This document shows positions 1 to 64,000 of a stretch of DNA of 64,000 bases, piece after piece. Every line of letters begins with the position of its first letter. The stretch's first letter is position 1. Source of the stretch: Agromyces sp. Marseille-P2726 (GTDB lineage Bacteria; Actinomycetota; Actinomycetes; Actinomycetales; Microbacteriaceae); contig NZ_CADDWM010000015.1 in NCBI RefSeq assembly GCF_902809835.1, positions 124,001 through 188,000 on the forward strand. The letters run 5' to 3'. The notes below the pieces were generated by a model that worked only from the letters and a program-made list of their open reading frames with translations, did not search any database and was not told where the DNA came from. Made by a program: the position numbers and the translations under genes.

Positions 1-74
1 GCGAGGGTGCGGCGCGGCATCCGACGAAAGTGGGAGACGAAGGCGGGTCTCGAAATCATGGGAGAATCGACAGG

Positions 75-1934
<1,860 letters not shown>

Positions 1935-1944
1935 GTCTCTCCCG

Positions 1945-2598
1945 ATGACTCGTCGAAGCACCTTCACCGACCAGTCGGTCACGTACGGCGCCATCGGCGC
2001 GACGCTCGCGCCCGACCTCCTGCGCTATCCGCCCGAGGGGTATCGTCCCGCCGCGGACTCCGTGCGCCTCGGGAGCGGCGTCGAGCGATTCGAACGGGCG
2101 TCGGAGTCGCTGATGACGTGGGGCGTGCAGAAGGGCGCCGGCTTCGAGGTCGTCGACGTATCGGCCGGCACCGGTGCGCAGTACCCGGGCATCGCCTATG
2201 ACGCCGATGGCATGACGCCGCTCGCCGAGCAGCCCGCCCCGCACACCGAGCAGCGCTTCGGCGCCGACGGTACGCCCTACATCACGGCCGGCGTCACCGC
2301 GACGCTTCGGCGCAGGACCCGATTCGGGAGCCGTGACACTCCGGTGCTCGTGGTGTACGTGATCGACGAACCCGGCCGAGTCGGCTTCGCCTACGGCACG
2401 ACCGCCGACGGACCCGAGAGCGGTGAGGAGTCGTTCATCCTCGAGCACCGCGACGATGACACCGTCTGGCTCACCATCCGATCGATGCTGCGGACTCGCG
2501 GCGGCATCCATGCTCTGACCGCACCCTCGCAGCGAAGGAAGCGGCGCGAGCTCACCACGCGCGAGCTGCGCGCGCTGCATCCCGCGTTCCCGGGCTGA
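1945..2598 (+). CDS. DUF1990 family protein
   Basis: Conserved actinobacterial/plant protein of unknown function, 217 residues. The YGAIGAT segment near the start, the central WGVQKGAGF and the later FAYGTTADGPESGEESF block are the recognisable DUF1990 features; the last of these resembles a lipid/ligand-binding START-like region, but no activity is established. No signal peptide or membrane segment is visible. It sits between lepA and hemW with gaps of 10 and 2 bases, consistent with a shared transcript. Function cannot be assigned. Confidence 0.8.
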   Translation: MTRRSTFTDQSVTYGAIGATLAPDLLRYPPEGYRPAADSVRLGSGVERFERASESLMTWGVQKGAGFEVVDVSAGTGAQYPGIAYDADGMTPLAEQPAPHTEQRFGADGTPYITAGVTATLRRRTRFGSRDTPVLVVYVIDEPGRVGFAYGTTADGPESGEESFILEHRDDDTVWLTIRSMLRTRGGIHALTAPSQRRKRRELTTRELRALHPAFPG

Positions 2599-2600
2599 TC

Positions 2601-3827
2601 GTGGGGTCGGCGCTTCCGCTCGGTGACCCGGCGCCGCTCGACGGGCTCCTGCCGCCGTCAGCCGCCGTCGGCGCAGCCGACCGTGCCTTCGGCGTGTACG
2701 TGCACGTGCCCTTCTGCCGGGTGCGATGCGGCTACTGCGACTTCAACACCTACACGGCGAGCGAGCTGCGCGGTGCGCGGCAGGTCGACTACGCCGACCA
2801 CGCGATCGCAGAGATCCGGATGTCGCGGCGCGTGCTCGCGGCATCTGGCGTGCCCGCTCGCTCTGCCTCGACCGTGTTCTTCGGCGGGGGGACGCCGACC
2901 CTCCTTCCGGCCGACGATCTCGTGCGAATGCTCGGGGCGGTGCGCGGCGAGCTCGGGCTCGTGCCGGGCGCCGAGGTCACCACCGAGGCGAACCCCGACT
3001 CGGTCGGACCCGACGACCTGCGCCGCCTCGCCGACGGCGGCTTCACGCGGATCTCGTTCGGCATGCAGTCGGCCGTTCCGCACGTGCTCGCCGCGCTCGA
3101 CCGCACGCACGATCCCGCCAGGATTCCGCTCGTGGTCGGCTGGGCCCGCGACGCGGGCCTCGATGTGAGCCTCGACCTCATCTACGGCACGCCGGGGGAG
3201 TCGCTCGACGACTGGCGTCGCAGCGTCGACACGGTCCTCGAGCAGCGTCCCGATCACGTGAGTGCCTACGCGCTCATCGTCGAGGAAGGCACGAAGCTGG
3301 CCCGGCAGATCCGTCGCGGCGAGCTGGTGGGACCCGACGACGACCTCGAGGCCGACATGTACGAGCACGTCGACGATGCACTCGGCGCCGCCGGGTACGA
3401 ATGGTACGAGGTGAGCAACTGGGCGTCCTCGCCTGGGCATCGTTCCCGGCACAACCTCGGCTACTGGCGGGGCGACGACTGGTGGGGCGTCGGGCCGGGG
3501 GCCCACAGCCACATCGGCGGTGTCCGCTGGTGGAATGCGAAGCATCCGGCCGCCTATGCCGAGCGTGTCACGGCCGAACGGTCACCGGCGGTCGGCCGGG
3601 AAGTGCTCGGCACCCGCGCTCGAGAGACGGAACGGATCATGCTCCGCACGCGCATCAACGAAGGAGTCGAGATCGCATCGCTGGGCGGAGGCGGGCCCGA
3701 GGCGGTGGCCGGCCTGATCGCCGACGATCTCGCCGACGCGAAAGCCGCCCGCGCCGGTGTGCTGACGCTCACCAGGCGAGGACGGCTGCTCGCGGACGCG
3801 GTCGTCAGGCGCCTGCTCGACGACTGA
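2601..3827 (+). CDS. hemW: Radical SAM heme chaperone HemW
   Basis: Radical-SAM protein related to oxygen-independent coproporphyrinogen III oxidase; the HemW branch binds heme and inserts it into target proteins rather than oxidising coproporphyrinogen. The product (408 residues) has the cluster motif CRVRCGYC with Cys39, Cys43 and Cys46, followed by the FFGGGTPTLL glycine motif, the TTEANPDS strand and RISFGMQS, all typical of the HemW/HemN family. It lacks the extra N-terminal cysteine of true HemN. The GTG start lies two bases after the preceding stop, suggesting translational coupling. The two DUF4870 genes that follow are on the opposite strand. Confidence 0.92.
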   Translation: MGSALPLGDPAPLDGLLPPSAAVGAADRAFGVYVHVPFCRVRCGYCDFNTYTASELRGARQVDYADHAIAEIRMSRRVLAASGVPARSASTVFFGGGTPTLLPADDLVRMLGAVRGELGLVPGAEVTTEANPDSVGPDDLRRLADGGFTRISFGMQSAVPHVLAALDRTHDPARIPLVVGWARDAGLDVSLDLIYGTPGESLDDWRRSVDTVLEQRPDHVSAYALIVEEGTKLARQIRRGELVGPDDDLEADMYEHVDDALGAAGYEWYEVSNWASSPGHRSRHNLGYWRGDDWWGVGPGAHSHIGGVRWWNAKHPAAYAERVTAERSPAVGREVLGTRARETERIMLRTRINEGVEIASLGGGGPEAVAGLIADDLADAKAARAGVLTLTRRGRLLADAVVRRLLDD

Positions 3828-3833
3828 GTCGGA

Positions 3834-4217
3834 TCAGCTCACGAACTTGATCGCGAGCGGATAGGTGTAGGGCTGGCCCTGGTTCGCCTTCACCGCGGCG
3901 ATGATGCTGAAGATGATCGTGAGCACCCAGACCGCGATCAGCACGAAGATGCCGACGACGATGAAGATCAGGATGTATCCGACCACGTAGGCGATCGCCA
4001 TGGTGATCTGGAAGTTCAGGGCTGTCGCGGTGTGCGCACGGACGAACGGCCCCTTGTCCTTCAGGATCAGGTACCCGATCAAGGCGGGGATGAAGCTGAA
4101 GAAGATACCGCCGATGTGCACGAGCGTCGCCCACAGCTTCTCGTCGTTCGGGCTGAGCGCGCGGCTCTGCTCGTACGGGTTCTGCGGTGGGGGCGGGGGA
4201 GGCGGGGTCTCGGACAT
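3834..4217 (-). CDS. DUF4870 membrane protein (first of a pair)
   Basis: Small integral membrane protein, 127 residues, with a proline-rich cytoplasmic N-terminus (PPPPPPP) and a DUF4870 (Tic20-like fold) body: ATLVHIGGIFFSFIPALIGYLI, a conserved NFQIT motif and two further hydrophobic segments. The start was placed at the ATG followed by SETPPPP because AAGGAG precedes it at good spacing; an upstream ATG in frame would add a charged segment. The function of the family is unknown. It converges on hemW, with a gap of only about 6 bases, and lies beside a paralogue, suggesting a tandem duplication. Confidence 0.85.
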   Translation of the reverse strand: MSETPPPPPPPQNPYEQSRALSPNDEKLWATLVHIGGIFFSFIPALIGYLILKDKGPFVRAHTATALNFQITMAIAYVVGYILIFIVVGIFVLIAVWVLTIIFSIIAAVKANQGQPYTYPLAIKFVS

Positions 4218-4340
4218 TCGGTCTCCTTGTTCGTGCTCGTCCTGACGGCGAGACTCGGTCGATCTCATGCTGGCACAGAGTCGCCCGCTGGGGCAGCATT
4301 GACGCCCCGCGGGCGGACCCCGTGCCGCTGGGCCGGGCGA

Positions 4341-4742
4341 CTACTTGATGAGGCGGATGGCGAAGGGGTAGCGGTAGTGCCTGCCGTCCTTCGCCTGCAG
4401 GAACGCGATGATCGAGAACACGACCCCGACGATCCACACGGCCCACATGAGGATCGCGCCGATGAAGACGATGATCAGGATCCACGAGATGACGTAGCCG
4501 AAGAGGAGGGTGATCTGGAAGTTCAGCGCCTCCTTCGCCTCGGTGCTCGTGAAGGAGCCCCGGTCCTTGAAGACCAGCCAGATGATGAGCGACGGCAGGA
4601 AGCCGAGGACGCCGCCGAGGTGCGCGAAGGAGCCCCACTGCACGTCCTGCTCGGGAGTGAGGGGCGCCGCCGCGACCGGCTGCTGCGGCTGCGGAGCCGG
4701 CGGGACGTTCGGATCGGGGGACTGGAAGTTCGGGTCGGTCAT
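4341..4742 (-). CDS. DUF4870 membrane protein (second of a pair)
   Basis: Paralogue of the adjacent gene: 133 residues with a Pro/Gln-rich N-terminal tail and the same DUF4870 layout (WGSFAHLGGVLGFLPSLIIWLVF, then EALNFQIT, then two hydrophobic helices and a YRYPFAIRL ending). The ATG is preceded by AAAGGCGAG. It is read away from hrcA, so the 190-base region between them contains divergent promoters. The shared endings YPLAIKF and YPFAIRL of the two copies show common ancestry. Role unknown; membrane location is certain from hydropathy. Confidence 0.85.
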   Translation of the reverse strand: MTDPNFQSPDPNVPPAPQPQQPVAAAPLTPEQDVQWGSFAHLGGVLGFLPSLIIWLVFKDRGSFTSTEAKEALNFQITLLFGYVISWILIIVFIGAILMWAVWIVGVVFSIIAFLQAKDGRHYRYPFAIRLIK

Positions 4743-4885
4743 GGCTCGCTCGCCTTTCAGGGCTTCGGTGGGGGTGAACCGCGACGGCGCAGGGGACCCG
4801 GCCGGGCATGACTCGCGGGGTACCCATACGGTAGCGTCGCCACCCCCGGGTGGCAACGGCGATCACGCAGGATCTCGCGATATGA

Positions 4886-4912
4886 TTAGCAGTCAGTCGA
4901 ATCGAGTGCTAA
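4886..4912 (+). promoter_or_regulatory. CIRCE operator upstream of hrcA
   Basis: TTAGCAGTC, a 9-base spacer, then GAGTGCTAA: the HrcA operator CIRCE (consensus TTAGCACTC-N9-GAGTGCTAA) with one mismatch in the left arm. A TATGAT hexamer at 4881-4886 abuts it and is a good -10 candidate, so bound HrcA would block initiation. It implies that hrcA-dnaJ is autoregulated and heat inducible. Confidence 0.9.
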
Positions 4913-4933
4913 GCCGGCAGGAAGGCGGGGTGG

Positions 4934-5959
4934 ATGGTCTCCGAACGCAGTCTCGCCGTCCTGCGCGCCATCGTGCAGGACTACGTCGCCTCGCGCGAAC
5001 CGGTCGGCTCCAAGTCGATCGTCGAGCGGCACGCATTCGGCGTGTCGGCCGCGACGATCCGCAATGACATGGCCCTCCTCGAGGAGGAGGAGCTGATCGC
5101 GGCGCCGCATACGTCGTCCGGTCGTATTCCCACCGACAAGGGCTACCGGGTCTTCGTCGACCAGCTCAGCGAGATCCGACCGCTCAGCCAGGCGCAACGA
5201 CAGGCCATCGAGACCTTCCTCGGCGAGTCGAGCGACCTCGATGAGCTGCTCGCACGCACCGTTCGGCTCATCTCGCAACTCACCAAGCAGCTCGCCGTGG
5301 TGCAGTACCCGAGCTTCGGCAGCTCCCGAGTGCGCCATGTCGAGGTCGTGCAGCTCGCGCCCGATCGCGTGCTGTGCGTGCTCATCACCGACTCCGGGCA
5401 GGTCGAGCAGCGACTCGCGATGCTCGAGCAGCCGGTCGACGAAGAGACGCTGGCCGGGCTTCGCGTCCGGCTCAACGAGATCGCCGGCGGTCGCACGATG
5501 ACCGAGGCGGCCGAGGCCCTCTCCGGCGAGATCGCTGCCACCGATCCCCGGCATGCGGAGGTCCTGCACACCCTGGCGGCGACACTCGCCGAGCAGGCAC
5601 GGGTACAGCGACAGGATCGACTGGTCGTCGCGGGGGCTGCCAACCTCGTCCGCACCGAGGAGGACTTCGCGGGCTCGATCCTCGCGGTCATCGAGGCCAT
5701 CGAGGAGCAGGTCGTGCTGCTGCGCCTCTTCGGCGAGATGGCGGCCGACGAGCAGCACTCCGTCGCCGTCCGGATCGGTCGCGAGAACGCCCCGTACGGG
5801 CTCGGCGAGACCTCGGTCGTGTCGAGTTCCTTCGCGATCCCCGGTCGCGACGTCTCCAGGCTCGGCATCGTCGGGCCCACCCGTATGGACTACTCGCAGA
5901 CCATGGCGGCCGTTCGCGCCGTCGCCCGGTACCTCTCCCGCACGCTCGGCGAGAACTGA
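4934..5959 (+). CDS. hrcA: Heat-inducible transcription repressor HrcA
   Basis: Represses heat-shock genes by binding CIRCE; it needs GroEL to stay active, so accumulation of unfolded protein relieves repression. The product (341 residues) has the N-terminal winged helix ([23 protein letters not shown], then [14 protein letters not shown] and [11 protein letters not shown]) and the GAF-like central domain ([13 protein letters not shown]), ending in the conserved PTRMDYSQ block. The ATG is preceded by AGGAAGG. A CIRCE element lies just upstream, so the gene controls itself, and dnaJ follows after 56 bases. Confidence 0.97.
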
Positions 5960-6015
5960 CCCACCCGCTGCCGCCAAGCCGACGGCAGCCGGCAATCGAA
6001 AGGACGAAGCCCTCC

Positions 6016-7116
6016 GTGGCCGACCATTACGAGGTCCTCGGCGTCTCACGCGACGCCACCCCCGAAGAGATCAAGAAGGCGTACCGTCGGCTCGCGCGCG
6101 AGTTGCACCCCGACGTGAATCCGGGTGTCGAGGCATCCGAGCGGTTCAAGGCGGTGACGCACGCCTATGACGTGCTGTCCGACCCCCAGCAGCGTCGGCA
6201 GTACGACCTCGGTGGCGGTCAGGGCGGCTTCAACGGCCAGGGCTTCGGCGGCTTCGGGGACATCTTCGAGACGTTCTTCGGCGCCGGACAGCAGACCCGC
6301 GGTCCGCGCTCCCGACGCGAACGCGGGCAGGACGCCCTCATCCGCGTGGAGATCGGGCTGGAAGAGGTCATCTTCGGCACGCACCGCGACATCGAGGTCG
6401 ACACGGCCGTGCTCTGCGAGACCTGCCGCGGCTCGTGCTGCCAGCCCGGCACGTCGCCCGTGACCTGCGACATCTGCCATGGCACCGGCTCGATCCAGCG
6501 CTCGGTTCGCTCGCTCCTCGGCAACGTCATGACGTCGAGCCCCTGCGGAACCTGCCGGGGCTACGGCACGATCATCGCGACGCCCTGCGTGACGTGCCAG
6601 GGCCAGGGCCGCGTGCGAGCGCGTCGCACCGTGCCGGTCGATGTTCCCGCCGGCGTCGACACCGGGGTCCGCCTGCAGATGCCGGGTTCGGGTGAGGCAG
6701 GTCCCGCGGGCGGCCCGAACGGCGACCTGTACCTCGAGATCAAGGTGCGCAACCACGAGGTCTTCAGCCGCAACGGCGACGACCTGCTGTGCACCCTCGA
6801 GGTCGCGATGACCGACGCCATCCTCGGCACGACCGCACGAGTGGCCGCGCTCGACGGCGACGTCGACGTGGAGGTCCGACCCGGTCTGCAGAGCGGCGAG
6901 GTGATCACGGTGAAGGACCGGGGCGTCACGCGACTGCGCGGCACCGGCCGCGGCGACCTGAAGATCGGCGTGCAGGTGGTCACCCCGACGAAGCTGTCGT
7001 CGAAGGAGCGCCAGCTGATCGAGCAGTTCGCCGCATCGAAGAAGGCGCCGGCGCCCGAGCTCAGCCACTTCCAGCAGGGGCTCTTCGCGCGTCTGCGCGA
7101 CCGATTCCTGGGCTAG
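6016..7116 (+). CDS. dnaJ: Molecular chaperone DnaJ
   Basis: Hsp40 co-chaperone that stimulates the DnaK ATPase and delivers substrates. The product (366 residues) has a J domain with HPD at 31-33, a Gly/Phe-rich linker (about 66-90), a zinc-binding region (about 132-205) and the two C-terminal beta domains. Of the four Cys-rich repeats, the first reads CETCRGSC, ending in Cys where CxxCxGxG is the rule; the remaining three are regular ([24 protein letters not shown]). The GTG start fits the invariant ADHYEVLGV opening. It follows hrcA and is the second, HrcA-linked type of actinobacterial dnaJ. Confidence 0.95.
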
Positions 7117-7128
7117 GCGGATGTCGCG

Positions 7129-7863
7129 GTGAGCCACCTCTACCTCGACGAGTCGCTCGACCTCTCGTCCGCCGGTCCCGGCACGATCATCGAGCTCCGA
7201 GGCGACGAGGGGCGGCACGCCGTCACCGTGTCCCGGGTCCGGCGAGGCGAGCGCATCGCGATCGGCGACGGGCGCGGCACGATCGTGCAGGGGGTCGTGA
7301 CGGCGACCGGTCCACGTGACCTCACGCTCGAGGCCGAGGAGCTTTTCGTCGAGGAGCCGCCGGCCATCCGGATCACGCTCGTGCAGGCGCTGGCCAAGGG
7401 CGACCGCGACGAGCTCGCGGTCCAGGCGGCGACCGAACTCGGGGTCGACGCCGTCGTACCGTGGGCGGCGGCTCGCTCCGTCTCACGGTGGGAGGGCCCG
7501 AAGGCCGAGAAAGGCAGGCAGCGCTGGAGCGTGATCGTGCGCGAGGCGGTGAAGCAGTCGATCCGGTCGCGCGTGCCATCGGTTGCGAAGGTCGCGACGA
7601 CCGCCGAACTGCCCGAGCGATTGACCGGCATCCGGATGCTGCTGCTGGAGCCCACCGCCACGACCCCGCTCAGCGAGGTCCAGCCCGACGCCAGAGATCT
7701 CGCGCTCGTCGTGGGTCCCGAGGGAGGCATCGCGCCCGAAGAGCTCGAGCGACTCGTCGCCGCGGGCGCCGAGACCGTGCGACTCGGGACCTCGGTGTTG
7801 CGCACCTCGACGGCCGGCCCTGCCGCCATCGCGGTGCTGAACACCGCACTCGGGCGGTGGTGA
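7129..7863 (+). CDS. rsmE: 16S rRNA (uracil-1498-N3)-methyltransferase RsmE
   Basis: SPOUT-class methyltransferase that methylates N3 of U1498 in 16S rRNA. The 244-residue product has the N-terminal PUA-like region (GDEGRHAVTVSRVRRGE), the KGDRDELAVQAATELG motif, and the knot motifs VVGPEGGIAPEE (about 195-205) and LRTSTA near the C-terminus, which form the SAM site. The GTG start lies 12 bases after dnaJ; the ATG slightly upstream is out of frame and closes at once. Placement behind dnaJ is the usual actinobacterial order. Confidence 0.94.
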   Translation: MSHLYLDESLDLSSAGPGTIIELRGDEGRHAVTVSRVRRGERIAIGDGRGTIVQGVVTATGPRDLTLEAEELFVEEPPAIRITLVQALAKGDRDELAVQAATELGVDAVVPWAAARSVSRWEGPKAEKGRQRWSVIVREAVKQSIRSRVPSVAKVATTAELPERLTGIRMLLLEPTATTPLSEVQPDARDLALVVGPEGGIAPEELERLVAAGAETVRLGTSVLRTSTAGPAAIAVLNTALGRW

Positions 7864-7887
7864 CCCATCCATAGCTACGATGGGGGG

Positions 7888-8247
7888 ATGACGGAATCCG
7901 GTGCCGAGCCCACGATCTTCGAACGCATCGCCGCGCGCGAGATTCCCGCCGACATCGTGGCCGAAACCGACCGCATCGTGGCGTTCCACGACATCGCGCC
8001 GAAAGCCCCCGTGCACGTGGTCGTCACGCCGAAGCAGGGGCGCTACCGCGATGTCGTCGAACTCGCGAACGGTGACCCCGCCCTGCTGGCCGAGCTCGTC
8101 GCCGTTGCCCGAGACGTCGCCGCCGACCTCTCCGACGGCGACTTCCGGCTGGTGTTCAACCCCGGCGGCGGTGCCGGCCAGACCGTGTTCCACGTGCGCG
8201 CCCACGTCCTCGCGGGCGGTTTGGAGGAGGGGTCGCTTGCCGGCTGA
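7888..8247 (+). CDS. HIT-domain protein with altered catalytic triad
   Basis: Histidine-triad (HINT-like) nucleotide-binding protein, 119 residues, of the purine phosphoramidase type. The body is canonical (IFERIAAREIPADIV, VAFHDIAPKAPVHVVVTPK, and GGAGQTVFH), but the HxHxH signature reads His102-Val-Arg104-Ala-His106: the middle histidine, the nucleophile in HINT enzymes, is Arg (codon CGC, one base from CAC). Hydrolase activity is therefore doubtful while nucleotide binding may remain. A TACGAT hexamer at 7876-7881 lies about 7 bases before the ATG, so a leaderless transcript is possible. It overlaps phoH by 11 bases. Confidence 0.88.
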   Translation: MTESGAEPTIFERIAAREIPADIVAETDRIVAFHDIAPKAPVHVVVTPKQGRYRDVVELANGDPALLAELVAVARDVAADLSDGDFRLVFNPGGGAGQTVFHVRAHVLAGGLEEGSLAG

Positions 8248-9340
8248 TCCGCAGGCCTTCGACGCACCCGAGCCGCAGCCGATTCGCGATGATGAGGAGC
8301 GGCTGCGCGTCGACGGTGTCGCCATGGTGCGGCTGCTCGGTCCGCAGGACCGACTGCTGACCTCGATCCAGCACCAGTACCCCGGTGTGGAGGTGCACGT
8401 CCGAGGCAACGAGATCGCGATCCGCGGCGACCTCGACGAGCGCACTCGCGTGCGCCGTCTCATCGAAGAACTCCTGGAGCTCGTACGAGCAGGCCAGGAT
8501 CCGACGCCCACCGAAGTGAGGAGCTCGGCCCGAATGCTCGACGCCGATCCCAACGCCAGGCCATCAGAACTGCTGGGGCAGGTCATCGTGTCCGCCCGCG
8601 GCAAGACCATCCGACCGAAGACCGAGGGCCAACGCGAGTACGTCGACGCGATCGACGACCACACGATCGTCTTCGGCATCGGTCCCGCCGGCACGGGCAA
8701 GACGTACCTCGCCATGGCGAAGGCCGTGCAGGCGCTGCAGCGCAAAGAGGTCAACCGCATCATCCTGACGCGCCCCGCCGTCGAGGCGGGGGAGCGGCTC
8801 GGGTTCCTGCCCGGCACGCTCACCGACAAGATCGACCCCTACCTGCGTCCGCTCTACGACGCGCTGAACGAGATGATGGACCCCGAGATGGTGCCGAAGC
8901 TCCTCGCTGCAGGCACCGTCGAGGTGGCACCGCTGGCGTACATGCGCGGAAGAACGCTGAATGATTCGTTCGTCGTGCTCGACGAGGCGCAGAACACGAC
9001 GCCCGAGCAGATGAAGATGTTCCTCACCCGACTCGGGTTCGGCTCCAAGATGGTCGTCACGGGCGACATCACCCAGATCGACCTTCCGGGCGGCGCCAGC
9101 GGGCTCCGGTTGGTCACGCGCATCCTGCAGGACGTCGACGACATCCACTTCGCACGCCTCACGAGCGACGACGTCGTGCGGCACTCGTTGGTGGGCCGCA
9201 TCGTCGACGCGTACACCGAGTACGACCAGCGCCAGCAGGCGCAGCGCTTCGAGCGGGAGCAGGCGCGCGAGTTCGCGAACCGCGCCGAGCGTCGCGGCGC
9301 GGCCCCGCGCGATCACCTTCCACGCAGGGGCAAGTCGTGA
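8237..9340 (+). CDS. phoH: PhoH-like ATPase (PhoL)
   Basis: P-loop ATPase of the PhoH family, related to the N-terminal helicase half of SF1 proteins and linked to RNA metabolism and ribosome maturation with YbeY. The 367-residue product has a short N-terminal RNA-binding-like region, then Walker A GPAGTGKT (about 149-156), [15 protein letters not shown], and the Walker B-like VLDEAQN near 247, followed by [14 protein letters not shown]. The TTG start was chosen because GGAGGAGG sits 6 bases upstream; it lies inside the end of the HIT gene, so the two are translationally coupled. Confidence 0.93.
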
Positions 9341-9368
9341 TCGTCGACGAGGCGGGGGTTCACCGCAG

Positions 9369-9830
9369 GTGAGCATCGAGGTCAACAACGAGTCAGGCGT
9401 CGACGTCGATGAGGGTGCGCTGCAGCGTCTCGCCGTGTACGCACTCGACGCGATGCACGTGCATCCCGACGCCGAGCTCGCGATCGTGCTCGTCGACGAG
9501 GGCGCGATGGAGCAGCTCCACGTGCAGTGGATGGATGAGCCGGGTCCGACCGACGTGCTGAGCTTCCCGATGGACGAGTTGCGTCCTGGTACCGAGGACC
9601 AGCCCGCACCGCCCGGCCTGCTCGGCGACGTCGTGCTGTGCCCGCAGGTCGCCGAGACGCAGGCCCGTACGGCGGGGCATCCACTCATGGACGAGCTGCT
9701 GCTGCTCACGACGCACGGCATCCTGCATCTGCTCGGCTTCGATCATGCCGAGCCCGCGGAAGAGAAGGAGATGTTCGGCATCCAGCGCGATGTGCTCGTC
9801 GGCTTCGCGATGCAGGAGCGTCGTCGCTGA
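9369..9830 (+). CDS. ybeY: Endoribonuclease YbeY, rRNA maturation factor
   Basis: Zinc-dependent single-strand endoribonuclease involved in 16S rRNA 3'-end maturation and ribosome quality control. The 153-residue product contains the defining motif [11 protein letters not shown] (about 115-125), whose three histidines bind zinc, preceded by the [10 protein letters not shown] strand. Its GTG start follows phoH by 28 bases and the next gene begins 2 bases after its stop, so it sits in the HIT-phoH-ybeY-corC-era operon. Confidence 0.96.
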
Positions 9831-9832
9831 CC

Positions 9833-11152
9833 ATGCAGCCGTGGTTCTTCATCGGCGCGGCGTTCGTGCTCGTCGCCTTCGGCGGCCTCATGGCGGCGAT
9901 CGATGCGGCCATCGGCGTGAGCAGCCGAGCCGATATCACCGACCTGGCGATCGGCTCGCGGGTGCGCCGATCGCTGCTGGCCATCGCCGACGACACCGGC
10001 GCACATGTCAACGCCGTCAACTTCGTGCGCATCATCCTGGAGACGACGGCTGCGGTACTCGTCACGCTGGCGTTCGCCTCGTTCCTCGACAACGTGTGGC
10101 TCGTGCTGCTCTACTCGGCGCTCATCATGACCGCCGTGTCGTTCGTGCTCGTGGGTGCGAGCCCTCGTGGCGTGGGTCGCGCGCACGCCGCCACGGTGCT
10201 GCGCCTCACGGCACCGCTCGTGCACTTCCTCCGAGTGCTGCTGGGGCCGCTGGCCAACGCGCTCGTCGCGCTCGGCAATCGGGTGACGCCGGCCCGCATC
10301 CGGTTCGCCGGCGTGTCGAGCGAGGAACAGCTGCTCAGCATGGTCGACGAGGCGGCCGAGCTCGAGGTGCTCGAGCAGGGCGACCGTGAGCTGATCCACT
10401 CGATCTTCGAGTTCAGCGACACCGTCGCGCGCGAGGTGATGGTGCCGCGCACCGACATGGTCACCATCGACGCATCCGCGCATCTCGCCCAGGCGATGTC
10501 GCAGTTCCTGAAGGCGGGATACTCGCGCATCCCGGTCATCGAGCAGGATGCCGATGATGTGACCGGCATCCTCTACCTCCGCGACCTGGCGCGATTGAGC
10601 TTCGAGCGGCCGCTCGACGCGGAGCAGCTGCGGGTCGGTGAGCTCGTGCGCCCCGCGGTCTTCGTTCCCGATTCGATGAAGGCCGACGCCCTCCTCCGGC
10701 AGATGCAGCTCGAGTCGAACCACCTCGCGATGGTGGTCGACGAGTACGGCGGCATCGCCGGCCTCGTCACCCTCGAAGACCTCATCGAGGAGCTCGTCGG
10801 CGACATCTCCGACGAGTACGATCGCGAGGCAGCACAGGTGGAGGAACTGGGCGACGGCCGGTACCGGGTGAACGCGCGGCTCCCCATCGACGAGCTGGGT
10901 GAGCTGTTCGGGCTCGACCTCGACGACGAAGACGTCGACTCGGCGGGAGGCCTGCTCGCGAAGGAGCTCGGCCGGCTCCCGCAGCGGGGCGAACGGGTGA
11001 CCGTCTCGGGCCTCATCCTCGAGGCGGAACGCACCGAGGGCCGGCGCAAGCGCATCTCGACGATCCTCGTGGAGCGCGACCAGGCCCTGATCGACGCGCA
11101 GGCGGCGTTCGAGTTGAACGACTCCGATGGAAGGAACAACCACCGTGACTGA
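9833..11152 (+). CDS. CNNM/CorC-type hemolysin-family membrane protein (CBS domains)
   Basis: Integral membrane protein of the CNNM/CorC family, linked to magnesium/cobalt efflux. In the 439-residue product, residues 1-160 form the DUF21/CNNM transmembrane domain, followed by a CBS pair (about 200-330; VMVPRTDMVTID, YSRIPVIEQDADDVTGILYLRDL, MVVDEYGGIAGLVTLEDLIEELVGDI) and a C-terminal CorC_HlyC domain (about 345-430). The last residues, rich in Asn and Arg, overlap the start of era by 8 bases. It is in the usual position between ybeY and era, and no truncation is visible. Confidence 0.93.
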   Translation: MQPWFFIGAAFVLVAFGGLMAAIDAAIGVSSRADITDLAIGSRVRRSLLAIADDTGAHVNAVNFVRIILETTAAVLVTLAFASFLDNVWLVLLYSALIMTAVSFVLVGASPRGVGRAHAATVLRLTAPLVHFLRVLLGPLANALVALGNRVTPARIRFAGVSSEEQLLSMVDEAAELEVLEQGDRELIHSIFEFSDTVAREVMVPRTDMVTIDASAHLAQAMSQFLKAGYSRIPVIEQDADDVTGILYLRDLARLSFERPLDAEQLRVGELVRPAVFVPDSMKADALLRQMQLESNHLAMVVDEYGGIAGLVTLEDLIEELVGDISDEYDREAAQVEELGDGRYRVNARLPIDELGELFGLDLDDEDVDSAGGLLAKELGRLPQRGERVTVSGLILEAERTEGRRKRISTILVERDQALIDAQAAFELNDSDGRNNHRD

Positions 11153-12038
11153 GTACCGCGCCGGGTTCGTCTCGATCGTGGGGCGGCCGAACGTCGGCAA
11201 GTCGACGCTCACGAACGCGCTCGTCGGCGAGAAGGTCGCCATCACGAGCTCGAAGCCGCAGACGACTCGGCGCGCCATCCGCGGCATCGTGCACCGGGAG
11301 CACGGGCAGCTGATCCTCGTCGACACGCCGGGCCTGCACCGGCCGCGCACCCTCCTCGGCGAACGCCTGAACACGCTCGTTCAGTCCACGCTGGGCGACG
11401 TCGACGTGATCGCGTTCTGCGTGCCCGCGAACGAGGCAATCGGCCCGGGCGACCGGTTCATCAACGAGCAGCTCGACCAGTATCCGCGCGCGAAGAAGGT
11501 GGCGATCGTGACGAAGACGGATGCCGCGCCGAAGGTCAAGGTGGCCGAGCAGCTGCTCGCTGTCTCCGAGTTGCGCGAGTGGGCCTCGATCATCCCGGTC
11601 TCGGCGCCCACGGGGGAGCAGCTCGACGTGCTCGTCGACGAGCTGCTCGCGCTCATGCCCGAGTCGGAGCATCCGCTGTATCCGGCCGAGACCCTCACCG
11701 ACGAGGACGTGACCGAGCGCATCGCCGAATTCGTGCGCGAGGCGGCGCTCGAAGGGGTCTCCGACGAGCTCCCGCATTCGATCGCCGTCACCGTCGACGA
11801 CCTCATCGAGCGCGACGACAAAGACCTGGTCGAGGTCTACGCGAACGTCTTCGTGGAGCGCGACAGCCAGAAGGGCATCATCATCGGCAAGGGCGGCGCC
11901 CGGCTCAAGGAGGTCGGCGCAACCGCGCGCGAGCAGGTCGAACGCCTCCTCGGCCGCAGGGTCTACCTGGCGCTGCACGTGAAGGTCGCGAAGGACTGGC
12001 AGCGCGATCCGAAGCAGCTCGGGCGGCTCGGGTTCTGA
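11145..12038 (+). CDS. era: GTPase Era
   Basis: Essential GTPase that binds the 3' end of 16S rRNA during 30S assembly. The 297-residue product has G1 GRPNVGKST (13-21), the TTRRAIRGI switch, DTPGLH (G3), TKTD (G4) and a C-terminal KH domain with IIIGKGGARLKEVG near 244. The GTG start gives the family-typical VTEYRAGFVSIVGRPN opening and has GGAAGG upstream; an in-frame ATG 18 bases earlier is possible but poorer. It overlaps the previous gene's stop, closing the phoH-ybeY-corC-era cluster. Confidence 0.96.
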   Translation: MTEYRAGFVSIVGRPNVGKSTLTNALVGEKVAITSSKPQTTRRAIRGIVHREHGQLILVDTPGLHRPRTLLGERLNTLVQSTLGDVDVIAFCVPANEAIGPGDRFINEQLDQYPRAKKVAIVTKTDAAPKVKVAEQLLAVSELREWASIIPVSAPTGEQLDVLVDELLALMPESEHPLYPAETLTDEDVTERIAEFVREAALEGVSDELPHSIAVTVDDLIERDDKDLVEVYANVFVERDSQKGIIIGKGGARLKEVGATAREQVERLLGRRVYLALHVKVAKDWQRDPKQLGRLGF

Positions 12039-12108
12039 GCGTACGACTCGAGGATGATTCCACTCCCGCGGCGGCGAACGTCACCGTGACAGCGCGTACG
12101 GTGGATCG

Positions 12109-13305
12109 GTGCCCACCTCCCTGAGTCGCGCAAGACTCACGACCGACATCGTGCTCGCGGTCGTGTTCGGGCTCGTCTGCCTGCCGTTCGCGTTGCTCGG
12201 AAACGTGGTCGACCTCGTGGCGCTCGGCGGCTTCGTCGCGGCCCTCGCCGTGAGGCGGCTCGCGCCCGCCTGGTCGCTCGGCATCGCCTGGGCGGCCGCG
12301 ATCGTGCAGATGACGGCGCTGCGCGACCTGCAGCTCTACGACGCGGCGGTGCTCGGCGTGCTCTACTCCACGGCCGCGCACGGCGGCCGGATCGTGAAGT
12401 GGCTCGGCCTCGCCTCCGCGGGACTCGGTGCGGTGATCGCCACGCTCTACCTGGCGGTGCTGAAGCCGCTGACCGGTGCGACGCCCCTCTACGCCAACCC
12501 GTCCGACGCCTTCGGCCAGGCCCTCTGGCTCGGCTTCCTCTTCGTCGCGGCGATCTCGGTGCTCGTGCTCGCATGGACGGCGGGCCTGCTGGCCCGTTCC
12601 GTTCGCGACTCGCGCGAGGTGCGTCGTCGCGAGGAGATCGCGACCCGTGAGCGGGCGCTCGTCGAGTACCGGTACGCCGTCGAACAGGAGCGCAACCGCA
12701 TCGCGCGCGACATGCACGACGTCGTCGCCCACTCGCTGGCGGTCGTGATCGCCCAGGCCGACGGAGCGAGGTTCGCCGCACGCACGCGGCCCGAGGCCGC
12801 TGTCGGTGCGCTCGACACGATCGCCGGTGTCGCTCGCGGCGCGCTCGGCGACGTACGAGTACTGCTCGCCGAGCTCCGCCACGACGAGACGGATGCTCCG
12901 CAGCCCGTGCTCGACGACCTCGCCGGCGTGCTCGAGCGCGTCGGCGACGCGGGTCTCGACGTGCACTTCAGCGAGAAGGGGGAGCGCCTGCCGCTCGGGA
13001 CCGGCCACCAGATCGCCGTCTACCGCATCGCGCAGGAGGGGCTGACGAACGCCCTCCGTCACGGTGACACGTCAGCCCCGGTCGACCTCCGGCTGAGCTG
13101 GGACGACGGGGGCGTCGATCTCGAGGTCGTCAACGCGATGCGAACGGATGCCGCGCCCGTCGAGTCTCGCGGCATCCGGCATGGGATCCCTGGGATGCGC
13201 GAGCGCGCCCAGCTCGCTGGCGGCACCCTCACCGCGGAGGCGGACGGGGACGGGACCTTCCGGGTGCGCGCCCGCATCCCGGTGCAACCGGGGAGCCTCG
13301 CATGA
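12109..13305 (+). CDS. Sensor histidine kinase, NarL/DesK type
   Basis: Membrane sensor kinase of 398 residues. The N-terminal half holds about five hydrophobic helices (LAVVFGLVCLPFALLG, AWSLGIAWAAAIVQM, AVLGVLYSTAA, LASAGLGAVIATLYLAVL, LWLGFLFVAAISVLVLAWTAGLL) with no large external domain. A HisKA_3 dimerisation region follows (ERNRIARDMHDVVAHS, with His203 the likely phospho-acceptor), then a HATPase domain with an N-box near 312 (AQEGLTNALRHG) and a G-rich end. It overlaps its response regulator by ATGA, so the pair forms a two-component system. The stimulus is unknown; the ABC exporter genes downstream suggest a cell-envelope stress role. Confidence 0.92.
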   Translation: MPTSLSRARLTTDIVLAVVFGLVCLPFALLGNVVDLVALGGFVAALAVRRLAPAWSLGIAWAAAIVQMTALRDLQLYDAAVLGVLYSTAAHGGRIVKWLGLASAGLGAVIATLYLAVLKPLTGATPLYANPSDAFGQALWLGFLFVAAISVLVLAWTAGLLARSVRDSREVRRREEIATRERALVEYRYAVEQERNRIARDMHDVVAHSLAVVIAQADGARFAARTRPEAAVGALDTIAGVARGALGDVRVLLAELRHDETDAPQPVLDDLAGVLERVGDAGLDVHFSEKGERLPLGTGHQIAVYRIAQEGLTNALRHGDTSAPVDLRLSWDDGGVDLEVVNAMRTDAAPVESRGIRHGIPGMRERAQLAGGTLTAEADGDGTFRVRARIPVQPGSLA

Positions 13306-13982
13306 GTGCCATCAGCGTGGCGCTCGTCGACGACCAGGCGCTCTTCCGAGCCGGCGTGCGGATGCTCGTCGAGTCGCAGCCCGACCTGCGCGTCGCAGGC
13401 GAGGCGGGCGACGGGGCCGCTGCCGTTGACCTGGCCGAACGAGCGCGTCCCGACGTGATGCTCATGGATGTCCGGATGCCGCTGCAGGACGGCATCGCGG
13501 CGACCGAGCGCATCCTCGCCGATGCCGACCGCGAGCAGCGCACGCCACCGCGCATCCTCGTGCTGACCACGTTCGACCTCGACGAGAACGCGGCGCGCGC
13601 CATCCGCGCCGGCGCGAGCGGCTTCGTGCTGAAGGATGCCGATCCCGAGTTCCTCCTCGCCGCGATCCGCACGGTGCACCGCGGCAACCAGGTGATCGCG
13701 GCATCCGCTACCCGTGAGCTGTTCGCGCACGTCGGCCGGGGGAGCGGCCGCCGGGCGGCACCCGCCGCGTGGTCGGAGCTCACGCCGCGGGAGCGCGAGA
13801 TCTTCGGGCTCGCGGCTCGCGGACTTTCGAACGCCGAGATCGCGGCATCCGAGTTCCTCTCGGAGGCGACCGTCAAGACGCACGTCAGCCGCATCCTCGC
13901 GAAGCTGGGGCTCCGCGACCGCGTGCAGCTCGTCGTGTTCGCGTACGAGCACGAACTGCCCCCCGTTCCGGTGGTCGAGTAG
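13302..13982 (+). CDS. Response regulator, NarL/LuxR type
   Basis: DNA-binding response regulator partnered with the overlapping kinase gene. Its 226 residues comprise a receiver domain with acidic Asp10/Asp11, phospho-acceptor Asp56 (LMDVRMP), Thr in VLTTFD and Lys in FVLKDA, then a GerE/LuxR helix-turn-helix (LTPREREIFGLAARGLSNAEIAASEFLSEATVKTHVSR). The final residues PVVE and the TAG stop are provided by the left arm of the palindromic repeat that begins at the gene end, so the C-terminus is repeat-derived. The last 14 or so codons recur in degenerate form twice downstream. Confidence 0.93.
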   Translation: MSAISVALVDDQALFRAGVRMLVESQPDLRVAGEAGDGAAAVDLAERARPDVMLMDVRMPLQDGIAATERILADADREQRTPPRILVLTTFDLDENAARAIRAGASGFVLKDADPEFLLAAIRTVHRGNQVIAASATRELFAHVGRGSGRRAAPAAWSELTPREREIFGLAARGLSNAEIAASEFLSEATVKTHVSRILAKLGLRDRVQLVVFAYEHELPPVPVVE

Positions 13983-14346
13983 CGACGGCCGAAGGCCGAC
14001 GCGGATCGAGACCCGGACGTGACGTCTCGATACGCGTCGCGCTTCGCGCGGCGCTACTCGACGACCAGGGGGCGTCGTGTTCGCGTACGAGCACGAGCTG
14101 CCGGTGGTCGAGTAGCGCCGGTCGGAGGCCGACGCGGATCGAGACCCGGACGTGACGTCTCGATGCGCGTCGCGCTTCGCGCGGCGCTCCTCGACGACCA
14201 GGGGCGCGTCGTGTTCGCGTACGAGCACGGGCTGCCCGCCGTTCCGGTGGTCGAGTAGCGACGGCCCGGAGGCCGACGCGGATCGAGACCCGGACGTGAC
14301 GTCTCGATACGCGTCGCGCTTCGCGCGGCGCTACTCGACGACCAGG
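13931..14346. repeat. Triplicated 134-142 bp repeat that includes the end of the response-regulator gene
   Basis: Three tandem units begin at 13931, 14073 and 14207, each opening with CGTCGTGTTCGCGTACGAGC. Each unit carries coding-derived sequence from the response regulator end, then a palindromic element: GGTGGTCGAGTAGCG, a GATCGAGACCCGGACG-type centre, CTCGATACGCGTCGCGCTTCGCG and CGCTACTCGACGACCAG. The arms are inverted copies of each other and could form a long hairpin. Only the first unit is part of an intact gene. The 14347-14427 gap up to the next start holds nothing else recognised. Confidence 0.9.
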
Positions 14347-14427
14347 TGCCGCGTCATCCTCCAGGATGACGGCGAACCATCCGAGGGCCGGATGCCGCGG
14401 CCGACGCGGCTCCGTAGCGTCGACGAC

Positions 14428-15189
14428 ATGCAGATACAACCTTCCGACCTGGGCCTCATCGCCCGGGTCACCAACCTCGGCAAGCAGTACGGGCAGGGTG
14501 CAGGAACCGTGGCCGCGCTCGACGACGTCTCGCTCGGACTGCGTCGCGGCGAGTTCACCGCGATCATGGGGCCCTCGGGCTCGGGCAAGTCGACGCTGAT
14601 GCACATCATGGCCGGCCTCGACTCGCCGACCACCGGGCGCGCCTGGCTCGGCGATACCGACATCACCGAGCTCTCCGACACCGCCCTCACCGTGCTCCGG
14701 CGTCGCCGGATCGGCTTCGTGTTCCAGTCGTTCAACCTGGTCCCGACGCTCGACGTGCAGGGCAACGTGCTGCTGCCGTTCGAGCTCGACGGCCGCCGGC
14801 CGAGCAGAGACGAGCAGGCGTGGATCGACGAGCTCATCGAGGCGCTCGGCCTGGGCGCACGGCTCCGTCACCGGCCGCACGAGCTCTCGGGCGGGCAACA
14901 GCAGCGGGTCGCCATTGCACGCGCCCTCGCCACGCGGCCCGACCTGGTCTTCGCCGACGAACCGACCGGAAACCTCGATTCGCGCACCGGGCGTGAGGTG
15001 CTCGGCCTCCTCGCGGCGGCGAGCGCCCGGTACGGACAGTCGATCGCGATGGTCACGCATGATCCCGTTGCCGCAAGCCACGCCGACCGCATCCTGTTCC
15101 TCGCCGACGGGCGCATCGTGCGCGACGCGACCCGTTCCTCCGCGGAGGAGATCTCGTCGTACATCCTGTCGATGGGGGTCGCGGCATGA
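14428..15189 (+). CDS. ABC transporter ATP-binding protein, MacB/LolD type
   Basis: ATPase subunit of a type VII-like exporter or lipoprotein/antibiotic-peptide transporter. The 253-residue product has Walker A GPSGSGKST (about 47-55), Q-loop FVFQSFNLVPTLDVQGNV, signature LSGGQQQR (about 153-160), Walker B LVFADEPTGNLDS and H-loop VTHD, all of the MacB subfamily. The ATG was chosen just before the IARVTNLGKQYG opening, since the sequence upstream is repeat. It overlaps the permease by ATGA. Proximity to the two-component system suggests that system controls it. Confidence 0.93.
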   Translation: MQIQPSDLGLIARVTNLGKQYGQGAGTVAALDDVSLGLRRGEFTAIMGPSGSGKSTLMHIMAGLDSPTTGRAWLGDTDITELSDTALTVLRRRRIGFVFQSFNLVPTLDVQGNVLLPFELDGRRPSRDEQAWIDELIEALGLGARLRHRPHELSGGQQQRVAIARALATRPDLVFADEPTGNLDSRTGREVLGLLAAASARYGQSIAMVTHDPVAASHADRILFLADGRIVRDATRSSAEEISSYILSMGVAA

Positions 15190-16586
15190 TCCGCACCCGG
15201 TTGAAGGACCAGTGGCCCACGCTGCTCGTCGCCGCGCTCGCCGGCACCTTCGGCGTCGCACTCCTGCATGTGACGGGCCTGCTGGCCGCCGCGATCGCCG
15301 CCGACGACGTCACCGGCTCGAGCGACACCGTTGCGATCATGCTCGGCATCGTCGCGGTCGTCTTCATCGTGATCGCCGTGTACGTCAGCGCCGTCGTCAC
15401 GACGAACACGGTCGCCACGGTTGTCGCCGGGCGCACCAGGCTGATCGCGCTCCTGCGTCTCATCGGATCCAGCGCTCGCGCGCAGCGCATGCAGATCGCA
15501 CGGGAGGGATTGTTCATCGGCCTCATCGGCGCGGTGATCGGCATCGCCGTGGGCACGGCCGCCGCCATGGCCCTCGAGGTCATCGCGGTCGCGACCGACC
15601 TGATGCCCTCCACGGACTACGACTACCTCAACGTCGCGGTCCTGCTCCCTGCCGGAGCCGTCGTCGTCACGACGTGGCTCGCCTCGTGGGTCGGTTCCCG
15701 CCGGGTGCTGCGGGTTCGTCCGATCCAGGCGATCGGCGACTCGCGTGAGCACGATCGCGAGGAGCTGGGGCGTCGGCGTGTGCGCAACGTGTCGGCGGCC
15801 CTGCTGTTCGCCCTCGGCACTGCGCTGCTCGTCGTCGGCATCGTCTGGGGGCTCACCGAGCCCTACGGCGTGCTCGTCGGCATGGCCGGCGGCATCCTCT
15901 CGTTCACCGGTATCGTGCTCGGCGCGCACGTGGTGATGCCGCCCGTGCTGCGGCTCGTCGGTCGCGCCCTCGGCACGTCGCCCGCTGCGCGACTGGCGGC
16001 GGAGAACGCCGTGCGCCACCCCGAGCGCAGCTCGCGGATGACGATCGGCATCGTCATCGGCGTGACCCTCGTGACCACGTTCGCCGTGACGATGGAGTCG
16101 TATCGCGAGTTGATCCGCGCGGCACAGCGGGCGCAGCCCGAGGTCTATGCGGGCGTCGATGCGATGCTCGACGTGACGGTCGCCGTGTTCACCGTGCTGA
16201 TCGGCTTCAGCGCGCTCATCGCGGCGATCGGGATGGTGAACACGCTGTCGCTCAGCGTCATACAGCGGACGCGTGAGCTGGGACTGCTGCGAGCGCTCGG
16301 CTTCGATCGGCGGCAACTGCGCCGCATGATCGTCGCCGAGAGCGCGGCGCTGACGCTCGCGGCGACCGTGACCGGGATCGTGCTGGGTTTCGGATACGGC
16401 TGGGCGGGGGCGCAGTCCCTCCTCGGTGGCGCACAGGGTGAGGGCGTGCTCGTGCTGCCCGGCATCCCGTGGGCGATGTTCGGTGCGCTGCTGCTGGCGG
16501 CCGGCGTGCTGACGCTCGTCGCGTCGATCGCGCCGGCGCGGCGCGCGATGCGGGTGGCGCCGGTCGTGGCTCTCGCCGTCGAATAG
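15186..16586 (+). CDS. FtsX-family ABC transporter permease
   Basis: Permease partner of the preceding ATPase, 466 residues. Two FtsX-like halves are visible: the first with TM segments near 14-36, 50-76, 110-135 and 155-175, then a loop and two more helices around 205-250, and the second (LIGFSALIAAIGMVNTLSLSVIQRTRELGLLRALGFDRRQLRRM) with helices near 335-360, 385-410 and 430-455. The RTRELGLLRALG motif is the FtsX coupling helix. No large periplasmic MacB domain is seen, so the transporter may act on membrane-associated substrates such as lipids or bacteriocin-like peptides. Confidence 0.92.
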   Translation: MIRTRLKDQWPTLLVAALAGTFGVALLHVTGLLAAAIAADDVTGSSDTVAIMLGIVAVVFIVIAVYVSAVVTTNTVATVVAGRTRLIALLRLIGSSARAQRMQIAREGLFIGLIGAVIGIAVGTAAAMALEVIAVATDLMPSTDYDYLNVAVLLPAGAVVVTTWLASWVGSRRVLRVRPIQAIGDSREHDREELGRRRVRNVSAALLFALGTALLVVGIVWGLTEPYGVLVGMAGGILSFTGIVLGAHVVMPPVLRLVGRALGTSPAARLAAENAVRHPERSSRMTIGIVIGVTLVTTFAVTMESYRELIRAAQRAQPEVYAGVDAMLDVTVAVFTVLIGFSALIAAIGMVNTLSLSVIQRTRELGLLRALGFDRRQLRRMIVAESAALTLAATVTGIVLGFGYGWAGAQSLLGGAQGEGVLVLPGIPWAMFGALLLAAGVLTLVASIAPARRAMRVAPVVALAVE

Positions 16587-18500
<1,914 letters not shown>

Positions 18501-18502
18501 GG

Positions 18503-18840
18503 CCCCGTCCGGTGGTCGAGTGGCGCCCGCCGGAGGCGGACGCGTATCGAGACCCGGCTGCGTCTCGATATGCGTCCCGCTTCGCGTGGCGCTACCCACG
18601 CCCCGTCCGGTGGTCGAGTAGCGCCCGCCGGAGGCGGACGCGTATCGAGACCCGGCTGCGTCTCGATACGCGTCACGCTTCGCGTGGCGGCGGCTGCGTC
18701 TCGATACGCGGCGCGCTTCGCGTGGCGCTACTCACGCCCCGTCCGGTGGTCGAGTAGCGCCCGCCGGAGGCGGACGCGTATCGAGACCTGGTTGCGCCTC
18801 GATATGCGGCACGCTTCGCGTGGCGCTACTCGACGACCCG
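18503..18840. repeat. Palindromic intergenic repeat cluster downstream of leuA
   Basis: At least three copies of the family seen elsewhere in the window begin at 18503, 18601 and 18737: CCCCGTCCGGTGGTCGAGT, GCGCCCGCCGGAGGCG, CGTATCGAGACC, then TCTCGATACGCG, CGCTTCGCGTGGCGCTAC. An additional half-unit (about 38 bases) lies between the second and third copies. Arms are self-complementary. The rest of the leuA-recO gap (18841-18934) shows no further structure. Confidence 0.9.
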
Positions 18841-18934
18841 GACGGCAGCGCGGCATCCGTGCAGCCCCTCGCGTGATCGAGCCGGTGCTCGGCCCGCCTC
18901 GGCGCTGCCGCACGGCCGCGCGGGATAATGAAGG

Positions 18935-19672
18935 GTGCCCGTCTACCGAGATGAAGCCGTCGTGCTGCGCACCCACAAGCTGGGGGAGGCCGATCGCATC
19001 CTCACGCTGCTGACCAAGCGGCACGGCAAGGTGCGCGCCGTCGCCAAGGGCGTGCGACGCACCGGGTCGAAGTTCGGGGCACGGCTCGAGCCCTTCATGG
19101 TCGCCGACCTGCAGCTCTACGAGGGCCGCAGCCTCGACGTGGTGACCCAGGCGGACTCGCTGGGATCGTACGGAGCCGAGATCACGCAGGACTACGCGTC
19201 GTACACCGCGGCGAACGCCATGGTGGAGGCGGCCGACAAGCTCACCGAGGCCGAGGGGTCGCTGCAGCAGTACCTGCTGCTCGTGGGTGCACTCCGCTCG
19301 CTCTCTCGCGCCGAGCACGGAGCGAGCCTGACGCTCGACTCGTACCTGCTGCGCGCCCTGGCACTCGCGGGCTGGGCGCCGAGCTTCCAGGACTGCGCGC
19401 GCTGCGGCAGGGTCGGCGAGCACACAGCCGTCGTCGTGCAGCTGGGCGGCGTGGTGTGCGACGACTGCGCGCCGCCCGGAACGCCGCGTATCGCCCGCTC
19501 GACCGTCGCACTGCTCGGCGCTTTGCTCGCAGGCGATTGGGGATACGCCGAGGCCTCGCTGGCCGGCGATCGGAGCCAGGCGAGCGGCATCGTCGCGGCC
19601 TACACCCAGTGGCACCTCGAGCGCGGCCTTCGCTCCCTGCCCCACGTCTCGAGAGAAACGACGACCTCGTGA
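18935..19672 (+). CDS. recO: DNA repair protein RecO
   Basis: RecFOR-pathway protein that anneals single strands and helps RecA displace SSB. The 245-residue product has an OB-fold N-terminus ([36 protein letters not shown]) and a zinc-binding cluster with the cysteines in CARCGR (about 153-157) and CDDC (about 174-177). The GTG start directly precedes the invariant [12 protein letters not shown]. Its stop overlaps the uppS start (GTGA), so the two genes are translationally coupled. Confidence 0.95.
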
Positions 19673-20481
19673 GCCCCAAGCCCTACACGCATCGCGACGC
19701 GGTGCCGTATCGCCCGCTCGACTGGACCGGCCTGTACCCGCCGCAGCTGCCCAAGGGCGCTGTGCCCGACCACGTCGCGATCGTCATGGACGGCAACGGG
19801 CGCTGGGCGAACGGCCGCGGCCTCACCCGCATCGAGGGCCACAAGGCCGGCGAGGCGGCGCTGCTCGACGTCGTCGCGGGGGCGGTGCAGGTCGGGGTGA
19901 AGCACCTCTCGGTCTATGCCTTCTCGACCGAGAACTGGAAGCGCTCGCCCGACGAGGTGCGGTTCCTCATGGGCTACAACCGAGACGTGCTGCATCGTCG
20001 CCGTGACCAGCTCAACGAGTGGGGCGTGCGAATCCGGTGGGCGGGGCGCAGGCCGCGTCTGTGGCGCTCGGTCATCGACGAGCTGCAGTACGCCGAGCGG
20101 CTCACGGCGGGAAACGACACGCTGACGCTCACGATGTGCGTGAACTACGGCGGTCGCACCGAGATCGCCGACGCAGTCCGCTCGATCGCCGACGATGTGG
20201 CATCCGGTCGCCTGAAGCCCTCGGCGGTCACTGAGAAGCAGATCGCGCGGCGCCTGTACGTGCCCGAGCTGCCCGACGTCGACCTGTTCGTGCGCAGTTC
20301 TGGAGAGCAGCGCACGTCGAACTTCCTGCTGTGGCAGTCGGCGTACGCCGAGATGGTCTTCCTCGACACGCTCTGGCCCGACTTCTCGCGCACCGACCTG
20401 TGGCACGCCATCGCGGTGTACGCGCGTCGCAACCGACGCTTCGGCGCCGCAGTCGACGCGCCCGCACCCGTCATCGTCTGA
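19669..20481 (+). CDS. uppS: Isoprenyl (di-trans,poly-cis) transferase, UppS family
   Basis: Cis-prenyltransferase making the long polyprenyl diphosphate lipid carrier for cell-wall synthesis. The 270-residue product has the catalytic Asp in [12 protein letters not shown] (near residue 39), the [12 protein letters not shown] helix, the [11 protein letters not shown] motif, and [23 protein letters not shown] near the C-terminus. The GTG start overlaps the recO stop. Actinobacteria usually carry more than one paralogue; this is the recO-linked one, so chain length (decaprenyl or undecaprenyl) cannot be fixed from sequence alone. Confidence 0.94.
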
Positions 20482-20495
20482 TCGAGCGGATGCCG

Positions 20496-20514
20496 CCGCG
20501 GCGACTTGCCGCGG
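20496..20514 (+). terminator. GC-rich hairpin after uppS
   Basis: CCGCGGC and GCCGCGG flank a 5-base loop (GACTT), 14 bases after the uppS stop; the stem can extend outward by further G-C pairs. There is no following U run, so termination is plausible but unproven. Confidence 0.35.
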
Positions 20515-20551
20515 GGCGGTCGACGATGCATGCTGGCCGCAGGGGGCCGAA

Positions 20552-21292
20552 GTGGATGCCGGTGAGGGGCGCATTCGCGAGCTGCAACGGTTGGCGTACG
20601 GCGCCGATGCGTCGGACGCCGAACGCGCGAGAGCCGTGGACGAACTCGCGCGACTCGCGACACGGGGAGTCGGCGGTGACGGCCCCCGCGACGTCGACCG
20701 AGCAGATCCGGGGCGTCGTCCCGAGACGGTCGATGCATCGGATGCCGCCACGGACACGGAATCCGTCGAACCTGCGCAGCACCTGCACGCCACGGGGCGC
20801 CGGAGCATCGTTCGGTGGTCGGCCGTAGCCGGCACGATCGGCCTCCTCGTCGGTTCCGCCCTCGGGTGGGGGATCGGCCGGCATGCCTCCATCGATGCGC
20901 CGGGACGCGCGACCTCTGCGGCGTCGGAGTCCGCGCCCGCCGGCACGCCGCTCGAGGAGACGGGGCTCCTCGACGTCTTCGACCGGGTGCCGCCGGCCGC
21001 AGAGTCGGCGCGCTTCGCCGACGTGGTCGACCCGATCGATCCGGCATCGGTGCGGCTGCTCGCCACCCGCCTCGATGGGCCGGCCGCCTACCTGGCCCGG
21101 ACGACCGACGGCCAGGATGTCTGCCTCGTCCTGCTGCTGCCGTCCCGTGCACCGCGCAGCGAATGCACCGTCGGGGGGCGCCTTCCTCCCGACGGGTTGA
21201 CGATCCTGTACGGCGCCCTCGGTTACGGGCTCGCGGCGGCACGACTCGGACCGACCGGAGTGGTCTCGCTCGGCCAGACGGTCGAGTTCTGA
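20552..21292 (+). CDS. Single-pass membrane protein of unknown function
   Basis: Not recognised. 246 residues: an acidic/Arg-rich cytoplasmic N-terminus (about 1-85), one transmembrane helix (WSAVAGTIGLLVGSALGWGIG, about 90-110) and a C-terminal domain of about 130 residues (ARFADVVDPIDPASVRLLATRLDGPAAYLARTTDGQDVCLVLLLPS) that would lie outside the membrane. The first lines ELQRLAYGADASDAERARAVDELARLA recall short helical anti-sigma-like or regulatory tails, but this is speculation. GTG start with no strong Shine-Dalgarno; an internal start is possible. It lies between uppS and a dsbA-type gene. Confidence 0.6.
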   Translation: MDAGEGRIRELQRLAYGADASDAERARAVDELARLATRGVGGDGPRDVDRADPGRRPETVDASDAATDTESVEPAQHLHATGRRSIVRWSAVAGTIGLLVGSALGWGIGRHASIDAPGRATSAASESAPAGTPLEETGLLDVFDRVPPAAESARFADVVDPIDPASVRLLATRLDGPAAYLARTTDGQDVCLVLLLPSRAPRSECTVGGRLPPDGLTILYGALGYGLAAARLGPTGVVSLGQTVEF

Positions 21293-21370
21293 GCGCCGGG
21301 TCTCGACGGATCACCCTGCTGCCCGCATCGATGGGGAATACCAGGAGAGAAGTATCCGTTTGCATGTATC

Positions 21371-22036
21371 GTGAGCGAACCAATCAAGATCGACATCTGG
21401 TCAGACATCGCGTGCCCCTGGTGCTACATCGGCAAGCGGCACCTCGAGGCGGGCATCGCGGCCCTCGGCGACGAGGCGCCCGAGGTCGAGATCGAGTACC
21501 ACTCGTTCGAGCTGTCTCCCGACACGCCGCTCGACTTCGAGGGCTCGACGGTCGAGTACCTGTCGGAGCGCAAGGGCATGCCGGTCGCCCAGGTCGAGCA
21601 GATGCTCGAGCATGTCACCGCGGTCGCGTCCAAAGCGGGACTCGACTATCACTTCGAGAAGGTCGCCCACACGAAGACGCTCAAGGGCCACGAGCTGCTG
21701 CACCTCGCGAAGGCGCACGGTGCGCAGCTCGAGATGAAGGAGCGGTTGCTCAAGGCGTACTTCACCGAGGGCGGCCGGGTGAACCGCATCGAGGAGCTCG
21801 TCGGGTACGCAGAAGAGCTCGGCCTCGACCCGGTCGAGACACGCGAAGCACTCGAATCGGGTCGCTACGCCCCCGATGTGCAGGCCGACATCGCCCAGGC
21901 TCGCAGGTACGGCATCAACGGCGTGCCCTTCTTCGTGTTCGAGGGCAAGTACGGCGTCTCGGGGGCGCAACCGGCCGAGGTGTTCTCGCAGGTGCTCACC
22001 CAGGTCGCCGGCGAGCGCGACGGGGCCGCGGCGTGA
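21371..22036 (+). CDS. DsbA-family oxidoreductase, FrnE-like
   Basis: Thioredoxin-fold protein with the catalytic motif CPWC at 15-18 (DIWSDIACPWCYIGKRHLE), the helical insertion typical of the DsbA/FrnE group, and the cis-Pro loop GINGVPFFVF near 180. The 221-residue product has no signal peptide, so it acts in the cytoplasm. FrnE proteins are linked to polyketide and disulfide chemistry in actinobacteria, but the substrate is unknown. The small downstream gene overlaps its stop. Confidence 0.9.
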   Translation: MSEPIKIDIWSDIACPWCYIGKRHLEAGIAALGDEAPEVEIEYHSFELSPDTPLDFEGSTVEYLSERKGMPVAQVEQMLEHVTAVASKAGLDYHFEKVAHTKTLKGHELLHLAKAHGAQLEMKERLLKAYFTEGGRVNRIEELVGYAEELGLDPVETREALESGRYAPDVQADIAQARRYGINGVPFFVFEGKYGVSGAQPAEVFSQVLTQVAGERDGAAA

Positions 22037-22164
22037 CCGAGCCGAGCGAGGTGACGGATGCCGCACCCGCACCGTTCACGATGGTGACGGGCGACCCCGC
22101 GGCGATGATCTGCGACGGCGACGTCTGCTATGTTCCCGAGGCGCAGGCCCCGGTGACCGAGTAG
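22033..22164 (+). CDS. Small acidic protein with CDGDVC motif
   Basis: A 43-codon frame that overlaps the previous stop by GTGA, so translation coupling is likely. The product ends VPEAQAPVTE and contains CDGDVCYVP, with the two cysteines five residues apart. Not recognised as a known family; coupling to a thiol-redox gene suggests a partner or substrate. The stop TAG coincides with the start of a palindromic repeat, which may have fixed its length. Confidence 0.55.
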   Translation: MTEPSEVTDAAPAPFTMVTGDPAAMICDGDVCYVPEAQAPVTE

Positions 22165-22289
22165 CGGCGGGCGTAGCCCGACGCGTATCGAGGTCAGGCG
22201 TCTCGATACGCGGCGCCTGCGGCGGCGCTACTCGACGACCGGCGAGTCGCGCGTCTCGATACGCGGCGCCTGCGGCGGCGCTACTCGAC
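22155..22289. repeat. Palindromic repeat cluster, target of the IS110 element
   Basis: The same intergenic repeat family: CCGAGTAGCGGCGGGCGTAG, GACGCGTATCGAGGTC, CGTCTCGATACGCGGCGCC, then GCGGCGGCGCTACTCGACGACCGG, and a second half copy. The unit is interrupted at 22289/22290 by the IS110-family element; the remaining part (starting GACCGGCGAGTCGCGCGG) resumes at about 23611 and runs to 23655 just before ybaK. Confidence 0.8.
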
Positions 22290-22526
22290 ATTGAGAATGG
22301 TGGTGGCGGTCTCGGGCTGGGTCTGACCTGCTACTCGACGGACTCGTTGTGATGTCATTCGGCCGATTTGTCGGCCCTGCTCGGGGCTTGTCGATCACGT
22401 CGGTTCGGGAGACCGGGCCGGGCGTGGGATGTGACCTAATAGGACCCTGTCCGCCGACTCTTCAATGTCTTGTCCGCCCGGCCCGGTGCGGTCATCCGAT
22501 CGATCACTCGAGAGGAGACACCCATC
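22290..22526 (+). ncRNA. Candidate bridge-RNA region of the IS110 element (left end)
   Basis: Upstream of an IS110-type transposase, the left end is where bridge RNAs are encoded in characterised members. Visible here: GCTACTCGAC at 22330-22339, identical to the target-side sequence at 22280-22289; ATAGGACC at 22439-22446, identical to the element's right end at 23600-23607; and the hairpin GGCCGA-TTTG-TCGGCC (22361-22376). The order (target-like match first, donor-like match later) fits the target-loop then donor-loop layout. No expression evidence. Confidence 0.4.
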
Positions 22527-23603
22527 ATGCTACCCACCCCGAACGCGCCCGTCCCGGGCACGACTGTCGTCGTCGGTGTCGATACGCACACGGACACCCA
22601 TCACGCGGCAGTGCTTGATCTGAACGGCCGGCTCGAAGGCGACGCCGCGTTCCCGGCGACGCCGGCCGGTTACCAGGCACTGGTGGACTGGGCCGGCTCG
22701 TACGGGATCATCGACCGGATCGGGGTCGAGCTGACCAGCTCGTACGGTGCCGGCTTGACTCGGGCGCTGACCGGTGCAGGGATCCACGTCCTCCAAGTAA
22801 ACACCACCGACAAGGCCACCCGCGCCCGACGCGGCAAGGACGACCGCAGCGACGCGATCGCTGCCGCGCAGAAAGTCCTCGCCGGGATGGCGACCGCGAT
22901 CCCGAAGGACACCACCGGTGTCATCGAATCGATCCGGATGCTGACATTGGTGCGGAATTCCGCGGTGAAGTCCCGCACGCAGGCGTTGAACCAGATCAAG
23001 GACCTCCTCGTTACCGCGCCCACCCCGCTACGGGAACAACTCCGCCGATTCAGCCTGCCCACGATCGCGAAACACGCGGCCGCACTCCAACCCGACACCG
23101 GGCGGTACGCCGATCCGGCACACGCAGCCGAGCATGCCCTGAAACGTCTCGGTCACCGCGTCGCCGCCCTGAACGACGAGATCACCGCCGCAGATCAGGA
23201 ACTACGCGCCCTGACCACGGCGACCGCACCAACTCTGCTCGCTCGTCCCGGGCTGGGCGTCCACACCACCGCCCAGTTCCTGATCACCGCCGCCGAGAAC
23301 ATCGACCGGATCACCAGCGACGCCGCATTCGCCAGACTCTGCGGAGCCGCACCCGGCCCAGTATCGTCCGGACAAACCCACCGGATGCGACTGCACCGCG
23401 GCGGCGACCGGCAAGCCAACCGAGCGCTGCACATGATCATCATCGGCCGGATGAAGAACGACCCCGACACCCGCGCCTACATCACCCGAAGACTCACCGA
23501 AGGCCTCTCAAAACGCGACACCATCCGCGCCCTGAAACGCTACGTCGCCCGCCAAGTCTTCAACGACCTCAAAACCGACCTCACCAAGAATCGACATCCA
23601 TAG
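22527..23603 (+). CDS. IS110-family transposase (DEDD recombinase)
   Basis: Transposase of 358 residues with an N-terminal RuvC-like DEDD domain (VVGVDTHTDTHHAAVLD, then KDDRSDAIAAAQ) and a C-terminal Transposase_20 domain containing the catalytic serine region (RPGLGVHTTAQFLITAAENIDRITSDAAFARLCGAAP, SSGQTHRMRLHRGGDRQANRALHMI). The ATG is preceded by GAGAGGAG. The reading frame is intact, so the element may still be mobile. A in third-base positions is more frequent than in neighbouring genes, in line with foreign origin. Confidence 0.92.
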   Translation: MLPTPNAPVPGTTVVVGVDTHTDTHHAAVLDLNGRLEGDAAFPATPAGYQALVDWAGSYGIIDRIGVELTSSYGAGLTRALTGAGIHVLQVNTTDKATRARRGKDDRSDAIAAAQKVLAGMATAIPKDTTGVIESIRMLTLVRNSAVKSRTQALNQIKDLLVTAPTPLREQLRRFSLPTIAKHAAALQPDTGRYADPAHAAEHALKRLGHRVAALNDEITAADQELRALTTATAPTLLARPGLGVHTTAQFLITAAENIDRITSDAAFARLCGAAPGPVSSGQTHRMRLHRGGDRQANRALHMIIIGRMKNDPDTRAYITRRLTEGLSKRDTIRALKRYVARQVFNDLKTDLTKNRHP

Positions 23604-23659
23604 GACCATCGACCGGCGAGTCGCGCGGCCTGCGGGGGCGCTACTCGACGACGGGGCCG

Positions 23660-24142
23660 CTATTCGGGCTCGCTGATGTCGGCGACGGTCGCATCGAACG
23701 CCGCGATGAGCCGGTCGGCGTCGACCCAGAGGCTGCGACCGTGCTCGCCTGCGCCCATCGAGATGCGCCGGCCCACGATCGTCTCGTCCACGACGACCGG
23801 CCATGCGGTCGTGGAGCCGAGCGGGGTGATCGTGCCACGCTCGTAGCCAGTCGCCGCGAGGGCGTGCGCGGCATCCGGGAGCTGGATCTTGTTGACGCCC
23901 AGCAACGCGCGCACCTTGGGCCACGAGATCTTGCGACCGCCGGGCACGAGCGCGAACACGTACGTGTCGTCGCTCTTCTTCAGTACCAGCGACTTCACGA
24001 TGTCGCCGGGCGTGATGCCCAGCAACTCGGCGGCCTCTTCCAGGCTGCGCGCGGGCGGACGCTCGATGATCTCGACTTCGAGACCGCGGGCCGCGGCGTC
24101 GGTTCGCACCCGTTCCGAGCCGGTCAGCGGCGCATCGGCCAT
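23660..24142 (-). CDS. ybaK: YbaK/EbsC-type aminoacyl-tRNA deacylase
   Basis: Trans-editing protein that hydrolyses mischarged tRNAs (Cys-tRNAPro in YbaK). The 160-residue product has the EbsC/YbaK motifs: RSLEEAAELLGI, PGDIVKSLVLKK (with the catalytic-site Lys), VPGGRKISWPKVRALLG, and GYERGTITPLGSTTAWPVVVDETI. The ATG is preceded by GGAGGAC at suitable spacing. It is read toward the IS110 element; its stop lies a few bases from the remnant repeat. Confidence 0.9.
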   Translation of the reverse strand: MADAPLTGSERVRTDAAARGLEVEIIERPPARSLEEAAELLGITPGDIVKSLVLKKSDDTYVFALVPGGRKISWPKVRALLGVNKIQLPDAAHALAATGYERGTITPLGSTTAWPVVVDETIVGRRISMGAGEHGRSLWVDADRLIAAFDATVADISEPE

Positions 24143-24233
24143 GTCGTCCTCCACAGGTCGTCCTCCTCGGAATCCTAGGCGCGCGATCGCGCGCGTGGGC
24201 GGGGCGGTCGAGTTCTCTGGGAGAATCGAGGGG

Positions 24234-25394
24234 ATGCCTTCACCAGACACGATTCCCGCGGCCCCGCTCTCGATCGGTGGCATCCGACTCGACGCTCCCG
24301 TCGTCCTGGCGCCCATGGCCGGCATCACGAACACGGCGTTCCGTCGGCTGTGCCGCGAGTTCGGCGCCGGGCTCTACGTCTCCGAGATGATCACCTCACG
24401 TGCGCTCGTCGAGCGCACGCCCGAGTCGATGCGGCTCATCACCCATCACGAGTCCGAGACGCCGCGCTCCATCCAGCTCTACGGCGTCGACCCGAAGACG
24501 GTGTCCGAGGCGGTCACCATGCTCGTTGCGGAAGATCGCGCCGATCACATCGACCTGAACTTCGGATGCCCCGTGCCCAAGGTCACCCGCAAGGGCGGAG
24601 GTGCAGCGCTTCCGTGGAAGCGCGGCCTCTTCCGCGACATCGTCGAGGGCGCCGTGCGCGCCGCCGGCGACGTCCCGCTCACCGTGAAGATGCGCAAGGG
24701 CATCGACTCCGACCATCTCACCTATCTCGAGGCCGGGCGTATCGCCGAGGGGGCCGGCGTGGCATCCGTGGCGCTCCATGCCCGCACGGCCGCCGAGTTC
24801 TACTCGGGCGAGGCCGACTGGTCGGCCATCACGAAGCTGAAAGAAGTCGTGACGAGCGTTCCCGTCCTGGGCAACGGCGACATCTGGTCGGCCGACGACG
24901 CCCTGCGCATGGTCGCCGAGACCGGGTGCGACGGCGTGGTCGTCGGCCGCGGTTGCCTCGGCCGGCCATGGCTGTTCGGAGATCTCGCTGCGGCGTTCCG
25001 CGGCGATCGCTCGCCGGGCTTCGAGCCGTCGCTCGGGCAGGTCGCCCAGACCTTCCGCCGCCACGCCGAGCTGCTCACCGAGTTCTTCGACAGCGAAGAG
25101 CGCGGATGCCGCGACATCCGCAAGCACGTCGCATGGTACTTCAAGGGCTATCCGGTCGGCGGCGAACTGCGGGCTCGGCTCGCCACAGTCGAGTCGCTCG
25201 CCCAGCTCGAGGACCTGCTCGGCACGCTCGACTGGTCGATGCCGTATCCCGGGGAGGGCGCCGAAGGTCCGCGCGGCCGGGCGGGCACGCCGAAGCAGCC
25301 CGCCCTTCCCGAGGGCTGGCTCGCCTCGCAAGAGCTGGTGGGCCACGATCGCACCACGCTCGTCGACGCCGAGCTCGACACGAGCGGCGGCTGA
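24234..25394 (+). CDS. dus: tRNA-dihydrouridine synthase
   Basis: FMN-dependent reductase that converts uridine to dihydrouridine in tRNA D-loops. The 386-residue product shows VVLAPMAGITNTAFRRLCREFG, IQLYGVDP, the catalytic Cys within NFGCPVPKVTRKGGGAAL (about residue 113), MRKGID, HARTAAEFYSG, and GNGDIWSADDA, all typical of the Dus family. GAGGGG precedes the ATG. Its stop lies two bases before the dgt start. Which of DusA/B/C it is cannot be judged; actinobacterial genomes usually have one DusB-like protein. Confidence 0.94.
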   Translation: MPSPDTIPAAPLSIGGIRLDAPVVLAPMAGITNTAFRRLCREFGAGLYVSEMITSRALVERTPESMRLITHHESETPRSIQLYGVDPKTVSEAVTMLVAEDRADHIDLNFGCPVPKVTRKGGGAALPWKRGLFRDIVEGAVRAAGDVPLTVKMRKGIDSDHLTYLEAGRIAEGAGVASVALHARTAAEFYSGEADWSAITKLKEVVTSVPVLGNGDIWSADDALRMVAETGCDGVVVGRGCLGRPWLFGDLAAAFRGDRSPGFEPSLGQVAQTFRRHAELLTEFFDSEERGCRDIRKHVAWYFKGYPVGGELRARLATVESLAQLEDLLGTLDWSMPYPGEGAEGPRGRAGTPKQPALPEGWLASQELVGHDRTTLVDAELDTSGG

Positions 25395-25396
25395 GG

Positions 25397-26653
25397 GTGC
25401 GCGATCGGCTCTTCGGCGGGTACGACGACGCCGACACCGAACGATGGCTGCCTGAACATCACACGAGCAGGCGCAGCGACTTCGCGCGCGACCGGGCGCG
25501 GTTGCTGCACTCCAGTGCGCTCCGGCGGCTTGCGGCGAAGACCCAGGTGCTGAGCCCCACGGCAGGGCTCGACTTCGCGCGCAACCGCCTGACGCACTCG
25601 CTCGAGGTCGCGCAGGTCGGCCGTGAGCTGGCGGCGAGCCTCGGACTCGACCCCGACGTCGTCGATACCGCCTGCCTGGCGCACGACCTCGGGCACCCGC
25701 CGTTCGGGCACAACGGCGAACGCGCGCTCAACGTCTGGGCAGCAGACATCGGCGGGTTCGAGGGCAATGCGCAGACGCTCCGCATCCTCACTCGGCTCGA
25801 GCCGAAGGTGTTCGGCGACGACGGCCGCAGCTACGGTCTCAACCTCACTCGGGCGAGCCTCGACGCGAGCTGCAAGTATCCATGGCCCGAGGCGAGCTCA
25901 GTGGTCGATCCGAGCGGGCGTGCGAAGTTCGGCTTCTACCGCGATGACCTCCCGGTGTTCGAATGGATGCGGGCCGGCGCTCCCGAACGACGGCTCTGCA
26001 TCGAGGCCCAGGTCATGGACCTGGCCGACGACATCGCCTACTCGGTGCACGACTTCGAAGACGCGATCGTGAACGGCTATGTGGATGTCGCGGCGCTCGG
26101 CGCACGCGTCGACCACGACGCGCTGGTGTCGTCGATGTTCGAGTGGATCGGCGGGGCCATCCCACATGATGAGCTCATCGCCGCGTTCGACCGGCTCGAC
26201 TCGCTCGAAGGCTGGCTCGACTCATGGAGCGGCAGCAGGCTCGAGCAGGGGCAGCTCAAGAACCTCACGAGTCAGCTCATCGGGCGCTTCGCGCATGCCG
26301 CAACGGATGCCACGCGCTCGGCGTTCCCCTTGGCGAGCCTCATCCGGTTCGATGCCGACGTGGTCGTGCCGCGTGAGATCCAGGCCGAGATCGCCGTGCT
26401 GAAGGGCATCGTGGCCGCGTTCGTGATGTCGAAGAACACCCGACAGCCGATCTACGCGCAGCAGCGGCAGGTGCTCACCTCGCTCGCCGACGTGCTGTTC
26501 GAGGCGGGCGACCAGCACCTCGATCCGGGCTTCGCCGCCGACTGGAGGGCGGCCGGCGACGACGGCATGCGCAAGCGGGTCATCGTCGACCAGGTCGCGA
26601 GTCTCACCGACCAGTCCGCGCTCGCGTGGTACGAGCGGCTGGTGCAGCGATGA
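25397..26653 (+). CDS. dgt: Deoxyguanosinetriphosphate triphosphohydrolase-like protein (HD domain)
   Basis: HD-superfamily phosphohydrolase that converts dGTP (or other dNTPs) to nucleoside and tripolyphosphate. The 418-residue product has the N-terminal HTSRRSDFARDRARLLHSSALRRLAAKTQV region, then RNRLTHSLEVAQVGREL (first His) and CLAHDLGHPPFGHNGE (HD motif). GTG start two bases after dus. dnaG follows 42 bases downstream, giving the common actinobacterial dus-dgt-dnaG order that pairs nucleotide-pool control with replication. Confidence 0.93.
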   Translation: MRDRLFGGYDDADTERWLPEHHTSRRSDFARDRARLLHSSALRRLAAKTQVLSPTAGLDFARNRLTHSLEVAQVGRELAASLGLDPDVVDTACLAHDLGHPPFGHNGERALNVWAADIGGFEGNAQTLRILTRLEPKVFGDDGRSYGLNLTRASLDASCKYPWPEASSVVDPSGRAKFGFYRDDLPVFEWMRAGAPERRLCIEAQVMDLADDIAYSVHDFEDAIVNGYVDVAALGARVDHDALVSSMFEWIGGAIPHDELIAAFDRLDSLEGWLDSWSGSRLEQGQLKNLTSQLIGRFAHAATDATRSAFPLASLIRFDADVVVPREIQAEIAVLKGIVAAFVMSKNTRQPIYAQQRQVLTSLADVLFEAGDQHLDPGFAADWRAAGDDGMRKRVIVDQVASLTDQSALAWYERLVQR

Positions 26654-26695
26654 TGCCGGGTCATTGGTCCCGCACAGAGAACTAGGATGAGGCGC

Positions 26696-28582
26696 ATGGC
26701 GGGCCGGATTCGACAGAGCGACGTCGATGAGGTGAAGGCCCGCACGAACATCGCCGATCTCGTCGGCGAGCACGTGAGTCTGAAGCCCGCCGGGGTCGGC
26801 TCGTTGAAGGGCCTCTGCCCGTTCCACGACGAGCGAACACCGAGCTTCCATGTGCGACCGCAGCTCGGGTACTACCACTGCTTCGGCTGCGGGGAGTCGG
26901 GCGACGTGTACACGTTCCTGCAGCGCATGGATCACCTCTCGTTCACCGAGGCGGTCGAACGGCTCGCCGGGCGCGTCGGCTACGAACTGCATTACGAAGA
27001 CGGCGGGCCGGCATCCGACCACGGCAACCGTGCGCGACTGCTCGCGGCGAACCAGGCGGCGTGGGAGTTCTTCGTCGAGCGCCTCGGGTCGCCCGAGGCC
27101 GAGCCGGGTCGCCGTTTCCTCGGCGAGCGAGGGTTCGACGCCGACGCCGCTCGCCGGTTCGGCGTGGGCTTCGCCCCGAAGAGCTGGGACGCGCTCACGA
27201 ACCACCTCAGGGCCCGCGGATTCACGACCGATGAGCTCGCGGCATCCGGCCTCGTCTCGCAGGGCGACCGCGGAGTGTACGACCGGTTCCGTGGGCGGCT
27301 GATCTGGCCGATCCGCGACGTCACGGGCCAGACGGTCGGGTTCGGCGCCCGAAAGCTCCTCGACGACGACCCGGGGCCGAAGTACCTGAACACTCCCGAG
27401 ACCGCGATCTACCACAAGGCGCAGGTGCTCTACGGCCTCGATCTCGCGAAGCGCGACATCGCGAAGACCCGCCGGGTCGTGCTCGTCGAGGGCTACACCG
27501 ACGTCATGGCGTGCCATCTCGCCGGGGTGACGACGGCGATCGCGACGAGCGGCACATCATTCGGGGTCGAGCACATCAAGGTGCTGCGCCGGGTGCTCGG
27601 CGACGACTCCGGCGTCGGAGAGGTCGTGTTCACGTTCGACGGCGACGCGGCCGGGCAGCAAGCCGCCATGCGCGCCTTCGTCGAGGAGCAGCGGTTCGCC
27701 GCGCAGACGTTCGTGGCGGTCGCGCCCGACGGCCTCGACCCGTGCGACCTCCGGCTTGCGCGCGGCGATGCGGCCGTGCGCGCGCTCATCGAGACGAAGA
27801 CGCCCATGTTCGAATTCGTCATCAGGCACACGCTCGCGCGCTACGACCTCGAAACGGTCGAGGGCCGCGTCGCGGCGCTTCGGGCGGCGGCCCCCGTCGT
27901 CGCCGAGATCCGCGACCCGGCGCTCCGCCCGGGCTACACCCGCGAACTCGCCCGCATGCTCGGCATGGAGCTCGGCGAGGTGACGCGCGCCGTTCGTGGC
28001 GCCGGTGGTCGTGGGGTGAAGGTCGCGGGGGAGCGGGGCGGCCAGAAGGCGACCAGCGCGTCAGAGCCTCCGGCGCAGCCTCCGACGGTGATGGATGCGC
28101 CCAACCGGCCGTTCTCGATCGCCGACCTGCCGAACGACCCCTCGACGCGACTCGAGCGCGACGCGCTCCAAGCCATGCTCCAGTACCCCGACCGCGTCGG
28201 CGCGGATCGGTTGCGCAGCGCCGTCGACAGCCGGTTCGGGAACGCTTCGCTCGCGGTCGTGCGCGACGGGATCGCGTCGGTGCTCGCGTCATCCGACTCG
28301 GTCATCCGCGTCGACCGGGTCGTCGAGGAGGTGCCCGCGCCGTTCGCCGATCTCGTCCGGCAGCTCGCCGTCGCCCCGGTGCCGCAGCGCAGCGAGGCCG
28401 AGCTCACGGTCTACGTGCAGGGCGTCGTCGGATCCCTCGTGGATCGGGAGCTCCTCCGACAGAAGTCCGAGCTGCTCGGCCGGCTTCAGCGCACGGATCG
28501 CTCGGATACGACGACCTTCGCGTCCCTGCAGCGCGCCCTCGTCGAGCTCGAGGCCGAGCGCCGATCGCTGCGCGCAGACTGA
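26696..28582 (+). CDS. dnaG: DNA primase DnaG
   Basis: Synthesises RNA primers at the replication fork. The 628-residue product has a CHC2 zinc-binding domain (Cys41, His44, Cys62, Cys65 in CPFHDERTPSFHV and HCFGCGESGD), the RNA polymerase core with TOPRIM motif VVLVEGYTDVMA (near 261) and FDGDAAGQQAA (near 313), and a C-terminal DnaB-binding domain after a low-complexity linker (about 440-475). The second in-frame ATG was chosen because GAGG precedes it; the first adds three residues. Confidence 0.96.
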   Translation: MAGRIRQSDVDEVKARTNIADLVGEHVSLKPAGVGSLKGLCPFHDERTPSFHVRPQLGYYHCFGCGESGDVYTFLQRMDHLSFTEAVERLAGRVGYELHYEDGGPASDHGNRARLLAANQAAWEFFVERLGSPEAEPGRRFLGERGFDADAARRFGVGFAPKSWDALTNHLRARGFTTDELAASGLVSQGDRGVYDRFRGRLIWPIRDVTGQTVGFGARKLLDDDPGPKYLNTPETAIYHKAQVLYGLDLAKRDIAKTRRVVLVEGYTDVMACHLAGVTTAIATSGTSFGVEHIKVLRRVLGDDSGVGEVVFTFDGDAAGQQAAMRAFVEEQRFAAQTFVAVAPDGLDPCDLRLARGDAAVRALIETKTPMFEFVIRHTLARYDLETVEGRVAALRAAAPVVAEIRDPALRPGYTRELARMLGMELGEVTRAVRGAGGRGVKVAGERGGQKATSASEPPAQPPTVMDAPNRPFSIADLPNDPSTRLERDALQAMLQYPDRVGADRLRSAVDSRFGNASLAVVRDGIASVLASSDSVIRVDRVVEEVPAPFADLVRQLAVAPVPQRSEAELTVYVQGVVGSLVDRELLRQKSELLGRLQRTDRSDTTTFASLQRALVELEAERRSLRAD

Positions 28583-28661
28583 GCGGCATCCATTTCGACG
28601 GCGCCGCACGCGCTTCGGTTGCGTCCAAGGTTGCACTTCCATAAATATTGCGTCGTGCGGG

Positions 28662-28677
28662 CCTGCGGCCCCGCAGG
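28662..28677 (+). terminator. Hairpin downstream of dnaG
   Basis: CCTGCGG (28662-28668) pairs with CCGCAGG (28671-28677), followed by TTT. It lies about 80 bases after the dnaG stop and 95 before the next gene, so it probably ends the dus-dgt-dnaG transcript. The short loop lowers confidence. Confidence 0.45.
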
Positions 28678-28771
28678 TTTCCCGGGCCCGTGTGCTACCT
28701 CTGGGGGATACGACAACGCGAGGCGGTTCGCTGCTGCGCGTTTCAGTCCTGACAGGAAGAGGTAGACGGAT

Positions 28772-30406
28772 ATGTCATCCGCATCCACGAACCGGCGCCG
28801 CGTGATCGTCGCGGCAGCCGGTGTCTCGGTGGCGGCCCTCGCCCTTGCCGGCTGCACGGCTGGCGGCGGCGGGAACACCGAGGGGGCCGGCGGCACGCTG
28901 ACCATCGGCACCACCGAGCAGATCACGGCACTCGACCCCGCCGGCTCGTACGACAACGGCTCATTCGCCGTCATGAACCAGGTGTATCCGTTCCTCATGA
29001 ACACCCCGTACGGCAGCCCCGATGTCGAACCCGACATCGCGGAGTCGGCGGAGTTCACGTCGCCGACGGAGTACACGGTCACACTGAAGCCGGGCCTCAA
29101 GTTCGCCAACGGCAACGACCTCACCGCATCCGACGTGAAGTTCACGTTCGATCGCCAGCTCGCGATCGCCGACGAGAACGGCCCGTCGTCGCTGCTGTAC
29201 AACCTCGAGTCCACCGAGGCGGTCGACGACACCACCGTCGTGTTCACGCTGAAGACCGAGAACGACCAGATCTTCCCGAAGATCCTGTCGAGCCCCGTCG
29301 GCCCGATCGTCGACGAAGACGTCTTCTCGCCCGACGAGCTCACGTCCGACGACGACATCGTCGCCGGCAACGCGTTCGCCGGCCAGTACGTGATCACGAG
29401 TTACGACTTCAACAACCTCGTCGCCTACAAGGCGAACCCCGAGTACCAGGGGCTTCTCGGCGAGGCGAAGACCGAGACGGTGAACGTCAAGTACTACACC
29501 GATGCCTCCAATCTGAAACTCGACGTGCAGGAAGGCAACATCGACGTCGCGCACCGCACGCTGTCGGCAACCGACATCGACGACCTGCGCGGCAACGACA
29601 ACGTGAAGGTCGTCGACGGCCCCGGTGGCGAGATCCGCTACCTCGTCTTCAACTTCAACACGATGCCGTTCGGCGCCACCACGCCCGAGGCCGACCCGGC
29701 CAAGGCCCTCGCCGTCCGCCAGGCCATTGCCGACCTCATCGACCGCGACGCGATCTCGGAGGACGTCTACAAGGGCACGTTCACGCCGCTCTACTCGTAC
29801 CTGCCCGAGGGCCTCACGGGTGCCACCGAGTCGCTCAAGGAGCTCTACGGTGACGGCAACGGCGCTCCCGACCCGGCCAAGGCCGAGGAGCGTCTGACGG
29901 CCGCGGGCATCACGACGCCGCTGCCCATCTCGATCCAGTACGTGGCCGAGCGCTACGGGCCGTCGTCGAGCGACGAGTACGCGGTCATCAAAGACAACCT
30001 CGAGTCGAGCGGGCTGTTCACCGTGAACCTGCAGTCGACCGAGTGGGTCCAGTACTCCGAGGACCGCGTCGCGGACCTGTACCCCGCCTACCAGCTGGGT
30101 TGGTTCCCCGACTACTCCGACGCCGACAACTACCTCACGCCGTTCTTCCTCACGGAGAACTTCCTCGCGACCCACTACGACACCCCCGAGGTGAACGACC
30201 TGATCCTCCAGCAGGCCGTCACCGCCGATGAGGCGGCTCGCACCGCCCTCATCGAGGAGATCCAGGACAAGGTCGCGGCCGACCTGTCGACGATCCCGTA
30301 CATGCAGGGTGCGCAGGTGGCCGTCGTCGGCACCGACGTCGAGGGCGCGGAAGACACGCTCGACGCGTCGTTCAAGTTCCGCTACGCGGCACTCTCGAAG
30401 GGCTGA
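28772..30406 (+). CDS. Peptide-binding lipoprotein of an ABC importer (SBP family 5)
   Basis: Extracellular binding component for peptides or related solutes, 544 residues. The N-terminus is a lipoprotein signal: RRR, hydrophobic core VIVAAAGVSVAALA and lipobox LAGC with acyl-Cys28, followed by a Gly-rich linker. The mature part has SBP_bac_5 features: ITALDPAGSYDN, YTVTLKPGLKFANG, LTASDVKFTFDRQ, AIADLIDRDAI and NTMPFGAT. It heads a five-gene cluster and is separated from the permease genes by a strong hairpin. Substrate class (dipeptide, oligopeptide, sugar) cannot be read from sequence. Confidence 0.92.
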   Translation: MSSASTNRRRVIVAAAGVSVAALALAGCTAGGGGNTEGAGGTLTIGTTEQITALDPAGSYDNGSFAVMNQVYPFLMNTPYGSPDVEPDIAESAEFTSPTEYTVTLKPGLKFANGNDLTASDVKFTFDRQLAIADENGPSSLLYNLESTEAVDDTTVVFTLKTENDQIFPKILSSPVGPIVDEDVFSPDELTSDDDIVAGNAFAGQYVITSYDFNNLVAYKANPEYQGLLGEAKTETVNVKYYTDASNLKLDVQEGNIDVAHRTLSATDIDDLRGNDNVKVVDGPGGEIRYLVFNFNTMPFGATTPEADPAKALAVRQAIADLIDRDAISEDVYKGTFTPLYSYLPEGLTGATESLKELYGDGNGAPDPAKAEERLTAAGITTPLPISIQYVAERYGPSSSDEYAVIKDNLESSGLFTVNLQSTEWVQYSEDRVADLYPAYQLGWFPDYSDADNYLTPFFLTENFLATHYDTPEVNDLILQQAVTADEAARTALIEEIQDKVAADLSTIPYMQGAQVAVVGTDVEGAEDTLDASFKFRYAALSKG

Positions 30407-30435
30407 CAACGGACTAGAGTCGTTGAAGCTCGACG

Positions 30436-30469
30436 ACGGGGGCGACCTGCTACCGCGGGTCGCCCCCGT
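30436..30469 (+). terminator. Strong hairpin between binding protein and permease genes
   Basis: ACGGGGGCGACC (30436-30447) and GGTCGCCCCCGT (30458-30469) form a perfect 12-bp stem with a 10-base loop, followed by TTCCCC. Such hairpins within ABC operons stabilise the binding-protein message or partly terminate, so that the binding protein is made in excess of the permease. Confidence 0.7.
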
Positions 30470-30492
30470 TCCCCTGTACCCCTGAGGATCCC

Positions 30493-31587
30493 ATGAGCAC
30501 TCTTGACACGACGCCCGCGACGGAAGATCTCCCCGCCGCTGGCCGACCGAAGCCGAAATCGCAAGGAGGCGGCTTCGGTCGATACCTGCTGATCCGCTTC
30601 CTGCTGATCTTCCCGACCATCTTCATCCTGGTCACCCTCGTCTTCTTCCTGATGCGCACCACGGGCGACCCGATCACCGCCGCTCAGGGTGGCCGGCTCG
30701 GACCCGAGGCGCTCGCAGAGCTGCGTGCCGCCGCAGGATTCGACCGGCCGATCTTCATCCAGTACGTCGAGTACCTCGGCCAGATCGCGACGTTCAACTT
30801 CGGCGAGACGCTGACCACGAACCGGCCGGTGTTCGAGGTGCTCGCAACCTATGGCCCCGCCACGTTCGAGCTCGTCTTCTACTCGCTCATCGTCGCCTTC
30901 GCCGTCGGAATCCCGCTCGGCCTCCTCACGGCGTACTACCGCGACAAGCCGCAGGATGCGGTGTTCCGCGTGCTCGCCATCTACTGGTACGCGGTGCCGG
31001 TCTTCTTCGCCGGTCTCATCCTGAAGCTCATCTTCTCGGTCTGGCTGAAGTGGTTCCCCGTCGCCGGGCGCGCGAGCGTGGCCACCGAGCTGCAGATCCA
31101 GGCGATGCCGAACAAGACCGGCTTCTACACGATCGACGCCATCATGAGCGGCAATCCCGAGGTGCTCATGGACGTGCTGTCGCACGCCGTGCTGCCGGCG
31201 ATCGCCCTGGGGCTCCTGACCGCCGGCATCTTCCTCCGGCTCGTGCGCACGAACGTCATCGGCACGCTCGCGACCGATTACGTCGACGCGGCCAGATCGC
31301 GCGGGGTGGGGGAGCTGCGGCTCCTCCGCAAGCACGCGTACCGGCCGGCCCTGATCCCGATCGTCACCGTCATCGGCCTCCAGATCGCGCTGCTGCTGGC
31401 CGGCGCCATCCTCACCGAGACGACGTTCGAATGGAAGGGCCTGGGATTCATCCTCGTCGAGTTCATCGAGTCGAGGGACTACGTGGCCGTGCAGGGCATC
31501 GTCGTCCTGCTCGCGGTGATCGTCGCGGTCACCAACTTCATCGTCGACATCATCGCGGCGTTCATCGACCCGAGGGTGAGGTACTGA
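30493..31587 (+). CDS. Peptide ABC transporter permease, DppB/OppB type
   Basis: Membrane subunit, 364 residues, with an N-terminal TM helix (LLIRFLLIFPTIFILVTLVFFLM, about 30-52) and five further segments. The EAA loop reads ARSRGVGELRLLRKHAYRPALIPIV, which contacts the ATPase. TGDPITAAQGG and the conserved PIFIQYVEYLGQIATFNFGETL are family features. A long low-complexity Lys/Pro N-terminal tail is in the cytoplasm. Partner of the following permease; the next gene starts two bases after its stop. Confidence 0.92.
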   Translation: MSTLDTTPATEDLPAAGRPKPKSQGGGFGRYLLIRFLLIFPTIFILVTLVFFLMRTTGDPITAAQGGRLGPEALAELRAAAGFDRPIFIQYVEYLGQIATFNFGETLTTNRPVFEVLATYGPATFELVFYSLIVAFAVGIPLGLLTAYYRDKPQDAVFRVLAIYWYAVPVFFAGLILKLIFSVWLKWFPVAGRASVATELQIQAMPNKTGFYTIDAIMSGNPEVLMDVLSHAVLPAIALGLLTAGIFLRLVRTNVIGTLATDYVDAARSRGVGELRLLRKHAYRPALIPIVTVIGLQIALLLAGAILTETTFEWKGLGFILVEFIESRDYVAVQGIVVLLAVIVAVTNFIVDIIAAFIDPRVRY

Positions 31588-31588
31588 C

Positions 31589-32665
31589 ATGACCGCGGCA
31601 TCCGTCACCCCCGCCGCCCCGAAGCGGCGACTCCGCGACCGGCTCCCGGTCATCCACCATCTTCGGCAGAGCGTCGGCCTCCAGCGCGGCATGCTGGTCG
31701 CCGGCCTCGTGCTGCTCGCGATCTTCGTGATCTGCGCGATCTTCGCGCCGCTCCTCGCGCCGTACGGGTTCGCGCAGCGGCGCGACGAGGCCGGGTCGTT
31801 CGGCACCCAGCAGCCGCCGTCGGCCGAGCACTGGTTCGGCACCACGGTCGGCGGCTACGACGTGCTCTCGCGGGTGATCTTCGGCGCGCAGACCGCGATC
31901 CTCGTGGTCATCGTCGCGGTCATCCTCTCGCTCTTCATCGGCGTCGCCCTCGGCCTGTACGCGGGCTACTTCGGCGGATGGCTCGATCGCGTGATGGTCG
32001 TCGTGTTCGACGCCATCTACGCATTCCCGTCGCTGCTGCTCGCCATCGTGCTCTCGATCGTCATCTCAGGGGGGCAGTCGAGCCTGTGGGGCGGCGTGCT
32101 CGCGGCGGGCGGATCGATCGTCGTGGTGTTCATCCCGCAGTACTTCCGCGTCATCCGCGCCGAGACGGTGCGCATCAAGGCGGAGCCGTTCGTCGAGTCG
32201 GCGAAGGTGCTCGGCGCCTCGAACTCGCGGATCGTGTTCAAGCACGTGTTCCGCAACGCGACACGCACGCTCCCGCTCATCATCACGCTGAACTCCGCCG
32301 AGGCGATCCTCACGCTCGCGGCGCTCGGCTTCATCGGCTTCGGCATCGAGCCGACCGCCGCCGCCGACTGGGGCTACGACCTGAACAAGGCCCAGTCGGA
32401 TGTCACGAGTGGCATCTGGTGGACCGCCACGTTCCCCGGCCTCGCGATCGTGCTGGCGGTGCTCGGCATCATGCTCGTGGGCGAGAGCCTCAACGACCTG
32501 GCCGACCCGCGACTCCGCAGCCGCCGCCGCATCGCCCAGGCGGCCGGCGAAGTTGCGCAGACCTCCGTCGTTCCGGGCGGCACGCTCGCCGCAGGCCCCG
32601 GAGGACTCGGCGGCCTCGAAGACGGGGAATCGTTCGACGAGCACGGAATCGAGGTCAAGCGATGA
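31589..32665 (+). CDS. Peptide ABC transporter permease, DppC/OppC type
   Basis: Second permease, 358 residues. The N-terminal OppC-like helix MLVAGLVLLAIFVICAIFAPLLAPYG is followed by the HWFGTTVGGYDVLSRVIFGAQ region and five more TM segments; the EAA loop is AKVLGASNSRIVFKHVFRNATRTLPLI. The C-terminal tail (about 330-358) is extended, Gly- and Glu-rich. It overlaps the ATPase gene by ATGA. Together with the upstream permease it forms the channel. Confidence 0.92.
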   Translation: MTAASVTPAAPKRRLRDRLPVIHHLRQSVGLQRGMLVAGLVLLAIFVICAIFAPLLAPYGFAQRRDEAGSFGTQQPPSAEHWFGTTVGGYDVLSRVIFGAQTAILVVIVAVILSLFIGVALGLYAGYFGGWLDRVMVVVFDAIYAFPSLLLAIVLSIVISGGQSSLWGGVLAAGGSIVVVFIPQYFRVIRAETVRIKAEPFVESAKVLGASNSRIVFKHVFRNATRTLPLIITLNSAEAILTLAALGFIGFGIEPTAAADWGYDLNKAQSDVTSGIWWTATFPGLAIVLAVLGIMLVGESLNDLADPRLRSRRRIAQAAGEVAQTSVVPGGTLAAGPGGLGGLEDGESFDEHGIEVKR

Positions 32666-34350
32666 GCACGGTGCTCGACATCAAGAACCTCGGTGTCTCG
32701 TTCTCCACCGACGCCGGGGCCGTGAAGGCCGTCGACGACGTCTCGCTCTCCGTCGAACGCGGCGAGGTGCTCGCCATCGTCGGCGAATCGGGCAGCGGCA
32801 AGACCGTGACGGCCAAGACGATCCTCGGTCTGTTGCCCGAGACGGCCACGACGCGAGGCGCCGTGCTGCTCTCCGATCGCGACGGCGAACGCGCGCAGGA
32901 CGTCATCAGCCTTTCCAAGCAGCAGCTGCGCGAAATCCGCGGCGACGACGTCGCCATGGTGTTCCAGGAGCCCTCCACGGCCCTCAACCCGGTGTACACG
33001 GTCGGCTGGCAGATCATGGAGGGCCTGCGAGCGCACAGCTCGATGTCGAAGAAGGATGCTCGCGCCAAGGCGATCGACATCCTTCGCAAGGTGGGAATCC
33101 CAGATCCCGAGCATCGGGTCGACCACTATCCGCACCAGTTCTCGGGCGGGCAGAAGCAGCGTGTCGTCATCGCGATGGCGCTCGTGCTCGAGCCGGGCCT
33201 CATCGTCGCCGATGAACCCACCACGGCGCTCGACGTCACCGTGCAGGCCGAGATCCTCGACCTGCTGCGCAGGGTTCGCGACGAGTTCGGAACCGCCATC
33301 GTCCTCATCACGCACAACATGGGCGTCGTGGCCGACCTCGCCGACCGCGTCGCAGTGATGTATCAGGGCAAGGTCGTCGAGGAGGCCGACGTGAGGTCGC
33401 TCTTCGCGGCGCCGAAGGCCGACTACACGAAGGCGCTGCTCGCCGCCGTGCCGTACGTCGGACATGGCACCGTGCGTGCCGCGGAGCGAGCGGCCGAGCG
33501 CCCCGAGGGCTGGGCGCAGCAGCCGCCGGTGGTCGAAGCTCGTGGTCTCGAGATCGTGTATCCCGGACGCTTCGGTCGCGAGGGGTTCCGTGCCGTCGAC
33601 GGCGTCGATCTCGTGATCCGCCCGGGCGAGGTGCTCGGCCTGGTGGGGGAATCGGGTTCGGGCAAGACCACCATCGGGCGCGCGATCGCCGGGCTCACGA
33701 AGGTGACCGGCGGCTCGCTGAAGGTGCTCGGCGCCGAGATGCACGGCATCCGCGAGCGCGAGTTCCGACCGCTCCGCAGCCGCATCGGCTTCGTGTTCCA
33801 AGACCCCGCGTCGAGCTTCAACCCGCTGCTCACGATCGGCGAGTGCGTGGCCGAGCCCCTCATCATCCACGGACATGCGAAGGATGCCGCATCGGCGCGC
33901 ACGCGCGTCGACGAGCTCCTCGAGGCCGTGCAGCTCCCGAAGGCCTACGGCGATCGGTTCCCGCATGAGCTCAGCGGCGGCCAGCGCCAGCGTGCCAGTC
34001 TCGCGCGGGCGCTCGCGCTCGGGCCCGAACTGCTCATCGCCGACGAGCCCACCTCCGCGCTCGACGTGTCGGTGCAGGCTCGCGTGCTCGAGCTGTTCGG
34101 CGAGCTGCAACTCGAGTTCGGCTTCGCCTCGCTGTTCATCAGCCACGACCTCGCCGTGGTCGACCTGCTCGCCGACCGCATCGCGGTGCTGTATCGCGGT
34201 CGACTCGTCGAGGAGGGAACGGGCGTCGAGGTGCTCGGAGCACCCGAAGACGAGTACACGCAGCGCCTGCTGGCATCGCTGCCGGTGCCCGACCCGATCG
34301 CCCAGGCCGAACGACGAGAGGAACTGCGCCGACTCCGGGAGGCGGTGTGA
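32662..34350 (+). CDS. Fused double ATP-binding protein (DppD-DppF) of the peptide transporter
   Basis: One 562-residue chain with two complete ABC domains: first Walker A GESGSGKT (about 42), signature FSGGQKQR (about 160) and Walker B VADEPTTALD; second Walker A GESGSGKT (about 328), signature LSGGQRQR (about 436) and IADEPTSALD. Each has the extra oligopeptide C-terminal region. The fusion replaces the usual two separate DppD and DppF subunits. Overlaps the permease start by ATGA and the next gene's start by one base. Confidence 0.93.
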   Translation: MSTVLDIKNLGVSFSTDAGAVKAVDDVSLSVERGEVLAIVGESGSGKTVTAKTILGLLPETATTRGAVLLSDRDGERAQDVISLSKQQLREIRGDDVAMVFQEPSTALNPVYTVGWQIMEGLRAHSSMSKKDARAKAIDILRKVGIPDPEHRVDHYPHQFSGGQKQRVVIAMALVLEPGLIVADEPTTALDVTVQAEILDLLRRVRDEFGTAIVLITHNMGVVADLADRVAVMYQGKVVEEADVRSLFAAPKADYTKALLAAVPYVGHGTVRAAERAAERPEGWAQQPPVVEARGLEIVYPGRFGREGFRAVDGVDLVIRPGEVLGLVGESGSGKTTIGRAIAGLTKVTGGSLKVLGAEMHGIREREFRPLRSRIGFVFQDPASSFNPLLTIGECVAEPLIIHGHAKDAASARTRVDELLEAVQLPKAYGDRFPHELSGGQRQRASLARALALGPELLIADEPTSALDVSVQARVLELFGELQLEFGFASLFISHDLAVVDLLADRIAVLYRGRLVEEGTGVEVLGAPEDEYTQRLLASLPVPDPIAQAERREELRRLREAV

Positions 34351-35210
34351 TGCGGGGAGCAGCCGCACACGGTTACCCGATCGTGCTCAGCGACCTCACG
34401 CTGGAGTATCCGGCGCACGGTCCGAGCCCGGCTCACGTGGCGCTGCACGGGCTCTCCTTCACGATCGCGCCGGGTGAGGTGGTCGGCCTCCTCGGCAGTG
34501 CCGGCAGCGGCAAGTCGACGCTCGCGAAGGTCCTCTCCGGAATCGCCCTCGAACAACGGCAGGGTGAAGTACAGCCCGTGATCACCGGCGGCGACGCGAC
34601 CGTGATGGGGCAGAGCCTCCGCAAGTTGCCGAAGCGCCGTCTGCCCGAGTACCGCTTCCACGTCGGGTACCTCCCGCAGGATGCCGCGGCGAAGCTGCCG
34701 CCCGATCTCACCGTGTCGGAGATCGTCGCGGAGCCGATCCTGGAGCGCGACCGGCGCTACAACCGCCGCGCGCTGACCACTCGCGTCGCAACCATGATCG
34801 ACGGCGTGCGGCTGCCGCTCGGATTCCTCGAGAAGTTCCCGTACGAGCTGAGCGGCGGGCAGCGGCAGCGCGTCGCGCTGGCACGGGCGCTCGTGCTCGG
34901 CCCGTCCGTCCTCGTCGCCGACGAGCCGACCGCGGGCATCGACCTCACGGTCCGTGACGCGGTGGCGCAGCTCATCGGCGAGCTCCGCGAGCGGCACAAC
35001 TTCTCGGCGCTCATCATCAGCCACGACCTGCCGGTGCTGCGTCGCACGGCCGATCGCATCGCCGTGCTCGATCGTGGCGAGCTCGCCGCGCTCGGCACGA
35101 TCGATGAGGTGTTCGAGGACCCGCGGCATCCGTACGTCATGGCCCTTGCCGGTGCGCTCGACGCCGGGCACGCGGTGATCGACGACCTCGAGGAGGGCCC
35201 ATCGATCTGA
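34350..35210 (+). CDS. Additional ABC transporter ATP-binding protein of the cluster
   Basis: A third ATPase of 286 residues after the fused one: Walker A GSAGSGKST (about 48), signature LSGGQRQR, Walker B LVADEPTAGID and H-loop ISHD. The N-terminus has an aromatic/Pro stretch (YPAHGPSPAHVALHG) and the region after Walker A departs from DppD/F. The start could also be the GTG three bases earlier; ATG gives a TGATG overlap with the preceding gene. It may form a heterodimeric ATPase, replace DppF under some conditions, or serve another permease. Confidence 0.85.
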   Translation: MRGAAAHGYPIVLSDLTLEYPAHGPSPAHVALHGLSFTIAPGEVVGLLGSAGSGKSTLAKVLSGIALEQRQGEVQPVITGGDATVMGQSLRKLPKRRLPEYRFHVGYLPQDAAAKLPPDLTVSEIVAEPILERDRRYNRRALTTRVATMIDGVRLPLGFLEKFPYELSGGQRQRVALARALVLGPSVLVADEPTAGIDLTVRDAVAQLIGELRERHNFSALIISHDLPVLRRTADRIAVLDRGELAALGTIDEVFEDPRHPYVMALAGALDAGHAVIDDLEEGPSI

Positions 35211-35284
35211 CGCTCGGCGAGTGGGTGGCGCCGATTGGGAGTTCCCCACGGTGCTTTGCTAGAGTGTCTCTGCTGAGCAAGCGA

Positions 35285-35357
35285 TCCTCCATAGCTCAAT
35301 TGGCAGAGCAATCGGCTGTTAACCGATAGGTTCTTGGTTCGAGTCCAAGTGGGGGAG
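35285..35357 (+). tRNA. tRNA-Asn (anticodon GTT)
   Basis: 73-nt cloverleaf: acceptor TCCTCCA pairs with TGGGGGA, D-arm AGCTCAATTGGCAGAGC, anticodon arm ATCGG-CTGTTAA-CCGAT with GTT at 35318-35320, T-arm around TTGGTTCGAGTCCAA. CCA is not encoded. A TAGAGT hexamer at 35260-35265 is a possible -10 element. Confidence 0.95.
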
Positions 35358-35364
35358 CGGGAAA

Positions 35365-35388
35365 GGCCGCCCGGTTATCCGGGCGGCC
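35365..35388 (+). terminator. Intrinsic terminator after tRNA-Asn
   Basis: GGCCGCCCGG (35365-35374), loop TTAT, then CCGGGCGGCC (35379-35388), followed by TTTGTT: a perfect 10-bp stem with a U-rich tail, immediately downstream of the tRNA. Confidence 0.85.
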
Positions 35389-35411
35389 TTTGTTCGTTGC
35401 AGGAGGGATTC

Positions 35412-36137
35412 GTGGAGAACCAGGCGACGCATCCCGCGCCCGAGCGCACTGCCGACGCGTCGCGGGTCGCCGTGCGCGACAGCCTCGCCGTCGGGATCGC
35501 CACGGCCGCCTACGGCATCTCGTTCGGCGCGCTTTCGGTGGCGGCCGGGCTCGACATCTGGCAGACGTGCTTCCTCAGCCTGGTGATGTTCACCGGTGGC
35601 TCGCAGTTCGCGCTGGTCGGCGTGCTCGCAGGCGGCGGAACGGCGGCCGGGGGTTCCGCGATCGCGACCGCCGGAATGCTCGGCATCCGCAACGTGGTCT
35701 ACGGAATGCGGATGAAGCCCGTGGTCGATCGAGGCGGGCTGTTGCGCCGCGTCGCCGCCGCCTGGGTGACGATCGACGAGTCGACGGCCGTCGCGCTCGC
35801 TCAGCCCGAGGAGCGGTCGGCTCGAGTGGGATTCTGGGTGACCGGCGTCGTCATCTTCGCCGGGTGGAACCTGACCACGCTCGCGGGCGCCCTCATCGGA
35901 GACGCGCTCGGCGACACACGCGCGTGGGGCCTCGACGCGGCCGCGGCCGCGGCCTTCGTGGGGCTGCTCTGGCCCCGGCTGAGGCGCTTCCAGGCCGGAG
36001 CCGTGGCCGTCGCCGCTGCGGTCGTCGCCACGATCACGATCCCGCTGCTCATGCCCGGCCTCCCGGTGCTCGTGGCCGCGGCAGTGGCGGTGGTCGTCGG
36101 CTGGTTCAACGTGTTCTCACGGCGGAGCGACGCATGA
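35412..36137 (+). CDS. azlC: AzlC-family branched-chain amino acid exporter, large subunit
   Basis: Inner-membrane subunit of an AzlCD/BrnFE-type exporter (241 residues). AYGISFGALSVAAGL is the AzlC signature near the first helix, with LVMFTGGSQFALVGVLAGGG following; about seven TM helices are visible. The GTG has an ideal AGGAGGG ahead of it, so expression should be good. Overlaps azlD by ATGA. Leucine/isoleucine export is the described role in the family; specificity here is inferred only. Confidence 0.9.
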   Translation: MENQATHPAPERTADASRVAVRDSLAVGIATAAYGISFGALSVAAGLDIWQTCFLSLVMFTGGSQFALVGVLAGGGTAAGGSAIATAGMLGIRNVVYGMRMKPVVDRGGLLRRVAAAWVTIDESTAVALAQPEERSARVGFWVTGVVIFAGWNLTTLAGALIGDALGDTRAWGLDAAAAAAFVGLLWPRLRRFQAGAVAVAAAVVATITIPLLMPGLPVLVAAAVAVVVGWFNVFSRRSDA

Positions 36138-36439
36138 CGACCTGGCACATCATCCTCCTCGCTTCGGCCGCCACCCTGGCGCTCAAGCTCGGCGGGTACT
36201 TCGTCCCGGCCGGATTCCTCGAGCGCGAGCGGCCCGCTCGCATCGCCGACCTGCTGACGGTGGCGCTGCTGGCCGCGCTCATCGCCGTGCAGACGCTCGG
36301 TGCCGGGCAGGCGGTCGTCGTCGACGCGCGCGTGCCGGCCGTGGTCGTCGCTGCGGCCCTCTTCGCGCTGCGGGTGCCATTCATCGTCGTGGTCGCCGTC
36401 GCCGCGCTGGTGGCCGCCGGCATCCGCGCCTTCACCTGA
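36134..36439 (+). CDS. azlD: AzlD-family branched-chain amino acid exporter, small subunit
   Basis: 101-residue partner of AzlC with three to four TM helices (WHIILLASAATLALKLGGYFV, LLTVALLAALIAVQTLG, VPAVVVAAALFALRVPFIVVVAVAALVAAG) and the family ERERPARIADLLTVALL core. It overlaps azlC by ATGA, so the two subunits are produced together. Convergent with def, whose stop is 33 bases away. Confidence 0.9.
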   Translation: MTTWHIILLASAATLALKLGGYFVPAGFLERERPARIADLLTVALLAALIAVQTLGAGQAVVVDARVPAVVVAAALFALRVPFIVVVAVAALVAAGIRAFT

Positions 36440-36472
36440 GCTGCCCAACCTGTCAGTCGGGTGCCTGCGAGC

Positions 36473-37039
36473 TCAGCCTTCCAGGTCGTCGACGCCGGGC
36501 ATCCACGAGACGCCGGGTCGCCCCCAGCCGACCTTCTTCGCGATCTTCGCCACAATGCGCTGATCCTTGTCGCCGAGGCGATCCGTGTAGAGCGTGCCGT
36601 CGAGGTGGTCGTACTCGTGCTGGAAGATCCGGGCGAGCCATCCCTCGGCCTCGATCTCGAATGACGAGCCGTCGAGCTCTGTCGCGCGGAGCAGCGCCCG
36701 TTCGGCTCGGCGCAGCGGGAATCGCTCTCCGGGGAAGGAGAGGCACCCCTCGGACTCCTCCTCGGGGTCGGGTTCGCCCGCGGGCGGCGGTGAGATCCAC
36801 AACTCGGGGTTTATGGCGCCCCCCCGCCACTTGCGCCCGCCCTCGTCGACCCACCCGAAGGTGAAGACGCGGAGTGCCACCCCGACCTGGGGGGCGGCGA
36901 GGCCGACGCCAGGCGCGGCATCCATCGTCTCGTACATGTCCCGCACGAGGACCCGGAGATCGTCATCGAACTCCTCGACCGGAAGCGCGGGGGAATGCAG
37001 CACGGGATCGCCCGAGATGCGGATGGGGAGCACGGCCAT
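36473..37039 (-). CDS. def: Peptide deformylase
   Basis: Metalloenzyme that removes the formyl group from nascent chains at the ribosome. The 188-residue product carries the three motifs: GVGLAAPQ (44-51), EGCLS (97-101, with Cys99) and the metal motif HEYDH (His141, Glu142, His145). N-terminal extension MAVLPIRISGDPVLHSPALPVE is standard. The ATG lies 40 bases from a divergent gene. Confidence 0.95.
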   Translation of the reverse strand: MAVLPIRISGDPVLHSPALPVEEFDDDLRVLVRDMYETMDAAPGVGLAAPQVGVALRVFTFGWVDEGGRKWRGGAINPELWISPPPAGEPDPEEESEGCLSFPGERFPLRRAERALLRATELDGSSFEIEAEGWLARIFQHEYDHLDGTLYTDRLGDKDQRIVAKIAKKVGWGRPGVSWMPGVDDLEG

Positions 37040-37079
37040 TCGCCAAGGATATCGACGGCCGAACAGGTAGTGTCGTCAC

Positions 37080-37997
37080 GTGGATCCGGACCTGAGCGAC
37101 CTCTCCGAGCAGATCGCACTCGACCCCACGCAGTTCATCGGGATCCCGCTCGCGCTCGTCGGAGCGGTGTTCCTCTCGCTCGGCGCCCAGTTCCAGCACC
37201 GGGGTGTCGTGAAGGTCGAGGCGCGCACGGTCGACACGCTCGGCAAGGGGCTGAACGGCAGGCAGCTGGCCCTGTTGCTCGCTCGCCCGTCGTGGGTGCT
37301 CGGCACGCTCATGCTCGGCCTCGCGATCGTGTTCCAGCTGGGTAGCCTCTACTTCGCGCCGATCATCGTGGTGCAGCCGCTCGGTGCGATCGCGCTCGTC
37401 ATCACGTCGATCCTGAACTCGCGCCTCAACCACGTGAAGCTCAACCGCAAGTCGATCATCGCGATCATCATGTGCGTCGGCGGCGTCTTCCTGTTCGTCG
37501 GCGTCGCGGCCTTCACGGCTGTCGACAAGCGGGTCACCGACCGGCAGCTCGTGACGATCCTCATCATCCTCGCGGTCGTGCTGATCCTTGCCGGCGTCGC
37601 CTTCGGCATGCTGCGTCGCCGGATCCGCGCGATCTTCTACGTCATCATGGCCGGAGTGCTGTACGGCTTCGTCGTGACCTTGGCCAAGGTGGTGCTCGGA
37701 CGCATCCAGCAGCGCGAGTTCGAGTGGCTCACGTTCACCTGCCTGCTCGGGCTTCTTCTCGCGATGGCGCTCGGCGCCTACTTCGTGCAGAACGCCTACG
37801 CGACCGGCCCGCCCGACCTGGTCATCGCCGGCCTGACTGTCGTCGATCCCATGGTTGCGGTCGTGATCGGCATCGTCGTGCTCGGTGAGGCGTCGCAGGC
37901 GCCACTCTGGGCCATGGTCACGTTCGTCGTTGCGGGTGCGATCGCCGTCTGGGGCGTGTTCATGCTCGCCCGGAACCATCCGCAGACACGGCTGTGA
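37080..37997 (+). CDS. DMT-superfamily (EamA/NIPA-like) membrane transporter
   Basis: 305-residue integral membrane protein with nine to ten hydrophobic helices, starting IPLALVGAVFLSLGAQFQHRG and including FAPIIVVQPLGAIALVITSILNSRL and PDLVIAGLTVVDPMVAVVIGIVVLGEASQAP, which match the drug/metabolite transporter fold and resemble NIPA-type and related proteins that carry Mg2+ or small amines. The GTG start lies 40 bases from def on the other strand. Substrate not identifiable. Confidence 0.8.
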   Translation: MDPDLSDLSEQIALDPTQFIGIPLALVGAVFLSLGAQFQHRGVVKVEARTVDTLGKGLNGRQLALLLARPSWVLGTLMLGLAIVFQLGSLYFAPIIVVQPLGAIALVITSILNSRLNHVKLNRKSIIAIIMCVGGVFLFVGVAAFTAVDKRVTDRQLVTILIILAVVLILAGVAFGMLRRRIRAIFYVIMAGVLYGFVVTLAKVVLGRIQQREFEWLTFTCLLGLLLAMALGAYFVQNAYATGPPDLVIAGLTVVDPMVAVVIGIVVLGEASQAPLWAMVTFVVAGAIAVWGVFMLARNHPQTRL

Positions 37998-38149
37998 GCA
38001 GGTCGAACGACATGCGATCCTGCGAACACGCAGCCGGCGGTGCGTAGACTATGGTCGGATTCAGTCAGCGCGCGCTATCCCCCGACTGCGCCGGCACATG
38101 ACGGGGCCAGATCGCCCCCATCCGACAACTGTGAGGAACAAACACCAAC

Positions 38150-39403
38150 GTGTCTGACACACCCGGTGCGTCAACCCCCGGCACCGTCGACCCTCAGACG
38201 GACGGACCGCTCAGGATCCTGATCGGAGCCGACACGTTCGCTCCCGACGTGAACGGTGCGGCCCGCTTCGCCGAACGTCTCGCCGCAGGGCTCGTCGAGC
38301 GCGGCCACGACGTGCACATCGTGGCCCCCGCTGCGAGCCGCAAGCACGGCACGTGGAAGGAGGTGCACGAGGGTCAGGAGATGACCGCGCACCGCATCTA
38401 CAGCTGGCGCTGGTACCCGCACGACTGGCTTCGCTTCGCCCTTCCGTGGCGCATCAAGCAGAACGCCGCTCGCATCCTCGATGAGGTGAAGCCCGATGTC
38501 GTGCATTTCCAGTCGCACATCGTCGTCGGGCGCGGGCTGTCGATCGAGGCGGAGAAGCGCGGCATCCGCATCGTCGGCACCAATCACTTCATGCCCGAGA
38601 ACATGCTCGAGTTCACGCTCATTCCGAAGGCCTGGCAGGACTGGTCGGTGGGGCTCGCCTGGAAGGCCGCGCGGCGAACGTTCGGTCGGGCTGAGGCGGT
38701 CACCACCCCGACTCGCCGCGCCGCCGACTTCTTGGAGCGGTATACCGGTCTGCGCGGCGTGCACGCGATCTCGTGCGGCATCGACGCGCACAAGTACTCG
38801 CCGAACTGGGCGCCGCGCACCGAGAACCGCATCATCTTCGTGGGTCGCGTCACCGGTGAGAAGCACATCGACGTGCTGCTTCGGGCGGTGACCCTGCTTC
38901 CCGAATCGCTCGACGTCAAGGTCGAGATCGTGGGCGGCGGCGACCAGAAGCGCAACCTCGAGAACATGGCGGTCGAGCTCGGTATCGCCGACCGCGTGAC
39001 CTTCACCGGCTACGTCACCGACGAGGAGCTGCGCGAGGCGTACCACCGCGCATCCGTGCTCGCGATGCCATCGATCGCCGAGCTGCAGAGCATCGTGACC
39101 ATGGAGGCGATGGCGTCGGCGCTGCCCGTCGTCGCGGCGAACGCCATGGCCCTGCCGCACCTCGTGCACGACGGCGAGAACGGCTTTCTCTTCGAGCCAG
39201 GCAGCCCCGAAGACCTCGCGGCGAAGCTGCGCAAGGTGCTCGAGGCGTCACCAGACGACTACCGCGAGCTCAAGGAAGGGTCGATCCGACTCATCGCGGC
39301 GCACGACATCCAACGCACGATCTCGACGTTCGAGAGCCTGTATCGTGGGAAGCCGGTGACCGATCCGGTCACCGACGTCGCGTCGGCGGCACTCCCCGAG
39401 TGA
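38150..39403 (+). CDS. GT4-family glycosyltransferase
   Basis: GT-B glycosyltransferase, 417 residues. The N-terminal domain has GADTFAPDVNGAARFAERLAAGLVERGHDVHIVAP; the C-terminal nucleotide-sugar domain has NRIIFVGRVTGEKHIDVLLRAV, VEIVGGGDQKRNLE, RVTFTGYVTDEELREAYHRASVLAMPSIAELQSIVTMEAMASALPVVAAN, the GT4 ExxxxxxxE region being SIAELQSIVTMEAMA. Such proteins in actinobacteria build mannosylated phosphatidylinositol or glycolipids of the envelope; donor and acceptor are not identifiable. GTG start. Confidence 0.88.
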   Translation: MSDTPGASTPGTVDPQTDGPLRILIGADTFAPDVNGAARFAERLAAGLVERGHDVHIVAPAASRKHGTWKEVHEGQEMTAHRIYSWRWYPHDWLRFALPWRIKQNAARILDEVKPDVVHFQSHIVVGRGLSIEAEKRGIRIVGTNHFMPENMLEFTLIPKAWQDWSVGLAWKAARRTFGRAEAVTTPTRRAADFLERYTGLRGVHAISCGIDAHKYSPNWAPRTENRIIFVGRVTGEKHIDVLLRAVTLLPESLDVKVEIVGGGDQKRNLENMAVELGIADRVTFTGYVTDEELREAYHRASVLAMPSIAELQSIVTMEAMASALPVVAANAMALPHLVHDGENGFLFEPGSPEDLAAKLRKVLEASPDDYRELKEGSIRLIAAHDIQRTISTFESLYRGKPVTDPVTDVASAALPE

Positions 39404-39413
39404 CGCCCTGCGA

Positions 39414-39487
39414 GGGGCGGTAGCTCAGCCGGTCAGAGCAGTGGACTCATAATCCATCGGTCACGGGTTCAAGTCCCGTCCGCCCCA
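39414..39487 (+). tRNA. tRNA with CAT anticodon (tRNA-Met elongator or Ile2)
   Basis: 74-nt cloverleaf: acceptor GGGGCGG pairs with CCGCCCC, D-arm with GCTCAGCCGGTCAGAGC, anticodon arm GTGGA-CTCATAA-TCCAT with CAT at 39438-39440, T-arm ACGGG-TTCAAGT-CCCGT. It lacks initiator traits. CAT can be elongator Met or, if C34 is modified, Ile2; sequence alone does not settle it. An accessory island follows its 3' end. Confidence 0.9.
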
Positions 39488-39574
39488 CAGATATCGTTCT
39501 GATCGGGGCTTTCTTGGGATGGTCGCATGCCGCCAGTGGAATGCGATTCGGAATGCGCTCCGACATTCGACACG

Positions 39575-40859
39575 GTCATCCCTGGTAGTGGTGTAGCGCC
39601 GTGTCCTTCGTTGTAGATGGTTAGGCTCAGTTTGAGTACGGTGTCGGTGCTCACCTCGTTTTCGATGTCGGGGACGAGGGTGAGGCGGCTTCTGGCGAGG
39701 ATGTCCAGGCCGAGGTAGCGGCGGCCTTCGGCCCATTCGTCGGTCTGCTCGGCCAGGACGGCGCCGACGAGGCGGATGATCGTGTCGCGGTTCGGGAAGA
39801 TGCCCACCGAGTTGGTGCGGCGGCGAATCTCTCGGTTGAGCCGCTTGTTCGGGTTGTTCGACCAGATCTGGGCCCAGAGCCCTTCGGGGAACCCGGTGAA
39901 TGCGAGGATGTCCGCGCGGGTGGTGTCGAGGTGCTCGAAGGCGTCGGGGAGCTTGCCGTCGACGTAGTCCAGGAGCCGGTCGAACTGGGCGTGCACGGCA
40001 TCGGCGTCAGGTTGGTCGTGGACCGAGTGCAGCATCGCCTTCACGGCCGGCCACATGGCCTCCGGCGTCACCGACATCAGGTTCGCGGCGTAATGCGTGC
40101 GACACCTCTGCCAAGTTGCGCCGGGGAGGTTCACGACGATCGCTTCGACCAGCCCGGCGTGCGCGTCGCTGGTCACGAGCCGGACACCGGACAGGCCGCG
40201 GGCGACGAGGTCGGCGAAGAAGCTGTTCCACGCCGGGCCGGTCTCACTGTTCGCCACACGCAGCCCAAGCACCTCTCGTCGGCCGTCGGCGTTCACGCCG
40301 GTGGCGATCACGACGACCGCGTTGATCACCCGGCCGCCTTCGCGAACCTTCATCGTCAGCGCGTCCGCGGCGACGAACGTGAACGGGCCGGAGTCGCCGA
40401 GGGGTCGGTGGCGGAACTCGTCGACGTGCTCATCGAGCTCGGCCGCCATCCTCGACACCTGCGACTTCGACAGGCTGTGGATGCCGAGGGTCTTGACGAG
40501 CTTGTCCATCCGTCGGGTGGATACGCCGGCAGGTCGGCGACGACGGTGATCATCGCGGACTCGGCCCGTTTGCGGTGCTCGAGCAGCCACTCCGGCAAGT
40601 ACGTCCCGGCCCGCAGCTTCGGGATCTGAACGTCAATCGTGCCGACCCGCGTGTCCAGGTCGCGGCGCCGGTACCCGTTGCGCTGGGTCCTCCGGTCCGG
40701 GGAACGCTGCCCCCATTCGGCGCCGACGACGGCATCCGCGTCAGCGGACAGCAGCGCGTTAATCATGGTCTGCAGCAGCTGCCGCATCAGATCCGGGGAC
40801 GCGTCCGCGCGGGCTTCGCCGAGCAGGCCGGCAGGGTCGACAATGTGAGGTGCGGTCAT
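39575..40859 (-). pseudogene. IS256-family transposase, frameshifted
   Basis: Mutator-type DDE transposase. The N-terminal part (MTAPHIVDPAGLLGEARADASPDL to MITVVADLPA) and the C-terminal part (from VSTRRMDKLVKTLGIHSLSKSQVS) are in different frames; the frame changes near 40525 after VVAD, where other family members have several more residues, so a small deletion is likely. The rest is well conserved (VTSDAHAGL, WQRCRTHYAANLM, NPNKRLNREIRRRTN). Beyond the element the downstream frame runs on without a stop into the tRNA; this is a chance extension. Confidence 0.85.
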
Positions 40860-40978
40860 CGTGTTGATTCCGTTCGAGTGAGTTGCAGGAGATTCCTCGA
40901 AGGATCACACGGTTGCCGCGCTCACGTCAGTAGCGACGAGCCCGATCCCCGCGCTACACCACTATGCGGGACTCAACT
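39575..40978 (-). mobile_element. IS256-family element with a broken transposase
   Basis: About 1.40 kb. Inner inverted repeats TAGTGGTGTAGCGC (39586-39599) and GCGCTACACCACTA (40951-40964) are perfect, with TCCC/GGGA preserved further out. The 9-base sequence TTCGACACG occurs directly outside both ends (39566-39574 and 40979-40987) and may be the target duplication; the two end sequences differ by a few bases so the exact ends are uncertain. The element contains one transposase pseudogene. Confidence 0.75.
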
Positions 40979-41118
40979 TTCGACACGCCCCGACTTGCTC
41001 GATCGATCGCGCAGGTACTCGATCGATCTCGGCCGGCCTCGGACGTTTCGGCGGGCGATGGGCCCCGTCACGCCGAACCCGCTCTCATCGGCGGCCATCT
41101 GACGAGACGCGGGGTGTC

Positions 41119-41131
41119 ACAGTGACTGTGC
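41119..41131. promoter_or_regulatory. Short perfect palindrome at the end of the LuxR gene
   Basis: CACAGTGACTGTG, six complementary bases on each side of a central G, about 15 bases after the LuxR stop. Either a weak hairpin at the end of the transcript or a dimer-binding site. The surrounding 40988-41146 stretch has no gene. Confidence 0.3.
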
Positions 41132-41146
41132 CGTCCGTGCGGATGG

Positions 41147-42004
41147 TCAAGGACGGCTCCGTTCCGCTTGGTCGACTGTAGCTGGGCTGGTGTCAGTTCC
41201 GTCGTCGTGCGTGGCGACCTCTGCCTCGATCGTCTGAATCGCTGGAGCTCGCGCAGTGAACGAGGGCAGTTGGAGCACACGAAGCTCGTGGGCGAGAATG
41301 ACGGCGCTGACGCGGTCGTTCACGTGGAGCTTGCGATAGAGGTTCTCCTGGTGCTTGCTGACAGTCCGAGGACTGATTCGCAGTCGACTGGCGATCGCGA
41401 CGGTGGTGAGGCCACGAGCGACGAGCCCTAGCACTGCGAGTTCCCGTGAGGTGAGTCGAGCGTCTGCGACGGCGTTCGCATCCACCGAACCGGGCACGAA
41501 GCACTCTGCCAAGACGGCGCAATGCGCGTCCAATGCTGCGATCAGCGGTCGAAGCAGCTCGAGATCATCGGTCGCACCCTGGAGCGGTTCCGCTGAGGAT
41601 ACGCCGAGCCACCGGTGATCCATGTTCTGGCGTGGTCGCAAAGGGACGAAGACGAAGTCCTTGATGTTCTGATCGCGAAGGCTCTGCAGGAGCGTCCGCG
41701 ACCACGAGGTTGTGAAGCGCTGCGCCTCCATAAGGCTGTGCGTGTGCGGATCTCCCGTCGAACGGTACAGCAGAGCGAGCGGATGATCGCCGATCTGCGG
41801 CACGTAAGGTGCAGCATCGACGGCCGTCTCGTATACGCCGAAACGAGCACGCGACTCGGTGAAATCAATGGTTCCGGTAGCGTCGGAAGAGAAGTACGTT
41901 GCCAGTTCGTGGCAGATCTCCACCATCGGATCATGGTCTAGCGGCCGCGAGAGCAATTCGGCCGTCAGGTCGATCCACGAATTCCGGAAACTCGAACTGC
42001 TCAT
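41147..42004 (-). CDS. LuxR/GerE-type transcriptional regulator
   Basis: 285 residues, with a helix-turn-helix of the GerE class near 184-241 (LTSRELAVLGLVARGLTTVAIASRLRISPRTVSKHQENLYRKLHVNDRVSAVILAHEL). The N-terminal 180 residues (SSDATGTIDFTESRARFGVYET, DFVFVPLRPRQNMDHRWLGVSSAEP) look like a divergent GAF/PAS-type ligand domain but are not recognised. No receiver domain, so it is not a two-component regulator. The ATG has GGAG ahead. It is transcribed away from the three-gene cassette, whose upstream region it shares, so control of the cassette is likely. Confidence 0.85.
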   Translation of the reverse strand: MSSSSFRNSWIDLTAELLSRPLDHDPMVEICHELATYFSSDATGTIDFTESRARFGVYETAVDAAPYVPQIGDHPLALLYRSTGDPHTHSLMEAQRFTTSWSRTLLQSLRDQNIKDFVFVPLRPRQNMDHRWLGVSSAEPLQGATDDLELLRPLIAALDAHCAVLAECFVPGSVDANAVADARLTSRELAVLGLVARGLTTVAIASRLRISPRTVSKHQENLYRKLHVNDRVSAVILAHELRVLQLPSFTARAPAIQTIEAEVATHDDGTDTSPATVDQAERSRP

Positions 42005-42296
42005 GTGATCTCCAGCGAACGAGCTGCGCGTTATCTCGCACTGTGGAGCCGAGCGACGCCGTCGCTCGGCGGCGACCCGTCCAGCCCGAAACGGATTGAC
42101 CACGTTGCCCGGACTTCTGCGATCAGTATCCCGCTGCTCGTGGGAACCGGCAAGGAGCTTTGACGGCGTCGCGTAGCACACCGGGTGCAGCACAGCAATG
42201 CGCACCTGTGCGTAGAGACGCCCCAAGGCGTGCGGCCGCACCATGGGTATACCGCCTTCGGCGGGCCCCCCAAATGCGCGACTCTGGGAGGATGCC
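42005..42296. promoter_or_regulatory. Divergent control region between the LuxR gene and the three-gene cassette
   Basis: 292 bases with no gene. Visible: a perfect 10-bp hairpin GCCGAGCGAC-GCC-GTCGCTCGGC (42048-42070) in the LuxR leader, CGCAC-CT-GTGCG (42201-42212), TATACC at 42248-42253 as a possible -10 for the cassette, and CCGCC-TTC-GGCGG at 42252-42264. Any of the inverted repeats could be the regulator site; none has been tested. Confidence 0.5.
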
Positions 42297-44081
42297 ATGA
42301 CTTCGAAGTCACCGGCGAACGACGCCCACACATCTGATAAACGAGGGACGTCTCGTGCGCTCACGGCGATGAGAACGCCGAACCCCGTCCACTCCGGTGC
42401 GGAGCGGGAAGAGGCGGGGCTTCATTTCATGGCGGATGACCGCATCGACGTCACGTCGATGAAATCGCCCCGACGACTCGCAATGGACGCCGTGTTCCAC
42501 GATCGAGCCGACCTCAGGCAGGGGCTCACGGAGAACCTTGCCCCCGCGCGAACACGCAACGCGGCGGCCGAAACCCGGGTCGAGGCGGCGTTCGCGGCGT
42601 TTCCGCGATCGCGGTCCCGGGTGACGGGCATCCCGAACGGCGACCTCCCCGCCGAGGCGGCGTTGTTCGACGTGATGAGTGCCGGGATTCGCGCTCGACT
42701 GAACGCACGCCAGCCGCGCCACCCGGGATCCGGCATCGCCATCCGTTCCGACAGTCCGTTGATCCGTCGCGCACGAAGCGGCTCCCACCGCGACCGTTCG
42801 CTGGGGACGGTCCGGGTCGACGAACTCCTCGACCACCTCAACAACCACCGTCCCGAAGTGGTCACGCTTTCGAGCGGGCGAGCCCTCACCGTGAGCCAGG
42901 CCAAGGCCCGCGCCCGGGCGATCCTGGACGAGATCGATGGCGGTGCTGGCCACGCGAACGCCGAGGTCGACATCGACGCGCTCGAGGGAACCAGCGTCAC
43001 TGAGGTCGGCGACGGTGACCCGGACACCGTGAATGCGGTACAGGCGTTCGTCACGGAGAAGGTCGACACCCAGATGACCAGGGTGGTCGCCCCCGAGGAC
43101 CCCGTGAGTTTTGGACTTATCCCGCTCCCCGATGAGGGAGGCAACGCGAACCTCCCGACCACGTTCCAACTGCGGCCCGGCCCGACGGACGTCACCGCGT
43201 ATCACGACTTCAGCACCCTTCAGGTCGCATTCGAGAACGTTTGGCTGGAGATCCTCGACGGCGAACTCGAAACCCTCGGCCGCGACCTGTACCGCGAGTA
43301 CGTCGACTTAAAGGACTTCATCGGCTACGACGAAGACACCGCGGAGAGACCGATCAGTTCGCTGCAGGACCTTGCTTGGCTCATGGGCCGGGTCCGGGAG
43401 CTGAGCCGGATGTCGCAGGACGCGATACCGGCCGGCAGCGGAGGCGGCGGCTCCTCCTCCGGGAAGCCCTCGACCGGAACGAACGAGATCGCTGAGGGGT
43501 TCGAGGACTTCCTGAACAGCCTTCCCGGAGGACGCGGCCTCACCGGCGTCCTCACGCTCGGCGTCAGCGAGTTCGTTCTGTGGTTCTTGAAGGAGACCGG
43601 CAGCATCGGCACCAAGCCGGCATTGACATGGGACGACGTGCTGAACGGCAGGCAGCTCAACCGGGGTGACCGGATCCTGGCATCCGTCGCCGAGAACCGC
43701 GTCCCGCAGGGCTCGATCGAGCTCGTACTGCGGACCGACATTTCGACGATCCAAGGGAAGGTCGGGAAGAGGAACGTCGCATTCCAGCGCTTCGACGAGC
43801 CATCGGGCAAGTTCGTGAACGTCGCCGTAGCAGGAAACTTCTATCCCGCGAGGGCAGGGGAGCCAGTGGAGTCCGGCACCGTCGCCCTGTCCGACAGCCA
43901 AGGCAACGCACAGTTCTGGGAGCACCGCGTCCTCATCGCATCCACCTCACTCGACGCCGGACTGCTCGAGTTCTCATCGCAGGAAACCGAGACCACGCTC
44001 TCCGGCCGGTACGTCCTCGGTGACCTCGACAAGGTCGTTCCCGACGGCGCGAGCGTGACCTTCTACTGGAAGGACTCCTGA
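42297..44081 (+). CDS. Cassette protein 1, unknown function
   Basis: Not recognised. 594 residues. Residues 1-150 are Arg-rich and probably disordered (RTPNPVHSGAEREEAGLHF, RSRSRVTGIPNGDLPAEAALFDVMSAGIRARL). The middle contains VRVDELLDHLNNHRPEVVTLSSGRALTVSQAKARARAILDEIDGG and a long helical part ending DLAWLMGRVRELSRMSQDA. A Gly/Ser linker (about 380-395) leads to a C-terminal beta-rich domain (LTWDDVLNGRQLNRGDRILASVAENRVP to VPDGASVTFYWKDS). No signal peptide, no catalytic motif that I can name. GGGAGG precedes the ATG. It is the first gene of the cassette, with the second starting one base after its stop. Confidence 0.75.
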   Translation: MTSKSPANDAHTSDKRGTSRALTAMRTPNPVHSGAEREEAGLHFMADDRIDVTSMKSPRRLAMDAVFHDRADLRQGLTENLAPARTRNAAAETRVEAAFAAFPRSRSRVTGIPNGDLPAEAALFDVMSAGIRARLNARQPRHPGSGIAIRSDSPLIRRARSGSHRDRSLGTVRVDELLDHLNNHRPEVVTLSSGRALTVSQAKARARAILDEIDGGAGHANAEVDIDALEGTSVTEVGDGDPDTVNAVQAFVTEKVDTQMTRVVAPEDPVSFGLIPLPDEGGNANLPTTFQLRPGPTDVTAYHDFSTLQVAFENVWLEILDGELETLGRDLYREYVDLKDFIGYDEDTAERPISSLQDLAWLMGRVRELSRMSQDAIPAGSGGGGSSSGKPSTGTNEIAEGFEDFLNSLPGGRGLTGVLTLGVSEFVLWFLKETGSIGTKPALTWDDVLNGRQLNRGDRILASVAENRVPQGSIELVLRTDISTIQGKVGKRNVAFQRFDEPSGKFVNVAVAGNFYPARAGEPVESGTVALSDSQGNAQFWEHRVLIASTSLDAGLLEFSSQETETTLSGRYVLGDLDKVVPDGASVTFYWKDS

Positions 44082-44082
44082 C

Positions 44083-46137
44083 ATGCCGACCTACAGCGCA
44101 GCTGCCGCGGCGGCTCGATCCGCGGATGCCTCCGAGAGCAACCCGCTCGGTGGAACCAGCCGACTCGCCTACCTGCTGACCCAGCTCGAGAACAAGCTCG
44201 CCGAACGGTACGCCTTCGACGTGTTCGAACCCGGAGCCATCAACTTCGGCCTCATGGTCACGTATCGGCAGAAATGGGTGCCGCAGGACTACCAGGTCGG
44301 AGAACTGGTCAAGACCATCCCGCTCGCTCCGAAGGAGATCAAGCGGTACACGACCAAGACGGTCTCCAAGAAGACCCGAACGCAGAAGGAGCTCGACGAC
44401 AACCTTCGGACCCAACGCGACGAGTCGACCGACACAACCCGAGCGGACGAGGAGATCGTCACGAAGGCGGTCAAGAAGACGAACTTCAACCTCACGGCCC
44501 AGGAGACGTTCGGGAAGGAAGGCTCGTGGTCCGTGACAGCGACCCAGAACGCAGGTGGTAGCTCCGAGAACGAATCCCACAAGACGAAGAAGGACTTCCG
44601 CGAGGCGGTCATGAAGAGCGCCAAGGAGTACCGAGAGCAGCACAAGGTCGAAGTGGATGTCTCGGAGATTGCAGAGGACGAGAGCACGGGATTCCACGAG
44701 ATCCAGAATCCCAACGACGAACTCGCTGTCACGTACTTGCTCTACGAACTGGAGCGCACCTATCTGATCAGCGAGGACCTGTACAAGCTGACACCGGTGA
44801 TCTTCGTCGCCAATGAAGTGCCCGCGCCGAACGCGATCGATGATGCGTGGTTGATCGAGCACGATTGGATCCTGAATCGCGCCATTCTCGACGATTCCTT
44901 CCGCCCCGCACTCGAGTACCTCACCAAGAGCTTCACCGGCGCCGAAGTCAACATCAAGATCCTCGAAGCGAACGCGGCCGCGGCGAAGGAGCTGGTCGAC
45001 AAGCTGAACCAGCAGTTGCAGCTGCAAGTGGGCATCCTCGCCGCGAACCAGCGAAGCCTCGATGACGCGGTCGGCCAGATGATCGCGAGCCAGCGAGTCG
45101 AGGGAGGGCTGACCTTCGTCAAGGGCATCTTCGATCCGCTCAAGATCACCGGCGACGCAGATACCGGCGCGGTCGACGCTGCAGAGGCGATGGTCGAATA
45201 CGCGCGGGACACCCTCAACCGGGCTGAGCGGGAGCGCGCTCGCCTGCTCTCCCTGGTGGAGGTCGCCGCGACCGCGCTCCAAACGGCCGTCGACAAGCTG
45301 GCACTCGCGGTCAAGGAACACTACGACCAGGTAGCGGCGATCGATCGACTGCGGGTCCACGTCAAGGAAAACATCCTCTACTACATGCAGGCGATCTGGC
45401 GACAGGAACCACCCGACCAGCGCTACTTCCGCCTCTACGATCTGGATGTTCCGGAAATCGTCGCCGAGGCAAGCGCAGAACTGACGACGGCAGGGCCCGG
45501 CACGACAGCTCGACGCGGACTCATCGACGCGATCCGCGGCGACGACTACGCGATGACGATCGTAACTGTCCCGAACTACCGCATCGAGGCCCGCAAGCTG
45601 CGCGATGTCGCAGATCTGGACAACGTCCTCGCGTACACCGGCAACTACATGGTCTTCGCCCTCAACCGGAACAACTTCATCACCCTGCGCATGATGCAGG
45701 ACTACCTCGAAGTGGGGAACCAGGTCGGCCTCCGAGACCCCGACGAGTTCGGAAACCTGAGCATTACGCAGTTGCGCGACCTCGCCGTGAGAATCAAGGC
45801 CGAGGATCCGACCGCTTGGGAGACCATCAGAGAAGACTTCGAGGAGAGGCTCATCGATCGGCTCAGTTCGCCGCGGATGGAGGGTGAACTCGTGATCGTA
45901 CCCAGCTCCTCGCTCTACATCGAATGCCTGGTCGGCACCCACCCGCTCCTGGAGGACTTCAAGCTGATCCACCGCGCGCTCGACGTGAAGAAGGTGCAAG
46001 CCGAGGTTCGTCGCGCTGAACTTGAGAACGTCCGTCTGGCCGCCAGGGCCCTCGAGGGAGAACGCAGCGATCCCGACATCGAGAAGACAATCCTCGTGCG
46101 CGGCGATGCCATTCCGACGATGCCGGTCGACGACTAG
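44083..46137 (+). CDS. Cassette protein 2, unknown function
   Basis: Not recognised. 684 residues, no signal peptide or hydrophobic membrane helix. An N-terminal domain (FGLMVTYRQKWVPQDYQVGELVKTIPLAPKEIKRYTTK) leads into a Ser/Thr-rich stretch with alternating polar residues (NFNLTAQETFGKEGSWSVTATQNAGGSSENES) between helical Lys/Glu-rich segments. Around 292-335 and 364-430 are long heptad-like helices (LEANAAAAKELVDKLNQQLQL, AEAMVEYARDTLNRAERER), probable coiled coil. The C-terminal 200 residues (YAMTIVTVPNYRIEARKLRDV and IVPSSSLYIECLVGTHPLLEDFKLIHRALD) form another folded domain. Adjacent to gene 1, so the two are translated together. Large structural or assembly protein is the best guess. 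Confidence 0.75.
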   Translation: MPTYSAAAAAARSADASESNPLGGTSRLAYLLTQLENKLAERYAFDVFEPGAINFGLMVTYRQKWVPQDYQVGELVKTIPLAPKEIKRYTTKTVSKKTRTQKELDDNLRTQRDESTDTTRADEEIVTKAVKKTNFNLTAQETFGKEGSWSVTATQNAGGSSENESHKTKKDFREAVMKSAKEYREQHKVEVDVSEIAEDESTGFHEIQNPNDELAVTYLLYELERTYLISEDLYKLTPVIFVANEVPAPNAIDDAWLIEHDWILNRAILDDSFRPALEYLTKSFTGAEVNIKILEANAAAAKELVDKLNQQLQLQVGILAANQRSLDDAVGQMIASQRVEGGLTFVKGIFDPLKITGDADTGAVDAAEAMVEYARDTLNRAERERARLLSLVEVAATALQTAVDKLALAVKEHYDQVAAIDRLRVHVKENILYYMQAIWRQEPPDQRYFRLYDLDVPEIVAEASAELTTAGPGTTARRGLIDAIRGDDYAMTIVTVPNYRIEARKLRDVADLDNVLAYTGNYMVFALNRNNFITLRMMQDYLEVGNQVGLRDPDEFGNLSITQLRDLAVRIKAEDPTAWETIREDFEERLIDRLSSPRMEGELVIVPSSSLYIECLVGTHPLLEDFKLIHRALDVKKVQAEVRRAELENVRLAARALEGERSDPDIEKTILVRGDAIPTMPVDD

Positions 46138-46171
46138 CGGTTCTTGACGCCCGGAGCCGGATTCGGAACGG

Positions 46172-47599
46172 ATGAAGATCGCGATGACGGAGAAGCTCGA
46201 CGACCAGCGGGCCACCCAGGACCGTCGTACAGATGACCGGTTCGGTCGGCGCGACGCGGCAAGACCAAGCCACCCTCCACAGGGGCCCGGCTGGGATCGA
46301 GCTCCGGCCGCGTCGGGTTCGATCCTCGTTCCGCCTCGCAACTGCTGGGACTTCATCACCTTCGATCCGGAGCTCAGCGACACGGTCACGGGCGTCGGGG
46401 TGCACCGTGTGATCCGCGAGCAGGTCGGCGAGTACATCGCGCGGCAGGGGTACGGTCCGAATGTGAAAGTTCGGATTCCGGGGGCGTCCTTCGACCATTA
46501 TCGAGACAAGAACACATTGTCGATCGGACACAAGGGGGGCGGCCACGGCGATGTGGACCTCGCGTTCTGCTCCATCGACAAGAAGACCATGCTGGTGGCA
46601 GAGGTGAAGCCTGCGAACACCGAGGCAGCGACCGGTGATCTCCAGATCGGGTTCTACATTGAGAAAGCGAATGAGGATGCGTCCCTCAAAACGAAGCTCG
46701 GCGTGAAGGAGTTCGCGCGGATGGGTGCGAGGCACGCCCGACTTCCTACCGAGGTCGTGTACCTCAGTCGACGTTTCCAGGTGAAGTGGTGGGAGTGCGT
46801 GGATGGCGTCATCCTGTATAAGGAGATCGACAAGAAGCGACGCAACGAGAAGGGGAAGCAGAAGGAGAAGGCTTCGAAGGGGTCGATCGGGCCGACCGTG
46901 GAGATTCAGGGCCGGAAGATCCAGCTCCTCACCTCTGCGCCACGGCCTCGCACTTATGCCGATTGGGTTCCGTCGGCGCTGCGCCGGGACATCGAGGCGA
47001 ACGCGCTCCCAGACGGTGTATATCGCGGTCGATACACCGCGATGTGGCCATCGGGCTACTCCGCTGACGTCGTTGTGTGGGTGGACACGGGTCCGCTCGG
47101 TCGCGAGCACTTCTACTATCACGAGTTTCCGCGAGATCCGGCATTCTATGACGACCTCGCCCGAAAGGTGGGCCTATCGGATTGGCAACGAGACCTAGTC
47201 CGGTCGACGCTCGTTGAGTACAACGAGGACATATGGCGGCGAATCGCCCCAGACCCAGTAACCGGCGTCCAATCGAGCATGAACCCCTACCATGCTCGAG
47301 ATGACCTCCGCGTCTACTACGCCGACCGCCTCAAAGCCGTCGTCGGGGGAGCAGCCACGGTCATTGTCACAGCGGGCGTCACGGCGGCGGCATCCACCAC
47401 CATTACGGCGGCGCAGCGTGGCGTCGTGAGCAAATTGATTGAACGCGAAGCTGAGCTCGTGCGGTCCGAGCCGCTGCCAAGCTGGGTGATGGCGGCGATC
47501 AGAGCCGGCGCGGCCGAGGCCAAAGCCGCGGGCGGAGGAGGCCCCGGAGGCGCCCCACCCATAGGGGCGTCAATTCCCAAACCCGTTACTGTTCGCTGA
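46172..47599 (+). CDS. Cassette protein 3, PD-(D/E)xK-like protein of unknown function
   Basis: 475 residues. The segment GHGDVDLAFCSIDKKTMLVAEVKPAN places Asp127/Asp129 in a first strand and Glu144-x-Lys146 in the next, the spacing and composition of a PD-(D/E)xK nuclease-like active site; the call rests on this pattern alone. The rest includes FYIEKANEDASLKTKLGVKEFARMGARHARLPTEVVYL and YHEFPRDPAFYDDLARKVGLSDWQ. A hydrophobic Ala/Thr-rich stretch around 389-414 (AVVGGAATVIVTAGVTAAASTTITAA) could be a membrane or low-complexity segment and the C-terminus is Gly/Pro-rich. The start could be the ATG here or the one 12 bases later. Codon use is less GC-biased than in housekeeping genes here. Confidence 0.7.
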   Translation: MKIAMTEKLDDQRATQDRRTDDRFGRRDAARPSHPPQGPGWDRAPAASGSILVPPRNCWDFITFDPELSDTVTGVGVHRVIREQVGEYIARQGYGPNVKVRIPGASFDHYRDKNTLSIGHKGGGHGDVDLAFCSIDKKTMLVAEVKPANTEAATGDLQIGFYIEKANEDASLKTKLGVKEFARMGARHARLPTEVVYLSRRFQVKWWECVDGVILYKEIDKKRRNEKGKQKEKASKGSIGPTVEIQGRKIQLLTSAPRPRTYADWVPSALRRDIEANALPDGVYRGRYTAMWPSGYSADVVVWVDTGPLGREHFYYHEFPRDPAFYDDLARKVGLSDWQRDLVRSTLVEYNEDIWRRIAPDPVTGVQSSMNPYHARDDLRVYYADRLKAVVGGAATVIVTAGVTAAASTTITAAQRGVVSKLIEREAELVRSEPLPSWVMAAIRAGAAEAKAAGGGGPGGAPPIGASIPKPVTVR

Positions 47600-47659
47600 A
47601 AGGGTCTGCGCGCGCACCGTTTCCTGTGACACTCGAGCTGTCGTCCGCGTCTTGCTCGA

Positions 47660-49062
47660 GGTGGCGTCCCGCTGTGTGGTGGAGTTTCTCGACACCGTGC
47701 GGGTCAGCTTGGTTGATTATGCCGCAGCGAGTTCTGGGATGGCCACCTCCTCGGGTTCGATGTTCAGGAGCTTCATGGAGTGCTCGCTGAAGTAGCGGCG
47801 GTCGGCGCCGTCCCACTCGTCGTGCTGCTCGATCAGGACGTGCCCGGCCAGGCGGAGCAGCGCGGCGGGGTTCGGGAACGTCCCGACGACGTCCGTGCGG
47901 CGTTTGATCTCCTTGTTTACGCGCTCGAGGGGGTTCGTGGACCAGATCTGCCGCCAATGCGCGACCGGGAAGCTCGTGAACGCGAGCAGGTCATCGCGGT
48001 CGTCCTCGAGCATGCCGGCGACCTTCGGGTGCGACCTCGTGAGCATCCGGACGACCTCGTCGAACTGGGCGTGCACGTGGCCGGCATCGGGTTGGGCGAA
48101 GATCGTGCGGATGATCGACGCGACCATCGGGCCCGCGGTCTTTGGCACGTTCGCGAGCACGTTGCGCATGAAATGCACCCGGCACCGCTGCCACACCGCA
48201 CCCTGCAGCACGGTCTGGGTCGCGGCGATCAACCCGGTGTGCGCGTCCGAGATGACCAGCTGCACCCCGCCCAGCCCGCGCGCCTTGAGCGACCGCAGGA
48301 ACGTGGTCCAGAACGGTTGCGACTCGGTGTCGCCGACCTCGAACCCGAGCACCTCACGGCGCCCGTCCTGTGCGACGCCGACCGCGACGACGACGGCCTG
48401 GGACACGACTCGCCGGCCGACCCGGGCCTTGCAGTAGGTCGCGTCCAGGAACACGTAGGGGTAGGTGCTGTCGGCGAGGGGCCGGTCCCGGAACGCGGCG
48501 ACGTCCTCGTCAAGGTTCGCGCAGATCCGCGAGACCTCCGACTTCGAGATCCCGGTGTCGGCGCCGAGGGCCTTCACCAGGTCATCGACCTTCCGAGTCG
48601 ACACGCCGTGCACGTACGCCTCCATCACGACCGCGAACAACGCCTGATCCACCCGGCGGCGCCGCTCCAGCAACGACGGGAAGAACGACCCGGTCCGCAG
48701 CTTCGGGATCCGCAACTCCAACTCTCCCGCCGTGGTCGTCAGCGTGCGAGGCCGAGTGCCGTTGCGCTGCGCGGTGCGTGACTCGGTGCGTTCGAACGGG
48801 GCGGCACCGATGAACGCGGCCGCTTCCGCGTCGATCAACTCCTGGTAGAGGGCTTCGGTCGCGACCCTAATCCGGTCGCTGACATCGGTGAGTTTCAGTT
48901 CCCCGAGCAGCTCGAGGAGGGCAGACTGGTCAAGAGCCATCGTGCGTATGTGTCCTTCCGTGAGATTCCTAGACAGTTCTCACCGACCATCGCACGATGG
49001 CTCACCACGTCAAAGACGTGACACTCAACACCGAGAACTACACCACCACAAGGGACGCCACC
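47660..49062 (-). mobile_element. Intact IS256-family insertion sequence
   Basis: 1403 bp with perfect outer inverted repeats GGTGGCGTCCC (47660-47670) and GGGACGCCACC (49052-49062), extended imperfectly inward for about 20 bases, and a 9-bp direct repeat CTTGCTCGA on both sides (47651-47659 and 49063-49071). The direct repeats are the target duplication typical of IS256. The transposase frame is uninterrupted, so the element looks recently inserted and possibly active. Confidence 0.92.
47717..48940 (-). CDS. IS256-family transposase
   Basis: Mutator-type transposase, 407 residues, with the DDE acidic triad in FLDATYCKARV, LVISDAHTGL and NPLERVNKEIKRRTDVVG. The AAAFIGAAPFERTESRTAQRNGTRPR N-terminal motif and WQRCRVHFMRNVLANVPK are standard. 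Reading frame complete with its ATG just after an AAGGA-type site. It is a different element from the broken one 7 kb upstream (only distantly similar proteins), so the two copies are not a composite-transposon pair. Confidence 0.95.
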   Translation of the reverse strand: MALDQSALLELLGELKLTDVSDRIRVATEALYQELIDAEAAAFIGAAPFERTESRTAQRNGTRPRTLTTTAGELELRIPKLRTGSFFPSLLERRRRVDQALFAVVMEAYVHGVSTRKVDDLVKALGADTGISKSEVSRICANLDEDVAAFRDRPLADSTYPYVFLDATYCKARVGRRVVSQAVVVAVGVAQDGRREVLGFEVGDTESQPFWTTFLRSLKARGLGGVQLVISDAHTGLIAATQTVLQGAVWQRCRVHFMRNVLANVPKTAGPMVASIIRTIFAQPDAGHVHAQFDEVVRMLTRSHPKVAGMLEDDRDDLLAFTSFPVAHWRQIWSTNPLERVNKEIKRRTDVVGTFPNPAALLRLAGHVLIEQHDEWDGADRRYFSEHSMKLLNIEPEEVAIPELAAA

Positions 49063-49244
49063 CTTGCTCGATGCGGAAGGAGGGTCCGTATGTGTGCGAG
49101 CCGCACCCCAATACGGTCATCTGGTACCGACTGGGACCCGACGAAGCCTGACCGACGCCCTCGCTCCGAGCGGCCCCCCCGAGGGATGAGCCTCAGTGCG
49201 GGCAGAGCATGCAAGAGTCATCAGCTTCTGGACACAATCCATGT
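49063..49244. other. Gap between the IS256 element and the serpin gene
   Basis: About 180 bases downstream of the insertion. It begins with the right copy of the target duplication and contains no gene, tRNA or clear promoter; a run of seven C residues lies near 49175-49181. I see nothing else of note. Confidence 0.5.
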
Positions 49245-50528
49245 ATGACGCGAGCTACCCCGGCTGCCGCAGAGTTCCGTGTATCGAAGCGCAGTCGCGC
49301 GCTCGGGGCCGGGCTAGCTGTGGCCGTCGCGCTCGTACTCGTCGGCTGTGGCGGAATCGCTGACCAGCCGGGCGGAGGCGCGCGGGACACCGTGGACGCC
49401 GATCTCGCGGGCAGCCTGTCGGCCGGGGACGCTGCCGCGGCGGCCGAGGGCGTCAACGCGTTCGGCTTCGATCTGCACACCTCGGTGGCCGAGGATGGCG
49501 AGAATACGGTCACCTCGCCGCTGTCGGCGTCGGTGCTGCTGGCGATGGTGGCCGCCGGTGCCGGCGGAGACAACGCCGAGGAGATGGTCGAACTGCTGGG
49601 CCTGGACGGGCCGCGGGACACACGGTATGCGGCGCTGCTCGCCGATCTGGTCGATGCTGGTGACGTCACGTTGGAGATCGCGAACGCGCTGTGGGCAGCG
49701 GAAGGGTATCCGTTCGAGGACGACTTCGTCTCGTTCGTGCAGCGCACGTACGGTGCGACGCTCGATGAGGTCGACCTCGGCTCGCAGGATGCCGCCGACG
49801 AGATCGACGCCTGGGTCGACGAACGCACCAAGGGGCTGATCGATGAGATCGCTGCGGATCTGGGCCTGCCCGATCCGCAGGCGGTGCTGGTGCTGCTGAA
49901 TACGGTGTACTTCCAAGGCACCTGGACCACCGCGTTCGACGAGGACGACACCTGGGAGATGCCATTCGCCCTGGCCGATGGCGACGACGTGATGGTGCCC
50001 ACCATGCATCGCAGCGACGTCGAGGTGGCGACCTCGTTCGGTGAGGGCTTCCAGATGCTGCGGCTTCCCTACGGTGACGACGAGCGGTTCGGCATGGAGG
50101 TGCTGCTGCCCGACGAAGACGTGGCCCTCGACGAGCTTCTCGACGACCTCGACGCCGAGGTCTGGCGGAATGCGGTCGACGGCCTTCAGCCGGCCACCGT
50201 CTCCCAGATCGCCCTGCCGCGCTTCGAGCTCGAGTGGGACGCCAGCCTCAAGGAGGTGCTGCAATCGCTCGGGATGGCGTCTGCGTTCGGCGACGGGGAC
50301 TTCACCCCGATGTCACCCGCCGACCCGTTCCTCGACACCGTCGTGCAGAAAACCTACATCCAGGTCGACGAGACGGGCACCGAGGCCGCCGCGGTCACGG
50401 GAGGGATGATGGCGCAGTCCGCAGGACCGCCGCCATTCCAGGTCGACCGGCCCTTCGCGTTCACCGTCAGCGACCGCGAGACCGGCGCCGTGCTCTTCCT
50501 CGGCAGCGTCCACGACCCCCGCGGCTGA
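49245..50528 (+). CDS. Lipoprotein serpin (serine protease inhibitor family)
   Basis: 427-residue serpin anchored outside the cell. N-terminus KRSRALGAGLAVAVALVLVGC with lipobox Cys35. The fold follows: NTVTSPLSASVLLAMVAAGAGG, VLLNTVYFQGTWTTAFDEDDTWEMPF, VPTMHRSDVEVA, the hinge GTEAAAVTGG and the shutter-region VDRPFAFTV, VLFLGSV. The exposed loop (about 377-397) reads GTEAAAVTGGMMAQSAGPPP; alignment by eye with alpha-1-antitrypsin puts P1 at Ser, which is tentative. Likely inhibits an extracellular serine protease. The start could also be an ATG 36 bases earlier. Confidence 0.88.
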   Translation: MTRATPAAAEFRVSKRSRALGAGLAVAVALVLVGCGGIADQPGGGARDTVDADLAGSLSAGDAAAAAEGVNAFGFDLHTSVAEDGENTVTSPLSASVLLAMVAAGAGGDNAEEMVELLGLDGPRDTRYAALLADLVDAGDVTLEIANALWAAEGYPFEDDFVSFVQRTYGATLDEVDLGSQDAADEIDAWVDERTKGLIDEIAADLGLPDPQAVLVLLNTVYFQGTWTTAFDEDDTWEMPFALADGDDVMVPTMHRSDVEVATSFGEGFQMLRLPYGDDERFGMEVLLPDEDVALDELLDDLDAEVWRNAVDGLQPATVSQIALPRFELEWDASLKEVLQSLGMASAFGDGDFTPMSPADPFLDTVVQKTYIQVDETGTEAAAVTGGMMAQSAGPPPFQVDRPFAFTVSDRETGAVLFLGSVHDPRG

Positions 50529-50571
50529 CGCGCCGACGCGGAGGCCCGCGGAGAGTGTCGATGGGCGGCGA

Positions 50572-51438
50572 TCAGTTGATCTGCAGCACCTCACGGAGTC
50601 TGGCTGCGAAGGCCTCGGGCTGACCGGCGTAGCCGAACTCACCACCCATGAAGCCGCCATGGTGGCTGGGGAAGACCGTCGCCTGCTGGCCGAGCTGGTC
50701 GGCCAGGGCGATCGCGGCGCGACCGGTGTACACCTTCACCGACTCCTCTCCGACCGCAACGATGATCCGAGTCGGCACCGCCTTCAGGGTCTCGAGGTCC
50801 GGCTCGTAGTGTGGCACCGCCCAAGACCGGTCCGACAGCAGTGGGTCGTCCCGTGTCCCGTCGTCTTCGGTCGGCAGCCCGAACACGGTGGGGTCTGGCG
50901 CAGGCTGGGCGAGGTGCTCTTCAGTGATTTCGCCCTCCCACGAGGTCATCGCAATGAACGCGGCCATGCCGGCCCCCCAGCCCTTGTCCTGGTATTCCCG
51001 CGTGTAGGCAGCTCGGGCCCGCCGGACAGCCTGCGCATCCGGCAGCACGCAGTCGATCGGCGGCTCATGGGCGACCAGGATCGACACGTCCTCCGGGTAG
51101 GCCGTGACCAGCGCGAGCGCGCTCACTGCGCCGCCGCTGCTGGCGAACATCTGCACCGGGCCGACGCCGAGTGCCTCGATGATCGCGTGGATGTCCTCGG
51201 CTTGGGTCTCCGGATCGTTCGTGACCCCGCCGTCCTTGCGCTTGCTCCGACCCAGGCCGCGCGGGTCATAGGTCACGACCGTGCGGTCCTCGAAGAGCTT
51301 CACTTGGGCGCGGAATCCGCTGGCATCCATCGGCTGGCCGATCATGAGCAGCGGCGGCCGGCCATCCACCGTCGGCAGTGGCCCGTGCACGTCGTAGACC
51401 AGGTCGACTTCTGGGAGCTCGAGCGTGTGCTGCGTCAC
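50572..51438 (-). CDS. Alpha/beta-hydrolase fold protein
   Basis: 288 residues, alpha/beta-hydrolase with TVVTYDPRGLGRS, a nucleophile elbow FASSGGAVSA (nucleophile probably Ser101 in the variant A-S-S-G-G rather than GxSxG), the acid region around VPTRIIVAVGEESVK and the catalytic His in FPSHHGGFMGGEFG. No signal peptide. Could be an esterase, haloalkane- or lactone-type hydrolase; substrate not readable. Convergent with the serpin gene. Confidence 0.82.
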   Translation of the reverse strand: MTQHTLELPEVDLVYDVHGPLPTVDGRPPLLMIGQPMDASGFRAQVKLFEDRTVVTYDPRGLGRSKRKDGGVTNDPETQAEDIHAIIEALGVGPVQMFASSGGAVSALALVTAYPEDVSILVAHEPPIDCVLPDAQAVRRARAAYTREYQDKGWGAGMAAFIAMTSWEGEITEEHLAQPAPDPTVFGLPTEDDGTRDDPLLSDRSWAVPHYEPDLETLKAVPTRIIVAVGEESVKVYTGRAAIALADQLGQQATVFPSHHGGFMGGEFGYAGQPEAFAARLREVLQIN

Positions 51439-51589
51439 CGGCGGCCTCCTCCATGGCGAACAGACTCACCGGATCGTACGACGCGGCACCAGCGGGGCGC
51501 TAGCGTGACCGTCAGCTCAGACTGTTCGGCGAGGACGGGCTGCCACACGATCGGCCGCGCGTTCGCTCGTGTTCGGGAGCAATGCATCA

Positions 51590-52186
51590 TCAGCCGCGAC
51601 GTCGCCACCACCGGGTTCGTGACGCTCTCTGCTCGTGCTCGAGCTGTTCCCGCTCCTCGGCCGCCTGACGCCGTCGGGCTTCGCGGCGCTCTCGCCAGGC
51701 ACGAATCTCGTCGTCGGCGTCTCGAGTGGCGGTGACGACGGGGGGCCCGCCGAGTAGCTGGCGGCGCGCCTCGATCACGCGCCGGTTGAAGTCCTCCACC
51801 GCCTCCCGCACTTCGGATTCCCGGTGCATTCGATCCAGACGGGCCTCGAGTTGTTCGTTCTCGACCCGCAGGGTGAGTGCGGGCGGACCCAATCCGCTCA
51901 GTTGCTCGCGCTCGATCTTGCGACGAATCCACCAGTCGGGGTCGTGCCGCCCGGTCAGTCCCTCGAGGGGCTTCCCCGAGCCCGGGAGGTTGTCGAACTC
52001 GCCGCGACGGATGGCCTGCTGGATCGCATTCTCGACGTACGCCGATCGCTCCGCCTGGGTCCACGGGCGAGCAGGTTCGGACGCCGCGTCGGCGACATCG
52101 GGTTCCTCGCCACGGGCGATCGCCTCTTCACGGGCGAGGCGATCGAGCCGGTACTGCCACGCGGCGCGCCGGGAATCCTCGCTCAT
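51590..52186 (-). CDS. DUF1992 (DnaJ C28 homologue-like) protein
   Basis: 198 residues. The conserved DUF1992 core is present: ENAIQQAIRRGEFDNLPGSGKPLEGL, HDPDWWIRRKIEREQLSGLGPPALTLRVE. The C-terminal part is a highly charged helix (RAWRERREARRRQAAEEREQLEHE). Function unknown; human DNAJC28 carries the same domain. The start was taken as the ATG preceding SEDSRRAAWQYRLDRLAREEAIARGEE; frame extension upstream is possible but non-conserved. Confidence 0.87.
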   Translation of the reverse strand: MSEDSRRAAWQYRLDRLAREEAIARGEEPDVADAASEPARPWTQAERSAYVENAIQQAIRRGEFDNLPGSGKPLEGLTGRHDPDWWIRRKIEREQLSGLGPPALTLRVENEQLEARLDRMHRESEVREAVEDFNRRVIEARRQLLGGPPVVTATRDADDEIRAWRERREARRRQAAEEREQLEHEQRASRTRWWRRRG

Positions 52187-52275
52187 CCTCGACCTCTCTC
52201 GCGGCGTCGGACACCCACCTTCAACGATAGGACGCGGGGTGCCTCGGATCGCCCGGATCGAACGGGCGCGGTCGA

Positions 52276-53628
52276 CTATCGGTCGGAGGGGCCGTCGCTG
52301 CCGGCCGGGTACTCCTCGAGCGGCACGGCGTCGGCACGCCAGGCTCGAAGCACCGGCTCCATGATCCGCCAGGTCTGCACCGCCTGGTCCCCGCGCACCG
52401 ACAGGGTGGGGTCGCCGGCGAGCACGCCGGCGAGCACCTCGCCGTAGGCTGGCACATCGCCAGGGTCGAGATCGACGCGCATGGCCACCCGATCCACCTC
52501 GAGGGGATCCGCGGGACCGTTCGTGTTGAAGTGGATCCACACCGTTGCAGGGTCGAGCCCGATCTTCACCCGGTCGGGTTCCTCGAACCCCGAGAGGCCG
52601 TCGGGAATCCAGTTCGGCTCCTTGAAGGTGATCGCCACGCGCTTGTCGAGGCGGGGAAGCGCCTTTCCGGCACGCAGTCGAAACGGCACGCCCGCCCATC
52701 GCCACGTGTTCACCTCAACCGTGACCTCGGCCCAGGTCTCGGTACGCCGATCGGGTTCGACACCCTCCTCGTCGACGTACGCGGGCAGAACCCGGTCGCC
52801 CACCTTCCCCGCGGTATAGCGGGCCCGTCGGCTGCTCGCGACCGGATCATCGTTCCAGATGCGCGTCGCCCGCAACACGGCCGCGGCACCGTCGCGCACG
52901 TCTCGGGCGCCCAGCGAGCTCGGCGGCTCCATGGCCAGGATGCCGAGCACATGCAGCGCATGGCTCTGCAGCATGTCGACGAGCGCGCCGGCCCGATCGT
53001 AGTAACCGGCGCGACCCTCGAGCGCGAGGCTCTCGTCGAGGATGATGTCGACACTGGCGACGTGCGTGGAGCTCAGGACCGCCTCGAACATCCGGTTCGC
53101 GAACCGCACGCCGAAGAGGTTCAGCACCGTCGACATGCCGAGGTAGTGATCGACGCGGAAGATCTGGTCTTCTGGAACCAGGCTGCCGACGAGTCGATTG
53201 AGCTCCTCGGCGCTCGCGGCATCGGTGCCGAACGGCTTCTCGAGCACCAGCCGCGTGTCGGACGGAAGGTCGACGTCGGCCAGTGCTCGGCAGGCGCGCT
53301 CGGTGACCTGGGGCGCCACGGCGAAGTACAGGATGATCGGTGCCGAGGGAAGGGACTCGATGAGACGTGCGAGGTCGTCTGGCGCTGTGGCATCCGCTCG
53401 CACGTAACGTGTCGTCTCGATGATCTCGTCGAGGTCGGGGCCGCTCTCGTCGCCGAACGACCGCCGCACGCGCTCGCGCCACTCGCCGTCGCTGAGTTCG
53501 CCCCGACCGGAGCCCACCAACCTCACGCTCGTGTGACGGCGGTTGACGAGCGCGGCCAACCCCGGCAGCAGCAGTCGCGCGGTGAGGTCGCCGCCCGCAC
53601 CCAACACCACCAACGTCGGCGTCGTCAT
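52276..53628 (-). CDS. Glucose-6-phosphate dehydrogenase-like protein (divergent)
   Basis: 450 residues with the NADP-binding GAGGDLTAR (10-18), LEKPFGTDAASA (Lys equivalent to the family EKP) and a catalytic region reading RVDHYLGMSTVLNLFG (159-174). Canonical enzymes have RIDHYLGKE: the Lys and Glu after Gly are Met and Ser here. His162 is retained. This group is shorter than Zwf and might use another sugar phosphate or free sugar. Divergent from the SMP-30 gene (62-base gap), so a role with a sugar-lactone pathway is possible. Confidence 0.8.
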   Translation of the reverse strand: MTTPTLVVLGAGGDLTARLLLPGLAALVNRRHTSVRLVGSGRGELSDGEWRERVRRSFGDESGPDLDEIIETTRYVRADATAPDDLARLIESLPSAPIILYFAVAPQVTERACRALADVDLPSDTRLVLEKPFGTDAASAEELNRLVGSLVPEDQIFRVDHYLGMSTVLNLFGVRFANRMFEAVLSSTHVASVDIILDESLALEGRAGYYDRAGALVDMLQSHALHVLGILAMEPPSSLGARDVRDGAAAVLRATRIWNDDPVASSRRARYTAGKVGDRVLPAYVDEEGVEPDRRTETWAEVTVEVNTWRWAGVPFRLRAGKALPRLDKRVAITFKEPNWIPDGLSGFEEPDRVKIGLDPATVWIHFNTNGPADPLEVDRVAMRVDLDPGDVPAYGEVLAGVLAGDPTLSVRGDQAVQTWRIMEPVLRAWRADAVPLEEYPAGSDGPSDR

Positions 53629-53690
53629 CCTACCAGTGTGTCAGGTTCTGCAAGAGTGGGAACGGAGACATCGACGACGGGTGGCGAGAG

Positions 53691-54536
53691 ATGCGTGCGG
53701 AGCAACTGACCGGACCAGAGGTCTACCACGGCGAGGGCCCGGTCTGGTTCCCCGGCTGGGGCGGCCTGCGATTCGTCGACATGCTCGCCGGCGACATCAT
53801 GACCCTCATGGTCGACGGCACGCTGCAGCGCACGCACGTCGCATCCGTCGCGGCCGCGGTGCGCCCGCGGCAGGGTGGGGGAGCGGTCATCGGGGTGGAG
53901 CGAGGATTCGCACTCGAGGAACCCGACGGAACGGTGAGCACCCTCCCCGAGGTGTGGAGCGATCCGGGCATCCGCATGAACGAGGGCGGCTGCGACCCCG
54001 ACGGCCGCTTCTACTGCGGGTCGATGGCCTACGACCAGGCGCCAGGCGCGGCATCCGTCTACCGTCTCGATCCCGACGGCTCGGTCGTGACCGTGCTCGA
54101 GCGGGTCACGGTGTCGAACGGCCTGGAGTGGAGTCCCGACGGCACACGTGCCTACTACAACGACACCGCGACCTCGGCCATCGCGGTGTTCGATTACGAC
54201 CGCGAGGCTGGGTTCACGAACCGTCGCGTCTTCGCCGAGCTGCCCGACGATGGCAGGCCCGACGGATTGACCGTCGATGCCGAGGGCGGCGTGTGGACGG
54301 CGGTGTCGAACGGGAGTGCGGTGTACCGCTACAGCAGCACCGGCGCGCTCGAGGAGCGGCTGACCGTGCCGGCCAGCAAGGTCACCGCCTGCACCTTCGG
54401 TGGCGACGCCCTCGACCGGCTGTTCATCACGACGTCGCAGGAGAACGTCGACACGAGCGACGACCCGCTCGCGGGTTCGCTGTTCTTCGCCGACGTCGGA
54501 GTCAGGGGAATGCCCGTTCGCACCTTCGCCGGCTGA
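53691..54536 (+). CDS. SMP-30/gluconolactonase family protein
   Basis: Beta-propeller lactonase, 281 residues. YHGEGPVWFPGWGGLRFVDMLAGDI carries the metal-binding Glu, and RMNEGGCDPDGRFYCGSMAYD, VTVSNGLEWSPDGTRAYYNDTATSAIAVFDYD and DGLTVDAEGGVWTAVSNGSAVYRYSSTGAL are the other signature blades. Hydrolyses sugar lactones such as gluconolactone in Entner-Doudoroff-like or oxidative pentose pathways. Next to a glucose-6-phosphate dehydrogenase-like gene, which is biochemically coherent. Ends 18 bases from the (shifted) GH3 stop, convergent. Confidence 0.87.
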   Translation: MRAEQLTGPEVYHGEGPVWFPGWGGLRFVDMLAGDIMTLMVDGTLQRTHVASVAAAVRPRQGGGAVIGVERGFALEEPDGTVSTLPEVWSDPGIRMNEGGCDPDGRFYCGSMAYDQAPGAASVYRLDPDGSVVTVLERVTVSNGLEWSPDGTRAYYNDTATSAIAVFDYDREAGFTNRRVFAELPDDGRPDGLTVDAEGGVWTAVSNGSAVYRYSSTGALEERLTVPASKVTACTFGGDALDRLFITTSQENVDTSDDPLAGSLFFADVGVRGMPVRTFAG

Positions 54537-54555
54537 TGGATGCCGCAGCCCACCT

Positions 54556-56689
54556 TCATCGGTTGGAGATCGTGCCGGTGTGCCGCGTGTCGTCGGCGGA
54601 CGTGCCGACGTACGGTGTAGTCGCCACGCACCGGCTGGAAGCTGCGCGCACAGTAGTCCCAGACGGCGAACGGATGATGCGTGGCTGCCGGGTCGATCGT
54701 GATCGTCACCTCTCGCGACTCGCTCGGTTCGAGGAACACCTTCTGGAATCCGACGAGTCGCCGTGGGGGTTGTCCCTCGGCGGGGACGCCGAGGTAGACC
54801 TGCACCACCTCTGCCCCTGCTCTCGCACCCGTATTCGTCAGCGCGGCGGTGACCGTCACGGGCGAGTTCACGCCATCAGGTGCCTCTATCGAGACGTCGT
54901 CGAGATCGAACGTGGTGTAGGAGAGGCCGTATCCGAAGCCGAACTGCGGCTGGATTCCCTGCGCCTGGAACCAGCGATAGCCCATCTCCAGTCCCTCGGA
55001 GTAGCGGATCACAGGGTAGCCGTCGCCCTCGTCGATGCCCGGGTAGCGTTCGGGATGCCCCGCATAGAGCGTGTCGTCTTCCGATCGCGGATAGGTGGTG
55101 GGGACCTTGCCCGACGGATTGACGACCCCGAAGATCAGGTCGGCGACCACGTGCCCGTCTTCGGCGCCCTGGTTCCACACCTCGAGCAGGGTCGGGGCCT
55201 GGTCGATCCACGGCATCAGCACGGGGTTGCTGTCCTTGAGCACGACGACCGTTGCCGGGTTGCGACCGAGGAGCTCGGCGAGCATCCGGTCCTGGTCGTT
55301 CACCATGTTCGCGTCGGGCTGGTCGGCGCCCTCGGTGGCCACCAGCCCCGCCATCAGCACGACCACGTCGGCGGCGGCGGCCCGCTTCGCCTCGTCGAGA
55401 TTGGAGAGGTCGTCGGCGACCGTGAACTTCGTGACCGCAGCGGATGACCCGAGGTTGGCCAGCACGTCGCGCATTCCGTCGAGCGGCCGGACCGTGTAGA
55501 GCGGCGTCACCTTCGACGATCCGCCGCCGCCGAGGCAGGCCTCATCGACGAACGTGGACTGCCCGATGATGACGATGGAGCCGGCGTGAGGGTCGAGGGG
55601 GAGCAGCTTGTCGTCGTTCTTCAGCAGCACGGCCATCTGGGCGCCGATCCTGCGTGAGATCGCTCCATGCGCTGCCGCGTCGATCTCGCGGGGCGCGTAC
55701 GGTCGTTCGAACTGCCCGAAGCGGAACATCTGCCTGAACCTGCGGATGAGGGCGCGGTCCACGGTGGCCACCTCGAGGCTGGTGTCGTTCAGCGCCGCTT
55801 CGATGTTCGCCTGGTTCAGCCACTTGGCGTCGGGCATCTCGTGGTCGAGGCCGGCGTTCAGGGAGGGCGCGGCAGAGCGCGTCGACCAGAAGTCGGACTG
55901 CACGTAGCCGTCGAATCCCCACTCGGTGCGCAGGATGTCGGTCAGGGTGTATCGGTACTCGGTGGCGTAGACGCCCCGCACGCGGTTGTACGCGCTCATC
56001 ACCGCGGCCAGGCCGGCGTCTTTCACGGCCATCTCGAACGGCAGGAGGTACAGCTCGCGCAGCACGTGCTCGTCGACCTCGACGCTGGTGCGGAATCGTT
56101 CGTACTCCTGGTCGTTCAGCACGTAGTGCTTCGCCATCGCGATCACGTCGTGCGCCTGGATCGCCCTGGTCACCTCCACGCCCATGACCCCGCTGAGGTA
56201 GGGGTCCTCGGAGAAGTACTCGAAGTTGCGGCCGGCGATGGTGGTGCGATGCAGGCACACGCCCGGGCCCTCGAGCACGTGCTGGCCGAGGGTCGCGGTC
56301 TCCGAGCCGATGATGTCGCCGTAGGCGTGTGCGAGCTCGGGGTCGAAGCTCGCGGCAACGCCGATGGTCATCGGCAGGGACGTGGCCGGTGGGCTCGGCG
56401 TCCCGTCGCCCATCCCGACGCCGACGGGACCGTTGGTGATCCGGAATCGCGGAATTCCCAGCTCGTCCATCGCCGCCACGTGTCGTTCCACCTGGATCTG
56501 CGCCGCGAGCTGTTCCATGGCCTCGGCGGATTCCGCGGCCTGGGCCGACATCGCGTAGATGTCGATCGTCTCCATCGCGCCGTGGAGCTGTGCGATCTTC
56601 TGCTCCAGCGTCATCGCCGCGACGAGCTTCTCAGCTCGCTCACGAGGTGACGCCGCGGCATCCTGCCAGGGGAACGCAGCTTGGGTCAC
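54556..56689 (-). pseudogene. GH3-family beta-glucosidase, frameshifted near the C-terminus
   Basis: Glycoside hydrolase family 3, about 711 residues after correction. GRNFEYFSEDP (153-163), AKHYVLND (KH at 187-188) and the nucleophile Asp266 in GYVQSDFWST match a beta-glucosidase. Near 54612, after DYTV, the frame changes: the reading then continues VGTSADDTRHTGTISNR and stops at 54556; without the shift the frame runs 200 bases into the neighbouring lactonase gene, which is not credible. GTG start with GGAGGG upstream. Whether this is a real mutation or a read error is unknown; active-site residues are intact. Confidence 0.8.
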
Positions 56690-56701
56690 GGTGACCCTCC
56701 T

Positions 56702-58076
56702 TCACTCTGCGGGCGTCGAGGCAACGCCCGCGTCGGCTCGGCGTTCGGCGATCTCGCCGACGAGACGGCGGTACACGCTCTCGGTCAACGGGTAGGCGAA
56801 CATGATCAGTCCCGTGACGAGCAGCGTGACCACGAGGACACCACCCGCGGCCACTCGCACGGCGGCGATGGCGCTGTCGGACTGCGTCTCGGCCCCCGAC
56901 ACGTACCCGCCGATGCCGATGGTGTACGCGGCCGCTGCGCCTCCGACGGCTTGGCCCGCCTTGCGCATGAACGAGAGCACGGAGTAGCTGGCACCCTCGG
57001 CACGCACGCCGTTCTTCCAGTCGCCGTAGTCGACGGTGTCGGCCTGCAAGGCCCAGATCAGAGTACTGATGAGCCCGAGCGGAACGCCGAGGAGTCCGTA
57101 GGCGACGATCCCGATGATCGGGATCGATGACGGGGCGAGCGCGACGCCGAGCGCGACCACGGAACCGATGAACGCCGCGAGCAGGTAGGTGCGTTTCTTG
57201 CCGATAGCGCTGATGAGCTTCGGGACGATCGCGGCGGCGACCAGCATGCCTGCGGTCTGCCCGACGGTCAGCCAGATGTAGTAGTCGGCGTTGCCCAGCA
57301 CATCGCGTGCGTAGTAGACGGCCACCGTCTGCAGCGAGAACATCCCGCTGAGAAATACCAGGGCCGCGATGCAGAGGATGATCAGCGGCCGGTTCTGGCG
57401 CAGCATGCTGAGCGTGTCGCGCAGGGTCGTGGTGCTCGTCGAGCGTTTCACCGTCTCGCGCGAGGTGGCGAAGCACCACAGGTACAGGCCGACGCCGACC
57501 AGGGCGAACACCACCGTGGTGACGGTCAGTGACAGCTGGAGGTTCTCGGCGCCGTCGATCTGCGGGGCGACGACCAGTGCGATCACGAGGATCGTCAGGC
57601 TCGCAGCGATCGACCGAGACGTCGACAGCTTCGCCCGTTCGTCGGACTCCTGCGTCATCGCCGCCGCAAGCGATCCGTAGGGGATGTTGACGAAGCTGTA
57701 GACCAAGTTGGAACAGGGCGTAGGTGACGAACGCCCAGATCACCTTGCCGGCGTCGCTGAGTGCACTCGGAATGCTGAACATGGCGACGAGCAGCAGCAT
57801 CAGCGGAACCGATCCGAACAGGAGGTACGGGCGGAACCGGCCCCACCGAGTGGAGGTCCGGTCGACCCGACCCCCTGCGATGAGGTCCGAGACGCCGCCT
57901 CAGATGCGCACGACGAGGAAGAGCGTGCCGGCGGTCGCGGCGCTGATGCCGGCGACATCCGTGTAATAGATCAGGATGAACGCCGAGACCATCGAGAAGG
58001 TGAGGTTGTTCGCCGCATCACCCGCCGCATACCCGAGATACTGCGACGTGCGAAGCGAACCTCCGGTCTCGGCCAT
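56702..58076 (-). pseudogene. GPH-family sugar transporter, nonsense codon and frameshift
   Basis: Glycoside-pentoside-hexuronide:cation symporter type. It opens at ATG 58076 with ETGGSLRTSQYLGYAAGDAAN and shows ILIYYTDVAGISAATAGTLFLVVRI, then TGA (57902-57900) where relatives have Trp, then GGVSDLIAGGRVDRTSTRWGRFRPYLLFG, then a frameshift around 57705-57715 after TYALFQ, and then a complete C-terminal part starting LVYSFVNIPYGSLAAAM. Two lesions make it non-functional as read. It lies between the kinase-like gene (TGATG overlap) and GH3 (12-base gap). Confidence 0.85.
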
Positions 58077-58760
58077 CAGCGTTCCGATCGACGCTCGGTG
58101 CCGCGGGTGGATCGGGCGTCACGGGCGCGGTCCGTGGCCGCTCGGACGATGAGCTCGACGCAGGCGTCGAGGCGCAGGGCCGTCGTGTCGAGCACCAGGT
58201 GGTAGAGCGCAGGATCTTCGACGCGGACGCCGTAGACCCTGCGCGCGTACTCCAGCCGGGCGGCATCCGTGCGCTTGAGCCGCCGCGCCGCCGTCTCCTC
58301 GTCGATGCCGTACGTCGTCGCCGCCTGCCGCACCCGAGCCTCGACCGGCCCACGCAGATAGACGTGGAGCGCCCAGGGGACGGATTGCAGCACGACCATG
58401 GCGGCATGACCCAGTATCACGCCGCCGGTGTGCCGGGTGCGTGCGAGCACCTCCTCGATGTGTCCGCGCACATCGCTCTGCTGCAGATCCAGTCGTTCCA
58501 TCGACCCGCCGGCCTCGCCCGTCGTGGTGCTCAGACGGCCGAGGCTTGCGGTGAGACGGCCCATCGGCGTGCGGGGCTCATCGCCGATCTGCGCGACCGC
58601 CGTCTCGGTCTGTCCCGTATGGGTCGCGACCGCGCGCGAGGTCGCGACCTAGGAACTCGACTCCCAGCCGCTCCGCGACTCGCGGACCCACGACGCTGCA
58701 GGCGGCGCCGTACAGGGCGGCCAAGGTCACCAAGGGCGGATGCTGCACGAGGGCGCCCAT
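58076..58760 (-). pseudogene. Cytidylate-kinase-like (AAA_26) gene, frameshifted
   Basis: Resembles the cytidylate-kinase-like family. The N-terminal part reads MGALVQHPPLVTLAALYGAACSVVGPRVAERLGVEFLGRDLA; around 58635 the frame shifts and continues VATHTGQTETAVAQIGDEPRTPMGRLTASLGRLS and onward (SDVRGHIEEVLARTRHTGGVILGHAAMVVL, YLRGPVEARVR). Family members bind nucleotide and phosphorylate small substrates, here unknown. Its stop overlaps the transporter start (TGATG). The shift is a single-base-scale difference in CTCGCGCGCGGTCGCG. Confidence 0.75.
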
Positions 58761-58867
58761 GCCTATGGGTCTAGCATGCGAGTCGAGGCCCAACAAGCCG
58801 TTGAGACGCCCACCCCTTCGACGACCGCATGACGGTCGCCACTGCCAGACGGCGGGCCACATCGCGT

Positions 58868-60064
58868 TCACTCGTGTTCGGGCAGCAGCGGCGGCGACCA
58901 GCCCGGATCGCGACCGAGCTGCGCGGCTCGCGCGACGGACATCGCGCCGAAGCGATCGCGCACTGCATCCAGCGCCCGGTCGAGGCGTGCCCCGTCGTCC
59001 CAGTCGATCGGCAGTTCCGGCTGGATGCCGTCGGCCCGTGCCAGCTGTGCCAGCGAGACGCCGATCAGGGTGATGCCGCGTTCGGCGATCTCGGGCAGCG
59101 CCGCGGTGAGCAGCCCTCGCGCGACGGCCAGCAGCACTGCCGTGCGGTCGGACGGTGCACCGAGGGTGCGAGATCGGGTGGCCTTCGCGAAGTCCCCATA
59201 GCGAAGACGCAGCACGACGGTGCGGCACATCCGGCCCCCATCGCGGAGACGGCGGACGAGCCGATCGACGATCTGGGTGAGGATGAGGTCGAGTTCGTCG
59301 GGTGAGCGCGGACGGCTGCCGAGCGCCCGCTGGGAGCCGATCGAGCCGCGGCGGCGGGTGGTGTCGACCGGGCGGGGGTCGCGGAGCCGGGCCAACGCGT
59401 GGAGGTGTGCGCCGGTCGCACTGCCCAGTAGCCTCTCCGCGGTCGCGGCTTCGAGCTCGGCCAGTTGACCGACCGTGCGAATACCGAGACGGTGCAGCTT
59501 CTCAGCGTTGACGGCACCCACTCCCCACAGCCGCTCGACGGGCAGCGGGAGCAGGAACGCCTGCTCGCGCTCGGGCTCGACCACGAGAAGCCCGTCGGGC
59601 TTGCTCACCGCACTGGCGACCTTCGCGAGGAACTTGGTGCGCGCGATCCCGACCGAGATGGGCAGCCCGACCTCTGTACGAACCCGCTCACGCAATCGCA
59701 CCGCGATCTGCTCGGGAGTGCCTGCGATGCGTCGGAGACCCCCGACCTCGAGGAACGCCTCGTCGATGGAGATCCCCTCCACGAGCGGCGTCGTATCGCG
59801 GAAGATCGCGAACACAGCGCGGCTGGCCGTCGAATAGGCGTCCATCCGTGGCCGGACGACCACCGCATCGGGGCAGAGGTCGCGCGCCTGTCGGCCGCCC
59901 ATGGCGGTGCGCACCCCACGGGCCTTCGCCTCGTAGCTCGCCGCCAGCACGACACCGCCGCCGACGATGACCGGCCGGCCGCGCAGCTCGGGCGCGTCAC
60001 GCTGTTCGACCGAGGCGTAGAACGCGTCGAGATCCGCGTGCAACACCGTGGCCTCGCCCCGCAT
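58868..60064 (-). CDS. dinB: DNA polymerase IV (DinB, Y-family)
   Basis: Translesion polymerase, 398 residues. HADLDAFYASVEQ carries the first catalytic Asp, and ISIDEAFLEVGGL the D/E pair of the palm; ISVGIARTKFLAKVASAVSKPDGLL, the HhH-like LWGVGAVNAEKLHRLGIRTVGQLAEL and the little-finger domain (RGSIGSQRALGSRPRSPDELD) follow. The ATG has GGGAGG ahead, and a GTG 12 bases earlier is the alternative. The C-terminal PELPIDWDD region is not a classical beta-clamp motif. Confidence 0.93.
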   Translation of the reverse strand: MRGEATVLHADLDAFYASVEQRDAPELRGRPVIVGGGVVLAASYEAKARGVRTAMGGRQARDLCPDAVVVRPRMDAYSTASRAVFAIFRDTTPLVEGISIDEAFLEVGGLRRIAGTPEQIAVRLRERVRTEVGLPISVGIARTKFLAKVASAVSKPDGLLVVEPEREQAFLLPLPVERLWGVGAVNAEKLHRLGIRTVGQLAELEAATAERLLGSATGAHLHALARLRDPRPVDTTRRRGSIGSQRALGSRPRSPDELDLILTQIVDRLVRRLRDGGRMCRTVVLRLRYGDFAKATRSRTLGAPSDRTAVLLAVARGLLTAALPEIAERGITLIGVSLAQLARADGIQPELPIDWDDGARLDRALDAVRDRFGAMSVARAAQLGRDPGWSPPLLPEHE

Positions 60065-60233
60065 CCCGCCTCCCACCGTTCGCCCCTACTGCGGATGGTC
60101 GCATGCACCGGGGACACGCGCTGGTCCGTTCCCTCGCGGCGATTCGTTGACGCGGCCCGCCGGCCGGGGCCAGCCTGTAGGAGACAGGCGGAACCATTCC
60201 CCGCCATCACCGACGCCTCGAGGAGCGATCGCC

Positions 60234-60656
60234 ATGTCCGCATCCACCCATGAGACGCTGATCCGCGAGTACATCGACGCGGTGTTCAACCGGCATGAGC
60301 TCGACGATCTCGGGTCGTACTGGGTCGAGGACCTCTCGTCCCACTGGATGGGCCAGGAGACCCTTGAGGGACTGCCGGCGTGGCGGGCGGCGATGTCGAG
60401 CTTCTTCACCGCCTTCCCCGACCTCACCTACACGCTCGACGACCTCTTCTTCGCCGGCGACCGCGGCGTGTGGCGCGGTCGCTGGCGCGGAACTCTGCAC
60501 GGCGACTGGGCCGGGATCGCCGCGTCGGGGAGAAAGGCGGTGTGGACCGCCATCATCATCGGGCGCTTCGCTGGCGGGAAGCTCGCGGAGGACTGGGTGG
60601 AATACGACCGGCTCGGCCTCTATCGCCAGCTCGGCGACATCCCGCTCGACGGTTGA
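60234..60656 (+). CDS. SnoaL-like / ester cyclase family protein
   Basis: 140-residue NTF2-fold protein of the SnoaL polyketide-cyclase-like group: REYIDAVFNRHELDDLGSYWVEDL, FFTAFPDLTYTLDDLFFAGDRGVWRGRWRGTLHG, and the typical Asp/His surround the pocket. Most such proteins in primary genomes have no assigned reaction. GAGGAGC precedes the ATG. Divergent from dinB, no operon context. Confidence 0.82.
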   Translation: MSASTHETLIREYIDAVFNRHELDDLGSYWVEDLSSHWMGQETLEGLPAWRAAMSSFFTAFPDLTYTLDDLFFAGDRGVWRGRWRGTLHGDWAGIAASGRKAVWTAIIIGRFAGGKLAEDWVEYDRLGLYRQLGDIPLDG

Positions 60657-60731
60657 TCGACGAGTCGGGCGGCCAGCCGGCGTCACCGTGCGTCGCGGCT
60701 CTGGCGGGGCGCCCTCCGATCCGGGCTTGCG

Positions 60732-61355
60732 TCAGCGAAGCGCGTCTGCCAGTCGGTCCACCTCGGCTCGCGCGTGTTCGAGCTCATCGAGGTCGCGCTG
60801 GAACGTGTCGATGCGATCGTCGAGATCGTCGCCGGAAGCGCGGTGCGCCGACAGGATCTGCAGGTCGGCTCTCGCCGTGGCTGCTGACCCGGCGAGCGCC
60901 GCCGAAAGCGCTTCGACGGCGACGATGAGGTCGGCTTCGACATGGCGGTTGCCGATGTCGGCGAGCAGGCGCGCTTCGTCGACGAGGGATGCCGCGAGCC
61001 TGCCCACCGCGACCGAGGAAGCCGTCGCCTCGACGGTGGTCGAGCGCACCGCGCGTTCGCGATCAGGACCGGCATCCATCGCGAGCGCCGCCCCGAACGC
61101 GGCAGATCGCTCGCCGTCCGTCTCCGCTGCCGCGGTCGCCCGGCGTCGAACCCGGTCGACCCTCGCGGACGCCCGCCCGGCTGCCGGATCGTCATCCGAG
61201 TATCCGGCCACCATGCCGAGCAGGGCAGCGGAGATGGCCGTCATCACCGCGCACGCCGCGCCGCCTCCGGGCGCTCCGTGCGCCTGCGCCAGGTGGTGCA
61301 GCCACTCGTCGAGCGGTGTCTCGCTGGCAACGAGGTCCTCGTCGTCGGCGCTCAT
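60732..61355 (-). CDS. Formiminotransferase-cyclodeaminase-like protein (FTCD_C)
   Basis: 207-residue helical protein of the cyclodeaminase/cyclohydrolase family. The glycine-rich motif HGAPGGGAACAVMTAISAALLGMVAGYS is the family signature, then RRRATAAAETDGERSAAFGAAL. The histidine- or folate-linked enzyme converts 5-formiminotetrahydrofolate to methenyl-THF; no formiminotransferase domain is present. Stands alone here, so its pathway is unclear. Confidence 0.85.
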   Translation of the reverse strand: MSADDEDLVASETPLDEWLHHLAQAHGAPGGGAACAVMTAISAALLGMVAGYSDDDPAAGRASARVDRVRRRATAAAETDGERSAAFGAALAMDAGPDRERAVRSTTVEATASSVAVGRLAASLVDEARLLADIGNRHVEADLIVAVEALSAALAGSAATARADLQILSAHRASGDDLDDRIDTFQRDLDELEHARAEVDRLADALR

Positions 61356-61407
61356 GTCGATCGAGGTGACACTCGAGGTCGGTTGGATGCAAGCCGTGCC
61401 ATGGCTC

Positions 61408-62193
61408 TCAGCCTAGGTCGAGCGTCTCGGGAGCCGCAGCGATGAGAGGCCCGACCGAGATCGCATCGACGGCGGCGTCTCCGCGGATGCGCCGCATGGT
61501 GGCGACCACTTCTGCGACGACGTCGGGGGTGAGCTGGCCGCACACCACGCTATGAGGGCCGAGCGGAGCGAGCCCGCCCGCACGAACTCGAATCACCTCC
61601 CAGCCGACTTCGCGCAGCGCGTCGTCTTTCTCGAGGTCGGATGCCTCCTTCAGCACCAGGTGCGCACGCCGAGACCGACCCGGGTCGTCGTACTCGACGG
61701 CGATGCGCAGCGCCGGCACGATGACGTCGGGCCAGACCTCGCGGCGGCTGTAGAACGTGCGCGCGATGTGGATGGCGTTGACGCGGTGATTGAGTCGGAT
61801 GCGTTCGGCGAGCATCGCCTTGAGCCGCTGTTCGGTCTGCGAGGTGCGCGTTCGCAGCGATGGGTTCATGAACGGCAAACCCGCCTCGGCGACCGCCGCC
61901 GGAGCGGTCGCGCTCGTGCGGCACTTGGCGCACGCGGTGCCGGTGAGCATCTCGCGCACCGTGGCCGTGTAGCGATCGTGCCCGCGCGTGCAGACCCACT
62001 CGTAGCTGGCGCCGACTCGGGTCTCGCGGGCGAGCGCGGTGCGATGCGGCGGAGCCACCCTGCCGAGAAGCTCTGCTCGCGACCGGTGGGTCTCGTCGAT
62101 CAGCATGCAGAGCGGACAGACGCGGCCCAGCGCCACGACCCCCGCGGCCCCGGCGTCGGCGCCGTGCCCGCACCGGAAGCTCACCGCGACCAC
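61408..62193 (-). CDS. Zinc-ribbon protein with nuclease-like C-terminal domain
   Basis: 261 residues. The first half has Cys/His clusters (FRCGHGADAG with CPLC, then YEWVCTRGHDRYTATVREMLTGTACAKC), matching DUF4379-type zinc ribbons. The second half (SQTEQRLKAMLAERIRLNHRVNAIHIARTFYSRREVWPDVIVPALRIAVEYDDPGRSRRAHLVLKEASDLEKDDALREVGWEVIRVR) has the form of DUF559/Vsr-like endonuclease domains with PDV...EYD...K. Not characterised as far as I know. GTG start; reads toward the cyclodeaminase-like gene. Confidence 0.7.
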   Translation of the reverse strand: MVAVSFRCGHGADAGAAGVVALGRVCPLCMLIDETHRSRAELLGRVAPPHRTALARETRVGASYEWVCTRGHDRYTATVREMLTGTACAKCRTSATAPAAVAEAGLPFMNPSLRTRTSQTEQRLKAMLAERIRLNHRVNAIHIARTFYSRREVWPDVIVPALRIAVEYDDPGRSRRAHLVLKEASDLEKDDALREVGWEVIRVRAGGLAPLGPHSVVCGQLTPDVVAEVVATMRRIRGDAAVDAISVGPLIAAAPETLDLG

Positions 62194-62273
62194 GGTCGAT
62201 CACCCCGAAGTTCCACGGGTCCATCGTGGCGGATGCCGCCGACACTGTCGTCCGCTGCCACGAGAATGAGCAG

Positions 62274-64000
62274 GTGCACGTGATCATCGGGGCCGCGGGG
62301 CGAGACCGATTTGCGCTCACCGTTCCCGAGCGAGGAGGCGAGCCGATCGCCGTCGTGGCGACCGATGAGCTTCCCGACGTCGTGCGAGAGCTCGAGGCGA
62401 GGTCGAGGCCCCGCTGGGTGTGGGCCGACACCCGCCGGTCGTACCCAGCCCTGCTCGAGGCCGGCGTGCGGGTCGGGCGTTGCCACGACCTCCGTCTCTG
62501 CGGTGCCATCGTCGACCACTCGACGTTCACCGAGCAGACTCGGGCGACGGGGCGGTATCCGCGGCCCGCATGGCTGCCGCCGGGTCCTGCCGAGGCGGGG
62601 CAGTCCGTTCCCGCCCCATCGACCGACCGAAGCACCACGCTCTTCGACCTCGACGACTTCGATGACGGGACGCAGGGGTCGCGGCCGGACGACCGAAGGC
62701 CGGCAGCGAGCGAGGCCGCGAAGGATGCCGCCATCGGCCCCGACCCGGCCGGCGACGCGCTGACCCGTGAGCTCGAGCGCCAGCTCGCCCTGGTCGACGA
62801 GAGCTCCGACCCGGCCGCCCTTCGCCTCCTCCTCGCCGCCGAGTCGGCGGGCGCCCTCATCGGCGCCGAGATGCAGGCGGCGGGTCTCCCTTGGGATCGC
62901 AGGGTTCACGAGTCCGTGCTCGAGGGCGAGCTCGGCCCTCGGCCCGCGCCCGGATGGAAGCCGGCACGGATGGAGGAGCTCGCCGCCCGGGTGCGCGACG
63001 AGCTCGGCGCGGCATCCGTGAACCTCGACTCCCAGGTCGACCTCCTGCGTGCGCTCCGTGCCGCGGGCATCGGCGTCTCGTCGACCGCGAGGTGGGAGCT
63101 GCGGGAGCACGACCACCCGGCCATCGAGCCGCTCATCGCCTACAAGAAGCTGGCGCGGTTGCTCAGTGCCAACGGCTGGGCCTGGCTCGACGAGTGGGTG
63201 GTCGACGGGCGGTTCCGTCCCGAGTACGTGCCCGGGGGCACGGCGACCGGCCGGTGGGCCACTTCGGGTGGCGGCGCACTGCAGCTGCCGAAACTCGTGC
63301 GCCGCGCCGTGGTCGCCGATCCCGGCTGGACGCTCGTGGTGGCCGACGCGGCCCAGCTCGAGCCGCGGGTGCTCGCCGGCATGTCGCACGACGAGGCGAT
63401 GGCGGCGGCGAGTCGTGGTCGCGATCTCTACGCCCGACTGGTCGATGCCGGTGTCGTCGCCACCCGTGACGAGGCGAAGATCGCCATCCTCGGCGCGATG
63501 TACGGCGCCACCACCGGCGACAGCGGGCGGCTCGTGCCGCGGCTCGCACGGGCGTTCCCCCGTGCGATGGCGCTGGTCGACCGTGCGGCGCACGTGGGCG
63601 AGCGCGGCGGTTCGGTGACGACGCTCCTCGGCCGATCCTCGCCTCCGCCGTCCGCAGAGTGGCGCGCGGTGCAAGCGCGGGCAAGCGAACCCGAGGCGAC
63701 GCCTTCCGATGAGCGTCGCGCGAGATCGTCGGCGCGCGATTGGGGCCGATTCACGAGGAACTTCGTCGTGCAGGGCAGCGCGGCCGAGTGGTCGTTGTGC
63801 TGGATGGCGGCACTTCGGAGCCGCCTCGAGGTCATCGCGCGTCGCACCGGCGCCCAGTTCGCCGACGCGCCACGGTCGGGCCCCGTCTTCCGACGTGCGC
63901 CGCACCTCGTCTACTACCTGCACGACGAGATCATCGTGCATGCCCCCGAACCGGTCGCCGCCGAGGTCGCTGATGCCGTGCAGGCGTCGGCACGGGAGGC
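62274..64000 (+). CDS. Family-A DNA polymerase with 3'-5' exonuclease-like N-terminus (partial)
   Basis: The frame begins at GTG with HVIIGAAGRDRFALTVPERGGE and has not ended at the window edge, so the last residues are missing. The polymerase palm motif A reads VVADAAQLEPRVLAGMS (variant of DYSQIELR), the QLPKLVRR stretch and the motif C HDE in YYLHDEIIVHAPE are seen; WATSGGGALQLP corresponds to the fingers region. The N-terminal 150 residues (EARSRPRWVWADTRRSYPALLEAGVRVGRCHDLRLCGAIVDHS) fit an inactive 3'-5' exonuclease fold. A divergent actinobacterial PolA-like enzyme; repair role inferred. Confidence 0.85.
   Translation, partial: MHVIIGAAGRDRFALTVPERGGEPIAVVATDELPDVVRELEARSRPRWVWADTRRSYPALLEAGVRVGRCHDLRLCGAIVDHSTFTEQTRATGRYPRPAWLPPGPAEAGQSVPAPSTDRSTTLFDLDDFDDGTQGSRPDDRRPAASEAAKDAAIGPDPAGDALTRELERQLALVDESSDPAALRLLLAAESAGALIGAEMQAAGLPWDRRVHESVLEGELGPRPAPGWKPARMEELAARVRDELGAASVNLDSQVDLLRALRAAGIGVSSTARWELREHDHPAIEPLIAYKKLARLLSANGWAWLDEWVVDGRFRPEYVPGGTATGRWATSGGGALQLPKLVRRAVVADPGWTLVVADAAQLEPRVLAGMSHDEAMAAASRGRDLYARLVDAGVVATRDEAKIAILGAMYGATTGDSGRLVPRLARAFPRAMALVDRAAHVGERGGSVTTLLGRSSPPPSAEWRAVQARASEPEATPSDERRARSSARDWGRFTRNFVVQGSAAEWSLCWMAALRSRLEVIARRTGAQFADAPRSGPVFRRAPHLVYYLHDEIIVHAPEPVAAEVADAVQASARE

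Follow-up and report, generated by a model that had tools for sequence, protein, structure and literature searches.

The three genes P1, P2 and P3 of Agromyces sp. Marseille-P2726 are, in our assessment, fairly likely to form a horizontally moving, polymorphic-toxin-like module, in which P1 and P2 make up a carrier and P3 is a tagged nuclease toxin serving as its cargo. The observations behind this reading are the gene order, the conservation of the carrier, the variable slot behind it, toxin domains in a minority of the slot proteins, the enrichment of a short tag, and a carrier tree in which the phyla are mixed. In the proposed mechanism, P1 and P2, which are fused in most loci, would together form one carrier, and P3, a PD-(D/E)XK-type nuclease toxin, would reach it through a short N-terminal tag of RG[T/I]xx-like repeats. 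The tag may bind to the carrier, the carrier may bring the toxin into other cells, and P3 would then cut nucleic acid inside those target cells. Since elsewhere the same carrier precedes other proteins, some of them tagged and some bearing toxin domains, the carrier would be the part conserved for delivery, and the toxin the part exchanged between genomes.

Gene order and genomic setting

In the window, by which we mean the whole analysed stretch of 64,000 nucleotides, P1, P2 and P3 lie head to tail, separated by 1 base (P1/P2) and 34 bases (P2/P3), with a LuxR-type gene running in the opposite direction upstream of P1 (Table 1). The original prediction had described this trio, its codon lengths and the divergent regulator correctly, and its view that the three proteins belong to no known family also held, as none of them gave a convincing match in Pfam, NCBIfam, PADLOC or PHROGs. 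The three genes are more than chance open frames, because relatives of P2, P1 and P3 exist. The opposite strand also has a frame of 834 codons (43933-46437), which we regard as a shadow frame since it is the plus strand that protein conservation supports. An upstream ATG is an alternative start for P1 and would make it 612 codons long.

Table 1. Positions of the cassette genes, their parts and the neighbouring elements in the window
Feature	Position	Strand	Description
Left IS element	39573..40979	-	Mutator/IS256-type transposase, broken frames; PF00872 E=3.5e-95; inverted repeats 39579-39599/40951-40971
Cassette-bearing interval	40980..47659	.	Between the two IS elements; probably foreign
LuxR-type regulator	41147..42004	-	ATG at 42004; GerE E=1.5e-17; divergent from P1
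P1	42297-44081	+	594 codons; predicted N-terminal half of carrier, as separate gene
P1 C-terminal domain	43614..44078	+	Residues 440-594; conserved in L022, L023, L025
P2	44083-46137	+	684 codons; predicted C-terminal half of carrier
P2 variable hairpin	44950..45342	+	About residues 290-420; low conservation between two conserved blocks
P2 signature NILYYMQAIW	45370..45399	+	Residues 430-439
P3	46172-47599	+	475 codons; candidate interchangeable toxin gene, PD-(D/E)XK-like
P3 N-terminal repeat tag	46205..46246	+	Residues 12-25, QRATQDRRTDDRFG; variant of RG[T/I]xx
P3 PD-(D/E)XK-like core	46538..46612	+	Residues 123-147
Right IS element	47660..49063	-	Mutator/IS256-type; transposase 47717-48940; PF00872 E=1.6e-135; inverted repeats 47660-47686/49036-49062

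The cassette-bearing interval is probably foreign DNA. It had no match at E≤1e-20 in 59 other genomes of the genus, with five candidates scored per genome, and its GC content is 0.61-0.68 against 0.65-0.73 in the surroundings. The best plasmid matches of a flanking gene come from Streptomyces, Arthrobacter and Nonomuraea, in keeping with an actinobacterial genome. The left IS element has matches at 73-89% in genus relatives, and the right one recurs at 100% identity elsewhere in the same genome. We rejected the view that two equal IS copies form a composite transposon here, because the elements are only about 72-76% alike in their best shared stretches and a second, identical copy exists for the right one alone. 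The LuxR regulator, originally counted as part of the module, was rejected as a conserved component, since among the 81 loci searched such a gene adjoins the carrier only in the window, L042 and L018, and lies at greater distance in L030 and L081. In PADLOC, it matches only the DNA-binding parts of CARF-type models.

A widespread putative carrier, encoded here in two halves

A genome scan found 76 loci related to P2, archaea included, at 30-58% identity in 75 of them and 23% in the remaining one, and four near-full-length relatives were found on plasmids. No relative turned up in viral contigs or in 50,697 phage records. An alignment (A3) of P2 with 66 of the 76 loci gave 67 rows from 11 named phyla, archaea among them, which are intermixed on the tree; on this quick tree the phylum labels need 31 changes, compared to a minimum of 10 and a mean of 40 for shuffled labels. 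Horizontal movement of the cassette is fairly likely.

By sequence comparison, P1 and P2 are two halves of one large protein, the carrier, which occupies a single frame of 1,004-1,378 codons in 61 of 80 loci. In 69 of the 80 loci a protein at the corresponding position matches P1 (E≤0.01), 65 times inside the carrier frame and four times as a separate gene (L022-L025). The expected co-occurrence of all three genes was thus borne out for P1 with P2, usually fused, and not for P3, for which a single homologue was found. The C-terminal domain of P1, noted earlier as lying behind a Gly/Ser stretch, is kept in L022, L023 and L025, and the Gly/Ser-rich stretch preceding it is present in their alignment but less conserved. 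Fused carriers matched CarboxypepD_reg at their N-termini in 5 of 27 cases (best E=8.5e-4) and, weakly, TTR-52 in 2 of 27, and the N-terminal profile gave one match against PDB, a lipoxygenase (E=9e-4); this putative transthyretin/carboxypeptidase-regulatory-like domain of the fused carriers was not seen in P1 of the window.

The earlier description of P2 as a large coiled-coil/beta assembly protein is compatible with our results at the level of sequence, and its profile matched PDB chains at coiled-coil level only. The variable hairpin of P2 is probably a coiled-coil. A membrane hairpin found no support, with 19-residue mean Kyte-Doolittle values above 1.6 in just 2 of the 67 rows, and pore formation is without sequence support because the hairpin is not membrane-like. 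Within the P2 signature, N430, I431, Y434, M435, I438 and W439 are each found in at least 90% of the 67 rows. P2 also matched a dehydroquinase (E=0.0094, below the cut-off), which was taken as chance because the match spans 61 residues and the family profile of P2 gives it no support against PDB; the single P2 sequence gave the same weak match there (E=0.25).

A variable slot behind the carrier

A large gene on the same strand follows the carrier closely in 59 of 73 cases, compared to 65 of 236 in the control. The downstream proteins are mostly unrelated (mean column identity 6%), with partial sharing between L039 and L088, whose C-terminal stretches of about 170 residues are 47% identical and whose carriers are 26% identical. 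The slot behind the carrier is conserved, and its occupant is not. A tendency of toxin N-parts to track the carrier, with the C-parts moving independently of it, was not significant (p=0.16; 22 N-type pairs and 8 other pairs).

Domains were scanned at E≤0.01 in 75 downstream proteins, namely P3 plus all but one of the 75 others, and 22 families were found, with DUF4157 absent from them. PT-TG occurred in six proteins, Ntox4 in two, and WHH, Col-Pyo DNase, Colicin-DNase, cytidine deaminase and PDDEXK_4 in one each, where the WHH and Colicin-DNase matches fall in the same protein. Recognised toxin domains are thus found in a minority of the 75 proteins and P3 has none of them, while most carry no such domain and one is a transposase. 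The delivered effector proposed in the original prediction is backed by this layout, in which a large conserved protein has variable, partly toxin-like genes behind it in many phyla. Behind the slot gene, a close same-strand ORF of at least 90 codons was present in 16 of 60 cases, and the sole frame between P3 and the right IS element of the window has 54 codons.

P3 and its N-terminal tag

P3 has no Pfam or PDB match, occurs only in its own genome among the 386 genomes of a phylum sample, and has no relative in plasmids. Its one homologue is encoded at 12012-13334 of L023, behind a P2 relative in Actinotalea, with 37% identity over residues 58-398. The core of PD-(D/E)XK superfamily members reads D...ExK, and a Q often comes after it. 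The motif GHGDVDLAF...VAEVKP of P3 is conserved in the L023 homologue, as are D129, E144 and K146 and then Q158/Y162. The nuclease-like motif originally noticed in the third protein is, as a putative PD-(D/E)XK-like core, common to these two proteins, and P3 is probably a DNA-cutting enzyme.

As a set, the downstream proteins are enriched for a short tag, RG[T/I]xx, with a period of five residues. Of the 76 proteins (75 and P3), nine were removed before counting, five of them as near-copies and four because their frames were very short or resembled transposases, leaving 67 non-redundant proteins. The pattern RGx..RGx was present in 11 of the 67, compared to a mean of 0.15 and a maximum of 2 in shuffles and 1 of 611 flanking ORFs, and RG[TI] within the first 30 residues occurred 114 against 6.5 times per 10,000 residues, all counted in the very data where the tag was first noticed. 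An extended tag motif is carried by a minority, 18 of the 67 (shuffles: mean 2.1, maximum 10). The tag score of P3 over residues 12-22, to which RFG was appended by eye, lay above 609 of the 611 flanking ORFs and was reached by 2 of 5000 shuffles. The two flanking ORFs that outscored it, which had been kept in the control, are themselves located behind carriers, as third genes, in L046 and L076. L076 has three consecutive tagged genes.

Relation to known systems and alternative explanations

The general idea of a carrier with swapped toxins is already known, and the comparisons made here refer to parts of the cited texts. Polymorphic toxin systems (Zhang et al. 2012, PMC3482391) have in common with the cassette exchangeable toxin domains, some toxin families and transfer across lineages. 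In contrast to them, the conserved part here is a separate protein family unnamed in libraries, and immunity genes are mostly not adjacent, as the counts behind the slot indicate; the terms transthyretin, carboxypeptidase and RGT are absent from the part of that text considered. The conserved part is combined with variable partners and may deliver them, known toxin domain families appear in a minority of the downstream proteins, and most slot genes have no candidate immunity gene close behind them. Because adjacent immunity genes are mostly absent, we use "polymorphic-toxin-like" for a mode of working rather than strict membership.

Archaeal polymorphic-toxin islands (PMC6393860) resemble our loci in that loci of archaea which contain colicin D and PD-DExK domains are predicted polymorphic toxin systems, and DUF4157 proteases are given as their signature. 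Tc toxin complexes (PMC7861908) are similar in working, with large carrier subunits and a variable toxin end, and no homology to TcA, TcB or TcC was found in Pfam or, with the 67-row profile, in PDB. The umbrella toxin particles of Streptomyces (PMC11062931) are likewise multi-part actinobacterial particles with polymorphic toxins, the toxin being described as secreted and repeat-containing, with lectins, and the loci as spread across Actinobacteria; in contrast, P1-P3 match no lectin or repeat family, and the carrier is spread far beyond Actinobacteria. In the open-licence papers searched, we found no description of the carrier, its spread or its tag. The result adds a library-unnamed carrier family, bacterial and archaeal, to the candidate parts for toxin delivery, offers the address-label motif as a handle for seeking further cargo, and makes hypothetical proteins from many phyla testable as a carrier-cargo system. 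It is possible, and we hold it only tentatively, that these loci are a delivery class of their own in bacteria and archaea, in which a single giant carrier would load cargo labelled with the five-residue repeat RG[T/I]xD and bring it into foreign cells, with no need of an adjacent secretion machine.

It is rather unlikely that carrier and toxin instead serve, as cargo or accessories, an extracellular contractile injection system (eCIS) whose genes lie elsewhere in the genome, although the genome of the window has, on another contig, a Pvc16 marker and a sheath-like gene. PF14065 was found in 15 of 29 carrier genomes (that of the window and those of 28 of the 76 loci), compared to 25/296, 28/148 and 9/150 in three phylum samples; the resulting Mantel-Haenszel odds ratio of about 14 (p about 4e-12, 28 of the 29 genomes) ignores genome size and relatedness, with phyla assigned from titles. 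However, the other 14 carrier genomes have no PF14065 and no CIS_TMP, which is present in 6 of the 29, all within the 15 positives, and absent from the genome of the window. No eCIS family was seen to recur within 10 kb of the carriers, where divergent or single eCIS genes could escape, and the absence of DUF4157 from the downstream families also argues against this explanation. Toxins associated with eCIS (Danov et al. 2024, PMC11297309) share with the tagged proteins an N-terminal cargo signal region, occurrence in bacteria and archaea, and statistical co-occurrence with markers, but differ in that no eCIS genes were seen near our loci and no DUF4157 was found, and that 14 of 29 carrier genomes have neither marker. 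According to that paper, the eCIS signal showed no specific sequence conservation, whereas a repeat motif is enriched in the downstream proteins here.

We consider it improbable that the cassette is an intracellular anti-phage defence, in which P1 and P2 would sense infection and a variable effector like P3 would kill the cell or cut phage DNA. A conserved large protein with exchangeable, partly nuclease-like partners is consistent with such a role, as are the patchy distribution and the IS-flanked island, but P1-P3 matched no catalogued defence protein in PADLOC, which gives the defence system of the original prediction no support. Some downstream proteins moreover have domains familiar from secreted toxins (pre-toxin TG, Ntox4, colicin-type DNase), and the N-terminal repeat tag enriched in the downstream set counts against defence as well. 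The absence from phage records and viral contigs is neutral in this respect.

A self-directed toxin or addiction module that retains an island or plasmid would suit the four plasmid copies and the position of the window copy between IS elements, but is very improbable, as an antitoxin-like gene is not close behind most slot genes and carriers of more than 1,000 residues far exceed what addiction modules need.

A three-gene cassette between two insertion sequences

P1, P2 and P3 (594, 684 and 475 codons) are arranged head to tail on the plus strand and separated by 1 and 34 bases, divergent from a LuxR-type gene, all as described in the original prediction (coordinates in the table). Its statement that none of the three proteins matches a recognised family was also borne out, since family, defence and phage protein libraries gave no convincing match. 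A Mutator/IS256-type insertion sequence lies on each side of the cassette. The host genome, 3.56 Mb in size and probably actinobacterial to judge by what a flanking gene matches best, holds an identical copy of the right-hand element elsewhere. The GC content of the interval is somewhat below that of its surroundings. Matches at E<=1e-20 were sought in 59 further genomes of the genus, with five candidate stretches per genome scored; none lies between the two insertion sequences, and one genome gave no match at all. A protein search with P2 in 100 genomes, including its own, returned the own copy, and four others showed partial distant matches only.

Just past the right insertion sequence lies a gene that, by its C-terminus, may encode a serpin-like protein; four relatives in the genus match its DNA at 86-89%. 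Opposite P2 runs an 834-codon open frame, which probably arises as a shadow frame from the high GC content of the coding DNA.

Positions of features in the window and in loci from other genomes and plasmids
Feature	Record	Position	Strand
LuxR-type gene	window	41147-42004	-
P1	window	42297-44081	+
P2	window	44083-46137	+
P3	window	46172-47599	+
Open frame opposite P2	window	43933-46437	-
Putative serpin-like gene	window	49209-50528	
LuxR-type HTH stretch upstream of carrier	L018	from 7880	
Signature-region stretch	L020	6001-6090	
Larger frame, genus relative	L101	6317-10897	
Larger frame, genus relative	L102	7484-13504	
Tagged genes behind carrier	L076	11976-15100	
Tagged genes behind carrier	L046	10034-12200	
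Gene behind slot gene	L067	9799-10533	
Gene behind slot gene	L071	13912-14838	
Gene behind slot gene	L073	13863-15335	
Gene behind slot gene	L091	13965-14696	

P1 and P2 form a probable carrier found in distant lineages

A single scan of 84,980 species genomes identified 76 loci related to P2, and tblastn against plasmids found at least 80% of P2 covered in four records, from one haloarchaeon (39%), two Sinorhizobium and one Ciceribacter. In these plasmid relatives P1 and P2 are joined in one frame, hereafter the carrier, of 1,169-1,326 codons, or 1,369 in the S. terangae record L018, which has a LuxR-type HTH stretch in frame upstream. Over the 80 loci the carrier frame has 1,004-1,378 codons in 61, and the remaining 19 are shorter, some being truncated at contig ends. 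The original prediction looked to co-conservation of all three genes as the sign of a module, and this held for P1, which has a matching protein in 69 of the 80 loci (E<=0.01; the carrier frame itself in 65, a separate gene before the carrier, as in the window, in L022, L023, L024 and L025), but not for P3, whose only homologue lies behind the Actinotalea carrier (L023).

A small N-terminal domain opens many of the fused carriers; it is weakly carboxypeptidase-regulatory-like in 5 and weakly transthyretin-like in 2 of 27 examined, and was not seen in the window's P1. A common signal peptide was not seen by eye in the carrier N-termini inspected. In P2, conserved blocks with the signature NILYYMQAIW flank a variable hairpin, probably a coiled-coil, and a profile built from P2 together with 66 loci of the 76 (the other 10 being short, cut or nearly identical) gave only coiled-coil-level matches in the PDB.

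The carrier family is rare: 396 genomes of its own phylum yielded, apart from the own copy, a single distant match, and 395 genomes of Bacteroidota, centred on a Chitinophaga genome, yielded three besides the centre genome itself, all distant. Eleven named phylum-level groups take 65 of 67 aligned rows, and archaea account for three rows. On a tree built by a quick maximum-likelihood method, phylum labels required 31 changes (minimum 10, shuffled mean 40), although paralogues can likewise split groups; the window's carrier neighbours Rhizocola, Actinotalea and a Terriglobia MAG.

Stretches of 24-30 residues, 79-80% identical to the P2 signature region, occur in L020, near the nodulation genes nolF/nolG, and in 13 further rhizobial plasmid matches, and are perhaps carrier remnants. 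Two genus relatives have larger frames with distant kin of the P2 N-terminal block, each adjoining a 323-residue gene that looks similar in both, perhaps a second superfamily branch with another partner.

The slot behind the carrier holds interchangeable, partly tagged proteins

In 75 of the 80 loci a same-strand ORF of at least 100 codons follows the carrier in the position of P3, the slot (start from 200 bases before to 600 behind the carrier end; median gap 18 bases). By a stricter test, a same-strand ORF of at least 200 codons at -30 to 150 bases, this was so for 59 of 73 carriers versus 65 of 236 control ORFs. The 75 slot proteins, of 126 to 1,148 residues, are mostly unrelated, and kinship among related ones is frequently partial: L039/L088 and L032/L093 are alike in their C-terminal parts only, and L044/L050/L060 have about 600 N-terminal residues in common.

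A domain scan of P3 and 74 others (L028 omitted as identical to L026; E<=0.01) found PT-TG, a pre-toxin domain known from polymorphic toxins, in 6 (L016, L017 and L037 among them), Ntox4 in 2, and WHH and Colicin-DNase (both L066), Col-Pyo DNase, deaminase (L048) and PDDEXK_4 in one each. Of the 22 families matched, those besides the toxin and pre-toxin ones were mostly weak or toxin-unrelated, and most of the 75 proteins showed no recognised domain. One slot protein fits a model of T6SS DNase effectors, and another is an IS630-type transposase; thus, not every slot has a toxin. P3 and its Actinotalea homologue share GxVDLA(F/Y)...E(V/I)KP, then Q and Y, presumably a PD-(D/E)XK nuclease core, an assignment confirmed by neither Pfam nor PDB.

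Some slot proteins open with repeats such as RGTxDRGT or carry them in an inner stretch. Among 67 non-redundant slot proteins (9 of 76 dropped), in the same data set in which the motif was first noticed, RG[TI] was counted 86 times (shuffles: mean 26, maximum 44), the period-five form RGx..RGx in 11 proteins (500 shuffles: mean 0.15, maximum 2; 1 of 611 flanking ORFs) and an extended motif in 18 (shuffled mean 2.1, maximum 10), leaving most without a tag by either of the latter definitions. RG[TI] density in the first 30 residues is 114 per 10,000 versus 6.5 in flanking ORFs, and 80 carriers contain 11 occurrences. With a profile built without P3, its variant QRATQDRRTDD outscores 609 of 611 flanking ORFs; the L023 homologue has no tag. 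Outside the training set, 8 of 60 slot proteins exceed the 99% mark of the control. Three consecutive tagged genes stand behind one carrier in L076, and two, the second and third, in its near-copy L046, which suggests several cargoes per carrier.

Co-occurrence with contractile injection systems and the question of immunity

Of 29 carrier genomes, namely the own one and 28 others with loci from among the 76, picked mostly as isolates, 15 have PF14065, the Pvc16 marker of extracellular contractile injection systems (eCIS), the own genome among them; the marker is also present on one of the four plasmid records. By phylum, as given in genome titles, carrier genomes compare with background, which includes the own and centre genomes, as 5/6 versus 25/296, 5/7 versus 28/148 and 5/15 versus 9/150, an odds ratio of about 14 with genome size, relatedness and ecology uncontrolled (L055, negative and of another phylum, left out). 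CIS_TMP is found in 6 of the 29, all PF14065-positive, and is absent from the own genome. The co-occurrence is strong in this sample, yet eCIS would not be needed: 15 of 29 genomes have PF14065, and no eCIS family was seen to recur within 10 kb of carriers. Contig 12 of the own genome, a different contig from that of the cassette, bears an eCIS-type gene cluster that comprises a Pvc16-like gene and, judged by eye, one for a sheath-like protein.

The best-supported reading, which we consider fairly probable, is a carrier whose partners are interchangeable, in part tagged and include toxins, and which moves between distant lineages. Delivery into other cells is what we infer from toxin domains and gene layout. 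The module would work much as a polymorphic toxin system does; however, the adjacent immunity gene usual there was mostly not found here. Only 16 of 60 slot genes closely precede a same-strand ORF of at least 90 codons, and in a few cases this ORF is itself another tagged gene. The scarcity of such ORFs suggests that the targets are not kin, or that immunity is encoded elsewhere. In four myxococcal loci the gene directly behind the slot gene has, by eye, a hydrophobic or lipoprotein-like start, and is possibly an immunity or accessory gene.
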